Positions 1-64,000 of a DNA stretch of 64,000 nucleotides are shown piece after piece (position 1 is the first letter of the stretch; the number at the start of each line of letters is the position of its first letter). A program made the position numbers and the translations under genes. This DNA is from Burkholderiales bacterium (lineage in GTDB: Bacteria > Pseudomonadota > Gammaproteobacteria > Burkholderiales > WYBJ01). The stretch spans positions 62,001 through 126,000 of the forward strand of contig JALHQN010000009.1 in assembly GCA_022841915.1 (NCBI GenBank), given 5' to 3'. The notes beneath the pieces are model-generated. The model made no database searches and was not told where the DNA came from. It saw only the letters and a program-made list of their open reading frames with translations.

Positions 1-612
1 GTCGCAAGCTATGAGAATCTGTTGGTGGTTCATCCCTCGGTTCCCGCAATGACGCTGAAAGAACTGATCGCACTGGCCAAGGCCAAACCCGGCCAGATCA
101 ACTTCGGCACGTCGAGCACTGGAGGCTCGACGCACTTGGCAGCGGAATTGTTCAATAGCGTAGCTGGAATCAAGACCCAACAAATTCCCTACAAGGGCGG
201 TGGCCCCGCTATCGCGGATCTCATCGGTGGCCAGGTGCATTTCATGATGGCAGTGCCGACGAACGTCGTTGCTCACGTGCAAGGTGGCCGGCTGCGCGCC
301 ATCGCAATTTCAGGAGATTCGCGGATCGCATCGCTGCCGAACGTTCCCACGTTTGCCGAGGCGGGGTTGCCCAGCGTCTCCTTGCGAACCTGGCAAGGCG
401 TGGCGGCGCCTGCCGGCACGCCAAAGGCGATCATCGACAGAATGGCGGCAGAAATTCAGAAGCTCGTGGCGTCGCCCGAGGCGAGGGAAAAGCTGGCCGC
501 GCAGGGTTTCGAGCCCTTCTACAATTCGCCCGAGCAGACGACAGCGCTGCTGAAGACGGAGGTGGCGAAATGCGCCAAGATCATCAGGGATGCAAACATC
601 AAGGTGCAGTGA
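1..612 (+). CDS. Bug/TctC-family tripartite tricarboxylate transporter substrate-binding protein (C-terminal part)
   Basis: The reading frame is open from the first base, so the N-terminus with its signal peptide lies outside the window. The visible ~203 residues match the second half of Bug (TctC) periplasmic binding proteins: a FGTSSTGGSTHL segment, an IPYKGGGPAIADLIGGQV segment, and the LPNVPTFAEAGLP motif before the C-terminal helix. These proteins capture carboxylates or other small organic acids in the periplasm; many are orphans without TctAB membrane subunits, and none is seen here. A paralogue follows at 886. The ligand cannot be told from sequence. Confidence 0.9.
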   Translation, partial: VASYENLLVVHPSVPAMTLKELIALAKAKPGQINFGTSSTGGSTHLAAELFNSVAGIKTQQIPYKGGGPAIADLIGGQVHFMMAVPTNVVAHVQGGRLRAIAISGDSRIASLPNVPTFAEAGLPSVSLRTWQGVAAPAGTPKAIIDRMAAEIQKLVASPEAREKLAAQGFEPFYNSPEQTTALLKTEVAKCAKIIRDANIKVQ

Positions 613-885
613 TTGACCTCAAGCGCCCGCCTACGATGGATGTGTCCGGGCCGCCTTCCGTACTCGCAATCCGACAGGGGGCGCTGGCAATTCCATGTGG
701 CGGCCAGTGCGAGCGAGCAGCACGGCGGGTTATCAGCGCGTGGGGCCCAATAAGCAGCAGCGATCACACAACGTCAGCTTGGGATGATAGCCGGAAGTCT
801 TGCAATAGCTACTGTCGCAACGCGCATCCCCTCCCAATGCACCTTGGTTGTCCGCTCATTCAAGACCCTAAAACATGGAGATCGC

Positions 886-1869
886 ATGACGAGAAGTTTC
901 CACAGATTCCATCCGTCGACGAGTGTCGTCGTGTTCGGTTGCTTGCTGCTTTCGACTGCAACCGTGGCACAGACCTATCCCACCAAACCGATCCGTATGG
1001 TGGTCGCACAGTCCACCGGCGGCAATGCCGACTTCATTGCGCGTATCTTTGCCCAGGGTTTGAGCGATCGGCTCGCGCAGCAGATCGTCGTCGACAATCG
1101 GGCCGGCGGGGCAGGAATCATCGCGGCCGAAATGGTGGGGAGAGCTTCGCCCGACGGCTACACGCTCTTGCTCGCCCCAACGAGTTTCGGCATCAACCCC
1201 GCGCTCTATCCCAAGCTGCCGTACAACCCGCAGCGCGACTTTGCACCGGTCTCGCTGCTCGCAGCGAGTTCGGCTGTCATCGTCGTCAGTCCGGCTCTGC
1301 AGGTGAAGACAGTGGGTGAACTCATCGCAATGGCGAAAGCGCAGCCCGGCAAGCTACATTTCGGCTCGTCCGGAATCGCGTCAGCCAACCGTCTCGCGGG
1401 CGAATTGTTCAACTCGATGGCGGGCGTGAACATCGTCCATGTCCCCTACAAAGGGGCCCCAACGGCTATCACCGATCTGGTCGGAGGCCGCATCCAGGTA
1501 ATGTTCGCCAGCCCGCCGTCGGTCATGGCCCTCGTGCGCAGCGGTAAACTGCGCGCCATTGCCACGGCGGGCACCAAGCGCGCTGCGCAGTTGCCCGATG
1601 TGCCCACGGTGATCGAATCCGGCGTGCCGGGCTACCAGAACACCATCTGGCAAGCGCTGCTGGTACCGGCTCGCACGCCGCAAGCGATCATCGCTCAACT
1701 GCACAAGGAAATCGCGGACATCGCCAAGCAGCCAGACGTCCGCGAGCGCCTGCTGCGCGACGGGTCGGAAGCGATCGCCAGCACACCCAAGGAACTTGGG
1801 GAGCACCTGACCGACGAGATCTCGCGCTGGACCAAACTGGTCAAGAGCATAGGTTTGAAGGTCGAGTAA
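886..1869 (+). CDS. Bug/TctC-family periplasmic substrate-binding protein
   Basis: 327 residues, full family length. An N-terminal signal peptide ending near VAQ-TYPTKP is followed by the classic Bug start (YPTKPIRMVV), a GGNADFIAR loop, the ASPDGYTLL motif, VPYKGAPTAITDLVGGRIQ and LPDVPTVIESGVPGY. The ATG at 886 is chosen because a GGAG lies 5 bases upstream and it gives a normal signal peptide; the frame is open back to 784. Paralogous to the gene that ends at 612, making a tandem pair separated by 273 bp with no other recognisable gene. Such expansions are typical of Burkholderiales. Specificity unknown. Confidence 0.92.
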   Translation: MTRSFHRFHPSTSVVVFGCLLLSTATVAQTYPTKPIRMVVAQSTGGNADFIARIFAQGLSDRLAQQIVVDNRAGGAGIIAAEMVGRASPDGYTLLLAPTSFGINPALYPKLPYNPQRDFAPVSLLAASSAVIVVSPALQVKTVGELIAMAKAQPGKLHFGSSGIASANRLAGELFNSMAGVNIVHVPYKGAPTAITDLVGGRIQVMFASPPSVMALVRSGKLRAIATAGTKRAAQLPDVPTVIESGVPGYQNTIWQALLVPARTPQAIIAQLHKEIADIAKQPDVRERLLRDGSEAIASTPKELGEHLTDEISRWTKLVKSIGLKVE

Positions 1870-1981
1870 GTCGGTCCAGACCGCCCGTAGGGTCAAGGAC
1901 TTCGTCGGCTGGGTGCGTCTTTAGTCGTGGGCTCCGATTCGCCATGCCATTGCGCATTCGTTGACCAGTACATGACCAGAT

Positions 1982-1995
1982 TGAACCGCCCCGGG
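1982..1995 (+). repeat. Left terminal inverted repeat of IS3-family element
   Basis: TGAACCGCCCCGGG, the exact complement of 3289-3302. Begins with TG, as usual for the IS3 family. Confidence 0.88.
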
Positions 1996-2031
1996 TTTTC
2001 AGGAGGCTCCAACATTTGAGAAGATGGAGCC

Positions 2032-2354
2032 GTGAACAAGTCGAACAAGTTTTCTCCTGAAGTCCGAGATCGCGCGGTGCGGCTGGTACAGGAGCACCGC
2101 GCAGAGTATCCGTCGTTGTGGGCGGCTGTGGAGTCGATTGCGCCCAAGATTGGCTGTGTTCCGCAGACGCTGCTGGCGTGGGTAAAGCGCCAGGAAGTCG
2201 ATTCGGGAATGCGCAACGGTGTGACCACGGCCAAGGCGCAGCGCGTCAAGGAACTGGAGCGCGAGGTCAAGGAGCTACGCCGGGCCAACGAGATCTTGAA
2301 GCTGGCCAGTGCGTCTTTCGCCCAGGCGGAGCTCGACCGCCGACTCAAGTCCTG

Positions 2355-2355
<1 letters not shown>
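2032..2355 (+). CDS. IS3-family transposase OrfA
   Basis: 107 residues. N-terminal helix-turn-helix for binding the IS ends ([17 protein letters not shown] start, then a QTLLAWVKR recognition-helix region) followed by a leucine-zipper-like coiled coil ([20 protein letters not shown]). OrfA normally regulates transposition and is joined to OrfB by -1 frameshifting to make the active transposase. The stop TGA overlaps the OrfB ATG (TGATG at 2353-2357). No classic A6G slippery string is seen in the overlap. Confidence 0.88.
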
Positions 2356-3263
<908 letters not shown>

Positions 3264-3288
3264 CTTAAACCAAACAGCCTCTACGAAT

Positions 3289-3302
3289 CCCGGGGCGGTT
3301 CA
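3289..3302 (-). repeat. Right terminal inverted repeat of IS3-family element
   Basis: Exact complement of the 14-bp repeat at 1982-1995; lies 26 bp after the OrfB stop. Confidence 0.88.
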
Positions 3303-3422
3303 GTGAGGTGATCAGCGGTTCTCATGTATTACGGAAGTCTCAATAATCGACCTAAGCGGTCACTGCCGGCCTCATGAAGCAACCATTGCTGAACAGCACG
3401 AAATTCCGCACGGAAAAAGCGG

Positions 3423-3440
3423 ACAATAGTGGCCTATTGT
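3423..3440. promoter_or_regulatory. Perfect 7-bp inverted repeat just before the OsmC-YcaO gene
   Basis: ACAATAG-TGGC-CTATTGT, two perfect 7-bp arms around a 4-base spacer, ending 5 bases before the first ATG (3446). Its size and position suit a repressor operator or a translational hairpin, but no regulator gene is adjacent and no promoter is clear. Function is inferred from position only. Confidence 0.4.
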
Positions 3441-3445
3441 TATGA

Positions 3446-5668
3446 ATGGCATCTCCTTTTCCCATGGAAATTAAGGTTCACTTTCTCGACAAGCTTCGTC
3501 TTGAAGCCAGGTTCGACGATTTCACGGTGGTGGCCGATCAACCTATCCGCTATAAGGGCGATGGCTCGGCGCCTGGTCCGTTCGATTACTTTCTGGCTTC
3601 GTCGGCGCAGTGTGCGGCTTACTTTGTGAAGTTGTATTGCGTTACGCGCAATATTCCTACGGATAACATCCGCCTGTCGCAGAACAACATCGTCGACCCT
3701 GAGAATCGCTACAAGCAGATTTTCAAAATTCAGGTCGAACTGCCGTCGGACATCTCCGCCAAAGACCGCCAGGGAATTCTGCGCTCCATCGAACGTTGCA
3801 CAGTGAAAAAGGTGGTGCAGGCGGGGCCCGAGTTTGTGATTGAAGAGGTGGAAAATCTGGATGCCGATGCCCAGGCCCTGCTGCTTCTGAGCCCGGCGTC
3901 AGAAACGAGCACTTACATTGCAGGCAAGGATCTCCCGCTCGAGCAAACCATCGCCAATATGTCGGGGGTTCTGGCGGGTCTGGGCATGAAGATTGAAATC
4001 GCTTCGTGGCGCAATATCGTTCCTAATGTATGGTCACTGCATATCCGCGACGCGCACTCCCCGATGTGTTTTTCTAATGGCAAGGGAGCGACTAAAGAAA
4101 GCGCATTGGCGTCGGCGTTGGGCGAGTTCATCGAACGACTGAGTTGCAATCATTTCTACAACGATCAGTTTTGGGGCGTGGAGATCGCCGACGCGGCGTT
4201 CGTGCATTATCCGGACGAACGCTGGTTCAAGCCTGGCGCCAAGGATGCGCTGCCCGCTGAAATACTCGATGAATACTGTCTGCAGATTTACAATCCCGAT
4301 GGCGAATTACGTGGCTCGCATCTGTACGACACCAATTCCGGCAATGTAGGGCGCGGCATCTGCTCGCTGCCGTATGTGCGCCGATCGGACGGCAAGGTGG
4401 TGTATTTCCCGTCCAACCTGATCGACAATCTGTTCCTCAGCAATGGCATGAGTGCAGGTAACACGCTGGCCGAAGCGCAAGTGCAATGCCTGTCTGAAAT
4501 CCTGGAGCGAGCAGTAAAGCGCGAAATTCTCGAGGGTGAAATGACACTCCCTGATGTGCCGCATGAAGTGCTGGCTAAATACCCCGGCATTCTGGCCGGC
4601 ATTGCGGGGCTGGAGGAGCAGGGCTTCCCGGTGCTGGTGAAGGATGCGTCGCTGGGCGGGAAGTTTCCGGTGATGTGCGTCACCCTGATGAACCCGCGTA
4701 CAGGTGGCGTGTTTGCCTCGTTCGGATCGCACCCAAGCTTTGAAGTGGCACTGGAACGCAGTCTAACTGAGTTGCTACAAGGTCGCAGTTTTGAAGGCCT
4801 GAACGATTTGCCCCGGCCCAGCTTTGAAAGTAGCGCTGTGACTGAGCCGAATAACTTTGTTGAGCACTTCATTGATTCCAGCGGCATCGTGTCGTGGCGA
4901 TTTTTCAGTTCCAAAGCGGATTTCGATTTTGTCGAGTGGGACTTTTCCGGCCACGGGGACAAATCCAATGCCGAAGAAGCCGCGACCCTGTTCGGTCTTC
5001 TCGAGGACATGGGGAAAGAAGTGTATATGGCGGTGTATGAGGATTTAGGCGCAACGGCCTGCCGCATCCTGGTGCCGGGCTATTCGGAGGTGTATCCGGT
5101 TGAGGATTTGATGTGGGATAACACCAATAAAGCGCTGTCGTTTCGTGCGGATATTTTGAATTTGCATCGACTCGACGACGCCAGTCTGGAAGCATTGCTG
5201 GCGCGCCTGGAAGACAGTGAGCTGGATGATTACACCGATATCATCACATTGATCGGCATCGAGTTCGACGAGAACACAGCCTGGGGTCAGCTGACGATTC
5301 TGGAGTTGAAGCTGCTGATCAATCTCGCCCTGAAGCAATTTGCTGCAACGCAAGAGCTGGTGGGCGCTTTTCTGCAGTACAACGAGAACACGGTCGAGCG
5401 CGGATTGTTTTATCAGGCCTTGAACGTGGTGCTGGAGGTGCTGCTGGACGACGACCTGGAGCTGGACGATTACGCGGTTAATTTTCGCCGGATGTTCGGT
5501 AACCCGCGCATGGACGCCGTGATGGGCTCAGTGGACGGCAGCGTGCGCTTCTTCGGTTTGACGCCAACGAGCATACAACTGGAGGAGCTCGACAGGCACC
5601 GGCGCCTGATCGACAGCTACAAAAAACTTCACATGAAACGGAGCAAGGTAGCAGCTGTATCGGGTTAG
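3446..5668 (+). CDS. ycaO: OsmC-YcaO fusion protein (YcaO-type ATP-dependent cyclodehydratase-like factor)
   Basis: 740 residues. Residues 1-145 are an OsmC-like domain with the two family cysteines (C56 in SSAQCAAYF, C118 in IERCTVKK). Residues ~160-560 are a YcaO domain with the ATP-binding stretch NGKGATKESA (about 211-220) and EFIER (227-231). The C-terminal ~170 residues are helical and resemble the TPR-like tail of E. coli YcaO. YcaO of E. coli assists RimO in beta-methylthiolation of ribosomal protein S12, and a rimO lies at 44599. No precursor-peptide gene is adjacent, so a RiPP role is less likely. Neither ATG 3446 nor ATG 3464 (MEIKVHF, possibly the true start) has a clear ribosome binding site. 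Base composition is visibly lower in GC than neighbours and IS elements flank both sides, suggesting horizontal transfer. Confidence 0.88.
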   Translation: MASPFPMEIKVHFLDKLRLEARFDDFTVVADQPIRYKGDGSAPGPFDYFLASSAQCAAYFVKLYCVTRNIPTDNIRLSQNNIVDPENRYKQIFKIQVELPSDISAKDRQGILRSIERCTVKKVVQAGPEFVIEEVENLDADAQALLLLSPASETSTYIAGKDLPLEQTIANMSGVLAGLGMKIEIASWRNIVPNVWSLHIRDAHSPMCFSNGKGATKESALASALGEFIERLSCNHFYNDQFWGVEIADAAFVHYPDERWFKPGAKDALPAEILDEYCLQIYNPDGELRGSHLYDTNSGNVGRGICSLPYVRRSDGKVVYFPSNLIDNLFLSNGMSAGNTLAEAQVQCLSEILERAVKREILEGEMTLPDVPHEVLAKYPGILAGIAGLEEQGFPVLVKDASLGGKFPVMCVTLMNPRTGGVFASFGSHPSFEVALERSLTELLQGRSFEGLNDLPRPSFESSAVTEPNNFVEHFIDSSGIVSWRFFSSKADFDFVEWDFSGHGDKSNAEEAATLFGLLEDMGKEVYMAVYEDLGATACRILVPGYSEVYPVEDLMWDNTNKALSFRADILNLHRLDDASLEALLARLEDSELDDYTDIITLIGIEFDENTAWGQLTILELKLLINLALKQFAATQELVGAFLQYNENTVERGLFYQALNVVLEVLLDDDLELDDYAVNFRRMFGNPRMDAVMGSVDGSVRFFGLTPTSIQLEELDRHRRLIDSYKKLHMKRSKVAAVSG

Positions 5669-6275
5669 GCGAATTTCCGGTCACGATCAACTACTCGAAG
5701 CAATGATTGCGTAAGGGAGTTGCACTTTCTCAATCGGAAGGGCGACATCGTACTGTCCAGACAATCGAACGAACGTGTGGGAGGCGAATTCGTAAAGTCT
5801 ATAGGATAGGGCCGCGTCCGTGCAGTCTTGCGCACCACAGCAGGCGTGATACCGTGCGACGCATGCGTGATTTACTCCTCTTGGTGATCCATCTGATCGT
5901 TACGGTAGCAAAACTGCTTCGGCCCGGCGGGTGCGCGCGGTCGCCGCAGAATCATTGTTGCTCAAGCAGCAGATCATCATCGGCAATCGGTCTCGGCGCC
6001 GCGCTCCGAATCTCACCTCGCTCGATCGCTTTGTGCTCGGAATACTCACCCTGTTCATCAAGCCACGCCGGATTCCGAAGCTCTCAGCCATCATCAAATC
6101 ATCGACGCTGCTCAAGCTCCACAAGGCCCTCGTCGACCGCAAGTACCGGATTCTCTTCTCGTCCACAGGACATCGCCGTAAGCCGGGTCCGAAAGGCCCC
6201 TCCGTCAGCTTCCCCATTCGGTAGACATTCTGAAGTGGACTTTTTCTGGCAGGATTGACTGTCAAGGAGAGTCCG

Positions 6276-6542
6276 ATGAAGAAGTCGAATTTCACTGAGG
6301 CGCAGATCATCGCCATCCTCAAGGAAGGCGATGCCGGCGTCCCGGTCGCCCAGATCCTGCGCAAGCACGGGATCAGCCAAGGCACCTACTACAACTGGAA
6401 GGCGAAGTACGGCGGCACATCGGTGTCAGAGCTCAAGCGCCTCAAGGAGCTGGAGACCGAGAACGCCAAGCTCAAGAAGATGTATGCCGAGCTTGCCCTG
6501 GAGAACGCTGCCATCCGGGACGTGCTCAGCCGAAAGCTCTGA
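6276..6542 (+). CDS. IS407-type transposase OrfA
   Basis: 88 residues, start chosen by the AAGGAGA ribosome binding site just upstream. HTH_Tnp_1 fold: FTEAQIIAILKEGDAG, a ILRKHGISQGTYYNWKAKYGG recognition region, then a leucine-rich coiled coil (LKELETENAKLKKMYAELAL). It matches the DNA-binding subunit of IS407-group elements. OrfB continues in the -1 frame. Confidence 0.88.
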   Translation: MKKSNFTEAQIIAILKEGDAGVPVAQILRKHGISQGTYYNWKAKYGGTSVSELKRLKELETENAKLKKMYAELALENAAIRDVLSRKL

Positions 6543-6571
6543 CGTCGTCCGCCAAGCGCGAAGCGGTACAA

Positions 6572-7396
6572 GTGATGGCCGAAGGCCACGGTGTATCGAT
6601 CAAGCGCGCTTGCGAAGTAGCCCGGTTACCGCGGGCGACGTTCTACAAACCGGGCAAGCGCTCTGCCGAGCGCGACCAGGGGGTGATCGAGGTGTTGAAT
6701 CAGATCGTCGCCACGGAACTGCGCTGGGGCTTCTGGAAGTGCTTCGATCGCTTGCGGCAGATGGGTCATCCGTGGAACCACAAACGCGTTCACCGTGTGT
6801 ACTGCGCCCTCGGGTTGAATCAGAAGCGGCGCACGAAACGGCGCTTACCGAACCGGCCGCGACAACCCCTGCAGGCGCCCAGCCAGGTGAACGTCACGTG
6901 GGCTCTGGACTTCATGCACGATTCGCTCTACGGCCGACGTACCTTTCGCACGCTGAACGTGCTCGACGAGGCGGACCGCAGTTGCCTGGGAATCGAGATC
7001 GCGACCGGCATCCCGTCCGCACGCGTTATCCGCTTCGTGGAGCAACTGATCGAGATCCACGGCAAGCCCCATGCCATTCGCTGCGACAACGGCCCGGAGC
7101 TGACCAGCTACGGGTTCGGGCAGTGGTGCGAGGCGCAGGGCATTGAGCTGCGATTCATCCAACCCGGCAAGCCCGATCAGAATGCCTTCATCGAGCGTTT
7201 CAACCGCACCTATCGGGAGGAGGTCCTCAGTGCGTACCTGTTCCACACGCTCGCCGAAGTGCGAGAGATCACCGACGACTGAATCGACCGATACAACCAA
7301 ATCCGACCGCACGACTCGCTGGGAAGCCTGCCCCCAGCGCGCTACCGGGAGCGCCTGCTCGCAGGTGGAAGTTCCACTTTAGAACTGTCTACTTGA
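6572..7396 (+). pseudogene. IS407-type transposase OrfB, interrupted by an opal codon
   Basis: The frame is open through the overlap with OrfA (fusion reading from about 6530), with candidate internal starts GTG 6572 and ATG 6575. The DDE core is present: WALDFMHDSLYGRR (Asp), IRCDNGPELTS (Asp) and PDQNAFIERFNRTYREE (Glu). A TGA at 7280-7282 interrupts DD-stop-IDRYNQIRPHDSLG, where relatives have Trp (TGG); the frame then stays open to TGA 7394-7396. The stop removes about 37 C-terminal residues, after the catalytic Glu, so residual activity is not excluded. Confidence 0.83.
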
Positions 7397-8246
7397 CGGG
7401 GAAGCTTACGCCTCCCCTGAACTCGTTGCCGCCATCGTCGAGATGAAGGCGCGCAACCCGAAGTTCGGTTGCGTACGAATCGCTCAGCAGATCTCTCAGG
7501 CCTTCAGTGTCGAGATCGACAAGGACGTCGTTCGGCGCGTCCTGGCAAAGCACTACCGGCCGGGTGACGGCAGTTCCAGTGGCCCCTCCGGGTTGACGTT
7601 GATCGCCCAATCCAAGGACAGTCTATGGAGCGTGGATCTTTTCCGTTGCGAATCCATCCTGCTTCGTAGCTACTGGGTACTCGTGGTCATGGATGTCTTC
7701 ACCCGCCGAATCATCGGCTTTGGCGTTGCGCGCGAGCACATTGACGGCGTGATCGTGTGTCGGATGTTCAATCAAGCCGTTGCTGACCAACCCCGCCCAA
7801 AACACCTCAGCACCGATCACGACCCACTCTTTCGCTTCCATCGCTGGCTCGCCAATCTACGCGTCCTCGAGATCGATGAAATCAAGTCAGTACCCTATGC
7901 GCCGACTTCGCATCCCTTCATCGAACGGCTGATCGGCACCATCCGCCGCGAGTATCTCGATCGCCAGTTCTTCTGGAACTCGGTCGACCTCACGCGCAAG
8001 CTCGAGGCATTCCGGGATTATTACAACGAATTCCGCGTCCACCGCTCCCTTGACGGCACCACTCCGGCACAGCGCGCCGGCAAGCTGCAACGCGGTTCGG
8101 CGGCGCTCAACTCGTACGCATGGCGACAGCATTGCCACGGACTATTCCAAACCCCGATGACCGCTTGACTACGAATTCGCCACCCACAGGCGTGTACGCT
8201 TACGTTGCGCAGTGCTGAACCATCCTGATTTCGTTACACCACGCCG

Positions 8247-8278
8247 AAAAAATGCGCCCCGAGCGCATAGCATTTTTT
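8247..8278 (+). terminator. Hairpin with A-run before and T-run after (possible bidirectional terminator)
   Basis: Stem ATGCGC-cccga-GCGCAT (8252-8268), preceded by six A's and followed by AGC and six T's (8273-8278). It could end transcripts from the broken transposase on the plus strand or from the opposite side. Confidence 0.5.
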
Positions 8279-8300
8279 CTGGAATTCCGAAAAAGATACG

Positions 8301-8332
8301 AAAAAGCCCGGAATTCCGAAAACGGAAACCGG

Positions 8333-8335
<3 letters not shown>
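8301..8335 (-). terminator. Intrinsic terminator on the minus strand, probably the original tRNA-Pro terminator
   Basis: AGCCCGG (8305-8311) and CCGGGCT (8329-8335) form a perfect 7-bp stem; inside it TTCCG-AAAA-CGGAA extends the helix. Read on the minus strand it is followed by TTTTT (AAAAA at 8301-8305). It lies 15 bp past the 3' end of the tRNA-Pro fragment (8351-8395), where a tRNA terminator belongs, while the intact tRNA-Pro at 10784 has no such structure just downstream. Confidence 0.75.
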
Positions 8336-8395
<60 letters not shown>

Positions 8396-8556
8396 ACCGC
8401 TCTGTTACGACCTACAATCAATGGCTTAGACATGAATGTCCGAAATTCCACCTTAGTTTCTCGCCATGTTTTGTTTCGATTTTTTGCGTGAGTTTCGGAC
8501 AGCCCCATCTGCCCCGTGCCCGGCCATCGAGGCTCGTGTCCGCTTTCATTTGTAGC

Positions 8557-8603
8557 TTGATTCTCCGTCGAGGCCTGGTATATTCTAGTCGTTCTGACTA
8601 GAA
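8557..8603 (+). promoter_or_regulatory. Toxin-antitoxin promoter with palindromic operator
   Basis: A -35 TTGATT (8557-8562) and -10 TATATT (8579-8584) are 16 bp apart. Overlapping the -10 is a perfect 8-bp inverted repeat TTCTAGTC-gttct-GACTAGAA (8583-8603). Position and form suit an autorepressor site for the Phd-type antitoxin encoded at 8618; AAGGG at 8606 is the ribosome binding site. Confidence 0.7.
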
Positions 8604-8617
8604 CTAAGGGCGCGCAC

Positions 8618-8905
8618 ATGCCAACCTCAACTTCCAGATCCGCCGCGCTACCGGGCCACTGGCAACTCCAAGACGCCAAAGCTCGTTTTAGCGAACTCGT
8701 TCGGCGTGTCCGTAGCGAAGGCCCACAACGCGTCAGCGTCCATGGCCGCGACGAAGTTGTCATCATCGCCGCGGAAGATTTTCGCAGGTTGAGCGGCGCC
8801 CACAACGGACGAGAGTTGATAGCGGCGATCCAATCGTCCCCCTACCGTGAAACAGAGATTGAGCCGGCCCGGCTTGCGATGCCTGTACGAGATGTGACGC
8901 TGTGA
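8618..8905 (+). CDS. Phd/YefM-type antitoxin
   Basis: 95 residues. The region WQLQDAKARFSELVRRV followed by QRVSVHGRDEVVIIAAEDFRRL is the classic Phd/YefM antitoxin N-domain, which forms dimers that bind the operator; the C-terminal part (ELIAAIQSSPYRETEIEPAR) should wrap the toxin. Its stop overlaps the toxin GTG start (GTGA, 8902-8905), so the two are translationally coupled. Phd-type antitoxins paired with PIN toxins are common. Located inside the tRNA-Pro island. Confidence 0.88.
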   Translation: MPTSTSRSAALPGHWQLQDAKARFSELVRRVRSEGPQRVSVHGRDEVVIIAAEDFRRLSGAHNGRELIAAIQSSPYRETEIEPARLAMPVRDVTL

Positions 8906-9327
8906 CCGGCTGGCTCCTTGACACGAACATCGTTTCGGAAATCCGCCGTCCGCGCCCCGAGGCGAAAGTCGTCTCGGCTATCGAGGCGCAGCCCCTCGAA
9001 CAACTATACATCAGCGTGGTCACCCTCGCCGAAATCCGCTTCGGCATCGAGCAACTCGAAGATTTCAAACGACGCACTGAACTGAACATTTGGCTATCTA
9101 ACAAAGTGCGCCCAATGTTCGATCAGCGCGTACTCCCGATCACCGAAGACATCATGGTCAAGTGGCGGCTACTCGTTGAGGACGGCCGCAAAGCCGGATA
9201 TACATACTCCCAGCCTGATCTGATCATCGGAGCGACCGCTATACACTACGGGCTGACCGTGATGTCGCGAGACACTATCGAATACATCCGCGCGGGCGTT
9301 CCGGTCTTCAATCCCTGGACGGCGTAA
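8902..9327 (+). CDS. VapC-type PIN-domain ribonuclease toxin
   Basis: 141 residues, GTG start. PIN-domain acidic residues are visible: D7 in LLDTNIVSE, E in VTLAEIRFG, and D in YSQPDLIIGATA and MSRDTIEYI. VapC toxins cut RNA (often initiator tRNA or 23S rRNA) when freed from their antitoxin. The TAA stop (9325-9327) lies in a CGTAN segment that precedes TGTCCAG at all three ends of this IS type seen here, so the stop may be supplied by the IS and the native C-terminus may have been altered; the length is still normal for the family. Confidence 0.88.
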   Translation: MTGWLLDTNIVSEIRRPRPEAKVVSAIEAQPLEQLYISVVTLAEIRFGIEQLEDFKRRTELNIWLSNKVRPMFDQRVLPITEDIMVKWRLLVEDGRKAGYTYSQPDLIIGATAIHYGLTVMSRDTIEYIRAGVPVFNPWTA

Positions 9328-10471
9328 TGTCCAGAAAATCGAACGATCGCCTCACGCAGCGACACGGTGGTAGTAGCTGAGCATTCCACCAAGCCGTGTC
9401 CGACGATGGATACTCGCATCGTTCGCAGCGACCACCGGCATTTCGCGAATCAAACGATTCTCCAGCCCTTGATGATTGCGCTCTGCATGGAAATGCGCCA
9501 TGTACTCCGTGATCGCGCGACGCAAGGACCCCTGCCCAAAAAAGATCATCTTCGTCAGGCATTCTTCCTTGATCGAGCGTACGAAGCGCTCTGCGTGAGC
9601 ATTCAGGTTCGGTGACAGCGGTGGCAACCTGATCACCTCCGTGCCACCCTCCGCAATGAAGTCGCGGAATCGCTTCGAATACTTCGTGTCGCGATCGACG
9701 ATCAGGTACCTCTTGCCAGCGAGCACCCCGTCCTCGGCGTCGTGCAGGTGCCGGCCGATCTGAAGCATCCACGCTTCATCCGGTCGGTTTGTTACCCCGG
9801 CTATATGGACTACCCGATCCGCGATGCTCATCACGAACAGCACGTAGTAGGTCACCAAACCGCGCGGCGTCCATACCTCGACACTGAAGAAATCGCTCGC
9901 GGCGAAGACCTTCCAGTGTGCCTTCAAGAAGGTCGACCACCGGATGTGCTTCCCTCGCTCTGGCGCCGGCTCGACGCCGTTCGCCTTCAAAACATTCGCG
10001 ATCGTTCCCCGCCCCACCTTGTGTTCAAGGTTCGCCAGAGCCCCCTGAATTCGGGTGTAGCCCCATCCCGGATTGTCCACTGCCATGCGAACAATCAACT
10101 GCGAGATCTCCTGCATGATCCCTGGCCGCCCCGGCCCGCGGCGATGGCTGTAATCCCACTTCTGCGCTACCAGACGTCTATGCCAACGCATGAGCGTGTC
10201 CGGAGAAACAATTGTGTCCAGCTCCATGAGGGCTTTCCGACCGACCGCCTTCGCCTTCCGGGCGAGCAACGCCCTTTCCTCATCAGTGAATCGAATCCGC
10301 TTGCCACGGAGCCGATTTTTTAGCATCCGATTCTCAGCCTGGAGGAACTCGATGACGAGCAACTGACGCCGGTGGACCCAGCCCGACACAACGGCCAAGA
10401 GAAACGTCAGCAATGGATGTATGGATCCCATGCGGATAGTCTACCGCAGATGTCGTTCGAGTTTCTGGACA
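9328..10471 (-). mobile_element. Single-ORF DDE insertion sequence, about 1.14 kb
   Basis: Ends are inverted repeats TGTCCAGAAAATCGAACGA (9328) and, inward from 10471, TGTCCAGAAACTCGAACGA. A further CGTAA/CGTAG outside both ends also matches, so the true ends may be 9323 and 10476. One transposase gene fills the element. No target duplication is seen. It separates the toxin gene from the Lar-like remnant inside the island. Confidence 0.82.
9352..10431 (-). CDS. Integrase-core (rve) transposase
   Basis: 359 residues, apparently intact. N-terminal hydrophobic stretch and charged linker (VIEFLQAENRMLKNRLRGKR), a helix-turn-helix region (DTLMRWHRRLVAQKW, GPGRPGIMQEISQLIVRMA, WGYTRIQGAL), then a DDE core: FAASDFFSVEVW, YLIVDRDTKYSKRFRDF and NLNAHAERFVRSIKEECL. 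Same element type as the broken transposase at 5863-8168, judged by the near-identical terminal repeats. This copy could supply transposase to the defective one. Confidence 0.87.
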   Translation of the reverse strand: MGSIHPLLTFLLAVVSGWVHRRQLLVIEFLQAENRMLKNRLRGKRIRFTDEERALLARKAKAVGRKALMELDTIVSPDTLMRWHRRLVAQKWDYSHRRGPGRPGIMQEISQLIVRMAVDNPGWGYTRIQGALANLEHKVGRGTIANVLKANGVEPAPERGKHIRWSTFLKAHWKVFAASDFFSVEVWTPRGLVTYYVLFVMSIADRVVHIAGVTNRPDEAWMLQIGRHLHDAEDGVLAGKRYLIVDRDTKYSKRFRDFIAEGGTEVIRLPPLSPNLNAHAERFVRSIKEECLTKMIFFGQGSLRRAITEYMAHFHAERNHQGLENRLIREMPVVAANDASIHRRTRLGGMLSYYHRVAA

Positions 10472-10743
10472 CTACGACTTCCCTGCCCGACCCGCGGTTG
10501 CATCGGGTCATGGGTCGACCTTCGCGTTATCGCCGAATGTCATGCCGGCATCGGCGGCGGCCTGCCCCAAGATGAGTTCTACGTGAGTTGCCCGGCATGC
10601 GGCGCGCGCGCGGGCGCTCGACTTTTAAGCCCGCCGGCGTTTGCGACTTTGCAGTCGCGGAGAGAGCCGCGATTGAGGCATGGAACGCGATGCCTCGCGA
10701 GGCGAATTCCCTCGAAAGCGTAGACACTCGAGGCATTGCGTAG
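10472..10743 (+). pseudogene. Lar-like restriction-alleviation protein remnant, frameshifted and 5'-truncated by the IS
   Basis: Immediately beyond the IS end the frame reads LRLPCPTRGCIGSWVDL ... FYVSCPACGARAGA. After the GC-repeat tract near 10610 the protein continues in another frame as AVAERAAIEAWNAMPREA to TAG 10743. Two cysteine pairs followed by an A-x-x-AWN helix is the pattern of the phage/plasmid Lar family, which modulates type I restriction. No start codon remains, the IS lies at its 5' edge, and a slip in the GC tract breaks the frame. Family assignment is by motif only. Confidence 0.45.
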
Positions 10744-10765
10744 ACACTTAGCGGCTCGAGGTCAC

Positions 10766-10860
<95 letters not shown>

Positions 10861-10870
10861 ACGTGAAGAA

Positions 10871-10901
10871 ATTATAGCAGTCGTGCGCCCGAGTAGGGCG
10901 C
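10871..10901 (-). promoter_or_regulatory. tRNA-Pro -10 element, and hairpin after merR
   Basis: On the minus strand TATAAT (complement at 10871-10876) lies 10 bp before the tRNA-Pro 5' end; no good -35 is seen at the proper distance. Just upstream is a GCGCCC-tactc-GGGCGC hairpin (10885-10901), which lacks a T-run but lies 28 bp after the merR stop and may end or pause the operon transcript. Confidence 0.5.
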
Positions 10902-10929
10902 ATTTAGCACGCAATCTCCGGCTAGATTA

Positions 10930-11292
10930 TCAATGCAGCAAATCAACAATCTTCTTGATCTCGTCGCGAATCAGCCTGACATCAATGGACGTCTGCGGTG
11001 ACTCATTTGCCGGCTGCGAGGCAATCTCGTCCAAACGATTCCTCGCACCGCTTATCGTGAATCCTTGCTCGTACAGGAGCTCGCGGATCCGGCGGATCAG
11101 CAATACCTCATGATGCTGATAGTAGCGGCGATTGCCCCTGCGCTTCACTGGCTTGAGTTGCGTGAACTCCTGCTCCCAGTAACGCAGAACATGCGGCTTC
11201 ACTCCGCATAGCTCGCTCACTTCTCCAATTGTGAAGTAACGCTTCGCCGGGATCGGCGGCAACGGGGTCTTGGGATTACTGTTGCTGTCCAT
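10930..11292 (-). CDS. MerR-family transcriptional regulator
   Basis: 120 residues from ATG 11292 (the frame is open to a TTG at 11313). N-terminal winged helix of the MerR type: [38 protein letters not shown], then a dimerisation helix. There is no C-terminal metal-binding cysteine set. The gene overlaps the end of ihfA by 17 bp. A MerR-type gene in exactly this place (after ihfA, before tRNA-Pro) is conserved in beta- and gammaproteobacteria, but its ligand is unknown. Confidence 0.88.
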
Positions 11293-11668
11293 CCGCGGGG
11301 TAATTCTTATCAACCAATGCCTTCAACTTTTGAGAAGCATGAAAGGTGACAACTCGACGAGCCGTAATCGGGATCTCTTCGCCCGTCTTGGGATTGCGAC
11401 CAGGCCGTTGCGGCTTGTCGCGCAATTGGAAGTTACCGAAACCCGAGAGCTTGACCCCCTCGCCACGCTCCAAAGCAGTGCGGACCTCTTCGAAAAACGA
11501 CTCCACCATGTCCTTTGCTTCGCGTTTGTTGAAGCCCACTCTTTCAAACAAAAGATCGGCCAATTCGGCCTTGGTCAACGTCCCCTTGCCTGCATCCGTC
11601 TCAGTAAATTCATCCGCGTTGTCGCTAAGGTCGGACGAAGAGGTCATGAAGTCCGGGTCAGAATGCAT
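11276..11668 (-). CDS. ihfA: Integration host factor subunit alpha
   Basis: 130 residues from ATG 11668 (preceded by GGGAG). An acidic, Ser/Asp-rich leader of about 30 residues precedes the normal ~100-residue IHF fold: [32 protein letters not shown], then the beta-arm [16 protein letters not shown] containing the conserved intercalating Pro, and [14 protein letters not shown] bends DNA as an alpha-beta heterodimer. The N-terminal extension is longer than in E. coli; starting at ATG 11647 would shorten it. Position after pheT is the standard one. Confidence 0.93.
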
Positions 11669-11732
11669 TTCGACCACTCTCCCAAATCGGCGCCGGAAAC
11701 AATGACGTGCACAATCTAATTACGAAATGACA

Positions 11733-14090
11733 TTAGAGACGGAGCGTAGCGCCATGTTTTTCTTGAAGAACTGTTGTTATCTTCCGGACTGCAGCTTCGA
11801 CCTCCGCGTCCGTGAGTGTCTTCTCAGTATCTTGCAATAACACTCGGAAAGCAAGACTTTTTCTGCCATCGGGAACGCCCTTGCCGCGGTATACATCGAA
11901 CAGATTCACATCGTTTACCAGCGGCGCCCCGCCTCCCAAGATCGACGCCTTGAGCACTGACGCAGGCACGCTTTCGTCTACCACGATCGCGAGATCTCGC
12001 CGCACCGGGGGGAAGCGGGACAGCGGTTGATAGACCGGCAAGTCCGTGGTCCCGATCATCGCCAGGTCCAATTCGAACGCCACGGCCGTTGCCGCTAGTT
12101 CATACTTTTGCAGCCATCGTGGATGGAGGACACCAAGCCAGCCCGCACTGCGTCCGCCGAAAAAGACTTGCGCCGTCTGCCCGGGATGGAACGCGGGATG
12201 AACCGCCGGCTCGAATGACAGGTGTGCCGCTCCGAGCAACGCCTCAAGATCGCCTCGCACGTCGAAGAAGTCGACGATACGCCCGCCATCACCCCATTGC
12301 TCCGGCATGGCACCGCCATAGCACAGCCCCGTCAGGCGCTCGACCTGCTTGAAGCCATCGGCGCCACGCGAAAAACAGGCTGCCGTTTCGAAGATGCGCA
12401 CGCGCTCCTGCTTGCGAGCAATATTGAACCGCGCGCACTCGACCAAGCTGCCGATCAAGGTGCTCCGCATGACACTCAACTGGCTCGCAATCGGGTTTGC
12501 GAGCTCCACGGGGTTCTGCTCGGATGCGAAATCGAGCTCAAGCTGGCGATCCACGAAGCTGAATGTCACGACCTCGAAATAGTCCCGATCCGCCAGAGCG
12601 CGTTTCAGCGCCTCGACCGAGGTAACCCGCTCCTGGACAGCCAACATGGGAGGGCGCCCCTGCGGCAGACTGGGCGCAATGCGCTCGTAGCCATGCACCC
12701 GCGCCACCTCTTCTATCAGGTCGACTTCAATGTTCACATCGAAGCGGAAGCTTGGCGGCACCACCACCAGAGCGCCTGCCTCCCCTTGAACCGTCATGCC
12801 AAGGCGACGGAGCATGGCGACGATCTGGTCGACGGCAATTTCGACACCGAGGACCCGACGCACACGTTCGGGTCGAAACTCGATGGCGGCCCGCGACGGC
12901 AATGCCCCGCGTGCCTCAGAGAGCGGCCCCGGAAGCCCACCGCAAATCTCCAACACCAAGGCTGTGGCGCGCTCGATCGCAGGCCCCGCCAATTCGAAGT
13001 CGACGCCCCGCTCGAATCGGTGGGCTGCATCGCTAGAGATCTCCAGTCCGCGCGAGGCAGCTGCGACGGCCTCGGGAGCGAAGTAGGCGCTCTCGAGGAA
13101 TACCGCGCTCGTGTGCTCGGCCACCGCACTGCCCTCGCCGCCCATGACCCCTGCGAGCGCCACCGGCCCCGAATCGTCCGCGATCACCAGATGTGCCGAC
13201 TGCAATTCCACCACCCGATTGTCGAGGAGCTGCAGCCGCTCACCCGCGCGAGCCTGCCGGACGCAAATGCTGCCCTGGAGGCGAGCGTGATCGAAGGCGT
13301 GCAGCGGTTGCCCCATCTCCAGCATGACGTAGTTGGTGATATCGACCAAGGCCGAAATCGGCCTGACGCCGCTTCGTTGCAGGCGACGAATCATCCAGCG
13401 TGGCGTCGGGGCGCTGCCGTCGAGCCCTGTGATCACCCGGCCGAAATACCGCGGACAGGCACTGCCGGCCTCGAGCCGGATTTCACGCTGATCACCTGCC
13501 CGGGGAGCCACGACATGGGTCGGCCGTGGCGGCGGCGCCTTGCCCATCAGCGCGGCAAGTTCGCGGGCCAGTCCCTGGATGCTCAGACAATCGCCTCTGT
13601 TAGGCGTCAGCTTGAGAGTGAACGCGTAGTCATCGAGATCGAGCACCTTTCGGAGGTCCTCACCCAATGCCGCGTCGCCACTCCCTAGATCCAACACGCC
13701 GCTGTGATCGTCACCCAAGCCGAGTTCCCGCTCGGAACAAAGCATGCCAAAGGACTCAACGCCTCGCACTTTCGCCTGCTTGACCGCTGTCCCTGGAAGT
13801 TGGGCACCCACGAGCGCGCAAGCGACGCGCATGCCGACTCGGACGTTAGGCGCGCCACATACCACTTGCAACGCCTCCGTGCCGATATCCACGCGACAGA
13901 TTCGCAGACGGTCCGCGTCGGGATGTGCCTCGACGCTCGTGATCTCGCCCGTTACAACGCCCGAGAATTCGGGAGCAACCGGGTCGCGCTGCTCGACCTC
14001 CAGCCCGGCCATCGTCAATACGTGACTCAGCGCCTCACTCGAAATGGCAGGGTCGAAGACAGTGCGCAGCCAGTGTTCAGAGAACTTCAT
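11733..14090 (-). CDS. pheT: Phenylalanine-tRNA ligase beta subunit
   Basis: 785 residues, typical bacterial length. N-terminal MKFSEHWLRTVFDP, then the EMAP/OB-like tRNA-binding domain (about 40-150: VTGEITSVEAHPDADRLRIC, VVCGAPNVRVGM), B3/B4 editing region, B5 DNA-binding-like domain, the catalytic-like core (FEVVTFSFVD) and the C-terminal anticodon-binding FDX-ACB domain (YQPLSRFPPVRRDLAIV). Makes Phe-tRNA as an alpha2-beta2 enzyme with PheS. It lies 39 bp after pheS in the same operon. Confidence 0.97.
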   Translation of the reverse strand: MKFSEHWLRTVFDPAISSEALSHVLTMAGLEVEQRDPVAPEFSGVVTGEITSVEAHPDADRLRICRVDIGTEALQVVCGAPNVRVGMRVACALVGAQLPGTAVKQAKVRGVESFGMLCSERELGLGDDHSGVLDLGSGDAALGEDLRKVLDLDDYAFTLKLTPNRGDCLSIQGLARELAALMGKAPPPRPTHVVAPRAGDQREIRLEAGSACPRYFGRVITGLDGSAPTPRWMIRRLQRSGVRPISALVDITNYVMLEMGQPLHAFDHARLQGSICVRQARAGERLQLLDNRVVELQSAHLVIADDSGPVALAGVMGGEGSAVAEHTSAVFLESAYFAPEAVAAASRGLEISSDAAHRFERGVDFELAGPAIERATALVLEICGGLPGPLSEARGALPSRAAIEFRPERVRRVLGVEIAVDQIVAMLRRLGMTVQGEAGALVVVPPSFRFDVNIEVDLIEEVARVHGYERIAPSLPQGRPPMLAVQERVTSVEALKRALADRDYFEVVTFSFVDRQLELDFASEQNPVELANPIASQLSVMRSTLIGSLVECARFNIARKQERVRIFETAACFSRGADGFKQVERLTGLCYGGAMPEQWGDGGRIVDFFDVRGDLEALLGAAHLSFEPAVHPAFHPGQTAQVFFGGRSAGWLGVLHPRWLQKYELAATAVAFELDLAMIGTTDLPVYQPLSRFPPVRRDLAIVVDESVPASVLKASILGGGAPLVNDVNLFDVYRGKGVPDGRKSLAFRVLLQDTEKTLTDAEVEAAVRKITTVLQEKHGATLRL

Positions 14091-14129
14091 ACGGAAGATC
14101 GCCCGCTGAGTCGGTATCGTGGAGTGGCG

Positions 14130-15116
14130 CTATGCAAACTGCCGCAGGAACCGCAGATCGTTTTGGAAGAAGAGCCGCAGATCATCGACCCCGTAACGCA
14201 GCATCGCAAGTCGGTCGATGCCCATGCCGAAAGCGAAACCCTGATAACGAGACACATCGACATTGCCGTGGCGGAGCACGTTCGGGTGAACCATGCCGCA
14301 ACCGCCGATCTCGAGCCAACCTTGGCCAAAACTCATATCGATCTCTGCCGAAGGCTCCGTGAACGGGAAGAAGCTCGGCCGGAATCGCACCTCGAGGTCG
14401 GTGCGCTCGAAGAACTTTTCCAGGAACTCGATGACGACACCCTTCAGATCGGAAAAGCTGGCATGTTCGTCGATCCAAAGACCTTCGACTTGATGAAACA
14501 TCGGCGAATGCGTCGCATCGGAATCCGATCGATACACGCGTCCAGGCGCAAGCACGCGGATAGGCGGCGGATTGCGCAGCATGTAATGGATCTGAATCGG
14601 GGAAGTATGCGTGCGCAGCAGATGATGCTGACCCTCGACATAAAAGGTGTCGTGCATCGAGCGCGCCGGATGATTCTCCGGCATGTTCAGCGCGGTGAAA
14701 TTATAGAAATCAGACTCGATCTCGGGGCCCTCCGCAACATCGAAGCCCAAGGATCTGAACAACACTTCGATGCGCGAGCGAACTAGGGTGATGGGGTGTA
14801 GCGCCCCACGGCCCTGCCCACGCCCTGGCTGCGTAACGTCGATGGACTCGTCACGCAGTTTGCGCTCGAGCTCTTCCTCGCGCAGTCTGCTTCTTCGGTC
14901 CTCGAGCGCCTGTTCGATCCGCCCCTTGGCGTCGTTGATCCTGCTTCCAGCCTCTCGCCGCTGCTCCGCAGGAAGTTTGCCGAGTTGCTTCAACAAATCG
15001 GTGACGAGCCCGGATTTGCCGAGAAATCGAGCCTTCACATTCTCAAGCGAAACACCGTCCTTTGCGGACTCGAACTCTGCGAGTGCTTGTGCGACGATAG
15101 CGTCGACGTCCGACAT
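14130..15116 (-). CDS. pheS: Phenylalanine-tRNA ligase alpha subunit
   Basis: 328 residues. N-terminal coiled-coil tRNA-binding domain (to about residue 85) followed by the class II catalytic core: [19 protein letters not shown] (motif 1 region), [20 protein letters not shown] (motif 2), and [10 protein letters not shown] ... [13 protein letters not shown] (motif 3). The 150 bp between rplT and pheS has no Phe-rich leader peptide, so the E. coli pheM attenuation system is not evident. Confidence 0.97.
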
Positions 15117-15266
15117 GGCAGCTACCAGATCTCGGCGTTAGGGATGGATTGACGACCGCACACTTCGGAACAGCACTGCAAGCAAAGAGTCGCTGCTGCT
15201 CCACTGGTTGCTCGGCAGCAATCATGCCGCCGAGCCGACTCGAAAAAGCCGCAGGTCTTGGAAAAC

Positions 15267-15638
15267 CTAGGCGGCTGCCGGCGCCGGCAGACTTGCCTTG
15301 GCGCGCTGTGCGAGCTGAGTGAACGCAGCTGGGTCGCGCACCGCGAGATCCGCCAACACGCGACGGTCGACCTCGATGGCCGCGCGCTTCAGACCATTGA
15401 TCATGGTGCTGTAAGTGAGGCCCATCTCGCGTGCAGCGGCATTGATACGGGCAATCCAGAGACTGCGGAATTGACGCTTGCGCTGACGACGGTCACGATA
15501 GGCGTACTGCCCAGCCTTCATGACAGCTTCATTGGCGACGCGGAAGACGTTCTTGCGACGTCCGCGATAGCCCTTGGCCTGGCTCAGAACCTTCTTGTGG
15601 CTCGCTCTGGCGGTTACACCGCGTTTGACTCTTGGCAT
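15267..15638 (-). CDS. rplT: 50S ribosomal protein L20
   Basis: 123 residues starting [16 protein letters not shown], with the conserved [13 protein letters not shown] and [21 protein letters not shown] segments. Binds 23S rRNA early in large-subunit assembly; in other bacteria it also represses its own operon. 12 bp after rpmI. Confidence 0.97.
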
Positions 15639-15650
15639 GGCGCTCTCCCC

Positions 15651-15848
15651 TTACGCGTACGGCATCATTGCACGCACCGACGCTTTGTCGGACGCGTGAA
15701 CACCGGTGGTACCGCGCAACTGGCGCTTCCGCTTAGTCGCCTTCTTGGTAAGAATATGGCGCAAGAACGCCTGGCTGCGCTTGACGCTGCCGCCAGCGCG
15801 CACCTTGAAGCGCTTGGCAGCGCCACTCTTGGTCTTCATCTTGGGCAT
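15651..15848 (-). CDS. rpmI: 50S ribosomal protein L35
   Basis: 65 residues from ATG 15848 (GGAG 6 bases upstream), beginning [16 protein letters not shown] as in all L35 proteins, basic throughout. The frame is open further upstream to 15938 but that extension is not part of L35. Lies between infC and rplT as usual. Confidence 0.96.
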
Positions 15849-15960
15849 GACAACTCCGCTCTTATGACATGGCGACTGGTGACTCCGGGGAAGGAGCGCT
15901 TTCGGACCAATCAACCACTTGGTTAAACGAGACGGCACCTTGGTGCCGACTCGCCTAATT

Positions 15961-16542
15961 CTATGCTTCGCCCGACGACGACTCGGACTTCGCCTCGCCT
16001 GCGGGCTTCGCCGCCGGCTTGGGCAATACTTTCTTCGGCGACAGCACCATGATCATCTGCCGCCCTTCCATCTTGGGAAACTGCTCGACCACACCGAACG
16101 GCTCCAGATCGTTGCGAACTCTCTCCAGCAGCCGGTACCCGAACTCCTGGTGCGCCATCTCGCGGCCACGAAAACGCAACGTCACCTTGGTCTTGTCACC
16201 CTCATCGAGGAACCGGATCAGATTTCGCAGCTTGATCTTGTAGTCGCCTTCGTCCGTACTCGGACGGAATTTCACTTCCTTGACGACGATCTGCTTCTGC
16301 TTGAGCTTAGCCTCGTGACGCTTCTTGCTTTCGCGGTACTTGAACTTGCCGTAATCCATCAACCGGCATACCGGCGGCGTCGCGCTGGGCGCGATTTCGA
16401 CGAGATCCACCTCTGCCTGCTCGGCCATTTGGTTCGCAGCGGCAATCGTCACGATGCCGATCTGTTCGCCGTTGACCCCGATCAGCCTGATCTCCTGAGC
16501 CGAGATCTCGCCATTGATCCTTGCCTCTTTTTCCTGTGCTAT
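15961..16542 (-). CDS. infC: Translation initiation factor IF-3 (ATA start)
   Basis: 193 residues when started at the ATA of 16540-16542, which lies 8 nt after GGAG. No ATG, GTG or TTG occurs in frame between the preceding stop and the conserved N-terminus ([13 protein letters not shown]); the first ordinary start would be internal (16452) and would cut off this domain. IF-3 genes characteristically use AUU-type starts, which lets IF-3 repress its own synthesis. N-domain to about residue 85, linker [17 protein letters not shown]-domain [20 protein letters not shown] ~20-residue Ala/Lys/Ser tail follows. Confidence 0.9.
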
Positions 16543-16566
16543 CGCTGCTACTCCGGTTAGTTGCGA

Positions 16567-18483
16567 TCATGCCGTTCGACTTCGGGATGCGACCTCACTC
16601 CGAAGGCGGTCGAGCAACGCCGGAAGTGGCATTGCCCCCAGATCTTCACCCTTGCGATTTCGGACGGCTACTGTCGAAGCTACCCGCTCTTTCTCGCCGA
16701 GTATGAGCTGATAAGGCAGCTTCTGCAAACTATGTTCCCGGATCTTATAGGTTATTTTTTCGTTCCTCAAGTCGGTTTGGACCCGGAACCCCGCTACACG
16801 CAGTTGCTCCGCGACCTCTTCGGCGTATTCGCGCTGCGAATCGGTGATGTTCATCACCACCAATTGGGTAGGCGCCAGCCAGAGAGGGAACGCACCCGCG
16901 CAGTGCTCGATCAGCATGCCGATAAAGCGCTCCATCGACCCCAGGATGGCCCGGTGCAACATCACCGGGACGCGGCGGGCGTTGTCTTCCGTGACGTACT
17001 CGGCCCCCAGCCGGCCAGGCATGGAGAAATCGACCTGAATCGTGCCGCACTGCCAGACGCGGCCGATCGAGTCCTTCAAGGAAAACTCGATTTTGGGCCC
17101 GTAGAACGCGCCCTCGCCGGGCAACGCTTCCCACTTGACCTGATGGTCGTCCAGGGCACGGGCCAGCGCGGTTTCCGCCTTGTCCCACACGGCATCGTCC
17201 CCCACACGCTTCTCGGGGCGCGTGGCGAGTCGATACACGATCTCCGAAAAGCCGAAGTCCTCGTAGACCTGGATCAACAACCGAATGAATTCCGCGACCT
17301 CGCCCTGGATTTGATCCTCGGTACAGAAAATATGAGCGTCGTCCTGCGTGAACCCGCGCACGCGCATCAGTCCGTGCAGCGCCCCAGAGGGCTCGTTGCG
17401 ATGGCAGGAGCCGAACTCCGCCAAGCGCAGAGGCAATTCCCGATAACTGTGCAGCCCGCTATTGAAGATCTGGACGTGCCCCGGGCAATTCATCGGCTTG
17501 ACCGCGTAGTCGCGCTTCTCCGACTCCGTGGTGAACATGTTCTCGCGATAGTTCTCCCAGTGACCAGAGCGCTCCCACAGCACCCGATCCATCACCATCG
17601 GGGTACGCACTTCCTGATACCCGTGCTCGCTCAACACAGTGCGCAGATACTGTTCGATGCTCTGCCACAAAGACCAGCCCTTGGGGTGCCAGAACACCAT
17701 GCCGGGGGCCTCGTCCTGCAAATGAAACAGATCGAGGCCGCGACCGAGGCGACGATGATCACGCTTCTCGGCCTCCTCCAGCATGTGCAGATAGGCGTCC
17801 TGCTCTTCCTTCTTGCCCCACGCGGTGCCGTAGATCCGCTGCAGCATCTCGTTCTTCGAATCGCCACGCCAGTAGGCCCCGGCGAGTTTCATCAGCTTGA
17901 AGACCTTCAGACGACCGGTCGAAGGCGCATGCGGACCCCGGCAAAGGTCGGTGAAGTTGCCTTGCGAGTAGAGAGAGATTTCTTCGTTGGCCGGGATAGA
18001 CGCGATGATTTCGGCTTTGTAGAACTCGCCGAGCCCGCGGAAGTACTCGACCGCATCGTCCCTGGCCATCATCTTGCGCTCGACCGGAAGATCGCGCCGA
18101 GCGATCTCCTGCATGCGTTTCTCGATCGCTTGGAGATCCTCGGGCGTGAAGGGCCGCTTGAAGGAGAAATCGTAGTAGAAGCCGCTTTCGATCACCGGCC
18201 CGATCGTCACCTGGGCATCGGGGAACAACTCCTTCACCGCGTGCGCAAGCAAATGCGCCGTCGAGTGACGCAAAATCTCCAAGCCGTCCGGATCCCGGTC
18301 GGTGACGATGGCCAGTTGGGCATCGTGGTCGATCGTGAACGAGGTGTCGACCAGTCTCCCATCCACCCGCCCAGCCAATGCGGCGCGAGCGAGCCCTGCA
18401 CCGATGGACTGGGCGACTTCGCGCACCGTAACCGGGGCGGGGAAACTGCGGATCGAGCTATCGGGCAGGCGGATGTCTGGCAT
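16567..18483 (-). CDS. thrS: Threonine-tRNA ligase
   Basis: 638 residues with an AGGAG site before ATG 18483. N-terminal TGS domain ([10 protein letters not shown]...), editing domain with [19 protein letters not shown] and YYDF, class II core with [10 protein letters not shown] (zinc Cys), [20 protein letters not shown] and C-terminal anticodon-binding domain ending in [12 protein letters not shown]. First gene of the thrS-infC-rpmI-rplT-pheST-ihfA block. A terminator-like hairpin stands only 18 nt before the start codon, so its promoter must be upstream of that hairpin. Confidence 0.97.
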
Positions 18484-18501
18484 GGAACGCTCCTGAGGGA
18501 C

Positions 18502-18531
18502 AAAAAAAAGCGCGGCCGAGCCGCACTTTTT
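18502..18531 (-). terminator. Terminator-like hairpin between tRNA-Val and thrS
   Basis: GCGCGGC-cga-GCCGCAC (18510-18526, one mismatch) followed on the minus strand by eight T's (A-run 18502-18509) and preceded by five A's. Suits termination of the tRNA-Val transcript. Because only 18 nt remain before the thrS ATG, no promoter can fit after it; thrS transcripts must cross it, so it may act as a conditional terminator. Confidence 0.75.
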
Positions 18532-18614
18532 CCAGGCATGAGCTCAACCGTTTAGGATCAGTGCTTGGTGCACGTTCGGAGAGTCATGCAGACATCCTCG
18601 GTCGCTGAATACCT

Positions 18615-18691
18615 TGGTAGGCGCGAGTGGACTCGAACCACCGACCCCCACCATGTCAAGGTGGTGCTCTAACCAGCTGAGCTACGCGCCT
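18615..18691 (-). tRNA. tRNA-Val (anticodon GAC)
   Basis: 77 nt with encoded CCA. Acceptor AGGCGCG/CGCGCCT; D arm AGCTCAGCTGGTTAGAGC; anticodon stem CCACC/GGTGG with loop TTGACAT (GAC); T arm GGTGG-TTCGAGT-CCACT. Own promoter at 18703-18731 and terminator at 18502-18531. Confidence 0.97.
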
Positions 18692-18702
18692 GCGAGCGCC
18701 GG

Positions 18703-18731
18703 ATTGTAGCGAAAACAACTCGGCGATTCAA
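18703..18731 (-). promoter_or_regulatory. Promoter of tRNA-Val
   Basis: On the minus strand -35 TTGAAT (18726-18731) and -10 TACAAT (18703-18708) with an ideal 17-bp spacer; the tRNA 5' end is 11 bp further on. Confidence 0.75.
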
Positions 18732-18820
18732 ACCGAATTATCGTTCATGCTTAAATCGCGGACGAAATATCGCACAGACCTCTCTTTACGACCCGCATCA
18801 GGAATACTTCAGGAACCCTC

Positions 18821-19108
18821 ATGGCCGCCTACGTCATCGCCCAGATCGAAGTCACCGACCCCGAGCAGTTCGAGGCATACCGCCGCCAAGTCCCAGAGAC
18901 GCTGCAACCCTACGGCGGGCGCTACATCATACGAGGCGGGCAGAGCGAAACCCTGGAAGGCGACTGGCAGCCCAAGCGGCTGGTCGTCCTGGAATTTCCC
19001 GATCGTGCCCAGGCCAAGGCATGGTGGGCATCGCAGGTATACGCTCCCGCGAAAGTCGTGCGCCAGCGCTCGGCGAAAACCGAACTCATCGTTATCGATG
19101 GCATCTAG
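18821..19108 (+). CDS. DUF1330 family protein
   Basis: 95 residues, AGGAA ribosome site 6 bases before ATG. The pattern YVIAQIEVTDPEQFEAYRRQVPETLQPYGGRYIIRGG ... LVVLEFPDRAQAKAWW is the DUF1330 ferredoxin-like (dimeric alpha-beta barrel) fold. Members are small cytosolic proteins of unknown function. It stands alone on the plus strand between tRNA-Val and relA. Confidence 0.88.
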   Translation: MAAYVIAQIEVTDPEQFEAYRRQVPETLQPYGGRYIIRGGQSETLEGDWQPKRLVVLEFPDRAQAKAWWASQVYAPAKVVRQRSAKTELIVIDGI

Positions 19109-19313
19109 CGACCCGTGGCCTCTAGGGGAATCCTGCGGGGAAGGATCCGATCAGCCAGGGCGTCGAACCCGGATTCGCCGAACGAGTACCTTCGCAGACC
19201 GCCAAACGAGCCCTAGATCAGGTAACCGACAGGGTGCTGCTCCTCGAAGCCCTTCGTGCACCGAGTCTCGGCCCGAGCCTCGCGACCTCTCCCCACACCA
19301 CCATAGCGAGCGT

Positions 19314-21503
19314 TCAACGCCTGCGTGCCGAGGTTACACCCGCGACACGCTCGAGCAGCCCGAGCAGACGATCGAGTTGCAGCAGGTCGGAGATCTCGAT
19401 GGTGAACTGCATGTGGGCATAAGCATCACGCGAACCGGTGTTCGCCGCCATGACATTGACCCGCTCCCGCGCCAGCGTGTCCGAGACATCGCGCAGCAGC
19501 CCCGTGCGGTCGACCGCCTCGAGCTCGATATCGACCTCGAAGGCACCGCCGTCGGCCTGCCCCCACTGAGCCTCGATGAGCCGCGCTTTGTCCATCGTGC
19601 GCAGATTGGCGCACGTAGCCCGATGAATGGTGACGCCACGCCCTCTCGTAACGAAGCCGACGATGGGATCCGGCGGCGCGGGTTTGCAGCATTTCGCGGG
19701 CACAGTGAGCAGTTTGTCGACACCGACCACCAGAATGCCGCTTCCAGGCGAGCTCGGACGCCCCTTGTTCTGAAACAACGCAGGCGCGGTCTCGTTCTGA
19801 CCCGCTGAGGTCGGCTCCCTGAACAAGGCCTGCAACTGGCGTGAATTGAGTTCGCCCCGGCCCACGCTCGCCAAGAAATCGGCAAGCGCAGAATGTCCCG
19901 CCCGGCTGGCGATCGTTTCCAGATTCAGCGCCGTCGCTCCCATGCGCTGGAGTTCCTTGTCGACCACCGCCCTGCCTTGCGCGATCGCCGACTCGAGATT
20001 CTGGGCATTGAACCACTGCCTGACCTTCGCGCGCGCCCGATGGCTGGCGGTGAAGCCGAGGACGGGATTGAGCCAATCCCTGCTCGGCCCGCCTTGCTTG
20101 GCGGCCAGGATCTCGACCGATTGCCCGTGCCTGAGCGGCGTGTTCAGAGGCACCATGGCGCCGTCGACGCGCGCGCCGCGACAGCGATGCCCCAGATCAG
20201 TATGCACGGCGTAGGCGAAGTCCACCGGCGTCGACCCGGACGGCAGATCCACGACTCTGCCCTGCGGGGTGAGCACATAAACCGTATCGTCGAACAATCC
20301 CGCCTTGAAATGCTCCGCGAGCGAACGCTCGTCGGCCAGATCTTCCTTCCATTCGAGGATCTGACGCAGCCATGCGACCTTTTCGTCGTAACGGCGGTCG
20401 CTGCGCGAGCCTTCCTTGTAGCGCCAATGGGCCGCGATGCCGAGCTCGGCCTGCCGGTGCATGTCATAAGTGCGGATCTGTACTTCGAGCACGCGCCCGC
20501 CGGGCCCGATCACCGCCGTGTGCAGGGAGCGATAGTCGTTGCCCTTGGGCTTGGCGATGTAGTCGTCGAACTCGGTGGGAATCGGCGTCCAGAGGTTGTG
20601 CACCACGCTGAGCGCCGCATAGCAGTCCTTCACGTCGGCGACGAACACCCGCAGCGCGTTGACGTCGTAGAGCTGCTCGAACGCAAGCGCCTTGCGCTGC
20701 ATCTTCTTGTAGATGCTGAAGATGTGCTTCGGCCGGCCGGTAATCTCGAACCTCATTCCCGCCCGCCGGAGCTCTTGAGAGAGCGCCCCCGTCGCATCGG
20801 CGATGAACTGTTCGCGCTCCGCCCGCTTCTCGTCGAGCATGCGTGCAATGCGCTTGTACAGTTCCGGATCGGTCAAGCGGAAAGCGAGATCCTCGAGTTC
20901 CCACTTGAGCTGCCAGACACCGAGGCGATTGGCGAGCGGCCCGAAGATATTCAAGGCGAGACGCGCCGCCGTGCGCCTGCGCTCCTCCGAGCCTGCCTTG
21001 ACCAGGTAGCGAAGGTCTTGCGTGTGACTCGCCAGCTTGATGAAGACCACGCGAAAGTCCTGGACCATCGCGAGCAGCATCTTGCGCAGCCCTTCGAGCT
21101 GGTCGGCTGCGTCGCCCCCCGCGCTGATCGATGCGCCCAGCGTGTCGATCTGAGCCATGCGAGCCGTAGCATCGATCAAGCCGACCACCCCGGCACCGAC
21201 CTGTCCCACGAGACGCTCACGCTCACGCTTGTTCGTCAGGCTCAACTCGGTCAGCAGCCCAGCAGCGACGGACTCGTGATCCAGATGCAGCTGCACCAAC
21301 GTGGCCGCCGTGGCGAGGGCATGGTCGAGCGCCGACTCACCGGTCGCGAGCGTACGCGTCGTCAAGGCTTCGCGGGCCAACTCGACCGCACGTGCGACGA
21401 CTCGCTGCTCATCTTCTCCGAAGCGCTCGGCCACGGCTTCGAGCAACTCGCGCGAATCTGCGACTGCGAAGGAACTGCCTGAAAGAAGCTTGGCCTCAGT
21501 CAC
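19314..21503 (-). CDS. relA: (p)ppGpp synthetase RelA
   Basis: 729 residues from GTG 21503. The N-terminal hydrolase-like region lacks the HD catalytic pair (LDHALATAATLVQLH ... GLLTEL where active SpoT has HD), so hydrolysis is not expected. The synthetase domain has RPKHIFSIYKKM, DVNALRVFV and the acidic EFDD motif (residues 311-314) typical of monofunctional RelA rather than RxKD of bifunctional enzymes. TGS domain near 405-465 (VYVLTPQGRVVDLPSG), a Cys-containing ZFD (AKCCKPAPPDPIVGF) and a C-terminal ACT domain. GTG overlaps the stop of the upstream membrane protein gene, implying coupling. Confidence 0.94.
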   Translation of the reverse strand: MTEAKLLSGSSFAVADSRELLEAVAERFGEDEQRVVARAVELAREALTTRTLATGESALDHALATAATLVQLHLDHESVAAGLLTELSLTNKRERERLVGQVGAGVVGLIDATARMAQIDTLGASISAGGDAADQLEGLRKMLLAMVQDFRVVFIKLASHTQDLRYLVKAGSEERRRTAARLALNIFGPLANRLGVWQLKWELEDLAFRLTDPELYKRIARMLDEKRAEREQFIADATGALSQELRRAGMRFEITGRPKHIFSIYKKMQRKALAFEQLYDVNALRVFVADVKDCYAALSVVHNLWTPIPTEFDDYIAKPKGNDYRSLHTAVIGPGGRVLEVQIRTYDMHRQAELGIAAHWRYKEGSRSDRRYDEKVAWLRQILEWKEDLADERSLAEHFKAGLFDDTVYVLTPQGRVVDLPSGSTPVDFAYAVHTDLGHRCRGARVDGAMVPLNTPLRHGQSVEILAAKQGGPSRDWLNPVLGFTASHRARAKVRQWFNAQNLESAIAQGRAVVDKELQRMGATALNLETIASRAGHSALADFLASVGRGELNSRQLQALFREPTSAGQNETAPALFQNKGRPSSPGSGILVVGVDKLLTVPAKCCKPAPPDPIVGFVTRGRGVTIHRATCANLRTMDKARLIEAQWGQADGGAFEVDIELEAVDRTGLLRDVSDTLARERVNVMAANTGSRDAYAHMQFTIEISDLLQLDRLLGLLERVAGVTSARRR

Positions 21504-22263
21504 CCGCCTGCCTCTGTTTGACGACCCGATACTGCGCCCGCAGGACCAAAGCGCCCCATGCGAGGGCGAGCAGCAAGACGGCCTCCCCCAGCCGATCGGC
21601 GGCAAGGGCAATCGTGCGTTCGTGCTCGATCAATCCCAGATCGAGCAGGAGGTTTTCCCAATCGTGCGCGCCCGGGCGATCCTGGCCTGTGCCCCCGCCC
21701 AGCAGCATCAACTGCAGATCGCGCGCATCGTTGATGTAGGGCGCGATGTCCATGATGCTCTGCCCCAACCACCAAAGTGCGAGCGACGCCCCGAACGCAT
21801 CCCGGTTCGTATACAGCAGCGAGGCCCCGACGATCATGGGCATCAGCAACTGGCCCAGCGTGCCGCCCAACACCATGATGAAGTGTCCGAATGGCATGAA
21901 GATCACGTGCCCTGCTTCGTGAAAGACAAGATTCACCCGGTGCATGAAGGATTCGCCGATCTCGTTTGTCCTCAGATCGAGCGATATGAAGTAAAGGCCC
22001 CAGACCACGAACGCCAGGTACAGGGCGCAGCGACCATAGAAGACGGTCGGCTCGACACGCTCGACGGGCGGAAACAGCCAGGCCTTCAGCTTCCACGAAT
22101 GGGTCTCCTCACCTTCGTCGGATTCTGCATCGAGGCGCACCCGCTCCTGACCCAGCACGCGCTGCACCCACTTGGCGAAGACCAGCCCGCAAGCCGAACA
22201 GACTGCCTGCTCGCTTGCGTTCGGTGAACGCGGATGACCGCATTTGGGACACTTGAGCGCCAT
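21496..22263 (-). CDS. Zinc-ribbon integral membrane protein with HExxH motif (putative metallopeptidase)
   Basis: 255 residues. An N-terminal zinc ribbon (C5, C8, C22, C25) is followed by a linker and about four to five hydrophobic segments. HEAGH (residues 115-119) lies at the start of a membrane segment, as in M50-type intramembrane proteases, with GHFIMVLGG just after and a late HDWENLL that might give a third ligand. No classical M50 NPDG motif is seen. The stop overlaps the relA GTG, so both may form one operon. Function unknown; proteolysis is an inference from the motif. Confidence 0.7.
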   Translation of the reverse strand: MALKCPKCGHPRSPNASEQAVCSACGLVFAKWVQRVLGQERVRLDAESDEGEETHSWKLKAWLFPPVERVEPTVFYGRCALYLAFVVWGLYFISLDLRTNEIGESFMHRVNLVFHEAGHVIFMPFGHFIMVLGGTLGQLLMPMIVGASLLYTNRDAFGASLALWWLGQSIMDIAPYINDARDLQLMLLGGGTGQDRPGAHDWENLLLDLGLIEHERTIALAADRLGEAVLLLALAWGALVLRAQYRVVKQRQAGD

Positions 22264-22302
22264 AGCGCGATTCTAACGCCGCTGCGACCATTACAATGCC
22301 TC

Positions 22303-22890
22303 ATGGACACGCCGACCCGCTGCGCCTGGGCGCTCACCAAACCGATCCACATCGCATACCACGATGCCGAGTGGGGCGTTCCCTTGCGCGAGAACCGAAA
22401 ACTGTTCGAGATGCTGATTCTCGAAGGCGCCCAAGCCGGGCTTTCCTGGGATACGATCCTTGCCAAGCGCGAGAACTACCGGCGCGCGTTCGATGGATTC
22501 GATCCGGAGAAAATCGCCCGGTACGATGAGCGCAAGGTGCAAACCCTCCTGGCCGACGCAGGCATCGTGCGCAACCGCCTGAAGATCGCCGCCACGATCG
22601 GCAACGCGCGCGCTTGCCTCGATCTGCAGTCGAACGGCACCGACTTGTCGCGCCTGCTCTGGGGCTTCGTCGACGATCGCCCGATCCGCAACGCCTGGCG
22701 CAGCAGCGATCAAGTCCCGGCGTCGAGCGCGCTCTCGGACGCGATCAGCAAGGAATTGAAAAGGCGCGGATTCCGCTTCGTCGGCTCGACCATCATGTAC
22801 GCCTTCATGCAGGCGACCGGGATGGTGAACGATCATCTGGTGACCTGCTTCCGCTACCATGCGGTAGCCGACCGTGATCCGCGTGCCTAG
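22303..22890 (+). CDS. tag: DNA-3-methyladenine glycosylase I
   Basis: 195 residues from ATG 22303. Starts RCAWALTKPIHIAYHDAEWG, with EGAQAGLSWDTIL (catalytic-region Glu), FDPEKIARYDERKVQTLL, and the C-terminal zinc-site region FRFVGSTIMYAFMQATGMVNDHLVTCFRY (His and Cys ligands). Removes 3-methyladenine from alkylated DNA. Divergent from the relA-operon membrane protein gene (39 bp away) and convergent with comEC. Confidence 0.95.
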   Translation: MDTPTRCAWALTKPIHIAYHDAEWGVPLRENRKLFEMLILEGAQAGLSWDTILAKRENYRRAFDGFDPEKIARYDERKVQTLLADAGIVRNRLKIAATIGNARACLDLQSNGTDLSRLLWGFVDDRPIRNAWRSSDQVPASSALSDAISKELKRRGFRFVGSTIMYAFMQATGMVNDHLVTCFRYHAVADRDPRA

Positions 22891-22912
22891 CGTCCGGGCG
22901 CCCAGCGCTCCT

Positions 22913-25279
22913 TTAGCCGGGAGCGTCGGGCGGATTCTGCCAGTAACGACGGCGCACCTCACGCTCGAGCGTAAACCTCACCGCCTCCGGCTCGATCTCG
23001 AACCGAAGCGCGCCATGGCGGTCGGTGCGCAAGATTCGGCTGCCGATGTCGTCATAGCGCTGCAACACCACGGGGCGCGGATGACCGAATCGGTTGCGGT
23101 AGCCGACGGTGAACACGGAGACCTCGGGCCGCACGGCAGCTAGAAACTCTGGCGTCGACGAAGTGGTGCTGCCATGGTGAGGGGCGACCAGAATCTCGCT
23201 GCGCAACGAATCGGCATCCCGGGCCAGCATTTCGCGCTCCGAGCGAGCCTCGATGTCTCCGGAGAGCAGGACGCGCGTGCTCGCGCCGCTGATCTTGAGC
23301 ACGCAACTGCGATCGTTGGCTTTCATGCGCGCGACCGCATAGCTGCCCGCATCCGGGTGCAGCATCTCGAAGCGCACGCCATCCCATTCCCAGCGCTGAC
23401 CGACGACGCATCGTTCCGACCGCGAAACTCGAGTATGCACGACATGCTCCGCGGGCAGCGACGACAACACCCAGTCGACCGGTACCGCATCGAGCACCGA
23501 AGCCGCACCGCCGGCGTGATCGCTGTCGGCATGAGTGACGATCATGCCGTCGAGCCGACGAATGCCGGCCGCCCGCAGATAGGGCACGATGATCCTGCTG
23601 CCGCTGTCGACTTCGGGCGAAAACACCGGGCCTGCGTCGTAGACGAGCGCATGCCGAGCCGTGCGCACCACCACCGCCAGCCCTTGCCCGACATCGAGCA
23701 CGGCAAGCCGAACGCTTCCGGGCGCGGGGCCGGCAGGCGCCTGCGTGAACAGCGGCAGCATCAATAACAGGCCGACCCAGCGCCCGGGAAATCCAGCCGG
23801 CAAAAGCAGCCACGCGATGCCGAGCATGGCCAGGGCAACCGTCCATGGCGGGGGAGCGTGCTGCTGCCATACGCTGTCGGGGAGCGCCGCGAGCCACTCC
23901 AGAACGACCATCGTGTATTCCATGATCTCGTGAGCTGCGAGCAGAACGAAGTCGAACGGCAACAGGGTGCCGAGCAGAGCCATAGGCACGACCAGCAGAC
24001 TGACGACGGGCATCGCCACCGCATTGGCGATCGGGGAGACGATGGACACTTGCTGAAAAACGGCCAGCAGCACCGGAATGAGGCCGAGCGTGACGGCCCA
24101 CTGGGCACGGCCCCAGACGATCAGCCAATGCGGCGCGCGCAGTCGCCCCAGACTGACATAAAGAATGACCGCGACGGCGCCGAACGACAACCAAAACCCC
24201 GGCGCCAGTACCGCCCACGGATCGATCAGCGTCACGGCAAGCAGCGCCAGAGAAAGCACCGACGTTGCCGACGAGACTTGCCCCGACCATAGCGCGATAC
24301 CGGCGACACACACCATGTAGACAGTGCGTTGGGCAGGCACGGCGAAGCCCGCGATCAATGCGTATGCGAACGCGCTGGCCATGCCGGCCGCCACCGCCGC
24401 ACGTCTTGCCGGCAATCGCAGCACGAGCCGCGCGCTTCGACGCCACGCGAACAGCACCAGCGCCGACACCAGCGCGGCGATCATGGTCACGTGCAACCCC
24501 GAGATGCTCATGAGATGGTTGATGCCCGTGCGCGTGAACACCGTCCATTGCGAAGCGGGAATGGCGCGCTGATCCCCCATGACCAGCGCGGCGATCACGC
24601 CCGCATAGGCCTTGCCTTCCAACGCGGCCAGAATGCGACCGCGCACGGCTTCTCGCACGCTTTCGACGACATAGCCCGGGCGCGGCACGAAGGTCTTTAG
24701 GCGCTGCGGCGCAATGTCGAGCCTGACATATCCGGTCGCGCGTATGCCCCGCTCCAGCAGCCATGCCTCGTAGTCGAAACCATGGGGATTCGCTGTGCCA
24801 TGCGGTCGGCGCAATCGCACGGTCATTTGCCATCGTTCACCGACTCGCAGATCGGGCGTTGTGCTCGAATCGGACGCGTGCTGCCAGGACCCATACCAGG
24901 CGACAGAAATACGCCTCGGGACTTGCGCCTCGCTGGTAAGCACCGATTCCACATCGAACTGGAAGCGTATGCCGCGGTGAAACGGCTGCGGCAGCTTGGC
25001 GATCACGCCGACCACCCGGATGTCTTGTCCTTCCCAGAGACTGGGCAGTTCATCGGCCAGCCGATCGTTCGCGACCAACGCGGCCCAGAAGAAACCGACA
25101 CCGCCGGCCAGCAGGCAGCCCGCCACCTTGCGCAACAACTGCGCAACGCCATGCGGCGAGCGCAACAGCAATACGAGCAGCGGCGCGATCAGCCATGCGC
25201 AAGACGCAGGCTCGGGCAGGAGCGGCTGCGTCTGCAGCACACCGATGCCCGCGACGAAACAAAGAATATGCAGGACCAT
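22913..25279 (-). CDS. comEC: ComEC/Rec2-family DNA internalisation protein
   Basis: 788 residues. N-terminal membrane segments and DUF4131 OB-like region (~30-190), the multi-span ComEC/Rec2 'Competence' domain (~215-490: GINHLMSISGLHVTMIAALV is the signature), and a C-terminal metallo-beta-lactamase domain (~520-770: VTHADSDHAGG, APHHGSTTSS). Forms the inner-membrane channel for single-stranded DNA in natural transformation. No other competence genes are in the window. Confidence 0.95.
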   Translation of the reverse strand: MVLHILCFVAGIGVLQTQPLLPEPASCAWLIAPLLVLLLRSPHGVAQLLRKVAGCLLAGGVGFFWAALVANDRLADELPSLWEGQDIRVVGVIAKLPQPFHRGIRFQFDVESVLTSEAQVPRRISVAWYGSWQHASDSSTTPDLRVGERWQMTVRLRRPHGTANPHGFDYEAWLLERGIRATGYVRLDIAPQRLKTFVPRPGYVVESVREAVRGRILAALEGKAYAGVIAALVMGDQRAIPASQWTVFTRTGINHLMSISGLHVTMIAALVSALVLFAWRRSARLVLRLPARRAAVAAGMASAFAYALIAGFAVPAQRTVYMVCVAGIALWSGQVSSATSVLSLALLAVTLIDPWAVLAPGFWLSFGAVAVILYVSLGRLRAPHWLIVWGRAQWAVTLGLIPVLLAVFQQVSIVSPIANAVAMPVVSLLVVPMALLGTLLPFDFVLLAAHEIMEYTMVVLEWLAALPDSVWQQHAPPPWTVALAMLGIAWLLLPAGFPGRWVGLLLMLPLFTQAPAGPAPGSVRLAVLDVGQGLAVVVRTARHALVYDAGPVFSPEVDSGSRIIVPYLRAAGIRRLDGMIVTHADSDHAGGAASVLDAVPVDWVLSSLPAEHVVHTRVSRSERCVVGQRWEWDGVRFEMLHPDAGSYAVARMKANDRSCVLKISGASTRVLLSGDIEARSEREMLARDADSLRSEILVAPHHGSTTSSTPEFLAAVRPEVSVFTVGYRNRFGHPRPVVLQRYDDIGSRILRTDRHGALRFEIEPEAVRFTLEREVRRRYWQNPPDAPG

Positions 25280-25456
25280 GCGTTGCCCCCAGGCACGCCG
25301 GCCAATCTAGCGTGGCGCGGATCGCAGGTCTGTCGCCCGGATGGTCTAGGCCCTCTCGCCGCTTGACTCGAGACCGAACGATGATTCCCCGACTGCGACT
25401 ACAATGATCGCGCGCTAGAGCCCAGAGCCACCACCCAGCCTCTTCGACAACTCGCC

Positions 25457-26095
25457 ATGACGCCTGCCCCCTTCGTGCCCTCGTATTGGCCGGATGCGAC
25501 CCGAGCGTTGTCCGCCCGCGATCAGGTGCTCGCGCCACTGATCGAGCGGCATCGCCCTTTCATGCTCGGCACCCGGGGCGACGCCTTCCAGACGCTCGCG
25601 CGCGCCATCATCGGGCAGCAAATCTCGGTCAAGGCCGCGCAAAGCGTCTGGACGCGTTTCGTGACGTGCGTCGGATGCATGGAACCTGCCGCGGTCATGA
25701 ATGCGCAGCCCACCGTACTGCGCGCGGCAGGCTTGTCCCAGCGCAAGACCGAATACGTTCGAGACTTGGCGCATCGGTTCGTCAGCGGATCGGTGGATGT
25801 CGCCCACTGGCCCGAGATGGACGACGAAGCCATCATCGAACAACTGATCGAAGTGCGCGGCATCGGCCGCTGGACGGCGGAGATGTATCTGATCTTCAAT
25901 CTCGGACGTCCCGACGTTCTACCTCTTGCCGACCTCGGTCTGCAGAAGGCGCTCAGCATCAATTACAACCGTGCCAAGCCGCTGTCCGAGCGTCGGCTGC
26001 GCGCGATCACCCGCCTCTGGGCGCCCTGGCGTTCGGTCGCCACCTGGTACATGTGGCGCAGCCTCGAGCCGCTTCCGGCCGCGGAATCGGATTAG
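25457..26095 (+). CDS. DNA-3-methyladenine glycosylase II (AlkA-like, HhH-GPD)
   Basis: 212 residues, the short form without the AlkA N-domain. FQTLARAIIGQQISVKAAQSVW, helix-hairpin-helix EVRGIGRWTAEMYLIF and the catalytic Asp in LPLADLGLQKAL are all present. Excises 3-methylpurines and related lesions. Divergent from comEC (177 bp between starts); with tag it makes two alkylation-repair glycosylases flanking comEC. Confidence 0.92.
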   Translation: MTPAPFVPSYWPDATRALSARDQVLAPLIERHRPFMLGTRGDAFQTLARAIIGQQISVKAAQSVWTRFVTCVGCMEPAAVMNAQPTVLRAAGLSQRKTEYVRDLAHRFVSGSVDVAHWPEMDDEAIIEQLIEVRGIGRWTAEMYLIFNLGRPDVLPLADLGLQKALSINYNRAKPLSERRLRAITRLWAPWRSVATWYMWRSLEPLPAAESD

Positions 26096-26160
26096 CACAG
26101 CGGAGGGCAATGCATCGCGGGAAGAAGCGCGACCGCAAGACGTCGGTGCCCGGTCGGTCC

Positions 26161-26865
26161 TCAGGCCGGCGTGAGCACACCATCCTCGAGCCTGAGAATG
26201 CGGCTGGTGCGTTCGGCAATGCTCGGATCGTGAGTGACGATCACCAGGCTCGTGCCGCTTCCCTGGTTCAGTTCGAGGATGAGCGAAAAGACCGCTTGGG
26301 CCGTCTGCCGGTCGAGGTTGCCGGTCGGCTCGTCGGCCAGGATGCAGGCAGGCTCGGTGACCAGCGCACGTGCCACGGCACAACGCTGACGTTCGCCCCC
26401 GGAGAGTTCACCCGGACGATGCTCGAGCCGGTGACCGAGCCCCACTTTCTCGAGCATCGCAGCCGCCTGCGCCTTCGCTTCGAGCGCCGGCAGACGTCGG
26501 ATCAGCAGCGGCATCGCGACGTTCTCCACCGCGGTGAATTCGGGCAACAGGTGATGGAACTGATAGACGAAGCCCAGCGATCTGTTGCGCAGCCGCCCGC
26601 GTTCGGCGGCGTTCATCGCGGCGAGATCCTGGCCCAGTACGCGGACCTCGCCCTCGCTCGCATCGTCCAGACCGCCCAACAGATGCAGCAGCGTGCTTTT
26701 GCCCGAACCCGAGGCGCCGACGATGGCAATGCTCTCCCCGGTTGCGACGGTCAAATCGATGCCGTGCAGCACCGGGACGGCCAATCCGCCCTGATCGTAG
26801 ACCTTCCTGAGGCCCCGGCAGTCGAGCACCAGGGGCGCTGCCTCGGCGGAGCGTCGCTCACTCAT
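26161..26865 (-). CDS. lolD: Lipoprotein-releasing ABC transporter ATPase LolD
   Basis: 234 residues from ATG 26865. Walker [19 protein letters not shown], signature [15 protein letters not shown], Walker [12 protein letters not shown], switch His VIVTHD. The [18 protein letters not shown] segment is typical of LolD. With LolC (overlapping upstream gene) it detaches lipoproteins from the inner membrane for outer-membrane sorting. The start overlaps the lolC stop (ATGAGTGA). Confidence 0.95.
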
Positions 26866-28102
26866 AGCGCAATGCATCGGCGGGATTGATGCGAGCGGCT
26901 CGCCAGCTCGGATACAAGGTGGCGAGCAGCGTAAGGACCAGCGACACGACGCCGATCACGATCACGTCGGGCCACTGCAGATCGGACGGCAGATCGCTGA
27001 TGTAGTAGACGTCCTTGGCGAGGAACCGGACCCCGAAGGTCTGCTCGATGAAAGGCACGACCACGTCGATGTTCAACGCCAGCACCACCCCGGCGCCGAC
27101 ACCGGCCAAAGTGCCGATCACACCCATCAGAGCGCCCTGTACCATGAATATTCGCATTACGCTGCCCGGCGCGGCACCGAGCGTGCGCAGAATCGCGATA
27201 TCGGCCTGCTTGTCCGTCACGGCCATCACCAGTGCCGAGACGATATTGAAGGCGGCCACCGCGACGATCAAGGTGAGGATGATAAACATCACCCGCTTTT
27301 CGATCTCCACCGCGCGGAAGAAGTTGGCGTGGCTGCGGGTCCAGTCCGACGCGTACGCTTCCATCGGAAGATCTCGAGCCAGCTCGCGCGCGACCCTGGG
27401 CGCCTGGAGCAGATCGTTCAGTCGCAAACGCACCCCGGAGACCGCGTCTTCGAGTCGATAGAGGCGCTGCGCATCCTGCATGTGAATGTAGGCGAGGCCG
27501 AAGTCGTATTCGTACATCCCGACCTCGAATATCCCCACGACGCGAAACTGGCGCAGCCTCGGCAGTATGCCCGCGGGTGTCACTTGTCCCTGAGGCGCAA
27601 TCAACACGATCGTTTCGCCGACACGCACGGTGAGCGCGCGCGCCAATTCGGCCCCGATCACGATACCGAACTCGCCTGCCCGCAAGTCGTCGAGACTGCC
27701 CACACGCATGTGATTGCCGATATCGGCCACCTTGGCCTCGGCAGCCGGATCGATGCCGCGGATCACCGCGCCCTGCACCGTGGAACCGAAGGACAGCATC
27801 GATTGGGCCATCACGAAAGGAGCGGCCGCAACGACATCCGGATGCGCCTGAGCCTGCTGCATGACTTCACGCCATGGGCCGAGGCGATTGGCCACACCGC
27901 TGATCTGAACGTGCGAAGCGACGCCGAGGATGCGCCCGCGCAACTCCTTCTGGAAACCGTTCATGACCGAGAGCACGACGATCAGCGCCATCACGCCGAG
28001 CGCGATGCCGAGCATCGAGATCAGTGCGATCACGGAGATGAAATGATTGCGGCGTTTGGCCCGCGTATAGCGCAAGCCGATGAAGAGCTCGAAGGGCTGC
28101 AA
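26858..28102 (-). CDS. lolC: Lipoprotein-releasing ABC transporter permease LolC/E
   Basis: 414 residues when begun at TTG 28102 (GGGA 6 nt upstream), which gives [19 protein letters not shown], collinear with the MYQPVALFIGLRY start of E. coli LolC; the frame is open upstream to 28321 but without similarity. Four membrane segments: one near 20-45 and three in the C-terminal FtsX domain ([70 protein letters not shown]), with a large periplasmic domain between. A single gene, as in many betaproteobacteria with a LolF-like homodimer. Confidence 0.93.
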
Positions 28103-28290
28103 GACGTATCCCGTGCACAAGGACGCGGCAGTGTACCTTGATCCAAACCGCTTTACTAACGGTGGCGGCACGGCCGATTCGATGATCGAGGCTGCCCTTG
28201 GGCTGCGAGACCGCGCGCGCTGCCCGAACAAGGTTTGACGCTCTCGGCCATCGCTCCTATAGTCCGCCCGGTCCCTTTTCCTGGATTGGC

Positions 28291-29274
28291 ATGAACATCG
28301 ATCTGCTGGTCGACATCGCACATGCGGCAGTCGAAGTCACGCCCGCTGCGCGCCTGCCCGCGCTGGAGAAGTGCCTCGCCCGCGGCGACGCGGTCCCGAT
28401 CGCCGGCAACAGCTTCCTGGATGCCTCCTTGGCCTTGTACGCAATGACGGCGCAGGACGCGCCCATCGCAGCCTTGACGCTCGCCGGCGACGGGATCGAC
28501 CCGGGTCAGGACTACTGGCTGCGCGCCGATCCGATGTGCTATCAGGCGACGATCAATCGCCTCGTTTGCCTGCCCTTGCCCGATGACGATCTTTCGCCCG
28601 AAGATGCGAGCGAGCTTACTCAACTGCTCGGACCGCACTTGCAGTCGCTAGGCTTCGAGCTCCTCGTGCCCCACCCGCAACGCTGGTATGTCCGCTGTCC
28701 TTCGCCGCAGCGCCTGGTGACCTCGCCGCCGCCGACGGGCGCCCATCCGCTGAGCGAGAGCGTCATGCCCGCCGGCGCCGACAGCGCCGCATGGCAACGC
28801 CTCATGACCGAACTGCAGATGCTGCTGCACTCGGCGGAAGTGAACGAGCGACGCGAGGCCGATGGACGCCTGCCGGTCACCGGTGTGTGGTTCTGGGGCG
28901 GAGGCAGCATCGGCACGATCGTCGAGCCGCCCTACGGCGCCGTCTACAGCGACGAACCGCTGGTACGCGGATTGGGCTGCATGAGCCGATGCGCGGCATC
29001 CTCTCTTGGCGCAGGGATCGAAACTGTCTTGTCGCGCAGCGTCGACCTGCAATCGAAGAGCATACTCGTCGCCGCTTCCGATCGCGCAGCTCACGACCTC
29101 GCCCGGTTCGACGCTCAATGGATACAGCCGCTGATCGCCGCGGTCGAACAACGTCGCGTGGCGCAACTGCGCATCCTTCTCGTCGGCACAACCCAGCCGC
29201 AGGGTTGCCGCCTCGCACGCTCGCATCTTCGACGCTGGTGGCGCCGCTCGCGGCCGCTGAGGGCCTATGCTTAG
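28291..29274 (+). CDS. rpfE: RpfE-type regulatory protein (phosphoglycerate mutase-like)
   Basis: 327 residues from ATG 28291. Matches the RpfE family found immediately before recJ in xanthomonads and Burkholderiales: LTLAGDGIDPGQDYWLRADPMCYQATINRL, then LTELQMLLHSAEVNERREADGRLPVTGVWFWGGG near the middle. This second segment resembles cofactor-independent phosphoglycerate mutase folds, but catalytic activity is unproven. Overlaps recJ by 8 bp, so they are likely cotranscribed. The Xanthomonas gene name comes from its place in the rpf (virulence regulation) locus. Confidence 0.85.
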   Translation: MNIDLLVDIAHAAVEVTPAARLPALEKCLARGDAVPIAGNSFLDASLALYAMTAQDAPIAALTLAGDGIDPGQDYWLRADPMCYQATINRLVCLPLPDDDLSPEDASELTQLLGPHLQSLGFELLVPHPQRWYVRCPSPQRLVTSPPPTGAHPLSESVMPAGADSAAWQRLMTELQMLLHSAEVNERREADGRLPVTGVWFWGGGSIGTIVEPPYGAVYSDEPLVRGLGCMSRCAASSLGAGIETVLSRSVDLQSKSILVAASDRAAHDLARFDAQWIQPLIAAVEQRRVAQLRILLVGTTQPQGCRLARSHLRRWWRRSRPLRAYA

Positions 29275-30964
29275 AGTCGTCCGTCGCGAATGCCCGCTCG
29301 ATGCGGATCAGGCGCTATGCGCTGCCGGCGTCCGGCCCATGCTCGCGCGCATCTATGCCGCTCGCGGCATACGTGCGGTTGCCGACGTGTCGTACCCGCT
29401 GAACGCGATGTTGCCGCTGTCGCAACTGAAGAACGTCCACACGATGGCCAACCTGTTGGCCGATGCCATCGCCGGCGGCAAGAAATTGCTGATCGTGGCC
29501 GACTACGACGCCGACGGCGCGACCGCCTGCGCCGTCGGACTGCGCGGCCTGCGGGCCTTAGGTGCACAGGTCGACTATCTGGTGCCGAACCGCTTCGAGT
29601 ACGGCTACGGGCTCACCCCCGAGATCGTGCAGCTCGCCGCGTCGAGCAAGGCACCGGACATCATCATCACGGTCGACAACGGCATCGCCAGCATCGATGG
29701 GGTCGCCGCAGCCGCGAGTCTGGGCATCGAGGTGCTGGTGACGGACCATCATCTGCCGGGCAGCGAACTGCCGGCGGCACGCTGCATCGTCAACCCGAAT
29801 CAGCCAGGCTGCGAGTTTCCCAGCAAGAACCTCGCCGGTGTGGGCGTGATGTTCTACGTCCTCGCCGCACTCAGGGCCGAACTGCGTGTGCGCGGCGCAT
29901 TCGCTGCCGGCACGGAGCCGAACCTCGCGCACCTGCTGGATCTGGTGGCGCTGGGCACGGTGGCCGACGTGGTGCCCCTGGATACCAACAACCGCATCCT
30001 GGTGCATCAGGGGCTCAAGCGCATGCGCGAGGGCCGCGCCCACGCAGGGATCGCCGCGCTCTATCAGGTCGCGGGACGGGAAGCCAGCCGCGCGTCGGCT
30101 TACGACCTGGGCTTTCTGCTCGGCCCGCGGCTCAATGCCGCCGGACGGCTGACGGACATGACGCTCGGCATCGAGTGCCTCGTCACCGACGACCGCGCGC
30201 GCGCGCTCGAAATCGCCCAGCAGCTCGACCAGCTGAACCGGGAGCGCCGCAGCATCGAGGTCTCGATGCAGGACACCGCGCTCGACGACCTGACGAGCAT
30301 GGACGTGGAGGAACGCTTCGGCCTCGCGCTCTTCCAGGAGAGCTGGCACCAGGGCGTGGTCGGCATCCTGGCCTCCCGACTCAAGGAGAAGTTCCACCGT
30401 CCGACGATCGCATTTGCCCGCGGCAATGACGACATGCTGAAAGGCTCGGGGCGCTCCATCCCGGGCTTGCATCTGCGCGACGCGCTCGACCTCGTCGCCA
30501 AGCGCGCACCCGACCTGATCCACCGCTTCGGCGGGCATGCCGCCGCAGCCGGCCTGACGATCGCGGAGAAAGACTTCGTCCGCTTCAGCGAGGCATTCGA
30601 GGCCGTTTGCCGCGAGCGGCTCTCGCCGGCCGATCTTGCCCGCGTCATCGAGACGGACGGATCGCTCGAACCGGCCGATCTCGCCATCGAGTCGGCCCGG
30701 ATGCTGCAGCAGGAAGTTTGGGGACAGGGCTTCGCTCCGCCGCTTTTCGACGGCGAGTTCACGCTGCGCGATCAACGCGTCATGGCGCAGAAGCACTCGC
30801 GCCTGATGCTCGACTGCGACGGGCAGCGGGTCGAGGCCGTGCTGTTCGGGCACGCCGAGCCCTTGCCCAAGCGCTTGCGCGCGATCTACCGTCTGGGAAT
30901 CAACGAATACGGCGGCGCCCAGCGCCTGCAACTGACGATCGAGCACTGGGAGAGTGCCGCCTAG
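29267..30964 (+). CDS. recJ: Single-stranded-DNA-specific 5'-3' exonuclease RecJ
   Basis: 565 residues. DHH phosphoesterase motifs: LLIVADYDADGATACAVG (I), TVDNGIAS (II), VTDHHLPG (III, DHH), LDLVALGTVADVVPL (IV); DHHA1 domain with GSGRSIPGLHLRDAL and RFGGHAAAAGLTI; C-terminal OB fold. Acts in recombination and mismatch repair. Start ATG 29267 overlaps the rpfE end. Confidence 0.96.
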   Translation: MLRVVRRECPLDADQALCAAGVRPMLARIYAARGIRAVADVSYPLNAMLPLSQLKNVHTMANLLADAIAGGKKLLIVADYDADGATACAVGLRGLRALGAQVDYLVPNRFEYGYGLTPEIVQLAASSKAPDIIITVDNGIASIDGVAAAASLGIEVLVTDHHLPGSELPAARCIVNPNQPGCEFPSKNLAGVGVMFYVLAALRAELRVRGAFAAGTEPNLAHLLDLVALGTVADVVPLDTNNRILVHQGLKRMREGRAHAGIAALYQVAGREASRASAYDLGFLLGPRLNAAGRLTDMTLGIECLVTDDRARALEIAQQLDQLNRERRSIEVSMQDTALDDLTSMDVEERFGLALFQESWHQGVVGILASRLKEKFHRPTIAFARGNDDMLKGSGRSIPGLHLRDALDLVAKRAPDLIHRFGGHAAAAGLTIAEKDFVRFSEAFEAVCRERLSPADLARVIETDGSLEPADLAIESARMLQQEVWGQGFAPPLFDGEFTLRDQRVMAQKHSRLMLDCDGQRVEAVLFGHAEPLPKRLRAIYRLGINEYGGAQRLQLTIEHWESAA

Positions 30965-31086
30965 ATTCCCGGTCGAGAGCCATCGACACTCACCCGCATT
31001 CCGCGTGATGGGGCGTTGGCATCATCGCAGTGCAGCGAACGGCGAGAGCCCTGCGTTATACTTGGCCACTTTTATCGGCCCCCATC

Positions 31087-32191
31087 ATGGAACCCGAGCG
31101 CGTCAACGCCATCGCCTCCCGCCTGCAGGACCTCGCCCGCCGCAACACCGACCTCAGGAGGTATCTTTGACTTCGATACCAAGCGCAAACGCCTGGACGA
31201 AGTCAGCGCCCTGAGCGAGGATCCCTCGATCTGGCAGGATCAGCAGCGAGCCCAGGACTTGGGCAAGGAGCGCAAAAGTCTCGACGACACCGTCGGAACG
31301 CTCGAGCGCATCGGCTCGAGCCTGCGTGACGCCGAGGAGTTGTTCGAGCTTGCGCGTGGCGAAGAAGACGACGATACCCTGATCGCCGTCGAGTCGGACC
31401 TGGAAACGGTCAGCACGGCGGTCGAAGGTCTGGAGTTCCGGCGGATGTTCTCCCATCCGATGGACCCGAACAACTGCTTCCTCAACATCCAGTCGGGCAG
31501 CGGCGGCACCGAGGCGCAGGACTGGGCCCAGATCCTCGAGCGCATGTATCTGCGCTACTGCGAGCGCAAGGGATTCTCGGTCGAGATCCTCGAAGAATCG
31601 CCCGGCGAAGTCGCGGGCCTGAAGAGCGCTGCGCTGAAGATCTGCGGCGAATACGCCTACGGCACGCTGCGCACAGAGTCGGGCGTGCATCGGCTCGTGC
31701 GCAAGTCGCCCTTCGACGCCAATGCACGTCGACACACGTCGTTCGCGAGCGTAATGGCCTATCCGGAAGTCGACGACACGATCGAGGTCGACATCAATCC
31801 CGCCGATTTGAGAGTGGACACCTTCCGAGCCTCGGGAGCGGGCGGTCAGCATATCAACAAGACGGACTCTGCGATCCGGATCACCCACAACCCGACCGGC
31901 ATCGTCGTCCAGTGCCAAAGCGACCGCTCCCAGCACCGCAACCGTGCCGAGGCGATGGCGATGTTGAAAGCACGCCTGTACGAACTCGAGTTGCGCAAGC
32001 GCACTGCGGAGCGCCAGGCGCTGGAAGACGCGAAGACCGATATCGCCTGGGGTCACCAGATCCGCTCCTATGTGCTCGACCAATCCCGGATCAAGGATTT
32101 GCGCACCAACGTCGAGGTAGGCAACACCCAGGCGGTGCTCGACGGCGATCTCGACAATTTCATCGAGGCGAGCCTCAAGCAAGGCGTTTAG
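31087..32191 (+). CDS. prfB: Peptide chain release factor 2 (programmed +1 frameshift)
   Basis: A 27-codon first frame from ATG 31087 ends at TGA 31168-31170; the second frame continues from GAC 31169 to 32191, giving a 367-residue RF2. The second part contains [24 protein letters not shown], the SPF tripeptide ([18 protein letters not shown]) that reads UGA/UAA, and the catalytic GGQ ([15 protein letters not shown]). Translation requires +1 slippage at CTT-TGA, autoregulated by RF2 level. Lies between recJ and lysS. Confidence 0.96.
31158..31171 (+). promoter_or_regulatory. RF2 programmed +1 ribosomal frameshift site
   Basis: AGGAGG-TAT-CTT-TGA-C: a Shine-Dalgarno-like AGGAGG three bases before the slippery CTT and the in-frame TGA followed by C, the weak stop context. 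This is the standard bacterial prfB recoding signal; slippage from CTT to TTT enters the GAC TTC GAT frame. Confidence 0.95.
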
Positions 32192-32264
32192 GACGATCCG
32201 CGTCGAGTCCCAGGCGCGCGATCCACCATCGACTACCCGTATTGCATTCACCGCGAGAGCCACC

Positions 32265-33766
32265 ATGCCGAATGAACAGCCCCCTCAGGACGAGAATCAC
32301 GTCATCGCGGAACGACGCGCCAAGCTCAAGGCATTGCGCGCGGCCGGCAATGCCTATCCCAACGATTTCATGCGGATGGAACTCGCCGCCGACCTGAGCG
32401 AGAAGTACGACGGCCAGGATCGCGACTTCCTCGACATGAATCCGGTGCAAGTGCGCATCGCCGGACGGCTCATGCTGCGCCGGACGATGGGCAAGCTGAG
32501 CTTCGGCAATCTGCAGGACATGAGCGGCAACATCCAGATCTTCGTCGCCGACAATTTCCCCGGCAAGGAAGAGCACGAGTTCTTCCGCAAGCAGGTCGAC
32601 ATCGGCGACATCCTAGGCGTCGAAGGCGTGGTGATGAAAACGCAGAAGGGCGAGCTCACCGTACGCGTACGCAAGCTCTCCCTGCTCTCGAAATGCCTGC
32701 GCCCGCTGCCGGAAAAATGGCACGGCCTGGCCGACCAGGAATCGAAGTACCGTCAGCGCCACCTCGATCTGATCACCAACGACGACGCGCGCCTGCGCTT
32801 CGTGCAGCGCTCGCGCACCATCCAGGCGGTGCGCCAGTTCCTGCTCGATCGCCGCTACCTCGAAGTCGAAACCCCGATGATGCATCGCATCCCGGGCGGC
32901 GCGGCGGCCAGACCGTTCGTCACGCATCACAATGCGCTCGACATGGAGCTCTTCCTGCGGATCGCCCCCGAGCTCTATCTGAAGCGCCTGGTGGTCGGCG
33001 GCTACGAGAAGGTGTTCGAGATCAACCGCAACTTCCGCAACGAAGGCATCTCGACGCGTCACAATCCCGAGTTCACGATGCTGGAGTTCTACTGCGCCTA
33101 CCGCGACTACCGCTATCTCATGGCGTTCACCGAACAGCTGTTCCAGTACGTGGCGAAGAGCGTACTGGGCACCACCAGCTTCATGTATCAGGGCCGGGAG
33201 ATCGACTTCGCGAAGCCGTTCGAGCGCCTGACGGTCACCGACGCGATCCGCAAGTACCACCCTGAGTACACCGAGGCTCAACTCTCCGACCGCGCGTTTC
33301 TCGCCGCTGAACTCGATCGGCTCGGGGTCTCCTACCGGGCGCATGACGGCGTCGGCGGGCTGCAGCTCACGATGTTCGAAGCCAAAGCCGAAGAGTTCCT
33401 CTTCGACCCGACCTTCATCATCGATTACCCCGCCGAGGCCTCCCCGCTCGCGCGCCGCTCGGACAAGAACCCGCAGATCACCGAGCGCTTCGAGTTGTAC
33501 ATCGCCGGCCGCGAGATCGCCAACGGCTTCTCCGAGCTCAACGACCCCGAGGACCAGGCCGAGCGCTTCCAGGACCAGGTCAAGCAGAAAGCCGCCGGTG
33601 ATCATGAGGCCATGCACTACGATGCCGACTACATCCGCGCGCTCGAGTACGGTCTGCCGCCCACCGCGGGCGAAGGGATCGGCATCGATCGGCTCGTGAT
33701 GCTGCTCACCGACACACCCACCATTCGCGACGTCATACTGTTTCCCCTGCTGCGCCCGGAGGAGTG

Positions 33767-33767
<1 letters not shown>
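32265..33767 (+). CDS. lysS: Lysine-tRNA ligase (class II)
   Basis: 500 residues. N-terminal OB-fold anticodon-binding domain ([23 protein letters not shown]), motif 1 region [23 protein letters not shown], motif 2 [20 protein letters not shown], and motif 3 [13 protein letters not shown]. Attaches lysine to tRNA-Lys. 73 bp after prfB, the order also seen in E. coli and xanthomonads. Its stop overlaps the next start (TGATG). Confidence 0.97.
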
Positions 33768-35725
<1,958 letters not shown>

Positions 35726-35744
35726 ACGAGAGCGGCTGCCAGAC

Positions 35745-35773
35745 TTGCCATATACCCCTATGGGGTATATGCT
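35745..35773 (+). promoter_or_regulatory. Copper promoter with CsoR-type operator
   Basis: A perfect 10-bp inverted repeat CATATACCCC / GGGGTATATG around TAT (35749-35771) matches the CsoR operator pattern (TATACCCC...GGGGTATA). It fills the space between a -35 TTGCCA (35745-35750) and a -10 TATGCT (35768-35773), 17 bp apart. A CsoR is encoded in the same operon at 38230, so copper-relieved autorepression is expected. Confidence 0.8.
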
Positions 35774-35780
35774 GCGAACC

Positions 35781-38018
35781 ATGGACACCTCAGCCCCCTT
35801 GTCCGGCCTGGCTCATCGCCACCCCGAAGCTTCCGCAGTCGAACTCGCCATCTCCGGCATGACGTGCGCAGCCTGCGCGACCCGCATCGAAAAAGTCCTC
35901 AACCGCCTGCCCGAGGTCCGGGCCGTGGTCAACTTCGCGACTGAACGGGCAAGCATCGAGTACGCACCGGATGCCGTCGATCTCGACAAGCTGATCGAAA
36001 CGGTGCGCAAAGCGGGCTACGAAGCGCACGAACCGCTGCAAAGCCAGAAGGAAGACGAACTGGCCGCAGCCTCGGCTCGCACGGACCTGCGCCATTTCAT
36101 CATCGCCGCCGTGTTCACCGCTCCGCTGGTGGCGCAGATGCTGCCGATGGCGCTCGGCATGCACGACTGGATGCTGCCGAACTGGCTGCAGTTCGCGCTG
36201 GCCACCCCCGTCCAGTTCTGGATCGGCGCCCGCTTCTACGCCGGTTCCTGGCATGCGTTGCGCGGCGGAGCGGCCAATATGGATGTGCTGATCGCACTGG
36301 GCACCAGCGCTGCATGGGCCTACAGCACGGCAGTCACGCTGCAAGGCGGCGAGGGGCACGTCTACTTCGAGGCCTCCGCGGCCATCATCACCTTGGTGCT
36401 GATGGGCAAGCTGCTCGAGAACCGTGCGCGCCGCCGTGCATCGACCGCCATTCGTGAACTGATCAAGCTGCAGCCTTCGCTGGCACAGGTCGAGCGGGAC
36501 GGAACCTTGGTGCAAGCGCCCGTCGCCAGCATACGCCGCGGCGAGATCTTCGTGATTCGCGCCGGTGACAGCGTTCCCGTGGATGGCGAAGTCGTCGAGG
36601 GCGAATCGAGTGTCGACGAGTCGATGCTCACCGGCGAGAGTCGCGCGGTGGAAAAGCAGCCGGGCGCGCGGGTATTCACGGGAACGATGAACGCCGACGG
36701 ACGACTGCGCTGCCGGGCGACTTCGGTGGGCAGCCAAACGGCGCTGGCTGCGATCATCCGGCTCGTGGAGCAGGCGCAGGGATCCAAAGCGCCCATCCAG
36801 CGTCTGGCGGATCGAATTTCATCGATTTTCGTGCCAGTCGTGCTCGCCCTCGCACTGGCGACCTGGTTCGGCTGGATGTGGGCCGGGGCGCCGTTGGCCG
36901 ATGCGCTGGTCAACGCGGTGGCCGTGCTCGTGATCGCCTGCCCCTGTGCACTCGGCCTGGCTACGCCGACCGCGATCATGGTCGGCACGGGACGCGGAGC
37001 ACACGCGGGCGTGCTGGTAAGGAACGCTGCCGCACTGGAACTCGCCGGACGCATCGATTGGCTGGCAGTCGACAAGACCGGCACGCTTACCGAAGGCCGT
37101 CCCACGGTCACCGACATCCTGCCGGCCGAAGGCGGCACCGAAGCGGCGCTGCTGGGCATGGCCGCCGCACTGGAGCAAGGCTCATCGCATCCGATCGGCC
37201 TCGCCATTCGCAGTGCAGCTCAATCGCGGGCGTTCGCGCTGCCCACGATCGAAGGCTTTCGCTCCGACGCAGGTCGCGGCGTGCAAGCCATGATCGACTC
37301 GAAGCCGGCGTTGCTCGGTTCCGCGACGTATCTCTCCGAGCACGGCGTGACGGCGGACATGCACGTTGCGCAGACACTCGAGCAGAACGCGCGAACGGCG
37401 GTCGGGCTGGCGCATGGCGGCCGATTGATCGGCTGGATCGGCCTCTCCGACCAATTGCGCGCCAGCACCCCCGCGGCCATCGCACGCTTGCACGCCATGG
37501 GTATCGAAGTCGCCATGCTCACGGGCGATAGCGAACAGACGGCCCAGGAAGCCGCCCGCAAGGCGGGCATCAAGGTCATCCGGTCGCGGATGATGCCTGC
37601 CGACAAAGCGCGGGAAATCGAACGCCAGCGCGCCAACGGGCGCAAGGTGGGCATGGTAGGCGACGGCGTCAACGACGCCCCCGCGCTGGCCGTCGCGGAT
37701 GTCAGCTTTGCGATCGGCGCAGGCACCGATGTCGCGATCCAGACGGCGGATGTCACCTTGATGCGCAGCGACCTCGTCGCGGTCGCCGATGCCATCGATT
37801 TGTCGCGAGCCACGCTGGCCAAGGTTCGGCAGAATCTCTTCTTCGCCTTCTTCTACAACGTACTCGGCATTCCATTGGCCGCACTCGGCATGCTCAACCC
37901 GGTGGTTGCGGGCGCGGCCATGGCGATGAGTTCGGTCTCTGTCGTCAGCAATTCGCTGCTGTTGCGTCGCTGGCGGCCCCAGCCGAGCCAGTCCAGTCCG
38001 CGAAGTTCTACTCACTGA
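35781..38018 (+). CDS. copA: Copper-exporting P1B-type ATPase
   Basis: 745 residues from ATG 35781. One N-terminal heavy-metal domain (GMTCAAC, C29 and C32), then membrane segments, actuator TGES, the transmembrane CPC motif (C387-P-C389), phosphorylation Asp D431 in DKTGTLTEG, SSHPIG (HP motif), and GDGVNDAPAL. Exports Cu(I) from the cytoplasm. Earlier ATGs at 35760 and 35769 lie inside the operator; with a -10 at 35768 the transcript would begin at about 35780, so the mRNA may be leaderless. First gene of copA-copZ-csoR. Confidence 0.95.
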   Translation: MDTSAPLSGLAHRHPEASAVELAISGMTCAACATRIEKVLNRLPEVRAVVNFATERASIEYAPDAVDLDKLIETVRKAGYEAHEPLQSQKEDELAAASARTDLRHFIIAAVFTAPLVAQMLPMALGMHDWMLPNWLQFALATPVQFWIGARFYAGSWHALRGGAANMDVLIALGTSAAWAYSTAVTLQGGEGHVYFEASAAIITLVLMGKLLENRARRRASTAIRELIKLQPSLAQVERDGTLVQAPVASIRRGEIFVIRAGDSVPVDGEVVEGESSVDESMLTGESRAVEKQPGARVFTGTMNADGRLRCRATSVGSQTALAAIIRLVEQAQGSKAPIQRLADRISSIFVPVVLALALATWFGWMWAGAPLADALVNAVAVLVIACPCALGLATPTAIMVGTGRGAHAGVLVRNAAALELAGRIDWLAVDKTGTLTEGRPTVTDILPAEGGTEAALLGMAAALEQGSSHPIGLAIRSAAQSRAFALPTIEGFRSDAGRGVQAMIDSKPALLGSATYLSEHGVTADMHVAQTLEQNARTAVGLAHGGRLIGWIGLSDQLRASTPAAIARLHAMGIEVAMLTGDSEQTAQEAARKAGIKVIRSRMMPADKAREIERQRANGRKVGMVGDGVNDAPALAVADVSFAIGAGTDVAIQTADVTLMRSDLVAVADAIDLSRATLAKVRQNLFFAFFYNVLGIPLAALGMLNPVVAGAAMAMSSVSVVSNSLLLRRWRPQPSQSSPRSSTH

Positions 38019-38033
38019 TCAAAGGAGTCAGCC

Positions 38034-38243
38034 ATGGAGCAACTCACCCTGAAAGTCGGCGGCATGACATGCATGGGCTGCGTGAGCAGCGTGACTCGCG
38101 TGCTCAAAGCCGTCCCCGGTGTGAGCGAGGTGAGCGTCTCGCTCGAGCACGCGCAGGCCCGGGTCGACTACGACCCGGCGCTCACCAAGCGCGAAGACCT
38201 GTGCGCCGTCGTGGAAGAGGCAGGCTTCGATGCCAGCCTCTGA
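38034..38243 (+). CDS. copZ: Copper chaperone CopZ
   Basis: 69 residues, one ferredoxin-like heavy-metal domain with GGMTCMGC (C13, C16). AAGGAG lies properly before the ATG. Delivers Cu(I) to CopA and probably to CsoR. 15 bp after copA and overlapping csoR by 14 bp. Confidence 0.93.
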   Translation: MEQLTLKVGGMTCMGCVSSVTRVLKAVPGVSEVSVSLEHAQARVDYDPALTKREDLCAVVEEAGFDASL

Positions 38244-38532
38244 GGCAGCCGGCCATGTGCACAAGGTTGTCCGCAAGGACAAGGACGATTTGCTCAAGCG
38301 CCTGAACAGAATCGGCGGCCAGGTCGAGGGGATCTCCCGCATGGTCGCCGATGATCGCTACTGCGTGGACGTCCTGACGCAGATCGCCGCGGTGCGCTCG
38401 GCGCTCGATGCGCTGGGCCTCAAGCTGCTGCACGACCACGCGCACGGCTGCGTCCAGCAGGCGGTCAGATCGGGCGATGGCGATCACGCGATCGAGGAAT
38501 TGATGAAGGTGATGCAGCGTTTCGCCCGCTGA
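38230..38532 (+). CDS. csoR: Copper-sensing repressor CsoR
   Basis: 100 residues of the DUF156/CsoR-RcnR fold. The Cu(I) ligands C45, H70 and C74 keep the CsoR spacing (C-x24-H-x3-C); the N-terminal helix carries LLKRLNRIGGQVEGISRMV. When copper binds, these all-helical tetramers leave DNA. The likely target is the palindrome upstream of copA. Last gene of the copper operon. Confidence 0.93.
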   Translation: MPASEAAGHVHKVVRKDKDDLLKRLNRIGGQVEGISRMVADDRYCVDVLTQIAAVRSALDALGLKLLHDHAHGCVQQAVRSGDGDHAIEELMKVMQRFAR

Positions 38533-38553
38533 TCGGCCGCCGCCGAGCACACA

Positions 38554-39360
38554 CTACCAGATGACCCACCACGGCTTGTTGTCCCGGCGCTTGCCGCTGA
38601 GATACTTGCTGTTCGGGAAATTCTTCAGCATGACGCGCTCGGCGTCATTGCGCAGGTCAGTAAGCCCCATCGCATCGTAGGCCTTGACCATGATGAGGAG
38701 CCCCTCCTCGTTCGCAGGTGCCTGCGGGTACGTCACGAGCGCCGTCTGGGCCCGATTCGCCGCAGCCACATAAGCGCCCCGCTGCAGGTAATAGCGTGCA
38801 ACGTGAACTTCATGCGAGGCAAGCGCGTTCACCAGATAGGACATGCGCGCACGAGCGTCTTCGGAATACTTGCTGTCCGGAAAGCGCTGAACAAGTTCGC
38901 GGAACGCCTCGAAGGCATCCTTCGCCGCTTTCGGATCACGCTCGGTCAGATCCTGGCGACCGATCATGTGCAGCAGGCCCAAATTGTCGTTGAAGTTGGC
39001 CAATCCCCGCAGATAGTAGGCGTAGTCGACGTTGGGGTGGTTCGGGTGCAGCTTGATGAAGCGCTCGGCAGCTGCGATCGCCAGTGCAGGCTCGCCCTCC
39101 TTGAAATGGGCGTAGGCAACCTCGAGTTGCGCCTGCTGAGCGTACCGCCCGTAGGGGTAACGCGCTTCCAGGGTTTCGAACAGCTTGATCGCGGCGGTGT
39201 AGTTCCGCCCCATCAGCTCGGAGTGCGCCTCGGAGTACAGCCGCGAGACCGACCAGCCCTTGGTTTCGTCGATAGGCTCGCTGAAGGTGCCGCATCCGGC
39301 ACTCAGAACTGCGGTCAGGAGGATTAAACTACGCCACCATCTGGAATCGCGCAAACGCAT
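38554..39360 (-). CDS. bamD: Outer membrane assembly lipoprotein BamD
   Basis: 268 residues from ATG 39360. Lipoprotein signal with lipobox LSAGC (C23), then about five TPR-like repeats (YSEAHSELMGRNYTAAIKLFETLEARYPYGRYAQQAQLEVAYAHF, and LIKLHPNHPNVDYAYYLRG-like repeats). Part of the BAM complex inserting beta-barrels into the outer membrane. The open frame continues upstream across rluD to 40434 but that is not coding. Divergent from rluD, the order found in E. coli. Confidence 0.95.
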   Translation of the reverse strand: MRLRDSRWWRSLILLTAVLSAGCGTFSEPIDETKGWSVSRLYSEAHSELMGRNYTAAIKLFETLEARYPYGRYAQQAQLEVAYAHFKEGEPALAIAAAERFIKLHPNHPNVDYAYYLRGLANFNDNLGLLHMIGRQDLTERDPKAAKDAFEAFRELVQRFPDSKYSEDARARMSYLVNALASHEVHVARYYLQRGAYVAAANRAQTALVTYPQAPANEEGLLIMVKAYDAMGLTDLRNDAERVMLKNFPNSKYLSGKRRDNKPWWVIW

Positions 39361-39417
39361 GCTTGCCCTCTGCGCCGGCGCTGGCCATGCCAGAGTGCGC
39401 CGTGCATACCGTTGAAA

Positions 39418-40380
39418 ATGTCGACAGATTATAGCCCACGCCCCTGCGCTCACCTCGAGTTCACCGTTCCGCCGGAAATGGCAGGGCTGCGTCTGGACCA
39501 GGCCCTCGCCAAGCTCCTCCCCGAGCACTCCCGCAGCCGCATCGCCGCCTGGATGCGAGCCGAGCGGGTGCATGTGGCCGGCACGGCGGCGAAACCCAAG
39601 CAGAAGGTCTGGGGCGGCGAACGCATCGAACTCGACACCGAGCCGCTGCCCGAGACGCTCGCCTTTGCGCCCGAAGCGCTCGCACTGCCCATCGTGTTCG
39701 AAGACGAGTCGCTGCTGGTTATCGACAAGCCCGCCGGCCTGGTAGTTCACCCCGGAAGCGGCAACTGGCAAGGCACGATGCTCAACGCACTGCTGCATCA
39801 CGAGCCTGGCCTCGCGGAGATCCCGCGTGCAGGGATCGTGCACCGGCTGGACAAAGACACGAGCGGGCTGCTCGCAGTCGCCAAGACCCTCACGGCCCAG
39901 ACCAGCCTGGTTCGTCAGCTCCAGCAGCGTTCCGTGACGCGAATCTACTGCGCGCTGGTGCTCGGCGACATTGCCCAAGCGGGCGAAGTCGATGCTCCGA
40001 TCGGCCGCCACCCGACCCAGCGCACGCGCATGGCGGTGGTGCCCGGCGGGCGCAGCGCACGCACCCGCTATCGCCCGGTCGAACGCTTCGGCTGGGCCAC
40101 CCGGATCGAGTGTCAACTCGATACCGGGCGAACGCATCAGATACGCGTGCATCTCACCTCGATCGGGCACCCGCTTCTGGGCGACCCCGTCTACCTCGGC
40201 CGCTCGAATGCCTCGACGCGGCGCACTGCCGGTCTGACCCGGCAAGCCCTGCACGCCATGCGTCTCGAACTGGACCATCCTGCCACGAACGAACGCATGG
40301 CTTGGCATTCGAGCCTGCCGGCCGATCTGCGGGCCGCCCTCGACGAACTGAAACGGACCAGCACGCATGCGCTTGCCTGA
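39418..40380 (+). CDS. rluD: 23S rRNA pseudouridine synthase RluD
   Basis: 320 residues from ATG 39418 (a TTG two codons earlier is possible). N-terminal S4 domain (GLRLDQALAKLLPEHSRSRIAAW), catalytic core with the Asp in GIVHRLDKDTSGLLAVAKT, and C-terminal TGRTHQIRVHLTSIGHPLLGDPVY. Makes pseudouridines 1911, 1915 and 1917 in helix 69 of 23S rRNA. Overlaps pgeF by 14 bp. Confidence 0.95.
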   Translation: MSTDYSPRPCAHLEFTVPPEMAGLRLDQALAKLLPEHSRSRIAAWMRAERVHVAGTAAKPKQKVWGGERIELDTEPLPETLAFAPEALALPIVFEDESLLVIDKPAGLVVHPGSGNWQGTMLNALLHHEPGLAEIPRAGIVHRLDKDTSGLLAVAKTLTAQTSLVRQLQQRSVTRIYCALVLGDIAQAGEVDAPIGRHPTQRTRMAVVPGGRSARTRYRPVERFGWATRIECQLDTGRTHQIRVHLTSIGHPLLGDPVYLGRSNASTRRTAGLTRQALHAMRLELDHPATNERMAWHSSLPADLRAALDELKRTSTHALA

Positions 40381-41104
40381 AGACTGGGTCGCTCCCGACT
40401 GGCCCGCGCACCCGCGCGTGCGCGGCTTCATCACGGCCCGCGCGGGCGGGGCGAGCGCAGGTCCTTATGCGACCTTCAATCTAGGCGAGCTGACCGCCGA
40501 CGATCCGGCCGCCGTGCGGGAGAACAAGGCTCGCCTCTCTCGGCTGCTGCCTGCCCCCCCGCGATGGCTCAAGCAGGTTCACGGGCCCCTCGTGGTTCGT
40601 GCCGATCAGGTCGACAGTCCGGTGGCTGCCGATGGCTCATTCACCCGCACCCCTCGCGTGGTGTGCGCAGTCAAGGCCGCTGATTGCATGCCGGTGTTGC
40701 TCAGCGACGATGCAGGCACCTGCGTGGGCATCGCGCATGCAGGCTGGCGTGGACTGGCCAGCGGCGTGATCGAAAACACGGTGGCATCCCTGGGGGCAGC
40801 GCCGCAATCGGTGATGGCATTTCTCGGCCCGGCCATCGGCCCGGACGCCTTCGAAGTCGGCGACGAGGTACGCGCCGCATTCTGCGAGGTCGATCCCAAC
40901 GCCGCCGCGGCATTCAGATCGGTCCGCGCAGGCAAATGGCTGGCCGATTTGTTCATGCTCGGTCGGCAGCGACTCGCCCGCTGCGGTGTCAGCCGCATCT
41001 ACGGAGGCGGGCTGTGCACCTATTCGAATCCCGACCGCTTCTACAGCCACCGCCGCAACCCGGTCACGGGACGCATGGCCGCCGTCATCTGGCTGGATGT
41101 CTGA
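40367..41104 (+). CDS. pgeF: Peptidoglycan editing factor PgeF (YfiH, laccase-domain family)
   Basis: 245 residues. Family motifs WLKQVHG, AVKAADCMPVLL and GIAHAGWRGL supply the His, Cys, His zinc/copper ligands; FYSHRRNPVTGRMAAVIWL ends the protein. Members prevent misincorporation of amino acids into peptidoglycan or act as purine nucleosidases. In FLGPAIG a Cys common in relatives is Phe. Coupled to rluD as in many proteobacteria. Confidence 0.93.
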   Translation: MRLPEDWVAPDWPAHPRVRGFITARAGGASAGPYATFNLGELTADDPAAVRENKARLSRLLPAPPRWLKQVHGPLVVRADQVDSPVAADGSFTRTPRVVCAVKAADCMPVLLSDDAGTCVGIAHAGWRGLASGVIENTVASLGAAPQSVMAFLGPAIGPDAFEVGDEVRAAFCEVDPNAAAAFRSVRAGKWLADLFMLGRQRLARCGVSRIYGGGLCTYSNPDRFYSHRRNPVTGRMAAVIWLDV

Positions 41105-41168
41105 CGAGCCCTCTTGACAGACTCCGTATAATTTTCGCATCCCAACGATTCAAGCGACTGGAATTCTC

Positions 41169-41945
41169 TTGCCCACTCTAGGTTGGATCCTGCTGGCGTG
41201 CATCGCCGGTGGCGTCTTGTCCGTCCTCGCCGCAGCCGCGTTCGCCTTGCGGCTGAAGCCCGCCAAGGTTCCCATGCTCATCAGCTTCGCCGTGGGCGCG
41301 CTGCTGGGTGCCGTCTTCCTCGAAATCCTGCCGCACGCCTTCACGGAAGCCGACAGCATCTACGACATGGCCTTCACGATACTCGTTGGCATACTGCTTT
41401 TCTTCGTCCTGGAAAAACTGGTCCTCTGGCGCCATTGCCACGAGGAACAGTGCGAGGCGCACGACCCGCACGAAGGTGGTCACGACCACGGCCGCAGCGG
41501 CACCATGATCATGATCGGCGATACCGTCCACAACTTCGTCGACGGTATTCTGATTGCAGCCGCCTTCCTCGCCGACACTCAGGTCGGCATCGTCACGGCT
41601 CTGGCCATCATCGCCCACGAAGTGCCGCAAGAGGTGGGCGATTTCCTCATCCTGCTGCACTCCGGATACAGCAAACGCATGGCCTTCGCCGTGAATCTGC
41701 TGTCCAGCTTGGCAATGGTGGCCGGCGGCGTGCTCGGCTACGCGGCCTTGTCCGAACTGCAGCAATGGATACCGACGCTGCTCGGACTCGCAGCCGCCAG
41801 CATGCTCTATGTTTCAGTCGCGGACCTCATCCCAGGACTGCACAAGCGTCCGGAACCTCAGCATTCGGCTGCTCAGATCCTTCTGATCGGCATCGGCATC
41901 GGGACGATCTGGCTCACCCACTTCGTCTTCGAGTTCGTCCACTGA
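41169..41945 (+). CDS. ZIP-family metal transporter
   Basis: 258 residues, TTG start with GGAA upstream. Eight hydrophobic segments; a His/Glu-rich cytoplasmic loop (WRHCHEEQCEAHDPHEGGHDHG, His-rich over ~22 residues) between segments III and IV; metal-binding helices with DTVHNFVDGILIAAAF and AIIAHEVPQEVGDFLIL. Imports Zn2+, Fe2+ or Mn2+ into the cytoplasm. No Zur or Fur site is clear upstream. Confidence 0.92.
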   Translation: MPTLGWILLACIAGGVLSVLAAAAFALRLKPAKVPMLISFAVGALLGAVFLEILPHAFTEADSIYDMAFTILVGILLFFVLEKLVLWRHCHEEQCEAHDPHEGGHDHGRSGTMIMIGDTVHNFVDGILIAAAFLADTQVGIVTALAIIAHEVPQEVGDFLILLHSGYSKRMAFAVNLLSSLAMVAGGVLGYAALSELQQWIPTLLGLAAASMLYVSVADLIPGLHKRPEPQHSAAQILLIGIGIGTIWLTHFVFEFVH

Positions 41946-41973
41946 GTCGGCGCGAGCGCGGGCCAGCGCCAAA

Positions 41974-43692
41974 ATGACTTCGCCCCAGAGGGATCTCGAC
42001 GAACTGTTGCGGCGCCTCTGTGCGGCACAGGCGGATTGGCAAGCCCAGTGTTTCCGATCGCCCGCCGCCCAACCACCGGACTTTCAGGAGATGTTGCGCG
42101 CACTGACATGCGTCCTGAACGACGATCCCGAGCGCCTACGGGCAGCGCTGGCGCGCTACTACCGCGAGCAACGCGATCTTTGGCTGAGCGCCATCGGCCA
42201 AGCGCCGGCGCCGGGCGCCTGCCCGTTGGACCACGATGCGCGGTTCAGCGCGGCGGAATGGCGGGAGATCCCCTGGTTCGATTACCTGCGTCGCAGCTAT
42301 GCATCGACGGCCCGCTGGATACGCGACATGCTCGAGAGCATTCCAACCGACGAGCCGACGCGCCGGAAGCTGATGTTCTACGCCCGCCAGTACATCGACG
42401 CGATCTCGCCTTCGAATTTCGCGTTCACCAACCCGGAGGTCATCAAACTCGCCCATGCCACACAAGGCGAGAGCTTGCGCAAGGGCCTGGAGAACCTGAG
42501 CGCCGACACCGGGAAGGGTCGCGTGTCGATGACGGATGAATCGGCATTCGCGCCGGGGCGAAATCTCGCGCTCACGCCCGGCGACGTGATCTACCAGAAC
42601 GATTTGATCCAGTTGCTGCAATACCACCCGAGCACTCCGACGGTCCACCAGCGTCCGCTGTTGATCGTGCCGCCGTTCATCAACAAGTACTACATCCTCG
42701 ACCTGCAGCCGACCAACTCGTTCGTGCGCCATGCGGTCGCCCGAGGGCTCACCGTGTTCATGGTCTCGTGGCGCAACGTGAACGACGCCATGGGGCATTT
42801 GACATGGGACGACTACATCACGCAGGGCGTCGTTGCGGCCATCGATGTCGTGCGGCGAATTCAACCGCGCCGAAAGATCAACGCTCTCGGCTTCTGCGTC
42901 GGGGGTACCCTGCTTGCGAGCGCGCTCGCGGTGCTGGCGCGGCGGGCGCAGCACCCCGTGCATGCGCTGACCTTATTGGCGTCGATGCTCGACTTCGGCG
43001 ACCCCGGCGATATCCGCGCCTACGTCGACGAGGCTTATGTGCGCCACTGTGAAGAGACCCTCGGCCAGGGCGGCATCGTTCCCGGAAGCCGACTCGCGCA
43101 TGCATTCGCCAGCTTGCGTGCCAACGATCTCGTCTGGCGCTACGTCGTCAACAATTACCTCAAAGGCCAGGCACCACCTGCCTTCGATCTGCTCTATTGG
43201 AACAGCGACAGCGCCAACCTGCCGGGGCCGCTCTACGCGTATTACCTGCGCAACATGTATCTCGACAATGCGTTGCGCGACCCGGACCGATTGACCATGT
43301 GCGGCGTCCCGGTGGATCTGCGCCGCATCGGTTTGCCAACCTATGCGATGGCTGCCGCGCACGACCACATCGTGCCCTGGCACACGGCGTATGCGAGCGC
43401 GCTCTTGCTGGGCGAACGTTCGACTTTCGTGCTGGCGGCAAGCGGCCATATCGCGGGGGTCATCAGCCCGCCCGCACCGCGCCGCCGCAGCTACCGGACC
43501 GGGCCTATGCAGGCCGAGCCGCAGACATGGATGTCGACATCGACCGAACACCCTGGCAGTTGGTGGGAGCACTGGGCGGGATGGATCCTCGCCCATTCGG
43601 GCAAGCAAGTTCGCGCGCCGACAAGAACCGGAGGCGCGGTATTCGACCCCGTCGAACCGGCACCGGGCAGCTACGTAACCGCCCAGGCGTAG
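41974..43692 (+). CDS. phaC: Class I polyhydroxyalkanoate synthase
   Basis: 572 residues. Alpha/beta-hydrolase core with the lipase-like box GFCVGG holding nucleophile C308, plus LLIVPPFINKYYILDLQPTNSFVRHAV upstream, AAAHDHIVPW (catalytic Asp region) and ASGHIAGVISPP (catalytic His). Polymerises (R)-3-hydroxyacyl-CoA into PHA granules. phaR follows at 43897; phaA and phaB are not adjacent. Confidence 0.95.
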   Translation: MTSPQRDLDELLRRLCAAQADWQAQCFRSPAAQPPDFQEMLRALTCVLNDDPERLRAALARYYREQRDLWLSAIGQAPAPGACPLDHDARFSAAEWREIPWFDYLRRSYASTARWIRDMLESIPTDEPTRRKLMFYARQYIDAISPSNFAFTNPEVIKLAHATQGESLRKGLENLSADTGKGRVSMTDESAFAPGRNLALTPGDVIYQNDLIQLLQYHPSTPTVHQRPLLIVPPFINKYYILDLQPTNSFVRHAVARGLTVFMVSWRNVNDAMGHLTWDDYITQGVVAAIDVVRRIQPRRKINALGFCVGGTLLASALAVLARRAQHPVHALTLLASMLDFGDPGDIRAYVDEAYVRHCEETLGQGGIVPGSRLAHAFASLRANDLVWRYVVNNYLKGQAPPAFDLLYWNSDSANLPGPLYAYYLRNMYLDNALRDPDRLTMCGVPVDLRRIGLPTYAMAAAHDHIVPWHTAYASALLLGERSTFVLAASGHIAGVISPPAPRRRSYRTGPMQAEPQTWMSTSTEHPGSWWEHWAGWILAHSGKQVRAPTRTGGAVFDPVEPAPGSYVTAQA

Positions 43693-43896
43693 CATTACGG
43701 GCCGCGGCTGCAAGCGTTTGAGGGGCACAGCCATTTCACGTCTTGAGTTCGTCTTTACTCAGGTGGTAAAGTGTGCACGCGCAGCATTGGGCGCCGTATC
43801 ACCCAAGGTTCGGGCGTGTCGACGCCCCGACAGGGCACACCAAATACGTACATTGCGCACATCCGCACCGCGGGCGTCCGCCGGAGGACATCGAGC

Positions 43897-44487
43897 ATGA
43901 GCGACACTCGCGTCATCAAGAAGTACCCGAATCGCAGGCTGTACGACACCGCGACGAGCAGCTACATCACCCTCGCGGATGTGAAAAAACTCGTACTCGA
44001 CAGCACGGAGTTCAAGGTGGTGGACGCGAAGTCGGGCGAAGACCTCACGCGCTCGATCCTGCTGCAGATCATCCTCGACGAAGAAGCCGCCGGCGCCCCG
44101 ATGTTCTCCTCCGACATGCTCTCCAATATCATCCGTTTCTACGGCAATGCGATGCAGGGCATGATGAAGACATTCCTCGAGAAGAACATTCAGACCTTCA
44201 TGCAAATGCAGCAGCGCTTGCAGGAGCAGTCACGCGGCGCGTACAACACCAACGCGATGCTCACCCCGGATGCATGGGCCGAGTTCGTGAAGATGCAGGG
44301 CCCCGCCATGCAGGGCCTGATGACCAACTATCTGGAGCAGAGCGCGAGCGCCTTCCTGCAGATGCAGAATCAATTGCAGCAGCAGACGCGTGATCTCTTC
44401 ACCCGCATGCCCTTCGGCGGCGCCCCGTTCACCGGCGCGGCGGGAACTGAAAAAACGCCCGACAACGACGAGACCAAAAAGAGCTGA
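43897..44487 (+). CDS. phaR: Polyhydroxyalkanoate synthesis repressor PhaR
   Basis: 196 residues from ATG 43897 (GGAGG 10 bases upstream). N-terminal PHB_acc domain (VIKKYPNRRLYDTATSSYITLADVK) binds DNA and nascent PHA; the following region has two PHB_acc-type repeats, then a Met/Gln-rich helical tail (MQMQQRLQEQ, LQMQNQLQQQ). Represses phasin and its own gene until PHA accumulates. Sits just after phaC. Confidence 0.95.
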   Translation: MSDTRVIKKYPNRRLYDTATSSYITLADVKKLVLDSTEFKVVDAKSGEDLTRSILLQIILDEEAAGAPMFSSDMLSNIIRFYGNAMQGMMKTFLEKNIQTFMQMQQRLQEQSRGAYNTNAMLTPDAWAEFVKMQGPAMQGLMTNYLEQSASAFLQMQNQLQQQTRDLFTRMPFGGAPFTGAAGTEKTPDNDETKKS

Positions 44488-44598
44488 TCCGCCGGCGCGC
44501 CTCGGGGCACCCTGCCCCGGGCAGCGAAGCGCCTCGCCTATCCTACCCAACTCCTGCCCGAGCGCTTTTCGGCCATCCCTTTCTGCAAGCAGCAAAGC

Positions 44599-45915
44599 AT
44601 GAATTCCTCTGTCCCACGCGTGGGCTTCGTTTCGCTCGGCTGCCCCAAGGCCACGTCCGATTCCGAGCGCATCCTCACCCAACTGCGTGCGGAAGGCTAT
44701 GCGATCTCGCCCAGCTACCAGCAGGCCGATCTCGTCATCGTCAACACCTGCGGCTTCATCGATGCGGCCGTCGAGGAATCGCTCGATGCCATCGGCGAAG
44801 CCTTGAGCGAAAACGGGCGGGTGATCGTGACCGGCTGTCTCGGTGCCAAGGGCGATGTCGTGCGCAAGGCGCATCCGAGCGTCCTGGCCGTCACCGGCCC
44901 GCATGCGCTCGACGAAGTCATGGGTGCCGTGCACGATCACCTGCCCCAGCCGCACGATCCGTTCACCGACCTGGTGCCGCCGCAGGGCATACGCCTGACC
45001 CCGCGACACTACGCGTATCTGAAGATTGCCGAGGGCTGCAATCACAAGTGCACGTTCTGCATCATTCCGTCCATGCGAGGCAAGCTGGTCAGCAGGCCGA
45101 TCGGCGAGGTGATGAACGAAGCCGAGCATCTGGTTCGCGCAGGCGTGAAGGAACTCCTGGTCATTTCACAGGACACGAGCGCCTATGGCGTCGACGTCCG
45201 GTACCGCACGGGCTTCTGGAACGGCCGCCCCGTCAAGACGCGGATGACCGAACTGGCCGCGGCACTGGGCTCGCTCGGCGTCTGGGTGCGGCTGCACTAC
45301 GTCTACCCGTATCCGCATGTCGACGAAGTCCTGCCGCTGATGGCGGAAGGCAAGATCTTGCCCTACCTCGATGTGCCTTTTCAGCATGCGAGCCCGCGCA
45401 TCCTCAAACTGATGAAGCGGCCCGCCGATGCCGAGAACACTCTCGAGCGGATACGCCGCTGGCGCGACATCTGTCCGGACATCGTGTTGCGCAGCACCTT
45501 CATCGTCGGCTTCCCGGGCGAGACAGCCTCGGAATTCGAGCAGTTGCTCGATTTCCTGCGCGAGGCGCAACTGGACCGCGTCGGATGCTTCGCGTATTCA
45601 GACGTCGAAGGCGCGACGGCCAATGCCCTGCCTGATCCTCTCCCCGAATCCCTCAAGCAGGAGCGGCGCGAACGCTTCATGCAGGTGCAGTCCGAGATCA
45701 GCGCCGCGCGGCTGCGCGCCAAGCTCGGCCGGACCATGACGGTTCTGGTGGATGAAGTCGACGGTCGACGTGTGCGGGCCCGCAGCCCCGGGGACGCTCC
45801 CGAGATCGACGGCACAGTGATCGTGAACGGAGCGCGTAAACCCGCGGTCGGCGATCTGATCGACGTCAAGATCACGCGCGCAAGCGAACACGACCTTTGG
45901 GGCCGTGCATTGTAG
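44599..45915 (+). CDS. rimO: Ribosomal protein S12 methylthiotransferase RimO
   Basis: 438 residues. N-terminal MTTase domain with cluster cysteines in [20 protein letters not shown] and VTGCLGAKG; radical-SAM domain with CxxxCxxC at 147, 151 and 154 ([11 protein letters not shown]); C-terminal TRAM domain. Adds a methylthio group to Asp88 of S12. The YcaO-type protein at 3446 may be its partner. Confidence 0.96.
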
Positions 45916-45954
45916 AAGGGAGACGAGAAGATTGGTTCGGCAGGATTCCACGAA

Positions 45955-46863
45955 ATGCGCATGAGCAAGCAACTCGGGGCAGTCGCAGCGCTGCTCGTAC
46001 TGACCGCGTACCTGGGCCATGCTCATGCCCAGGAACGCTTTTCCCTGTTCGTGGGCAGCGACCCGAAAACGGTCGAGCGCATGGTGAAGCTCGCCGGATT
46101 GCGTGATCACGAAACGGCAATCGACCTCGGTTCGGGAGACGGCCGCATCGTGCTTGCAGCGGCGCAGTCCAATCCCACGGTCCGCGGGATCGGAGTCGAT
46201 ATCGATGCCAAGCTCGTCAAGCAGTCTGCGGCAAAGGCCGAAGAACTCGGTCTCGCCGACCGCGTGCGTTTCGAGCACCGCAACGCCTTCGACGCGGATC
46301 TGGGCAAGGTCGATGTCATCTTCATGTGGTTCTTCCCCGAGTTGATGCGACTGGTACGCGTCAAGATTCTCGAGCAGGCGCGTCCCGGTACGCGGGTGGT
46401 TGCCGCCCTTTGGGGGATGGGCAGTTGGACACCCGATGCCGTCGACAAAGAGCCGACCGAAGTGAGCATGTGGATCGTCCCCGCGCGCGTGGAAGGCTCC
46501 TGGGACTGGCAGCTCGATGTGGGCGGCGTGCAGCGGACCTACTCCGCAATTTTCGAGCAGCAATTTCAGACGTTGGAAGGCGTGGTGCGAACCGGCAACC
46601 GGCATGGCATCTTCCACGACCTCAAGCTTAGCGGCGAGCAAGTGTCGTTCGTGCTGATGATGACCTTGCCCAACATCGGCTTCACCCGGCACGAGTTCAC
46701 TGGGCGCGTGACCGGAAACACGATGCAGGGTGCTGTGAAGATCACCCTGCCCCCGAAAACCAACGAAGAGGACGAGGAACTGCAGAGTCTCGTACTGCCA
46801 TGGCAGGCGAGACGAACCGTCACCTCGGCCTTCTTTGCTCCCACCGGTGTCGACATTCGCTGA
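45955..46863 (+). CDS. Exported class I SAM-methyltransferase-fold protein (copy 1)
   Basis: 302 residues. Signal peptide (hydrophobic core AALLVLTAYLGHAHA, cleavage before QERFSLF). Then FVGSDPKTVERMVKLAGL and a Rossmann methyltransferase core with motif I AIDLGSGDGRIVLAA, acidic motif II GVDIDAKL, and NAFDADLGKVDVIFMWFFPE. The last ~130 residues form a beta-rich domain (HEFTGRVTGNTMQGAVKITLP). SAM is not known in the periplasm, so an exported SAM enzyme is odd. Tandem paralogue of the next gene, 8 bp away. ATG 45955 or 45961 may be the start. Confidence 0.78.
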   Translation: MRMSKQLGAVAALLVLTAYLGHAHAQERFSLFVGSDPKTVERMVKLAGLRDHETAIDLGSGDGRIVLAAAQSNPTVRGIGVDIDAKLVKQSAAKAEELGLADRVRFEHRNAFDADLGKVDVIFMWFFPELMRLVRVKILEQARPGTRVVAALWGMGSWTPDAVDKEPTEVSMWIVPARVEGSWDWQLDVGGVQRTYSAIFEQQFQTLEGVVRTGNRHGIFHDLKLSGEQVSFVLMMTLPNIGFTRHEFTGRVTGNTMQGAVKITLPPKTNEEDEELQSLVLPWQARRTVTSAFFAPTGVDIR

Positions 46864-46871
46864 TTTCCATC

Positions 46872-47771
46872 ATGAACCCGACAAAAAAAATGGCTCAATT
46901 CCTGCTTTTGCTTGCATTCTTCTTCGGCCACTCCGCCCTCGCGCAGGAGCGTTTCTCCATCTTCGTCGGCAGCGATCCGGCCAACGTCGAACGCATGCTG
47001 AAGCTTGCAGGCCTGCGCGACGATGACATCGCCATCGACTTGGGCTCGGGGGACGGGCGCATCGTCATCGGCGCCGCGCTGGCGAATCCGAAGCTGCGTG
47101 GAATAGGCGTGGATATCGACGCCAAGCTGGTCAAGGAGGCGACAGCTGCGGCAGACAAGCAGGGCGTCGGCGATCGTGTTCGTTTCATCCACCAGAACGC
47201 CTTCGACGCCGATCTATCCAAGGCATCGGTGATCTTCATGTGGCTGTGGCCCGAATTGCAGACCATGCTGCGCCCCAAGATTCTCGCAGAGGCCCGGCCC
47301 GGCACCCGCGTGGTGACCAACGTCTGGGACTTAGGCAGTTGGCAGCCCGATCGCGTCGACACGGACGGGCCCCAGATCAGCATGTGGGTCGTTCCGGCTC
47401 GCATCGAGGGCAACTGGCGCTGGGAATTGCCGATACGCGGCGCCAGCCGAACCTACTCGGCGCTGCTCGAGCAACGCTTTCAGCGCGCCGAGGGCTTTGC
47501 ACGGGTGGGCAATCGGCGGTCGGTGCTGCGAGAAGTCCAGTTGCGCGGGGACGAGGTCAAGGTGCTGCTCGACATGACCGTCGACGGTGCGGGTTTCGCC
47601 CGCCACGAATTCACCGGCAAGGTTAACGGCAGCACGATCGAAGGCAGCGTTCGCATCAGGCTGAGCAGCGCCAATGAACGCGGCCCCGAGGAGACGATCG
47701 TCCTGCCGTGGCGTGCTCAGCGGGTGGCCGATGCAGACTATCTCGCCCCGACGGGCCTGGACAAGCTTTAG
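46872..47771 (+). CDS. Exported class I SAM-methyltransferase-fold protein (copy 2)
   Basis: 299 residues. Signal peptide MNPTKKMAQFLLLLAFFFGH ending ALA-QERFSIF; then the same layout as copy 1: FVGSDPANVERMLKLAGLRDDD, motif I AIDLGSGDGRIVIGAA, GVDIDAKLVKEA, IFMWLWPELQ, and a beta-rich C-terminus (HEFTGKVNGSTIEGSVRIRLS). The two are clearly tandem duplicates, over half identical by eye, and both keep the SAM-binding loop. Begins 8 bp after copy 1, so they form an operon. Substrate unknown. Confidence 0.78.
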   Translation: MNPTKKMAQFLLLLAFFFGHSALAQERFSIFVGSDPANVERMLKLAGLRDDDIAIDLGSGDGRIVIGAALANPKLRGIGVDIDAKLVKEATAAADKQGVGDRVRFIHQNAFDADLSKASVIFMWLWPELQTMLRPKILAEARPGTRVVTNVWDLGSWQPDRVDTDGPQISMWVVPARIEGNWRWELPIRGASRTYSALLEQRFQRAEGFARVGNRRSVLREVQLRGDEVKVLLDMTVDGAGFARHEFTGKVNGSTIEGSVRIRLSSANERGPEETIVLPWRAQRVADADYLAPTGLDKL

Positions 47772-48153
47772 CCGGCAAGGCACGAGCCGCTCCGAGAGCG
47801 TTACTGAATCGGCTTGCGCTTCGAACCGGTCGACGTCCCTCCACAGGCCGAAAGGAGGGCGACACGGGATTTGGAGCGCCCCTCCCGGAAGGTCGCCAAG
47901 CCAATGAACCTCGCCGCGGGCTCGGCGTGCCGCTTCCGGGCGGCAACGCCAATCGTTCGACGCGAGCGTCTCGAGCCAGACATTCGCTGAACAAAAGCGC
48001 CTGGCGTCGACGCCATACTTCGTCGGAAATCCTCGCCGGGTGCCCAACCTGGCTACGGGTTCCTTCGCGCCCGACGCCGATTTCGATCCTTTAGTCCCCG
48101 CTGCATCATTGGTACCGTTCGGCCGTACGTCAACGAATCTCCGGCTCAGGACG
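47772..48153. other. 382-bp intergenic stretch, no gene recognised
   Basis: Lies between two genes that end toward each other. It holds a CCCTCC / GGAGGG inverted repeat (about 47836-47858) but no T-run terminator, no tRNA and no coding frame with recognisable similarity. Short overlapping frames on both strands look like GC-rich chance frames. Confidence 0.5.
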
Positions 48154-49065
48154 CTAGTCGCGCTTTACCAGCGTCTGAACGCGCCAGTTGAGGGTGTCGG
48201 CGATATACAAGGTGCGCTCGTCGTTGGAGATCGCGATGTAATGGGCCTCGCCGTACTGGTTGGGTCCTTTGCCCTGGCTGCCCGTGATGCCGAGCACCTT
48301 GCCCAGCAGGTCGAGCTTCATGATCTTGCCGGCATGGCCGTGCGCCATGAACATGTGCTGCTGATCGCGACACATGCAGAGCCCGCACGGCGTGCCCGGA
48401 TGACTGGATTCGCGCAGGTAATTGCCTTCCCGATCGAACACCTGGATGCGCTGGTTGGACCGATCCGCGACGAACAGCGTGCCGTCCGCGGTCGTCACGA
48501 CCGAATGCGGTTGCTTGAATTGCCCCGCTTGCGCCCCCTCGCCGCCCCACGATTTGATGAACTCGCCATTGGCGTTGAACATGAGAATGCGCGACTCGCC
48601 CTTCCCATGGCCTTGACAGACGTAGATTTCACCGTCGGGACCGAACGCAAGATCGTTCGGTTCGTCGAAGCCGCGCAGATGCCCGGCCGGATGCCATTCC
48701 GCGTTGGCGTCCTTCATGCCCAACACCATTTGTATGCGGCCACGAGGGTTCATCTTGACCACGATATGCGAACCGATATCGGTTGCCCAAAGGTTGTCCT
48801 CGCTGTCGACGCGCAATCCGTGCGCTCGAGTGAAGATGCCTTCGGCCAGGCAGCCCAGGTAAGCGCCGGTCGGATCGAACTCCATGAGGGCTTGCTGACT
48901 GCGGTGAAAGACGAAGATGTGCCCGCGAGAGTTCACCGCAATGCCGGAGCACGGACCGAAGTTCACCCCGGGCGGCAGTTCGAAGATGTCAGGCACCGGC
49001 TCGTATCCAAGCGCGGGAATACCGTGCTTCGCGCTTGTCTCGACGCTCGAATCAGCTTTCACCAT
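48154..49065 (-). CDS. NHL-repeat beta-propeller protein
   Basis: 303 residues, no signal peptide. Repeats such as PCSGIAVNSRGHIFVF, AHGLRVDSEDNLWATD, PNDLAFGPDGEIYVCQ, PHSVVTTADGTLFVAD and AHYIAISNDERTLYIAD form a six-bladed NHL-type propeller, similar to peptidyl-alpha-hydroxyglycine alpha-amidating lyase-like proteins. A catalytic role is not certain; many members are uncharacterised. Single gene, divergent from the TAXI gene. Confidence 0.82.
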   Translation of the reverse strand: MVKADSSVETSAKHGIPALGYEPVPDIFELPPGVNFGPCSGIAVNSRGHIFVFHRSQQALMEFDPTGAYLGCLAEGIFTRAHGLRVDSEDNLWATDIGSHIVVKMNPRGRIQMVLGMKDANAEWHPAGHLRGFDEPNDLAFGPDGEIYVCQGHGKGESRILMFNANGEFIKSWGGEGAQAGQFKQPHSVVTTADGTLFVADRSNQRIQVFDREGNYLRESSHPGTPCGLCMCRDQQHMFMAHGHAGKIMKLDLLGKVLGITGSQGKGPNQYGEAHYIAISNDERTLYIADTLNWRVQTLVKRD

Positions 49066-49205
49066 CTCGTTCCTCCAATCGATGCTCGTTCTGCGGAAAG
49101 CTTACGCCGGCGCCTCGGTCAACGTCCAGCGCGGCATCGGCGTTCCGGCCCAGTCGCCCGGCTTGCCTCGCGCCCCATCGCGCTTGCCGCCGCGCGTGGC
49201 TTATC

Positions 49206-50705
49206 ATGCCCGCATCCCGTTCGCAAAACCTGCCGCCGAACAGCGCGAGACGACCGCACGTGAACTCGACACCCGACTCCAACCCGCAAGGCCGCCGCCG
49301 GCTTCGCAGGTTTCTTCATCGGCGCGACGATCCATCCCGATTCGGCTTCTCCGTCGACTGGGCAGCACTCAAGGACACCGCGGCGGTCGTGCTTCCCCTG
49401 CTGCTCGTCGTCTTGGTCGCGTTCTGGATTGCCTCGCGCTACATCCGCCCCGCACCGCCCGACACCTTCGTGCTGTCGACTGGCGCGCCGGGCGGCGCCT
49501 ATCACCTCTTCGCCGAGCGGTACCGTGACATTCTCGCCCGCGACGGGATCACCGTCGAGTTGCGTCCGTCGGCGGGCTCGCTCGAAAACCTCGAGCGTCT
49601 GCGCGATTCCTCATCCGGGGTGGACGCGGCCCTGGTGCAAGGCGGCGTTTCGGAGCCTCAGAAAGACCTCGGCCTGCTCTCTTTGGGCAGCATCTACTAT
49701 GAACCGCTGTGGATTTTCTATCGCGCACCCGCCGAAATTTCCTTGCTCAACGCGTTCAAGGGCAAGCGGCTCGCCATCGGCGCCGAAGGCAGCGGCACGC
49801 GTGCGCTGGCGCTCCAACTGCTGCACGCCGTGGGAGTGAAGGATCCCTCAGCCTTGCAGCCTCTGGGCGGCAACGCGGCGGCCGACGCATTGATCGCGGG
49901 CAAGGTCGACGCGGTGTTCATCGTGGGCTCACCCGATGCGCCCGTCGTGCAGCGGTTGGTGAAGAGCGAAGGCGTGCGCCTGTTGAACCTCGAGAACGCG
50001 CAGGCATTCAGCCGACGGTTTCCCTTCCTCACCGCACTGACGCTGCCACGCGGGGTCATCGACCTGGCGGAACAATTGCCAGCGCGCGACGTGACCCTGC
50101 TCGCAGCAACGGCGAACATCGTCGTGAAAGAAGACTTTCATCCCGCCCTCGCCTTTCTTCTGCTGCATGCCGCCACCGAGATCCACGCCGGCTCGGGCCT
50201 GCTGCAACGGCACAAGGAGTTCCCCTCGGCACGGGAAACGGAGTTTCGATTGAGCGATCAGGCCGAGCGCTACTTCAACAGCGGTCCGCCGCTGCTGCGC
50301 CGCTATCTGCCCTTTTGGCTCGCAAACCTGATCGAACGCATGGTCGTCCTCCTCGTGCCTTTGTTCGCGGTGCTCGTACCCGCGTTCAAGATCCTGCCGG
50401 CTTTGCTCGAGTGGCGGGTCAAGTCCCGGGTTTTCCGCTGGTATGGCGAGATCAAGTTTCTCGAAGAAGAACTGGCGCGGGGCTCGCATCCGGACCAGGC
50501 CGAGATCATGCTGCAGCGACTCGACGAAATCGAACGTGGCGTCACCAACACCTCGGTGCCTACCTCGTATGCCGACTACGCTTACAACCTGCGTACGCAC
50601 GTTGACGTGGTGCGCAATCGGATCCTGCGCATGGCGCGCGCCCTGCCCGCCGATTCCGATCCGCCGACTGCGGCGACGGAAGACACCCTCAAACCGGCGC
50701 CTTGA
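49206..50705 (+). CDS. TAXI-family TRAP substrate-binding protein, membrane-anchored
   Basis: 499 residues from ATG 49206 (GTG 49260 is possible). A membrane segment at about 57-77 (AVVLPLLLVVLVAFWIAS) replaces a cleavable signal; then the TAXI binding domain: LSTGAPGGAYHLFAERY, SAGSLENLERLRDSSSGVDAALVQGG, FKGKRLAIGAEGSGTRALALQLL, DAVFIVGSPDAP. Near residue 380 comes a second membrane segment (MVVLLVPLFAVLVPAFKILPAL), then a ~100-residue cytosolic helical tail. No TRAP membrane subunits are adjacent, so it may sense rather than transport. Overlaps the helicase gene end by 17 bp. Confidence 0.85.
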   Translation: MPASRSQNLPPNSARRPHVNSTPDSNPQGRRRLRRFLHRRDDPSRFGFSVDWAALKDTAAVVLPLLLVVLVAFWIASRYIRPAPPDTFVLSTGAPGGAYHLFAERYRDILARDGITVELRPSAGSLENLERLRDSSSGVDAALVQGGVSEPQKDLGLLSLGSIYYEPLWIFYRAPAEISLLNAFKGKRLAIGAEGSGTRALALQLLHAVGVKDPSALQPLGGNAAADALIAGKVDAVFIVGSPDAPVVQRLVKSEGVRLLNLENAQAFSRRFPFLTALTLPRGVIDLAEQLPARDVTLLAATANIVVKEDFHPALAFLLLHAATEIHAGSGLLQRHKEFPSARETEFRLSDQAERYFNSGPPLLRRYLPFWLANLIERMVVLLVPLFAVLVPAFKILPALLEWRVKSRVFRWYGEIKFLEEELARGSHPDQAEIMLQRLDEIERGVTNTSVPTSYADYAYNLRTHVDVVRNRILRMARALPADSDPPTAATEDTLKPAP

Positions 50706-52620
50706 AGAAAGCTTCCGCTTCGGCCCGCTCGCGGGTCTTGCGCATCGCAGGCAGACTCGCAAGGATGCGGCGCCCGTAGCCGCGGCTCACCAAGCGAGGG
50801 TCGCACAACACCATGACACCGCGATCGGTTTCGTCGCGGATCAAGCGGCCCACGCCTTGTTTGAGCGTGATGGCCGCTTCGGGCAACTGATAGTCCAGGA
50901 AGCCGCTGCCCCCACCGCGCTCCAACGCCTCGATGCGCGCCGCCAGCACGGGATCATCCGGTGGAGAGAACGGAATGCGATCGATCACCACCAGCGACAA
51001 CGCATCGCCGCGCACGTCCACGCCTTCCCAGAAGGAATGGCTTCCCACCAACACGGCATTGCCCAGGCTGCGAAAACGCTCGAGCAGTTCGCTGCGCGAG
51101 CCTTGGCCTTGCGCGAGCAGCGGAAAATTCAGGCCCTGCGCTGCAAAGGCCTCTTCCAGCAGACGATGAGCCTCGCGCATCGCGCGCAGCGAAGTGAACA
51201 GGCAGAAGGTGCGCCCGCCCGCAGCACGGATCAGGGGCAGCGCGGTGCTCACGACGGCAGGTGTGTAGCCGGGCGTATTCGGATCGGGCATGTCACGCGG
51301 CAGATAGAGCAGCGCCTGGCGCTCGAAGTCGAACGGGCTCTGCCAGCGAGCGGTCGCTGCATCCTCCAACCCCATGCGGCTGCAGAAGTGGGAGAAATCG
51401 TTGCCCACCGAGAGCGTGGCCGAGGTGAAGATCCACGCGCGCTGACCGGCATCGAGCTGCTTGCGGAAGATAGACGCCACCGACAAAGGGGTCGAGTTCA
51501 AGGCCGCCGACTGACTGAAGACTTCGACCCAGCGCACGCGGTCCTTCTCGTCGCCGTCGCGCCAACGCTGCAGCCTCTCGGCCAGCGCGTACGCCCGCTC
51601 GCGACAGTTGTCGAGGTCCGCATGACGCTCCGCTTGCATGTGCAGGCGCTCGATCAGGACACCGATCGCCTTACCCACCCCATCGACTGCTTGCATGAAC
51701 GCGGCATTCGAAGCCATGGCCTTGACGGGAACGCGTCCGGGGGAGTCGCCGCACTCCATGCGCAGATCTCGCGCGGCCTTCTCGAGCGCCTGTGCGGCCT
51801 CGGGCAAAGGTGCGAAGTCGCGCGCATACGCGATGCTGGCCACGCGGCTGTCGCGCGCCAGCTCGATCAATTGCGCGGTCGATACGCTCTCGCCGAAGAA
51901 CAGGCTGGCCGTCTCAGGCAGCTGATGCGCCTCGTCCAGAATGACGGCATTGCTCGCCGGCAGCAGCTCGCCCGCCCCCTCGTCGCGCAGAACCACGTCG
52001 GCGAAGAAAAGGTGATGATTGACCACCACGACATCGGCCTCCATGGCGCGCCTGCGCGCTTCCATGACGAAGCAATCCTTGTAGCGCGGGCAATCGGAGC
52101 CCAGGCAGTTCTCTCGCGTGGAGGTCACCTGCCCCCAGATCGAGGCGTCCTCGGGCACTTCATCGAGTTCGCTCTTGTCGCCGGTGCGGGTGCGCAACGC
52201 GAACGCCGCGATCGCATGCAACTGCCTTGCTCCGTCACGCGTGGTGAACCGCCCTTCGGTGCGCGTTCGGTCCAGATGATAGTGGCAAACGTAGTTGGCC
52301 CGCCCCTTGAGCAAGGCAACGCTCACAGGAACGCCGAGCGCCGAACGCACGGTGGGGATGTCGCGATCGAACAGCTGATCCTGCAGCGTCTTGGTGCCGG
52401 TCGAGACGATGACCTTCGCGCCCGACATCAGCGCCGGCACGAGGTAAGCGAAGGTCTTGCCGGTACCCGTGCCGGCTTCGGCAACGAGCAAGCCATAGGT
52501 GCGCATGGCCTCGTCCACCGCCTTCGCCATGGCCACCTGCCCGTCGCGGGGCCGATAACTGTCGATGGCTTGCGCTAGCGGCCCTTCGCAGGAGAATGCG
52601 TGTTCGATAGGATCGGTCAT
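50689..52620 (-). CDS. XPD/DinG-family ATP-dependent DNA helicase (YoaA-like)
   Basis: 643 residues, closer in length to YoaA than DinG. Walker A AGTGTGKTFAYLVPAL, iron-sulfur cysteines (YVCHYH and ENCLGSDCPRYKDCF), DEAH box ILDEAHQLPE, and C-terminal motifs FTSATLSVG, GSHSFWEGVDVRGDALSLVVIDRIPF and QGVGRLIRDETDRG. Unwinds DNA 5'-3' in repair of blocked forks and R-loops. Confidence 0.93.
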   Translation of the reverse strand: MTDPIEHAFSCEGPLAQAIDSYRPRDGQVAMAKAVDEAMRTYGLLVAEAGTGTGKTFAYLVPALMSGAKVIVSTGTKTLQDQLFDRDIPTVRSALGVPVSVALLKGRANYVCHYHLDRTRTEGRFTTRDGARQLHAIAAFALRTRTGDKSELDEVPEDASIWGQVTSTRENCLGSDCPRYKDCFVMEARRRAMEADVVVVNHHLFFADVVLRDEGAGELLPASNAVILDEAHQLPETASLFFGESVSTAQLIELARDSRVASIAYARDFAPLPEAAQALEKAARDLRMECGDSPGRVPVKAMASNAAFMQAVDGVGKAIGVLIERLHMQAERHADLDNCRERAYALAERLQRWRDGDEKDRVRWVEVFSQSAALNSTPLSVASIFRKQLDAGQRAWIFTSATLSVGNDFSHFCSRMGLEDAATARWQSPFDFERQALLYLPRDMPDPNTPGYTPAVVSTALPLIRAAGGRTFCLFTSLRAMREAHRLLEEAFAAQGLNFPLLAQGQGSRSELLERFRSLGNAVLVGSHSFWEGVDVRGDALSLVVIDRIPFSPPDDPVLAARIEALERGGGSGFLDYQLPEAAITLKQGVGRLIRDETDRGVMVLCDPRLVSRGYGRRILASLPAMRKTRERAEAEAFFKAPV

Positions 52621-52722
52621 CGTCTGGAGTTTACCGCGTACGATCTATTGCAACGCTGGCCGGTTGTGATACACCTTCCGGCCTAGTGACGTACGACTCG
52701 ACTCGTTGGAACATTGCCCCCC

Positions 52723-54294
52723 ATGAACTCCCCCATACCCGTCTCGATCCGACGTCGCCGCCTGCTCGCAGCCGCCTGGTCGCTCGCCACAGCGGCTATC
52801 TTCGCTCCGCCTGCAGCAAGAGGGACGCTCGCACGCCCGTTTTCGAGCTATCCCTTCACCTTGGGCGTCGCCTCGGGATGTCCCCGGCCCGACGGGGTGG
52901 TGCTGTGGACTCGCCTGGCTCCGGCGCCGCTGCACGCCGGCGGTATGGCCCCGACCGATGTCCGCGTCCGCTGGGAGATCGCTCACGACGAAGGCTTTCG
53001 TCGAATCGCGCGGCGCGGCGAAGCACGGGCCGAAAGCGAGTTCGGTCATAGCGTTCACGTCGAGCTGCGCGGCCTGGAGCCCGATCGCACCTACTGGTAC
53101 CGCTTCATGGCGGCAGATGCGGTCAGTGCCACTGGCCGCACGCGCACGGCACCTGCCCTCGATGCTCGCATCGAGCGTCTCAGGTTCGCCTACGCCTCGT
53201 GCCAACAGTACGAGCAAGGCCACTACGGCGCCTACCGCCACATGGCTGCCGAGGATGTCGATCTCGTGGTGTTCCTCGGCGACTACATCTATGAATCCAG
53301 CTGGGGCCGCAACCATGTGCGTAAGCACTCCGGGCCTGAACCTACCACACTGATCGGGTACCGTAATCGGCATGCGCAATACAAGACGGATGCCGATCTG
53401 CAGCGCATGCACGCGCTGGTGCCTTGGCTCTTCACCTGGGACGATCACGAGGTCGCAAACGACTACGCAGATCGGCAAGGCCAGTACCTGGAACCGGATT
53501 TCGTCGAACGTCGGGCAGCTGCCTATCGCGCCTACTACGAGCATATGCCGCTGGAGCGCGCCATGCTTCCACGCGGGCCGGACATGCGCATCTACGAGCG
53601 TTTCACGTTCGGACGCCTGGCCCAGTTTCACGTACTCGACGACCGCCAGTATCGCCATGTGCAAGTCTGCCCGTCGCCGAACCGCGGCGGCGGCTCGAAC
53701 GTGGTCGAAGACGCGCTCTGCCCGGAGCGGCTCGATCCAGGCAGGTCCATCCTGGGTTTCGAGCAGGAGAAGTGGCTGCATGCCGAACTCGACCGCTCCC
53801 AGGCTCGCTGGAACATCCTCGCGCAGCAAAGTCTCATGGCGCAGCTCGACAGAGCGCCCGGCCCCAAGGTTACGCACTGGACCGATTCCTGGGACGGCTA
53901 TCCTCAGGCGCGCAAGCGACTGCTCGATTACATCGGCCAGCGCAAGCCGTCGAATCCGCTCGTCATCGGAGGCGACGTGCATAGCCACTGGGTCTGCGAC
54001 CTGAAGGAAGATTTCAACCGTCCCGAGTCGGCCACGGTGGCGACCGAATTCTGCGGCACATCGATCACTTCGCAGTCATGGCCTCAGGCCCGCAGCCTGG
54101 CTCTGCTGCCCGACAATCCCCATGTCAAGTTCACCAGCACCGAGCGGCGCGGTTACGTGCTGATGGAACTGTCCGCCGACGCATGCAAGGTCGCGCTGCG
54201 AGGGATCGACGACGAGAAGCAACGTGACACGGGCATCGTCACGCAAGCACGCTTCATCGTGGAGAACGGCCGCCCAGGCGCTCAGGCCGTTTGA
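52723..54294 (+). CDS. Alkaline phosphatase D family protein (PhoD)
   Basis: 523 residues from ATG 52723. Twin-arginine signal (SIRRRRLLAAAWSLATAAIF) shows export by Tat. PhoD_N domain (PFTLGVASGCPRPDGVVLWTRL) then the metallophosphatase: FAYASCQQYEQGHYGAYRHMA, VVFLGDYIYES, FTWDDHEVANDY, and IGGDVHSHWVCDL. Hydrolyses phosphomono- and diesters in the periplasm using Fe/Ca. No Pho box was recognised upstream. Confidence 0.92.
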   Translation: MNSPIPVSIRRRRLLAAAWSLATAAIFAPPAARGTLARPFSSYPFTLGVASGCPRPDGVVLWTRLAPAPLHAGGMAPTDVRVRWEIAHDEGFRRIARRGEARAESEFGHSVHVELRGLEPDRTYWYRFMAADAVSATGRTRTAPALDARIERLRFAYASCQQYEQGHYGAYRHMAAEDVDLVVFLGDYIYESSWGRNHVRKHSGPEPTTLIGYRNRHAQYKTDADLQRMHALVPWLFTWDDHEVANDYADRQGQYLEPDFVERRAAAYRAYYEHMPLERAMLPRGPDMRIYERFTFGRLAQFHVLDDRQYRHVQVCPSPNRGGGSNVVEDALCPERLDPGRSILGFEQEKWLHAELDRSQARWNILAQQSLMAQLDRAPGPKVTHWTDSWDGYPQARKRLLDYIGQRKPSNPLVIGGDVHSHWVCDLKEDFNRPESATVATEFCGTSITSQSWPQARSLALLPDNPHVKFTSTERRGYVLMELSADACKVALRGIDDEKQRDTGIVTQARFIVENGRPGAQAV

Positions 54295-54309
54295 TCCGGG
54301 CCGATCGCT

Positions 54310-55635
54310 CTATTTGGCAAACGCAGCATCGACCGCCTGGCCGAGTTTGTCTGCGAGTTCGTCCAACTGGGCCTCGGTGACGATGTACGGCGGCGCGATA
54401 AGCACATGGTCGCCATGAACGCCGTCGACTGTCCCGCCCATGGGGTAACACATCAATCCGACCTTCAGTGCTTCGGACTTCACTCGCGCATTGACCTTCA
54501 TCTCGGGCGCAAACGTCTGCTTGGTCGCGCGGTCGGCGACGAATTCGACCCCCCAGAAGAAACCGCGGCCGCGGATATCGCCCACGTTGGGATGGTCGCC
54601 CAGTCGCTGCCGCAAACGCGCCTCGAGCCCGACGCCCAAGGCATGCACGCGCTGCACGAGTCCGCGCTCGACGAACGCCTTTTGCACCGCCAGGGCTGCG
54701 GCACACGCTACCGCGTGCCCGATGTAGGTATGACCGTGTTGAAAGAAGCCCGAACCCGATTGCACGGCATCGTGTATGCGGCCTTGTACAAGAGTGGCGC
54801 CGATCGGCTGGTAGCCCGCGCCCAAGCCCTTGGCGATGCATACCATGTCGGGCACGATGCCTTCTTGCTCACATGCATAGAGCGATCCGGTGCGCCCCAT
54901 CCCGCACATCACTTCGTCGAGAATGAGCAGGATGCCGTGGCGATCGCACACCTCGCGCACCAGCCGGAAATAATCCGGAACCGCGGGCACGGCGCCGAGC
55001 GTCGCTCCCACGACAGTCTCGGCGACGAACGCAATGACCTTCTCCGGCCCGAGCCGCTGGATCTCGTTTTCGAGTTCCTGCACCAGCCGCCGACCGTACC
55101 CTTCGAGCGTCTCTGCGGGTTGGCGCTCCCGATACTCGTAGCATGCAGCGACATGATGGACACCCACGAGCAGAGGCTTGAACTGCTCCCGTCGCCACAT
55201 GTTGCCCCCGACGGCGAGCGCGCCCAGCGTATTGCCATGGTAGCTCTGGCGCCGCCCGATGACGTACTGGCGTTCGGTCTGACCCAACTCGACGAAATAC
55301 TGCCGTGCGAGCTTGAGCGCAGCCTCGACGGCCTCCGAACCGCCGGAGACGAAATAGACTCGGTCCATGCCCGTCGGCGCGCGCGAGATGAGTTCATCGG
55401 CCAGCGCTTCCATCGGCTCGGTGGAGAAGAACGACGTGTGGGCGTAGGGCAAGGTGTCGAGCTGACGCTTGATGGCCTCGATGACGCCCTGATCGTTGTG
55501 CCCGAGGCAGGAGACCGCAGCCCCGCTCGATCCATCGAGATAGCGCTTGCCGGTGGCATCGATCAGGTAGGCGCCCTCGCCGCCGACGGCGAGCGGATAC
55601 GCGGCGCGGGAATTGCGATGGAAGACGTGATTCAC
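54310..55635 (-). CDS. Class III PLP-dependent aminotransferase
   Basis: 441 residues. FVSGGSEAVEAALKLARQYF, YHGNTLGAL, LILDEVMCGMGRTGSLYA (PLP-ring Asp), and the Schiff-base lysine in VCIAKGLGAGYQPIGA. This subgroup is annotated as general aspartate aminotransferase-family or omega-amino-acid transaminase; the substrate is not readable from sequence. Convergent with phoD. Confidence 0.9.
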   Translation of the reverse strand: MNHVFHRNSRAAYPLAVGGEGAYLIDATGKRYLDGSSGAAVSCLGHNDQGVIEAIKRQLDTLPYAHTSFFSTEPMEALADELISRAPTGMDRVYFVSGGSEAVEAALKLARQYFVELGQTERQYVIGRRQSYHGNTLGALAVGGNMWRREQFKPLLVGVHHVAACYEYRERQPAETLEGYGRRLVQELENEIQRLGPEKVIAFVAETVVGATLGAVPAVPDYFRLVREVCDRHGILLILDEVMCGMGRTGSLYACEQEGIVPDMVCIAKGLGAGYQPIGATLVQGRIHDAVQSGSGFFQHGHTYIGHAVACAAALAVQKAFVERGLVQRVHALGVGLEARLRQRLGDHPNVGDIRGRGFFWGVEFVADRATKQTFAPEMKVNARVKSEALKVGLMCYPMGGTVDGVHGDHVLIAPPYIVTEAQLDELADKLGQAVDAAFAK

Positions 55636-55734
55636 GGCGGGCCTCGGAAAGTCATTGCAGTGGCAAGTGAGACGCTAGCCTAACCGAATCGGAGGATGCG
55701 ACAAAGTGTCCAGACCGGAACGCGCACGTTCTGC

Positions 55735-56541
55735 TCAGTCGAGCACCTCGACCTTGACCAGAATGCGGCGAGCGTCGTCTCCAACCGAAGGCGTGCCGTA
55801 GGAGAATGCGCCCGAGGCGCTCGTGTCTGCCACCGCTACCGCACCGAGTTCGATCCACTCGCCCAGACGACCCGAGACGGTGGTCGCAAGGCGTTGAATC
55901 CGGCTGCTGGCGCCGTCCTGCGGCCCCGGCGCATCGCGCTGGGGCGTCATTTCGAGAGTCACCGTGTTACCGACCAGGCGCGGCCTCACCATGAACCCCG
56001 TCGACACCTCGCGATAGTCGACGGTTTCCTCGAAGTCATCCCGCACTCTGCCCCCAATGAGCCGACGAACGGTGCGCCGCGAAGTCACCGGGACGAATCG
56101 GCCGACATGGATCGTCGCCTCGCTGCCTTCGTCCACTTGAATTCGCTGTGCATGCCGATCCATAGCGCGCGTTCCATAAACTCGCTGCCCAGGCGCGGCG
56201 GCGTCGCGTAGCGGCGCGAGATCATCGCTGCTCCGATTCACAGGCACATCATGACGCACCGTGATCGACAGTCTGCGCAAAGCGCGATCGAGCGTGCCGA
56301 GCACCTTCTTGATTTCTGCAAGATTCGAGCGCGACGTCCGAATGACGAGATCACCCTGGAATCCGCTGACTGTCCCTGGCTGGGCGACGAGAGGCTGGAT
56401 CAGCGGCAACAACTGCTCCGCCGTTCGATGGCGCAAGGGCACCACCTCGGTCACCAACTCGGCCGCCATCGTCGATCCGGCCGTCATGAGCCCGATCCAG
56501 CCGAAAAGAATCCACAACCGCAGCGGCTTCCTGAGCTTCAT
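55735..56541 (-). CDS. Stand-alone secretin-N (NolW)-like periplasmic protein
   Basis: 268 residues from ATG 56541. Signal peptide (LRLWILFGWIGLMTAGSTMAAE) followed by VVPLRHRTAEQLLPLIQPLV ... LVIRTSRSNLAEIKKVLGTLD, the N-domain of secretins. The C-terminal half (IQVDEGSEATIHVG, GFMVRPRLVGNTVTLEM, GEWIELGAVA) resembles the beta-rich start of the secretin core but stops short of the membrane barrel. No type II/IV pilus or secretion genes are nearby. Divergent from the NlpC gene. Confidence 0.75.
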   Translation of the reverse strand: MKLRKPLRLWILFGWIGLMTAGSTMAAELVTEVVPLRHRTAEQLLPLIQPLVAQPGTVSGFQGDLVIRTSRSNLAEIKKVLGTLDRALRRLSITVRHDVPVNRSSDDLAPLRDAAAPGQRVYGTRAMDRHAQRIQVDEGSEATIHVGRFVPVTSRRTVRRLIGGRVRDDFEETVDYREVSTGFMVRPRLVGNTVTLEMTPQRDAPGPQDGASSRIQRLATTVSGRLGEWIELGAVAVADTSASGAFSYGTPSVGDDARRILVKVEVLD

Positions 56542-56685
56542 CGCATCTGCGCCAAAAGAGGAAAACTCGACGTCCTGACAACAGCTTAGCCGAAGTATCG
56601 GCAGCTTCCGCAAAAGTATGCGGCCCGATTACCTCAGTTTTTCAGGTTTACAGCCGCAAAAAGCATCGCTTAACATAGGGACGCC

Positions 56686-57192
56686 ATGAAAAAAATCATA
56701 ATGCTGGCTGCACTGCTTGGGGGTCTTGTGCTGCTGGGTCCGGCCAGGGCGAACGACATGCCCGCAGCTGCAGCCGAATCCCAGGCGCCGACCACGACAA
56801 CCGCGCCTTATGTTGAGACGGTGCGTGAAGTCATCTTCTACGCGCTTTCGATGGTCGGCATCAATTACCGCTGGGGCGGCTCATCTCCCCAGACAGGCTT
56901 CGACTGTAGCGGCCTCGTCAGCCACGTATTCCGGCAGATTGCCGGGCTCGTACTCCCCAGAGATTCCTACGCCATGGCGCGCATGGGCAAGCCCGTCACG
57001 CTGGACGACCTCAAGCCGGGCGACCTCGTCTTCTTCAACACAATGCGCCGCCCCTTCTCGCACGTCGGCATTTATCTCGGCGACAGGCGGTTCATACATG
57101 CCCCGACTACAGGCAAGCAGGTTCACGTGGTCGACATGACCCAGCCCTACTGGTCTCAGCGCTACAACGGCGCTCGTCGCATCGAACTCTAA
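56686..57192 (+). CDS. NlpC/P60-family peptidoglycan endopeptidase
   Basis: 168 residues. Signal peptide ending near ARA-NDMP, a Thr/Ala linker, then the C40 domain: YRWGGSSPQTGFDCSGLVSHVF (catalytic Cys), LKPGDLVFFNT, SHVGIYLGDRRFIHAPTTG (catalytic His plus third polar residue His). Cuts stem-peptide bonds in the cell wall. Alone in its transcription unit; divergent from the secretin-N-like gene. Confidence 0.92.
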   Translation: MKKIIMLAALLGGLVLLGPARANDMPAAAAESQAPTTTTAPYVETVREVIFYALSMVGINYRWGGSSPQTGFDCSGLVSHVFRQIAGLVLPRDSYAMARMGKPVTLDDLKPGDLVFFNTMRRPFSHVGIYLGDRRFIHAPTTGKQVHVVDMTQPYWSQRYNGARRIEL

Positions 57193-57354
57193 GCTCCGAC
57201 ACGGTAACGCTTTCGTTGCCGTCGAGATTTGTTGCGCCAAATCAAGATCGCCGGCGGTACGCCCGCTAACATCCCCCTTGTCCCCGGTTTCGCAGGATGC
57301 ATCGTCGCAAGTCGTGCGGCGAACCTGACATGAAACGCAGCTTACATTTGTTAT

Positions 57355-57382
57355 TGCGAATCGTTCTCATTCGTTCTATAGT
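57355..57382 (+). promoter_or_regulatory. fbpA promoter with Fur-box-like site
   Basis: -35 TTGCGA (57355-57360) and -10 TATAGT (57377-57382), 16 bp apart. Between and over them GCGAATCGTTCTCATTCGT (57356-57374) matches the 19-bp Fur consensus at 10 positions and contains the GAAT...ATTC inversion. Iron-dependent repression of the ferric-binding protein gene is expected. Confidence 0.65.
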
Positions 57383-57427
57383 TCGAATCACGGGCGCTCC
57401 GCCCGCTCTCTAGGAGTCTTCGGGAAC

Positions 57428-58468
57428 ATGAAGTCCAACCGCCGCATATCTGCCACCCTCACGGTGGCAACCGCAGCGCTCATGCTGCTCGGGACAGGCA
57501 CTCAAGCGCAGGAGAAGGTCCTGAACCTCTACACCGCTCGTCACTACCAAACCGACGAAGCGCTGTACACCGGTTTCACGAAAAAAACGGGGATCAGAAT
57601 CAATCGTATCGAAGGCGGCGAAGACGCCCTGTTCGAGCGGATCAAGACCGAAGGGGCCAACAGCCCGGCCGACGTATTCATCACCGTCGATATGGGGCGC
57701 ATCTGGCGAGCCGAGCAAGCAGGGATTTTCGAGTCAGTGAAATCCCCTATCCTGGAGTCTCGCATTCCCGCGAGCTTTCGCGACCCGGGCAATCGTTGGT
57801 TCGGCCTCTCGGCCCGAGCCCGTGTGATCGTGTACAACAAGAGCGTGGTCAAGTCGGGTGAAATCCAAAGCTACGAGGATCTCGCCAATCCGCGCTGGAA
57901 GGGAATGATCTGCACGCGCTCCAGCGCGCATCCCTACATGCTATCGCTCACGGCGAGCATGGTGGCGCATCTGGGCGAACAAAAGGCCGAAGCATGGGCA
58001 CAGGGGCTCAAGAACAACCTCGCACGCGATCCCAGGGGCGGCGACACCGACCAGATCAGGGCGGCTGCCAGCGGCGAATGTGCGATCGCGATCACCAACC
58101 AGTACTACTTCGTGCGCCTGCTGCGCTCTTCCAAACCGGACGACAAGAAGGTCACCGATCAACTCGCCTTGGTCTTTCCCAATCAGGACAACCGCGGCAC
58201 GCACATGAACATCTCGGGCGGCGGAGTCTTGCGCCATGCGCCGAACAAAGAAGCGGCGCGAAAATTTCTCGAGTATCTAGCGAGCGACGAGGCTCAGGCC
58301 TACTTCGCCAACGGCAACAATGAGTGGCCTGTCGTGTCCGGCGTGAAGATCGACAATCCGCAACTGACGTCGCTCGGGAAATTCAAGACCGACACGATCA
58401 ACGTTTCTGAACTCGGCAAAAATCAGGCGCTCGCGCAGCGCATATCCGACCGGGTCGGCTACAAGTAG
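57428..58468 (+). CDS. fbpA: Ferric-iron ABC transporter periplasmic binding protein
   Basis: 346 residues. Signal peptide ending TQA-QEKVLNLYTARHY; ferric-binding fold with VFITVDMGRIWRAEQAGIF, SARARVIVYNKS, YEDLANPRWKGMICTRS and the tyrosine pair in ITNQYYFVRLL that holds Fe3+. Delivers iron to FbpB/FbpC. The permease is convergent downstream and the ATPase is beyond it, so the three genes are split into separate units. Confidence 0.93.
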   Translation: MKSNRRISATLTVATAALMLLGTGTQAQEKVLNLYTARHYQTDEALYTGFTKKTGIRINRIEGGEDALFERIKTEGANSPADVFITVDMGRIWRAEQAGIFESVKSPILESRIPASFRDPGNRWFGLSARARVIVYNKSVVKSGEIQSYEDLANPRWKGMICTRSSAHPYMLSLTASMVAHLGEQKAEAWAQGLKNNLARDPRGGDTDQIRAAASGECAIAITNQYYFVRLLRSSKPDDKKVTDQLALVFPNQDNRGTHMNISGGGVLRHAPNKEAARKFLEYLASDEAQAYFANGNNEWPVVSGVKIDNPQLTSLGKFKTDTINVSELGKNQALAQRISDRVGYK

Positions 58469-58508
58469 ACGCTCGACGCCGACGACCCGGCTCATGCCGA
58501 ACGTCGGC

Positions 58509-58546
58509 AGTCGACATCAGCCGGAGGCTCCCGGCTGATGTCGACT
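58509..58546. terminator. Perfect 16-bp hairpin between fbpA and fbpB
   Basis: AGTCGACATCAGCCGG (58509-58524) and its exact complement (58531-58546) around a 6-base loop, 41 bp after the fbpA stop and before the convergent fbpB stop. No T-run follows on either strand, so it may act as an mRNA-stabilising or bidirectional end structure rather than a standard intrinsic terminator. Confidence 0.6.
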
Positions 58547-58704
58547 GAGCCCTGCAGCGCTAGCAGCGCCGAAGGTGCCGGATAGGCACCGCCCCCCTCC
58601 GACCCTGAAACCGTATCCCGCATCGGCACATGGCCTGAGTTCGCGCCGACAGCATGGCTGCGATGCCCTCGCTATGCTTTGCCTCGCCCGTTCGGCGCAG
58701 GATG

Positions 58705-60384
58705 CTAGGATGTACGGCTGCGACCGCTCATCTGCTTGGACAGCACGATCAATGGCACCAACCCGATGGCGACGATAATGAGCGAAGGCATCGCCGCCTC
58801 ACCCAGTCGCTCGTCCTTGGTCAAATTGTAGACCTCGACCGCCAACGTATCGAAGTTGAATGGCCGCATCGCGAAGGTGGCCGGCAGTTCCTTCATCACG
58901 TCGACGAACACCAGCAGTCCGGCGCTGAGCAGGCTGCCCCACAGCATCGGCGCATGAACCCGCGCCAGCGTGGCGCCGGGCCCCAGCCCGAGACTGCGCG
59001 CGGCATCGTCCATCGAGGGCGTGATCCGCGCCAGACCCGCCTCGACCGACTGCAAAGCGATGGCCAGGAACCGCACCAGATAGGCATACAGCAGGGCGAC
59101 CACTGTACCGGTGAGCAGCAGTCCGGTCTTTATCCCGAATTGTGCGTAAACCCAATCGGCCATCATGTTGTCCAGCCTTCCGAGCGGCACCAGGATGCCG
59201 ACCGCGATCACCGCGCCGGGGATGGCGTAGCCGAGCGAGGCACTCCGATTGGCAGTGGCCACGACGGTGCTGCGCGAGACGCGCCCGGCATAGGCCATCA
59301 GCGTCGCAGCGACAATCGCGATCAGCGCCGTGGCTCCGGACAGCGTGAAGCTGTTCCCCATCAGCGCCAGCAGACGAGGGCTGATCGCGCCGCTCTCGTC
59401 CCAAGCCAGTTTGCCGAGTATGCCCACAGGCAGAAGGAATCCGAACAGCAGCGGCGCGAAGCACGCGGAAAACGCAGCGAACGCTGCCAGCCCGCGCAGT
59501 TGCTGCGGCGGTGCGCGCTTGCGCGCCGTGACGTTGTGATAGCGCGCGCGTCCGCGGGACAGGCGCTCGACCAGCAACACCAGGGCCACGAATGCGAGCA
59601 GACAACTCGCAAGCTGCCCGGCGGCGACAGCATCGCCCAGCGAGAGCCAGGCGCGATAGATGCCGGTCGTGAATGTCTGCACCGCGAAGTAGGAGACGGT
59701 ACCGAAATCAGCCAGCGCCTCCATCAGGGCGAGCGCCGTCCCGGCGGCGATTCCGGGCCGCGCAAGCGGCAAAGCCACCTTGAAGAACGACCCCCAGGCA
59801 CCATAGCCCAGCAACCGCGCCGATTCGGTGGTCGCACGGGTCTGATCGAGGAACGAGGCCCTCGCAAGCAGATAGACGTAGGGGTACAAAGCGAACGACA
59901 GCACTGCGATCGCACCGCCCAGCGAGCGTATTTCCGGAAACCAATACTCGCGCGCTCGCCAGCCGGTCATATCCCGCAGCAGGGTCTGGACCGGGCCGCT
60001 GAACTGCAGCCAGTCGGTGTACGCATAGGCCAAGACATAGGCCGGCACCGCAAGCGGGAGTATCAACGCCCACTCGAGCACGCGATGTCCGGGAAATCGA
60101 TAGGCGGTGACCAACCAGGCGGACAAGACCCCGATCGAAACCACGCCGTAGGCGACGCCAGCCAGCAAGGCTGCCGTGTTGAGTACGTATCCGGGCAGCA
60201 CGGTATCGACGAGATGAGTCCACGCCGCGCCACCATTCGCGAACACGTTGCTCACCACCGCCGCGATCGGCACGAGCATCGCAACCGCCAGCAAGATGGA
60301 CGTCCAACCCAGCAAACCCAGCGGTCGCTCCGAACGAGCGGCGTGCCGCGAAGGGGAGCCAGCCGTCGATGATAGCGATGTCAT
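58705..60384 (-). CDS. fbpB: Ferric-iron ABC transporter permease
   Basis: 559 residues with about twelve membrane segments in two halves, each with a permease EAA-type loop (AAGTALALMEALADFGTVSYF and ARSLGLGPGATLARVHAPML ... DVMKELPATFAMRPFNFDTLA). This fused two-half layout is typical of FbpB/SfuB. Convergent with fbpA and divergent from fbpC (109 bp between the starts). Confidence 0.93.
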   Translation of the reverse strand: MTSLSSTAGSPSRHAARSERPLGLLGWTSILLAVAMLVPIAAVVSNVFANGGAAWTHLVDTVLPGYVLNTAALLAGVAYGVVSIGVLSAWLVTAYRFPGHRVLEWALILPLAVPAYVLAYAYTDWLQFSGPVQTLLRDMTGWRAREYWFPEIRSLGGAIAVLSFALYPYVYLLARASFLDQTRATTESARLLGYGAWGSFFKVALPLARPGIAAGTALALMEALADFGTVSYFAVQTFTTGIYRAWLSLGDAVAAGQLASCLLAFVALVLLVERLSRGRARYHNVTARKRAPPQQLRGLAAFAAFSACFAPLLFGFLLPVGILGKLAWDESGAISPRLLALMGNSFTLSGATALIAIVAATLMAYAGRVSRSTVVATANRSASLGYAIPGAVIAVGILVPLGRLDNMMADWVYAQFGIKTGLLLTGTVVALLYAYLVRFLAIALQSVEAGLARITPSMDDAARSLGLGPGATLARVHAPMLWGSLLSAGLLVFVDVMKELPATFAMRPFNFDTLAVEVYNLTKDERLGEAAMPSLIIVAIGLVPLIVLSKQMSGRSRTS

Positions 60385-60480
60385 ACGAGGTGGGGACAGT
60401 TCGGAGAGCGCGCTCCATGCGCACGTCGATTGTACCTCGCACCCAGTCTGTTATCTGCCTTATCGCTTCGACTTGCCCGA

Positions 60481-60486
60481 TATAAT
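60481..60486 (+). promoter_or_regulatory. Consensus -10 (TATAAT) before fbpC
   Basis: TATAAT ends 7 bp before ATG 60494. No convincing -35 lies 16-18 bp upstream. If used, transcription would begin at or next to the ATG, giving a leaderless mRNA or a later start codon. Confidence 0.4.
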
Positions 60487-60493
60487 CGGAAAA

Positions 60494-61561
60494 ATGAACG
60501 CTACTGATTCGATCGTCGCACCTTTGCTCGAACTGGACTCGGTCGCACAGAACTACGCGGGCGTTGCCGTGCTGCATGACGTCTCGTTCAAGCTCAGCCG
60601 CGGCGAGATCGCGTGCCTGCTCGGCGCATCGGGCTGCGGCAAGACCACGGTTCTGCGCTGCATCGCAGGCTTCGAGCGACTCGCCGCGGGCGAGATTCGC
60701 CTCGATGGCCAGGTCGTCAGCCGGCCCGGATCCCTGGTACCCCCGGAGCAGCGGCGCATCGGCATGGTGTTCCAGGATTACGCGCTGTTTCCGCATCGCT
60801 CGGTCGCGGGCAACGTGGGGTTCGGCTTGCACGGGCTGCCCAAGCGAGAACGCGAAGCGAGGATCGAGGAGCTGCTCGAAGTCGTCGGCCTGGCCCACGC
60901 AGCGAAGCGCTTTCCGCACGAACTCTCCGGCGGACAGCAACAGCGCATCGCACTGGCACGCGCGCTTGCTCCGCGCCCCCGGTTGCTCCTCCTCGACGAA
61001 CCGTTTTCCAATCTCGACGTCGAGTTGCGGGAGCGCCTGTCGGCCGAAGTCCGCACGATCCTCAAACACCAGAACACGACGGCGCTGCTGGTCACCCACG
61101 ACCAGCACGAGGCGTTCAACTTCGCCGACGAAATCGGCATCATGCACGCGGGACGCATTCAGCAGTGGGACACCGCGTACGACCTCTATCATCGCCCCAG
61201 AACCCGACTCGTCGCCGATTTCATCGGTCAGGGCATGTTGATCCCGGGAACCGTCCAGGACGCGAACAGCATCCACTGCGAACTGGGGTTGCTCGTCTCG
61301 AACGAGGCGCTCGAAATGGCGCCGGGCATGGACGTGGAAGTCCTCGTGCGTCCCGACGACGTGCAGCACGACGACGCGAGTTCCTTTCGCGCCGAGGTCA
61401 TGCACAAGGCGTTCCGCGGCGCGGATTTCCTGTATACGCTGAAGCTGCCGGGCGGCAGCCGGGTACTGTCGCTAGCTCCCAGCCATCATGATCATGGCAT
61501 CGGCGAGCTGATCGGCATCCGGGTTCAGATCGATCACCTCGTCGCCTTCCCGCGCGACTGA
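60494..61561 (+). CDS. fbpC: Ferric-iron ABC transporter ATPase
   Basis: 355 residues from ATG 60494; the frame is open upstream to 60248 but without similarity. Walker A LLGASGCGKTTVLRCIAGF, signature ELSGGQQQRIALARAL, Walker B LLLLDEPFSNLD, switch LLVTHDQHEAFNFADEIGIM, then a C-terminal TOBE domain. Powers iron import with FbpB. Divergent from fbpB; possibly leaderless because of the close TATAAT. Confidence 0.93.
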   Translation: MNATDSIVAPLLELDSVAQNYAGVAVLHDVSFKLSRGEIACLLGASGCGKTTVLRCIAGFERLAAGEIRLDGQVVSRPGSLVPPEQRRIGMVFQDYALFPHRSVAGNVGFGLHGLPKREREARIEELLEVVGLAHAAKRFPHELSGGQQQRIALARALAPRPRLLLLDEPFSNLDVELRERLSAEVRTILKHQNTTALLVTHDQHEAFNFADEIGIMHAGRIQQWDTAYDLYHRPRTRLVADFIGQGMLIPGTVQDANSIHCELGLLVSNEALEMAPGMDVEVLVRPDDVQHDDASSFRAEVMHKAFRGADFLYTLKLPGGSRVLSLAPSHHDHGIGELIGIRVQIDHLVAFPRD

Positions 61562-61568
61562 CGCCGGT

Positions 61569-62609
61569 TTACTTCCGGGAAGATCCTGCCGGCGGCGAGC
61601 GCAGGGAGGCCTCCCTCGCAGTCCGAATCGCCTGCGCGAGTTCGTGGACGGACATCGCGTAGTTGGTGCTGCGGTTGTAGCGGGTGATGACGTAGAAGTT
61701 CTTCAGCCCCAGCAAGTGCAGCGGACCGCCTGCCCCCTGGAGTACCAGCATCGCAGCGCCACGCTCGCCCAGATCTTCCTGCGTCGTCACGCCGGCCTCC
61801 TTGAGGACATCGGCGGTGAGCGCCGGCTCTATGCCCTTCTCTGCCAAGGCCAGGTAGCCCGTGCCTTCGACAGTGGCCGGCAATACCACCGGCTCACCCG
61901 TCTGCCAGCCGAAGACGCGGTAGTAGTTAGCGATGCTGCCGATCGCGTCGGCGACGCCATCCCAGAGGTTGCGCTGCCCGTCACCGTCGAAATCGACCGC
62001 ATAGCGCTGAAAGCTGGAGGGCATGAACTGTGGCACGCCCATCGCACCTGCGTAAGAGCCCTTCATGCGCAGTGGATCGAGCACACGGTCGCGGGCCAGC
62101 AAGAGGAACTGCTCGAGTTCGCCGCGAAAGAACTCGGCTCGCCGTGGGAAATCGAACGCCAGCGTGGTCAGGGCGTCGAGCACGCGATGGGTGCCGGTAT
62201 AACTGCCGTAAACAGTCTCCACGCCGATAGTCGAGACGATGATTTCCGCGGGTACCCCGTATTCTCGCTCGGCACGTGCGAGCAGCTGTTCATGCTGCCT
62301 CCAAAAGCGGACGCCGCCTGCGATTCGCTCCGGATTCACATACAACGGTCGATAGCGATGCCAGGGCCGCGCGGTCGACTGCGCCGACATCGCGCGCAGA
62401 ATGCCCGGCTGGACGCGCGCCTCCCGCAGAATGACCCGCAACGCCTCTTTGGCCATTCCGTGCTTGTCGCTCAATTCGTCGATGAACGCCTCGATTTCGG
62501 GTCGCAACTCCACCGACTTGCTCGCGCCGTGCGCAGGCCCGAATACAACCAGCGTTGCCGCGACAACAGCGCCCCCCAACAGCCGCCTCATCCGATCACG
62601 CGGGCTCAT
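61569..62609 (-). CDS. Lytic murein transglycosylase B (MltB-like)
   Basis: 346 residues from ATG 62609; ATGs at 62591, 62621 and 62636 are alternatives. Signal peptide MRRLLGGAVVAATLVVFGPA ending AHG-ASKS, no lipobox, so soluble rather than lipoprotein. Family 3 transglycosylase: IVSTIGVETVYGSYTGTHRVLDAL (catalytic Glu) and GSYAGAMGVPQFMPSSFQRYAVDFDGDG. Cleaves glycan strands to anhydromuropeptides. Overlaps the FAH gene end by 14 bp. Confidence 0.92.
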   Translation of the reverse strand: MSPRDRMRRLLGGAVVAATLVVFGPAHGASKSVELRPEIEAFIDELSDKHGMAKEALRVILREARVQPGILRAMSAQSTARPWHRYRPLYVNPERIAGGVRFWRQHEQLLARAEREYGVPAEIIVSTIGVETVYGSYTGTHRVLDALTTLAFDFPRRAEFFRGELEQFLLLARDRVLDPLRMKGSYAGAMGVPQFMPSSFQRYAVDFDGDGQRNLWDGVADAIGSIANYYRVFGWQTGEPVVLPATVEGTGYLALAEKGIEPALTADVLKEAGVTTQEDLGERGAAMLVLQGAGGPLHLLGLKNFYVITRYNRSTNYAMSVHELAQAIRTAREASLRSPPAGSSRK

Positions 62610-63570
62610 CGACCACCGCATTGCAGAGCACCCCAATACCCTCGATCTCCGACTCGATCATGTCGCCCGCGACCAGCGGACGATTCGCGGATGTGACCAG
62701 CGCACCTGGCGATCCCGTGGCGATCACATCGCCCGGCATGAGCGTCATCTGCGACAAATAAGCGATCAGCTGAGCGATCGAGTGCACCATCGTCGAGGTA
62801 TCGCCCTCTTGGCGCAGTACCCCATTGACCCGCGTGCGTACGTTGAGGCGCATGGGATCGGCGATCTCGTCGCGAGTCACCAACCAAGGTCCGAGCGGCG
62901 CGAAGCTGTCGAAGCACTTGCCGAGCAGGACTTGCCCGGCGCTTCGTTCACGCGCCGCAATGTCGCGCGCGGTCACATCGTTCAGTATCGTGTAGCCCGC
63001 CACGTACTCGAACGCTTTTTCGGGTGCGACGTGCTTGCATTTTCGACCGATGACGACAGCAAGTTCGGTCGCACAGTCCAGATCTTCGGTTCCGGCGGGC
63101 TTGAGAATGTCGCGCCCCGGCCCGACCACCGACGAGGTAGCCTTGAGGAAGGCCGCTGGGAAAGCCCGTCCCTGTTGGGCACCCTCGCGCGAATAATCGA
63201 GATAGTTGCGTCCGATGGCGATGAGCTTGCCCGGACGCACCGGTGCATACAACCGGCAATCGGAAAGAGGCAGGAACAGTCTCTCGCCGCGCAATCCGCG
63301 CGCGTTCGGGTCCTCGCGAGCAAGGTCGCTCATCCACGCAAAGGTCTCGGCGACGGCCTCCCAGCCCGGATCGCCCAGATACAGGAACTGCGTGATGTAC
63401 GGCGGCATGAAGATGCCCGCCAGTTCCTCGCCCTTGGGATTCGCCTTCGCCTCGAGCTGAAAGAGTGCATGGCCGGCGCGCAAGTCCACGACCAGTTCGT
63501 CGCCCACGAGGATCCCCAGACGGGCGAGCGCCGCCGGCTCTTTCTTGCGGCTGTAGCGCATGAGTTTCAC
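62596..63570 (-). CDS. Fumarylacetoacetate hydrolase (FAH) family protein
   Basis: 324 residues, GTG start with GGAG 9 bases upstream. N-terminal FAH_N-like part, then the catalytic fold: KLIAIGRNYLDYSREG, DCATELAVVIGRK (metal-binding acidic cluster), YVAGYTILNDVTARDI, LGPWLVTRDEI, GDVIATGSPGAL. Members cleave C-C bonds in fumarylpyruvate/acylpyruvate or decarboxylate homologues; exact substrate unknown. 98 bp from the divergent PLP-enzyme gene. Confidence 0.9.
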   Translation of the reverse strand: MKLMRYSRKKEPAALARLGILVGDELVVDLRAGHALFQLEAKANPKGEELAGIFMPPYITQFLYLGDPGWEAVAETFAWMSDLAREDPNARGLRGERLFLPLSDCRLYAPVRPGKLIAIGRNYLDYSREGAQQGRAFPAAFLKATSSVVGPGRDILKPAGTEDLDCATELAVVIGRKCKHVAPEKAFEYVAGYTILNDVTARDIAARERSAGQVLLGKCFDSFAPLGPWLVTRDEIADPMRLNVRTRVNGVLRQEGDTSTMVHSIAQLIAYLSQMTLMPGDVIATGSPGALVTSANRPLVAGDMIESEIEGIGVLCNAVVDEPA

Positions 63571-63668
63571 TGCATTGTGCTCCTATGAAGACGTGCCCGG
63601 GCTGCGGAACCGAGCGCATGATATGCTCTTTTCCCAACCCATTGCAGCGAAAAAAGCGCGAGGAAACC

Positions 63669-64000
63669 ATGGCGAATCGCCCGCCCGCAGAGATCGGAGC
63701 ACCGCTTGCCGAAGTCGACACCCCCGCACTGATCGTCGACCTCGATGCCCTGGAAAGAAACATGCGGGCGCTGCCTGAGAAGATCGCCGGCAGGCCGGTG
63801 CAGCTGCGCCCGCATTCGAAGACCCACAAGTCGCCCATCATCGCGCTGAAACAGATCGAACTCGGCGCGGTCGGCGTGTGCTGTCAGAAAGTGGCCGAAG
63901 CCGAGGCACTGGTCGCCGGAGGTGTGCGCGACATCCTCGTGGCCAACGAAGTCGTGGGATCGATCAAGCTGCATCGCCTTGCAGCGCTCGCGCGCCATGC
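63669..64000 (+). CDS. DSD1/D-threonine-aldolase-type PLP enzyme (N-terminal part)
   Basis: Open to the window edge; 110 residues visible. Start ATG 63669 follows AGGAAA. The stretch EVDTPALIVDLDALERNMR, then LRPHSKTHKSPIIALKQIELGAVGVCCQKVAEAEAL, is the alanine-racemase N-terminal barrel of the DSD1 family with the PLP lysine in HSKTHK. Such enzymes cleave or dehydrate D-hydroxy amino acids. C-terminus is outside the window. Confidence 0.88.
   Translation, partial: MANRPPAEIGAPLAEVDTPALIVDLDALERNMRALPEKIAGRPVQLRPHSKTHKSPIIALKQIELGAVGVCCQKVAEAEALVAGGVRDILVANEVVGSIKLHRLAALARH

Follow-up and report, generated by a model that had tools for sequence, protein, structure and literature searches.

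Within the window, by which we mean the whole 64,000-nucleotide stretch of DNA that was analysed, two intact open reading frames, here called A and B, stand in tandem behind a rimO-like gene and are predicted to encode exported proteins with a class I methyltransferase fold. The features of this locus are as follows.

44599..45915, forward strand: rimO-like gene (S12 methylthiotransferase), directly upstream of A, assigned from its open reading frame and synteny
45955..46863, forward strand: gene A, predicted exported class I methyltransferase-fold protein of 302 aa
45955..46029, forward strand: predicted signal peptide of A, residues 1-25, with cleavage between AHA and QERF (GHAHA/QERF), from sequence and the family-wide test
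46042..46485, forward strand: methyltransferase domain of A, about residues 30-177, from Pfam, the model, and fold and profile matches
46123..46146, forward strand: motif I of A, DLGSGDGR, residues 57-64, from sequence and conservation
46468..46860, forward strand: predicted C-terminal avidin-like eight-stranded barrel of A, residues 172-302, from the model and VIA-align
46872..47771, forward strand: gene B, predicted exported class I methyltransferase-fold protein of 299 aa from the best start
46872..46943, forward strand: predicted signal peptide of B, residues 1-24, with cleavage between ALA and QERF (GHSALA/QERF), from sequence and the family-wide test
47037..47060, forward strand: motif I of B, DLGSGDGR, from sequence and conservation
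47382..47768, forward strand: C-terminal barrel domain of B, from alignment to the domain of A

The upstream gene we take to be rimO from recognition of its sequence, without a family search. Its stop lies 39 bp ahead of A, and 8 bp separate A from B, an alternative upstream start for B being possible at 46800. Both proteins score over the cut-off of Pfam Methyltransf_31, and they are 58% identical over 281 aa. The gene order is retained, with both orthologues intact, on a Burkholderiales MAG contig (L023), and A and B occur together in two of the four genomes of the genus. Both genes are under purifying selection: relative to the L023 orthologues, A has a dN/dS of 0.125 (0.105 in the methyltransferase domain) and B one of 0.214 (0.122 in that domain). 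The preliminary description of this DNA, which had been made from the sequence of the window, treated A and B as a tandem duplication, and they are one; they are not a private pair, however, but two of the 19 copies in the source genome.

A and B thus come from a large family whose genes have been duplicated again and again, heavily so in some Burkholderiales. The genus's three other genomes hold 13, 11 and 16 members, and the relative G014 has 16, with 14 of them inside 20 kb of one contig. At the thresholds used, at least one member was found in 52 of 250 genomes sampled from the order, 6 of 229 from the class and 9 of 398 from the phylum, the source genome being included in each sample. Copy numbers per genome in these three samples are lower bounds (scoring covered 6 to 10 candidates in each genome), and fuller counts come from the four genus genomes and from a set of 41 genomes; a contig scan with A alone as query found one locus. 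Named carriers include the plasmids of Chelatococcus sp. CO-6 and Agrobacterium salinitolerans and the cyanobacterium Gloeothece.

The N-termini of A and B are of the classical signal-peptide type by sequence, as the preliminary description had claimed, and the same appears to hold well beyond the pair. A strict signal-peptide rule accepts 194 of the 220 family members whose 5' end is closed. Among the controls it accepts 13 of 16 periplasmic TctC proteins, 323 of 2200 shuffles, 12 of 240 internal segments and none of the 33 N-termini from cytosolic proteins. This rule is the first of five settings, the other four of which pass 153 to 180 of the 220 members and, each time, 0 of the 33 cytosolic N-termini. 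A loose rule was dropped: it accepted 208 of 220 members, yet 12 of the 33 N-termini from cytosolic proteins passed as well, and so did 51% of the shuffled segments. An initial scan had comprised 151 ORFs, from which 14 that lacked the motif regex (mostly fragments) were left out, giving 132 of 137 with a signal; for the later set of 227 distinct members a methyltransferase core was required. The cysteine content of the mature proteins would be an independent, though indirect, sign of an oxidising compartment. Outside motif I, 184 of 218 complete members have no mature cysteine, and the rest have two (23 members), one (8) or a larger number (3); there are 21 CxxxC pairs in the member set, and the cysteine frequency of 0.0012 compares with 0.0011 in the periplasmic TctC control and 0.003-0.015 in cytosolic controls (with the exception of ETF-alpha, at 0). 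Judged from sequence, then, export is a well-supported trait of the whole family. Lipoprotein anchoring of A and B was considered and rejected, the lipobox being absent in both. A relative at L160:4205-5164 has an apparent lipoprotein-type signal (LLTGC), which would tether that protein to a membrane.

To our knowledge, SAM-dependent methylation in bacteria is taken to be cytosolic, and the tension between export and a cytosolic cofactor to which the preliminary description drew attention is both real and conserved across the family. The motifs on which it rests, DLGSGDGR and the acidic GVDID, are indeed present and intact in A and in B. Moreover, D57, G59 and G63, together with an acid (D or E) at position 82, are found in 227 of 227 distinct members, and G61 (221 of 227), D62 (220) and R147 (223) are nearly as constant, so that conservation of the ligand site appears well supported. 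In an AlphaFold2 model of A the core block has pLDDT values mostly of 88-98 and adopts a Rossmann-like methyltransferase fold. The structures that it resembles most are 5bxy, solved in complex with SAH (TM-score by target 0.89, rmsd 1.2), and aKMT, solved with SAM or SAH (0.84-0.86). The former comes from Salinibacter ruber and was deposited under the name 'RNA methyltransferase'; of the solved structures it is the nearest (identity 38-39% across 145 aligned columns), and it is a 158-residue construct that lacks the barrel domain.

The comparison with aKMT, the broad-specificity protein lysine methyltransferase of Sulfolobus islandicus (NF041081; PDB 5fa8, 5fad, 5jwj), is instructive for what is shared as well as for what is not. 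The profile of the family scores 200 bits against aKMT and 234 bits against 5bxy, and is collinear across the full methyltransferase domain, including the substrate side. A and B have the collinear core, motif I, the acidic motif and the fold in common with aKMT; the aligned aKMT chain, in contrast, has neither a signal peptide nor a C-terminal domain, whereas A and B have both and differ on the substrate side. Individually they reach 67.7 and 104 bits against NF041081, for which the curated cut-off is 200, and they are therefore not placed in the curated aKMT family. The substrate-side motifs of aKMT (YVPTP, LLxxxN, RVVSHxF and WxP) are kept in the family profile, but A and B deviate at several positions: FVGSDP replaces VPTP, FMWFFP or FMWLWP replaces the Y-L-L-P stretch, and residue 151, a histidine in 174 of 227 members, is alanine in A. 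Their clade comprises 38 members (FastTree support 1.0) that mostly have F-x-x-S-type residues where others have VPTP. The catalytic half of A and B may well work like aKMT; a lysine substrate as something proven by homology was a proposal that we rejected, since homology gives no such proof.

Other lysine methyltransferases resemble A and B at the level of description. Mitochondrial FAM173A/B (ANT-KMT and ATPSc-KMT) are, in the retrieved part of PMC9006661, distant aKMT homologues with alphaproteobacterial relatives that act at a membrane; they differ in being mitochondrial with a non-cleaved targeting region, and that part of the source describes no exported enzyme with a barrel. Two outer-membrane protein lysine methyltransferases, PKMT of Rickettsia and the Acinetobacter Tol 5 enzyme KmtA, act on lysines in surface proteins (PMC11784438, PMC10450907, both in the portions retrieved). 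In those portions these enzymes, likewise, are not described as exported proteins with a barrel, and a term search of the retrieved text of PMC11784438 gave no mention of the periplasm or of a signal peptide on the enzyme.

The beta-rich C-terminal domain that the preliminary description saw as shared by the two proteins takes the form, when that of A is modelled alone, of eight antiparallel strands (pLDDT 75.8, from four sequences only). Structure prediction for A and for this domain, which the same description had proposed as a check, accordingly yields a methyltransferase fold close to SAM- and SAH-bound enzymes joined to an avidin-like barrel. The barrel model aligns with those of avidin and streptavidin with a VIA-align Z of up to 12.6 and an rmsd of 2.7 over 101 residues at about 12% identity, and the domain is not classed as an avidin on that account. 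Foldseek by itself gave weak matches (best E 0.025), and a Pfam search of the barrel returned no family over its cut-off. A shared avidin-like fold, taken from a model, would by itself reveal no function; the barrel probably binds a substrate or a partner.

A survey of gene neighbours in relatives, which had also been suggested at the outset, uncovered a recurrent linkage to an exchanger. Among the neighbours of 28 family loci were an APC permease at 15 and a fused MFS/spermidine synthase at 14. Because these loci had been picked for the family, the permease was searched for independently in the same 250 order genomes (E <= 1e-90). It was found in 41 of them, and 39 of these 41 are also family-positive, against a base rate of 52 in 250; the corresponding Fisher test (6e-32) overstates the case because the genomes are related, and the co-occurrence extends over genomes of 11 family codes. 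The exchanger was not detected at this threshold in 13 of the 52 family-positive order genomes, among them G772, which has one beside a family gene on reading of the locus. Of 43 exchanger copies, 36 adjoin a family gene (35 within 600 bp, plus that of G700 at 75 bp), all on the same strand except in G829; the seven without a family gene nearby are in G802, G001 (a second copy), G702 (at a contig edge), G002, G773, G808 and G790. Outside the order, seven of 13 family loci in 12 genomes have an adjacent same-strand permease (46-54% identity), and the six that do not include three apparently signal-less relatives (G112, G477 and G080). Remoter permeases of 39-45% identity in the phylum genomes G404, G522 and G537 have no family member nearby. 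On the Chelatococcus and Agrobacterium plasmids the exchanger again stands beside a family gene.

What is new here is the tie between the genes of the family and a single clade of amino-acid exchangers of the SLC7/LAT type. Neither the exported family nor its pairing with an exchanger is described in the portions of the literature that our searches returned, in keeping with the earlier impression of an uncharacterised role; the 19-member family and the linkage itself had escaped the preliminary description because they lie outside the window. SLC7 light chains and their bacterial homologue are obligate amino-acid antiporters, the usual cargo of LAT exchangers is ordinary amino acids, and the yeast SAM permease is also an APC protein. 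Among solved transporters, the linked permease is nearest to the SLC7/LAT light chains (xCT, y+LAT, b0,+AT, LAT1/2) and the bacterial homologue (6f2g), with alignments that span almost all of the permease (E as low as 8e-51), and it scores under every NCBIfam cut-off. SAM is a cargo that we infer for it from its company. A and B themselves are not at the exchanger locus: they follow the rimO-like gene, and the exchanger of the source genome lies on another contig (C3). On two alphaproteobacterial plasmids (L163:3824-6217 and L164:2452-4666), the exported methyltransferase that adjoins the permease has a CxxxC preceding its barrel.

Two further neighbours recur at the arrays. Fused MFS/spermidine synthases are found at L011:7409-9019 (contig C3 of the source genome) and at 13 homologous loci, a linkage that is real and is restricted to families f1, f12 and f280 (17 of 250 genomes, 17 of 17 family-positive). 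In 13 of the 14, seven membrane spans are predicted from hydropathy, and the positive charge of the loops puts the N-terminus within the cell and the enzyme domain on its outer side, so that by this simple prediction the enzyme domain, which has a SAM-like fold, would face the periplasm. The gene for the chaperone HtpG (Hsp90), at L011:14503-16434 and nine more array loci, adjoins the permease or the array at 10 of the 28 loci; as a partner of the family it was set aside, being confined to two families.

The explanation that we tentatively favour, while granting that it may well be wrong, is that A and B are extracytoplasmic, SAM-binding methyltransferases of the aKMT type that carry a barrel, and that the linked exchanger supplies SAM and removes SAH. 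According to this model, the family would have been exported early and then multiplied in some Burkholderiales, an SLC7/LAT-type antiporter would send SAM outward and bring SAH back in, and the exported enzymes would methylate amino groups (by descent, those of lysines) of envelope or exported proteins, with every copy having its own target and the avidin-like barrel adding target binding. Catalysis by the family proteins is presumed here, as is protein lysine as the substrate; in the case of A and B, whose motifs on the substrate side depart from those of the rest, this last step is the least secure. Given this change and their position off the exchanger locus, A and B likely have a specialised target or partner role. 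More doubtful is a broader scheme of extracytoplasmic methylation, in which a LAT-type SAM/SAH antiporter would feed the duplicated exported lysine-type methyltransferases while the membrane-anchored MFS/spermidine synthase faces the same pool. A SAM pool in the periplasm is without precedent in the portions of the literature that our searches returned. With an exported family that has an invariant SAM site and a linked exchanger, the question of whether there is one becomes directly testable on a named candidate transporter and named enzymes, and the cultured carriers (Chelatococcus and Agrobacterium strains with a plasmid-borne pair) are open to simple genetics. If the model is true, it would add a new bacterial compartment for methyl chemistry and would suggest that envelope proteins are modified in a way for which no one has so far looked.

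Of the three ways out of the tension offered in the preliminary description (a periplasmic methyl donor, an altered ligand or activity before export), the first is strengthened by the LAT-type exchanger that accompanies the family. The same linkage can nevertheless be read in the opposite direction. The methyltransferase fold may be a periplasmic receptor that captures SAM, SAH or some related compound (adenosyl or amino-acid) from outside and passes it to the LAT-type permease to be taken up, with no methyl transfer taking place. Close linkage to a permease is typical of a binding protein and its transporter, the SAM side does not vary whereas A and B are altered on the substrate side, and an avidin-like barrel is a binding fold. 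We consider this reading unlikely, although it deserves serious attention, given that most members hold the full aKMT substrate side, which would be superfluous in a simple receptor, that a secondary exchanger of the LAT kind requires no binding protein, and that 19 copies per genome are hard to square with a single nutrient.

Activity before export is kept in play by Tat-type signals in part of the family. Strict twin-arginine motifs ([STDN]RRxF[LIVK]) occur in 11 of 220 members, including the nearest relatives of A and B beyond the pair (DRRTFL, SRRSFL and TRRHFL), and a loose RR rule accepts 55 of 220 members compared with 2 of 13 TctC controls. Such members would fold in the cytosol and could there serve co-exported clients or carry SAM out for one turnover. 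In A, B and most of the family the signals are Sec-type and lack RR, so that these proteins should cross unfolded; a single turnover is also at odds with strong conservation and duplication, and the exchanger would be left unexplained. We accordingly think it improbable that the family as a whole acts or loads SAM before crossing.

A role for a different ligand or reaction, for example as an adenosyl-amino-acid lyase or a structural pseudo-enzyme for which the SAM motifs have been retained, seems to us about equally improbable. One argument for it lies in the A/B clade, where motif I is altered (DLGSFDGR or DLGSGNGQ) in 12 of 38 members, forming two orthologue sets of six sequences each that are conserved over several genomes. 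The standard SAM loop would thus be dispensable in some relatives, and these sets, together with the substrate-side change, suggest functional drift in the clade, though A and B hold the full SAM motif. The MFS/spermidine synthase at the arrays, with its SAM-like fold and its predicted periplasm-facing orientation, also speaks for such a role. Against another ligand stand the motif-I aspartate and the ribose-binding acid, present in every one of the 227 members, and the SAM and SAH in the nearest structures. Among the array members of the clade, those at L039:2190-3314 and L047:2238-3350, together with orthologues in family f12 genomes, are candidate pseudo-enzymes: their motif I is altered, and their conservation suggests that selection maintains them.

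It is very improbable that the N-termini are not functional signals and that the proteins are ordinary cytosolic methyltransferases, as the location of SAM and the apparent lack of a signal peptide in the G112, G477 and G080 relatives might suggest, in view of the strict-rule result, the depletion and pairing of cysteines, and a signal sequence that drifts freely yet stays hydrophobic (dN near 1 over the first 25 residues).

Members of the family are also carried on phage-like contigs. On the IMG/VR contigs L129:5001-5597, L135:4818-5480 and L141:4944-5510, the relatives start with a signal-like stretch, and L135 and L140 have a common cysteine-rich stretch (NPxCVMC) ahead of the domain.
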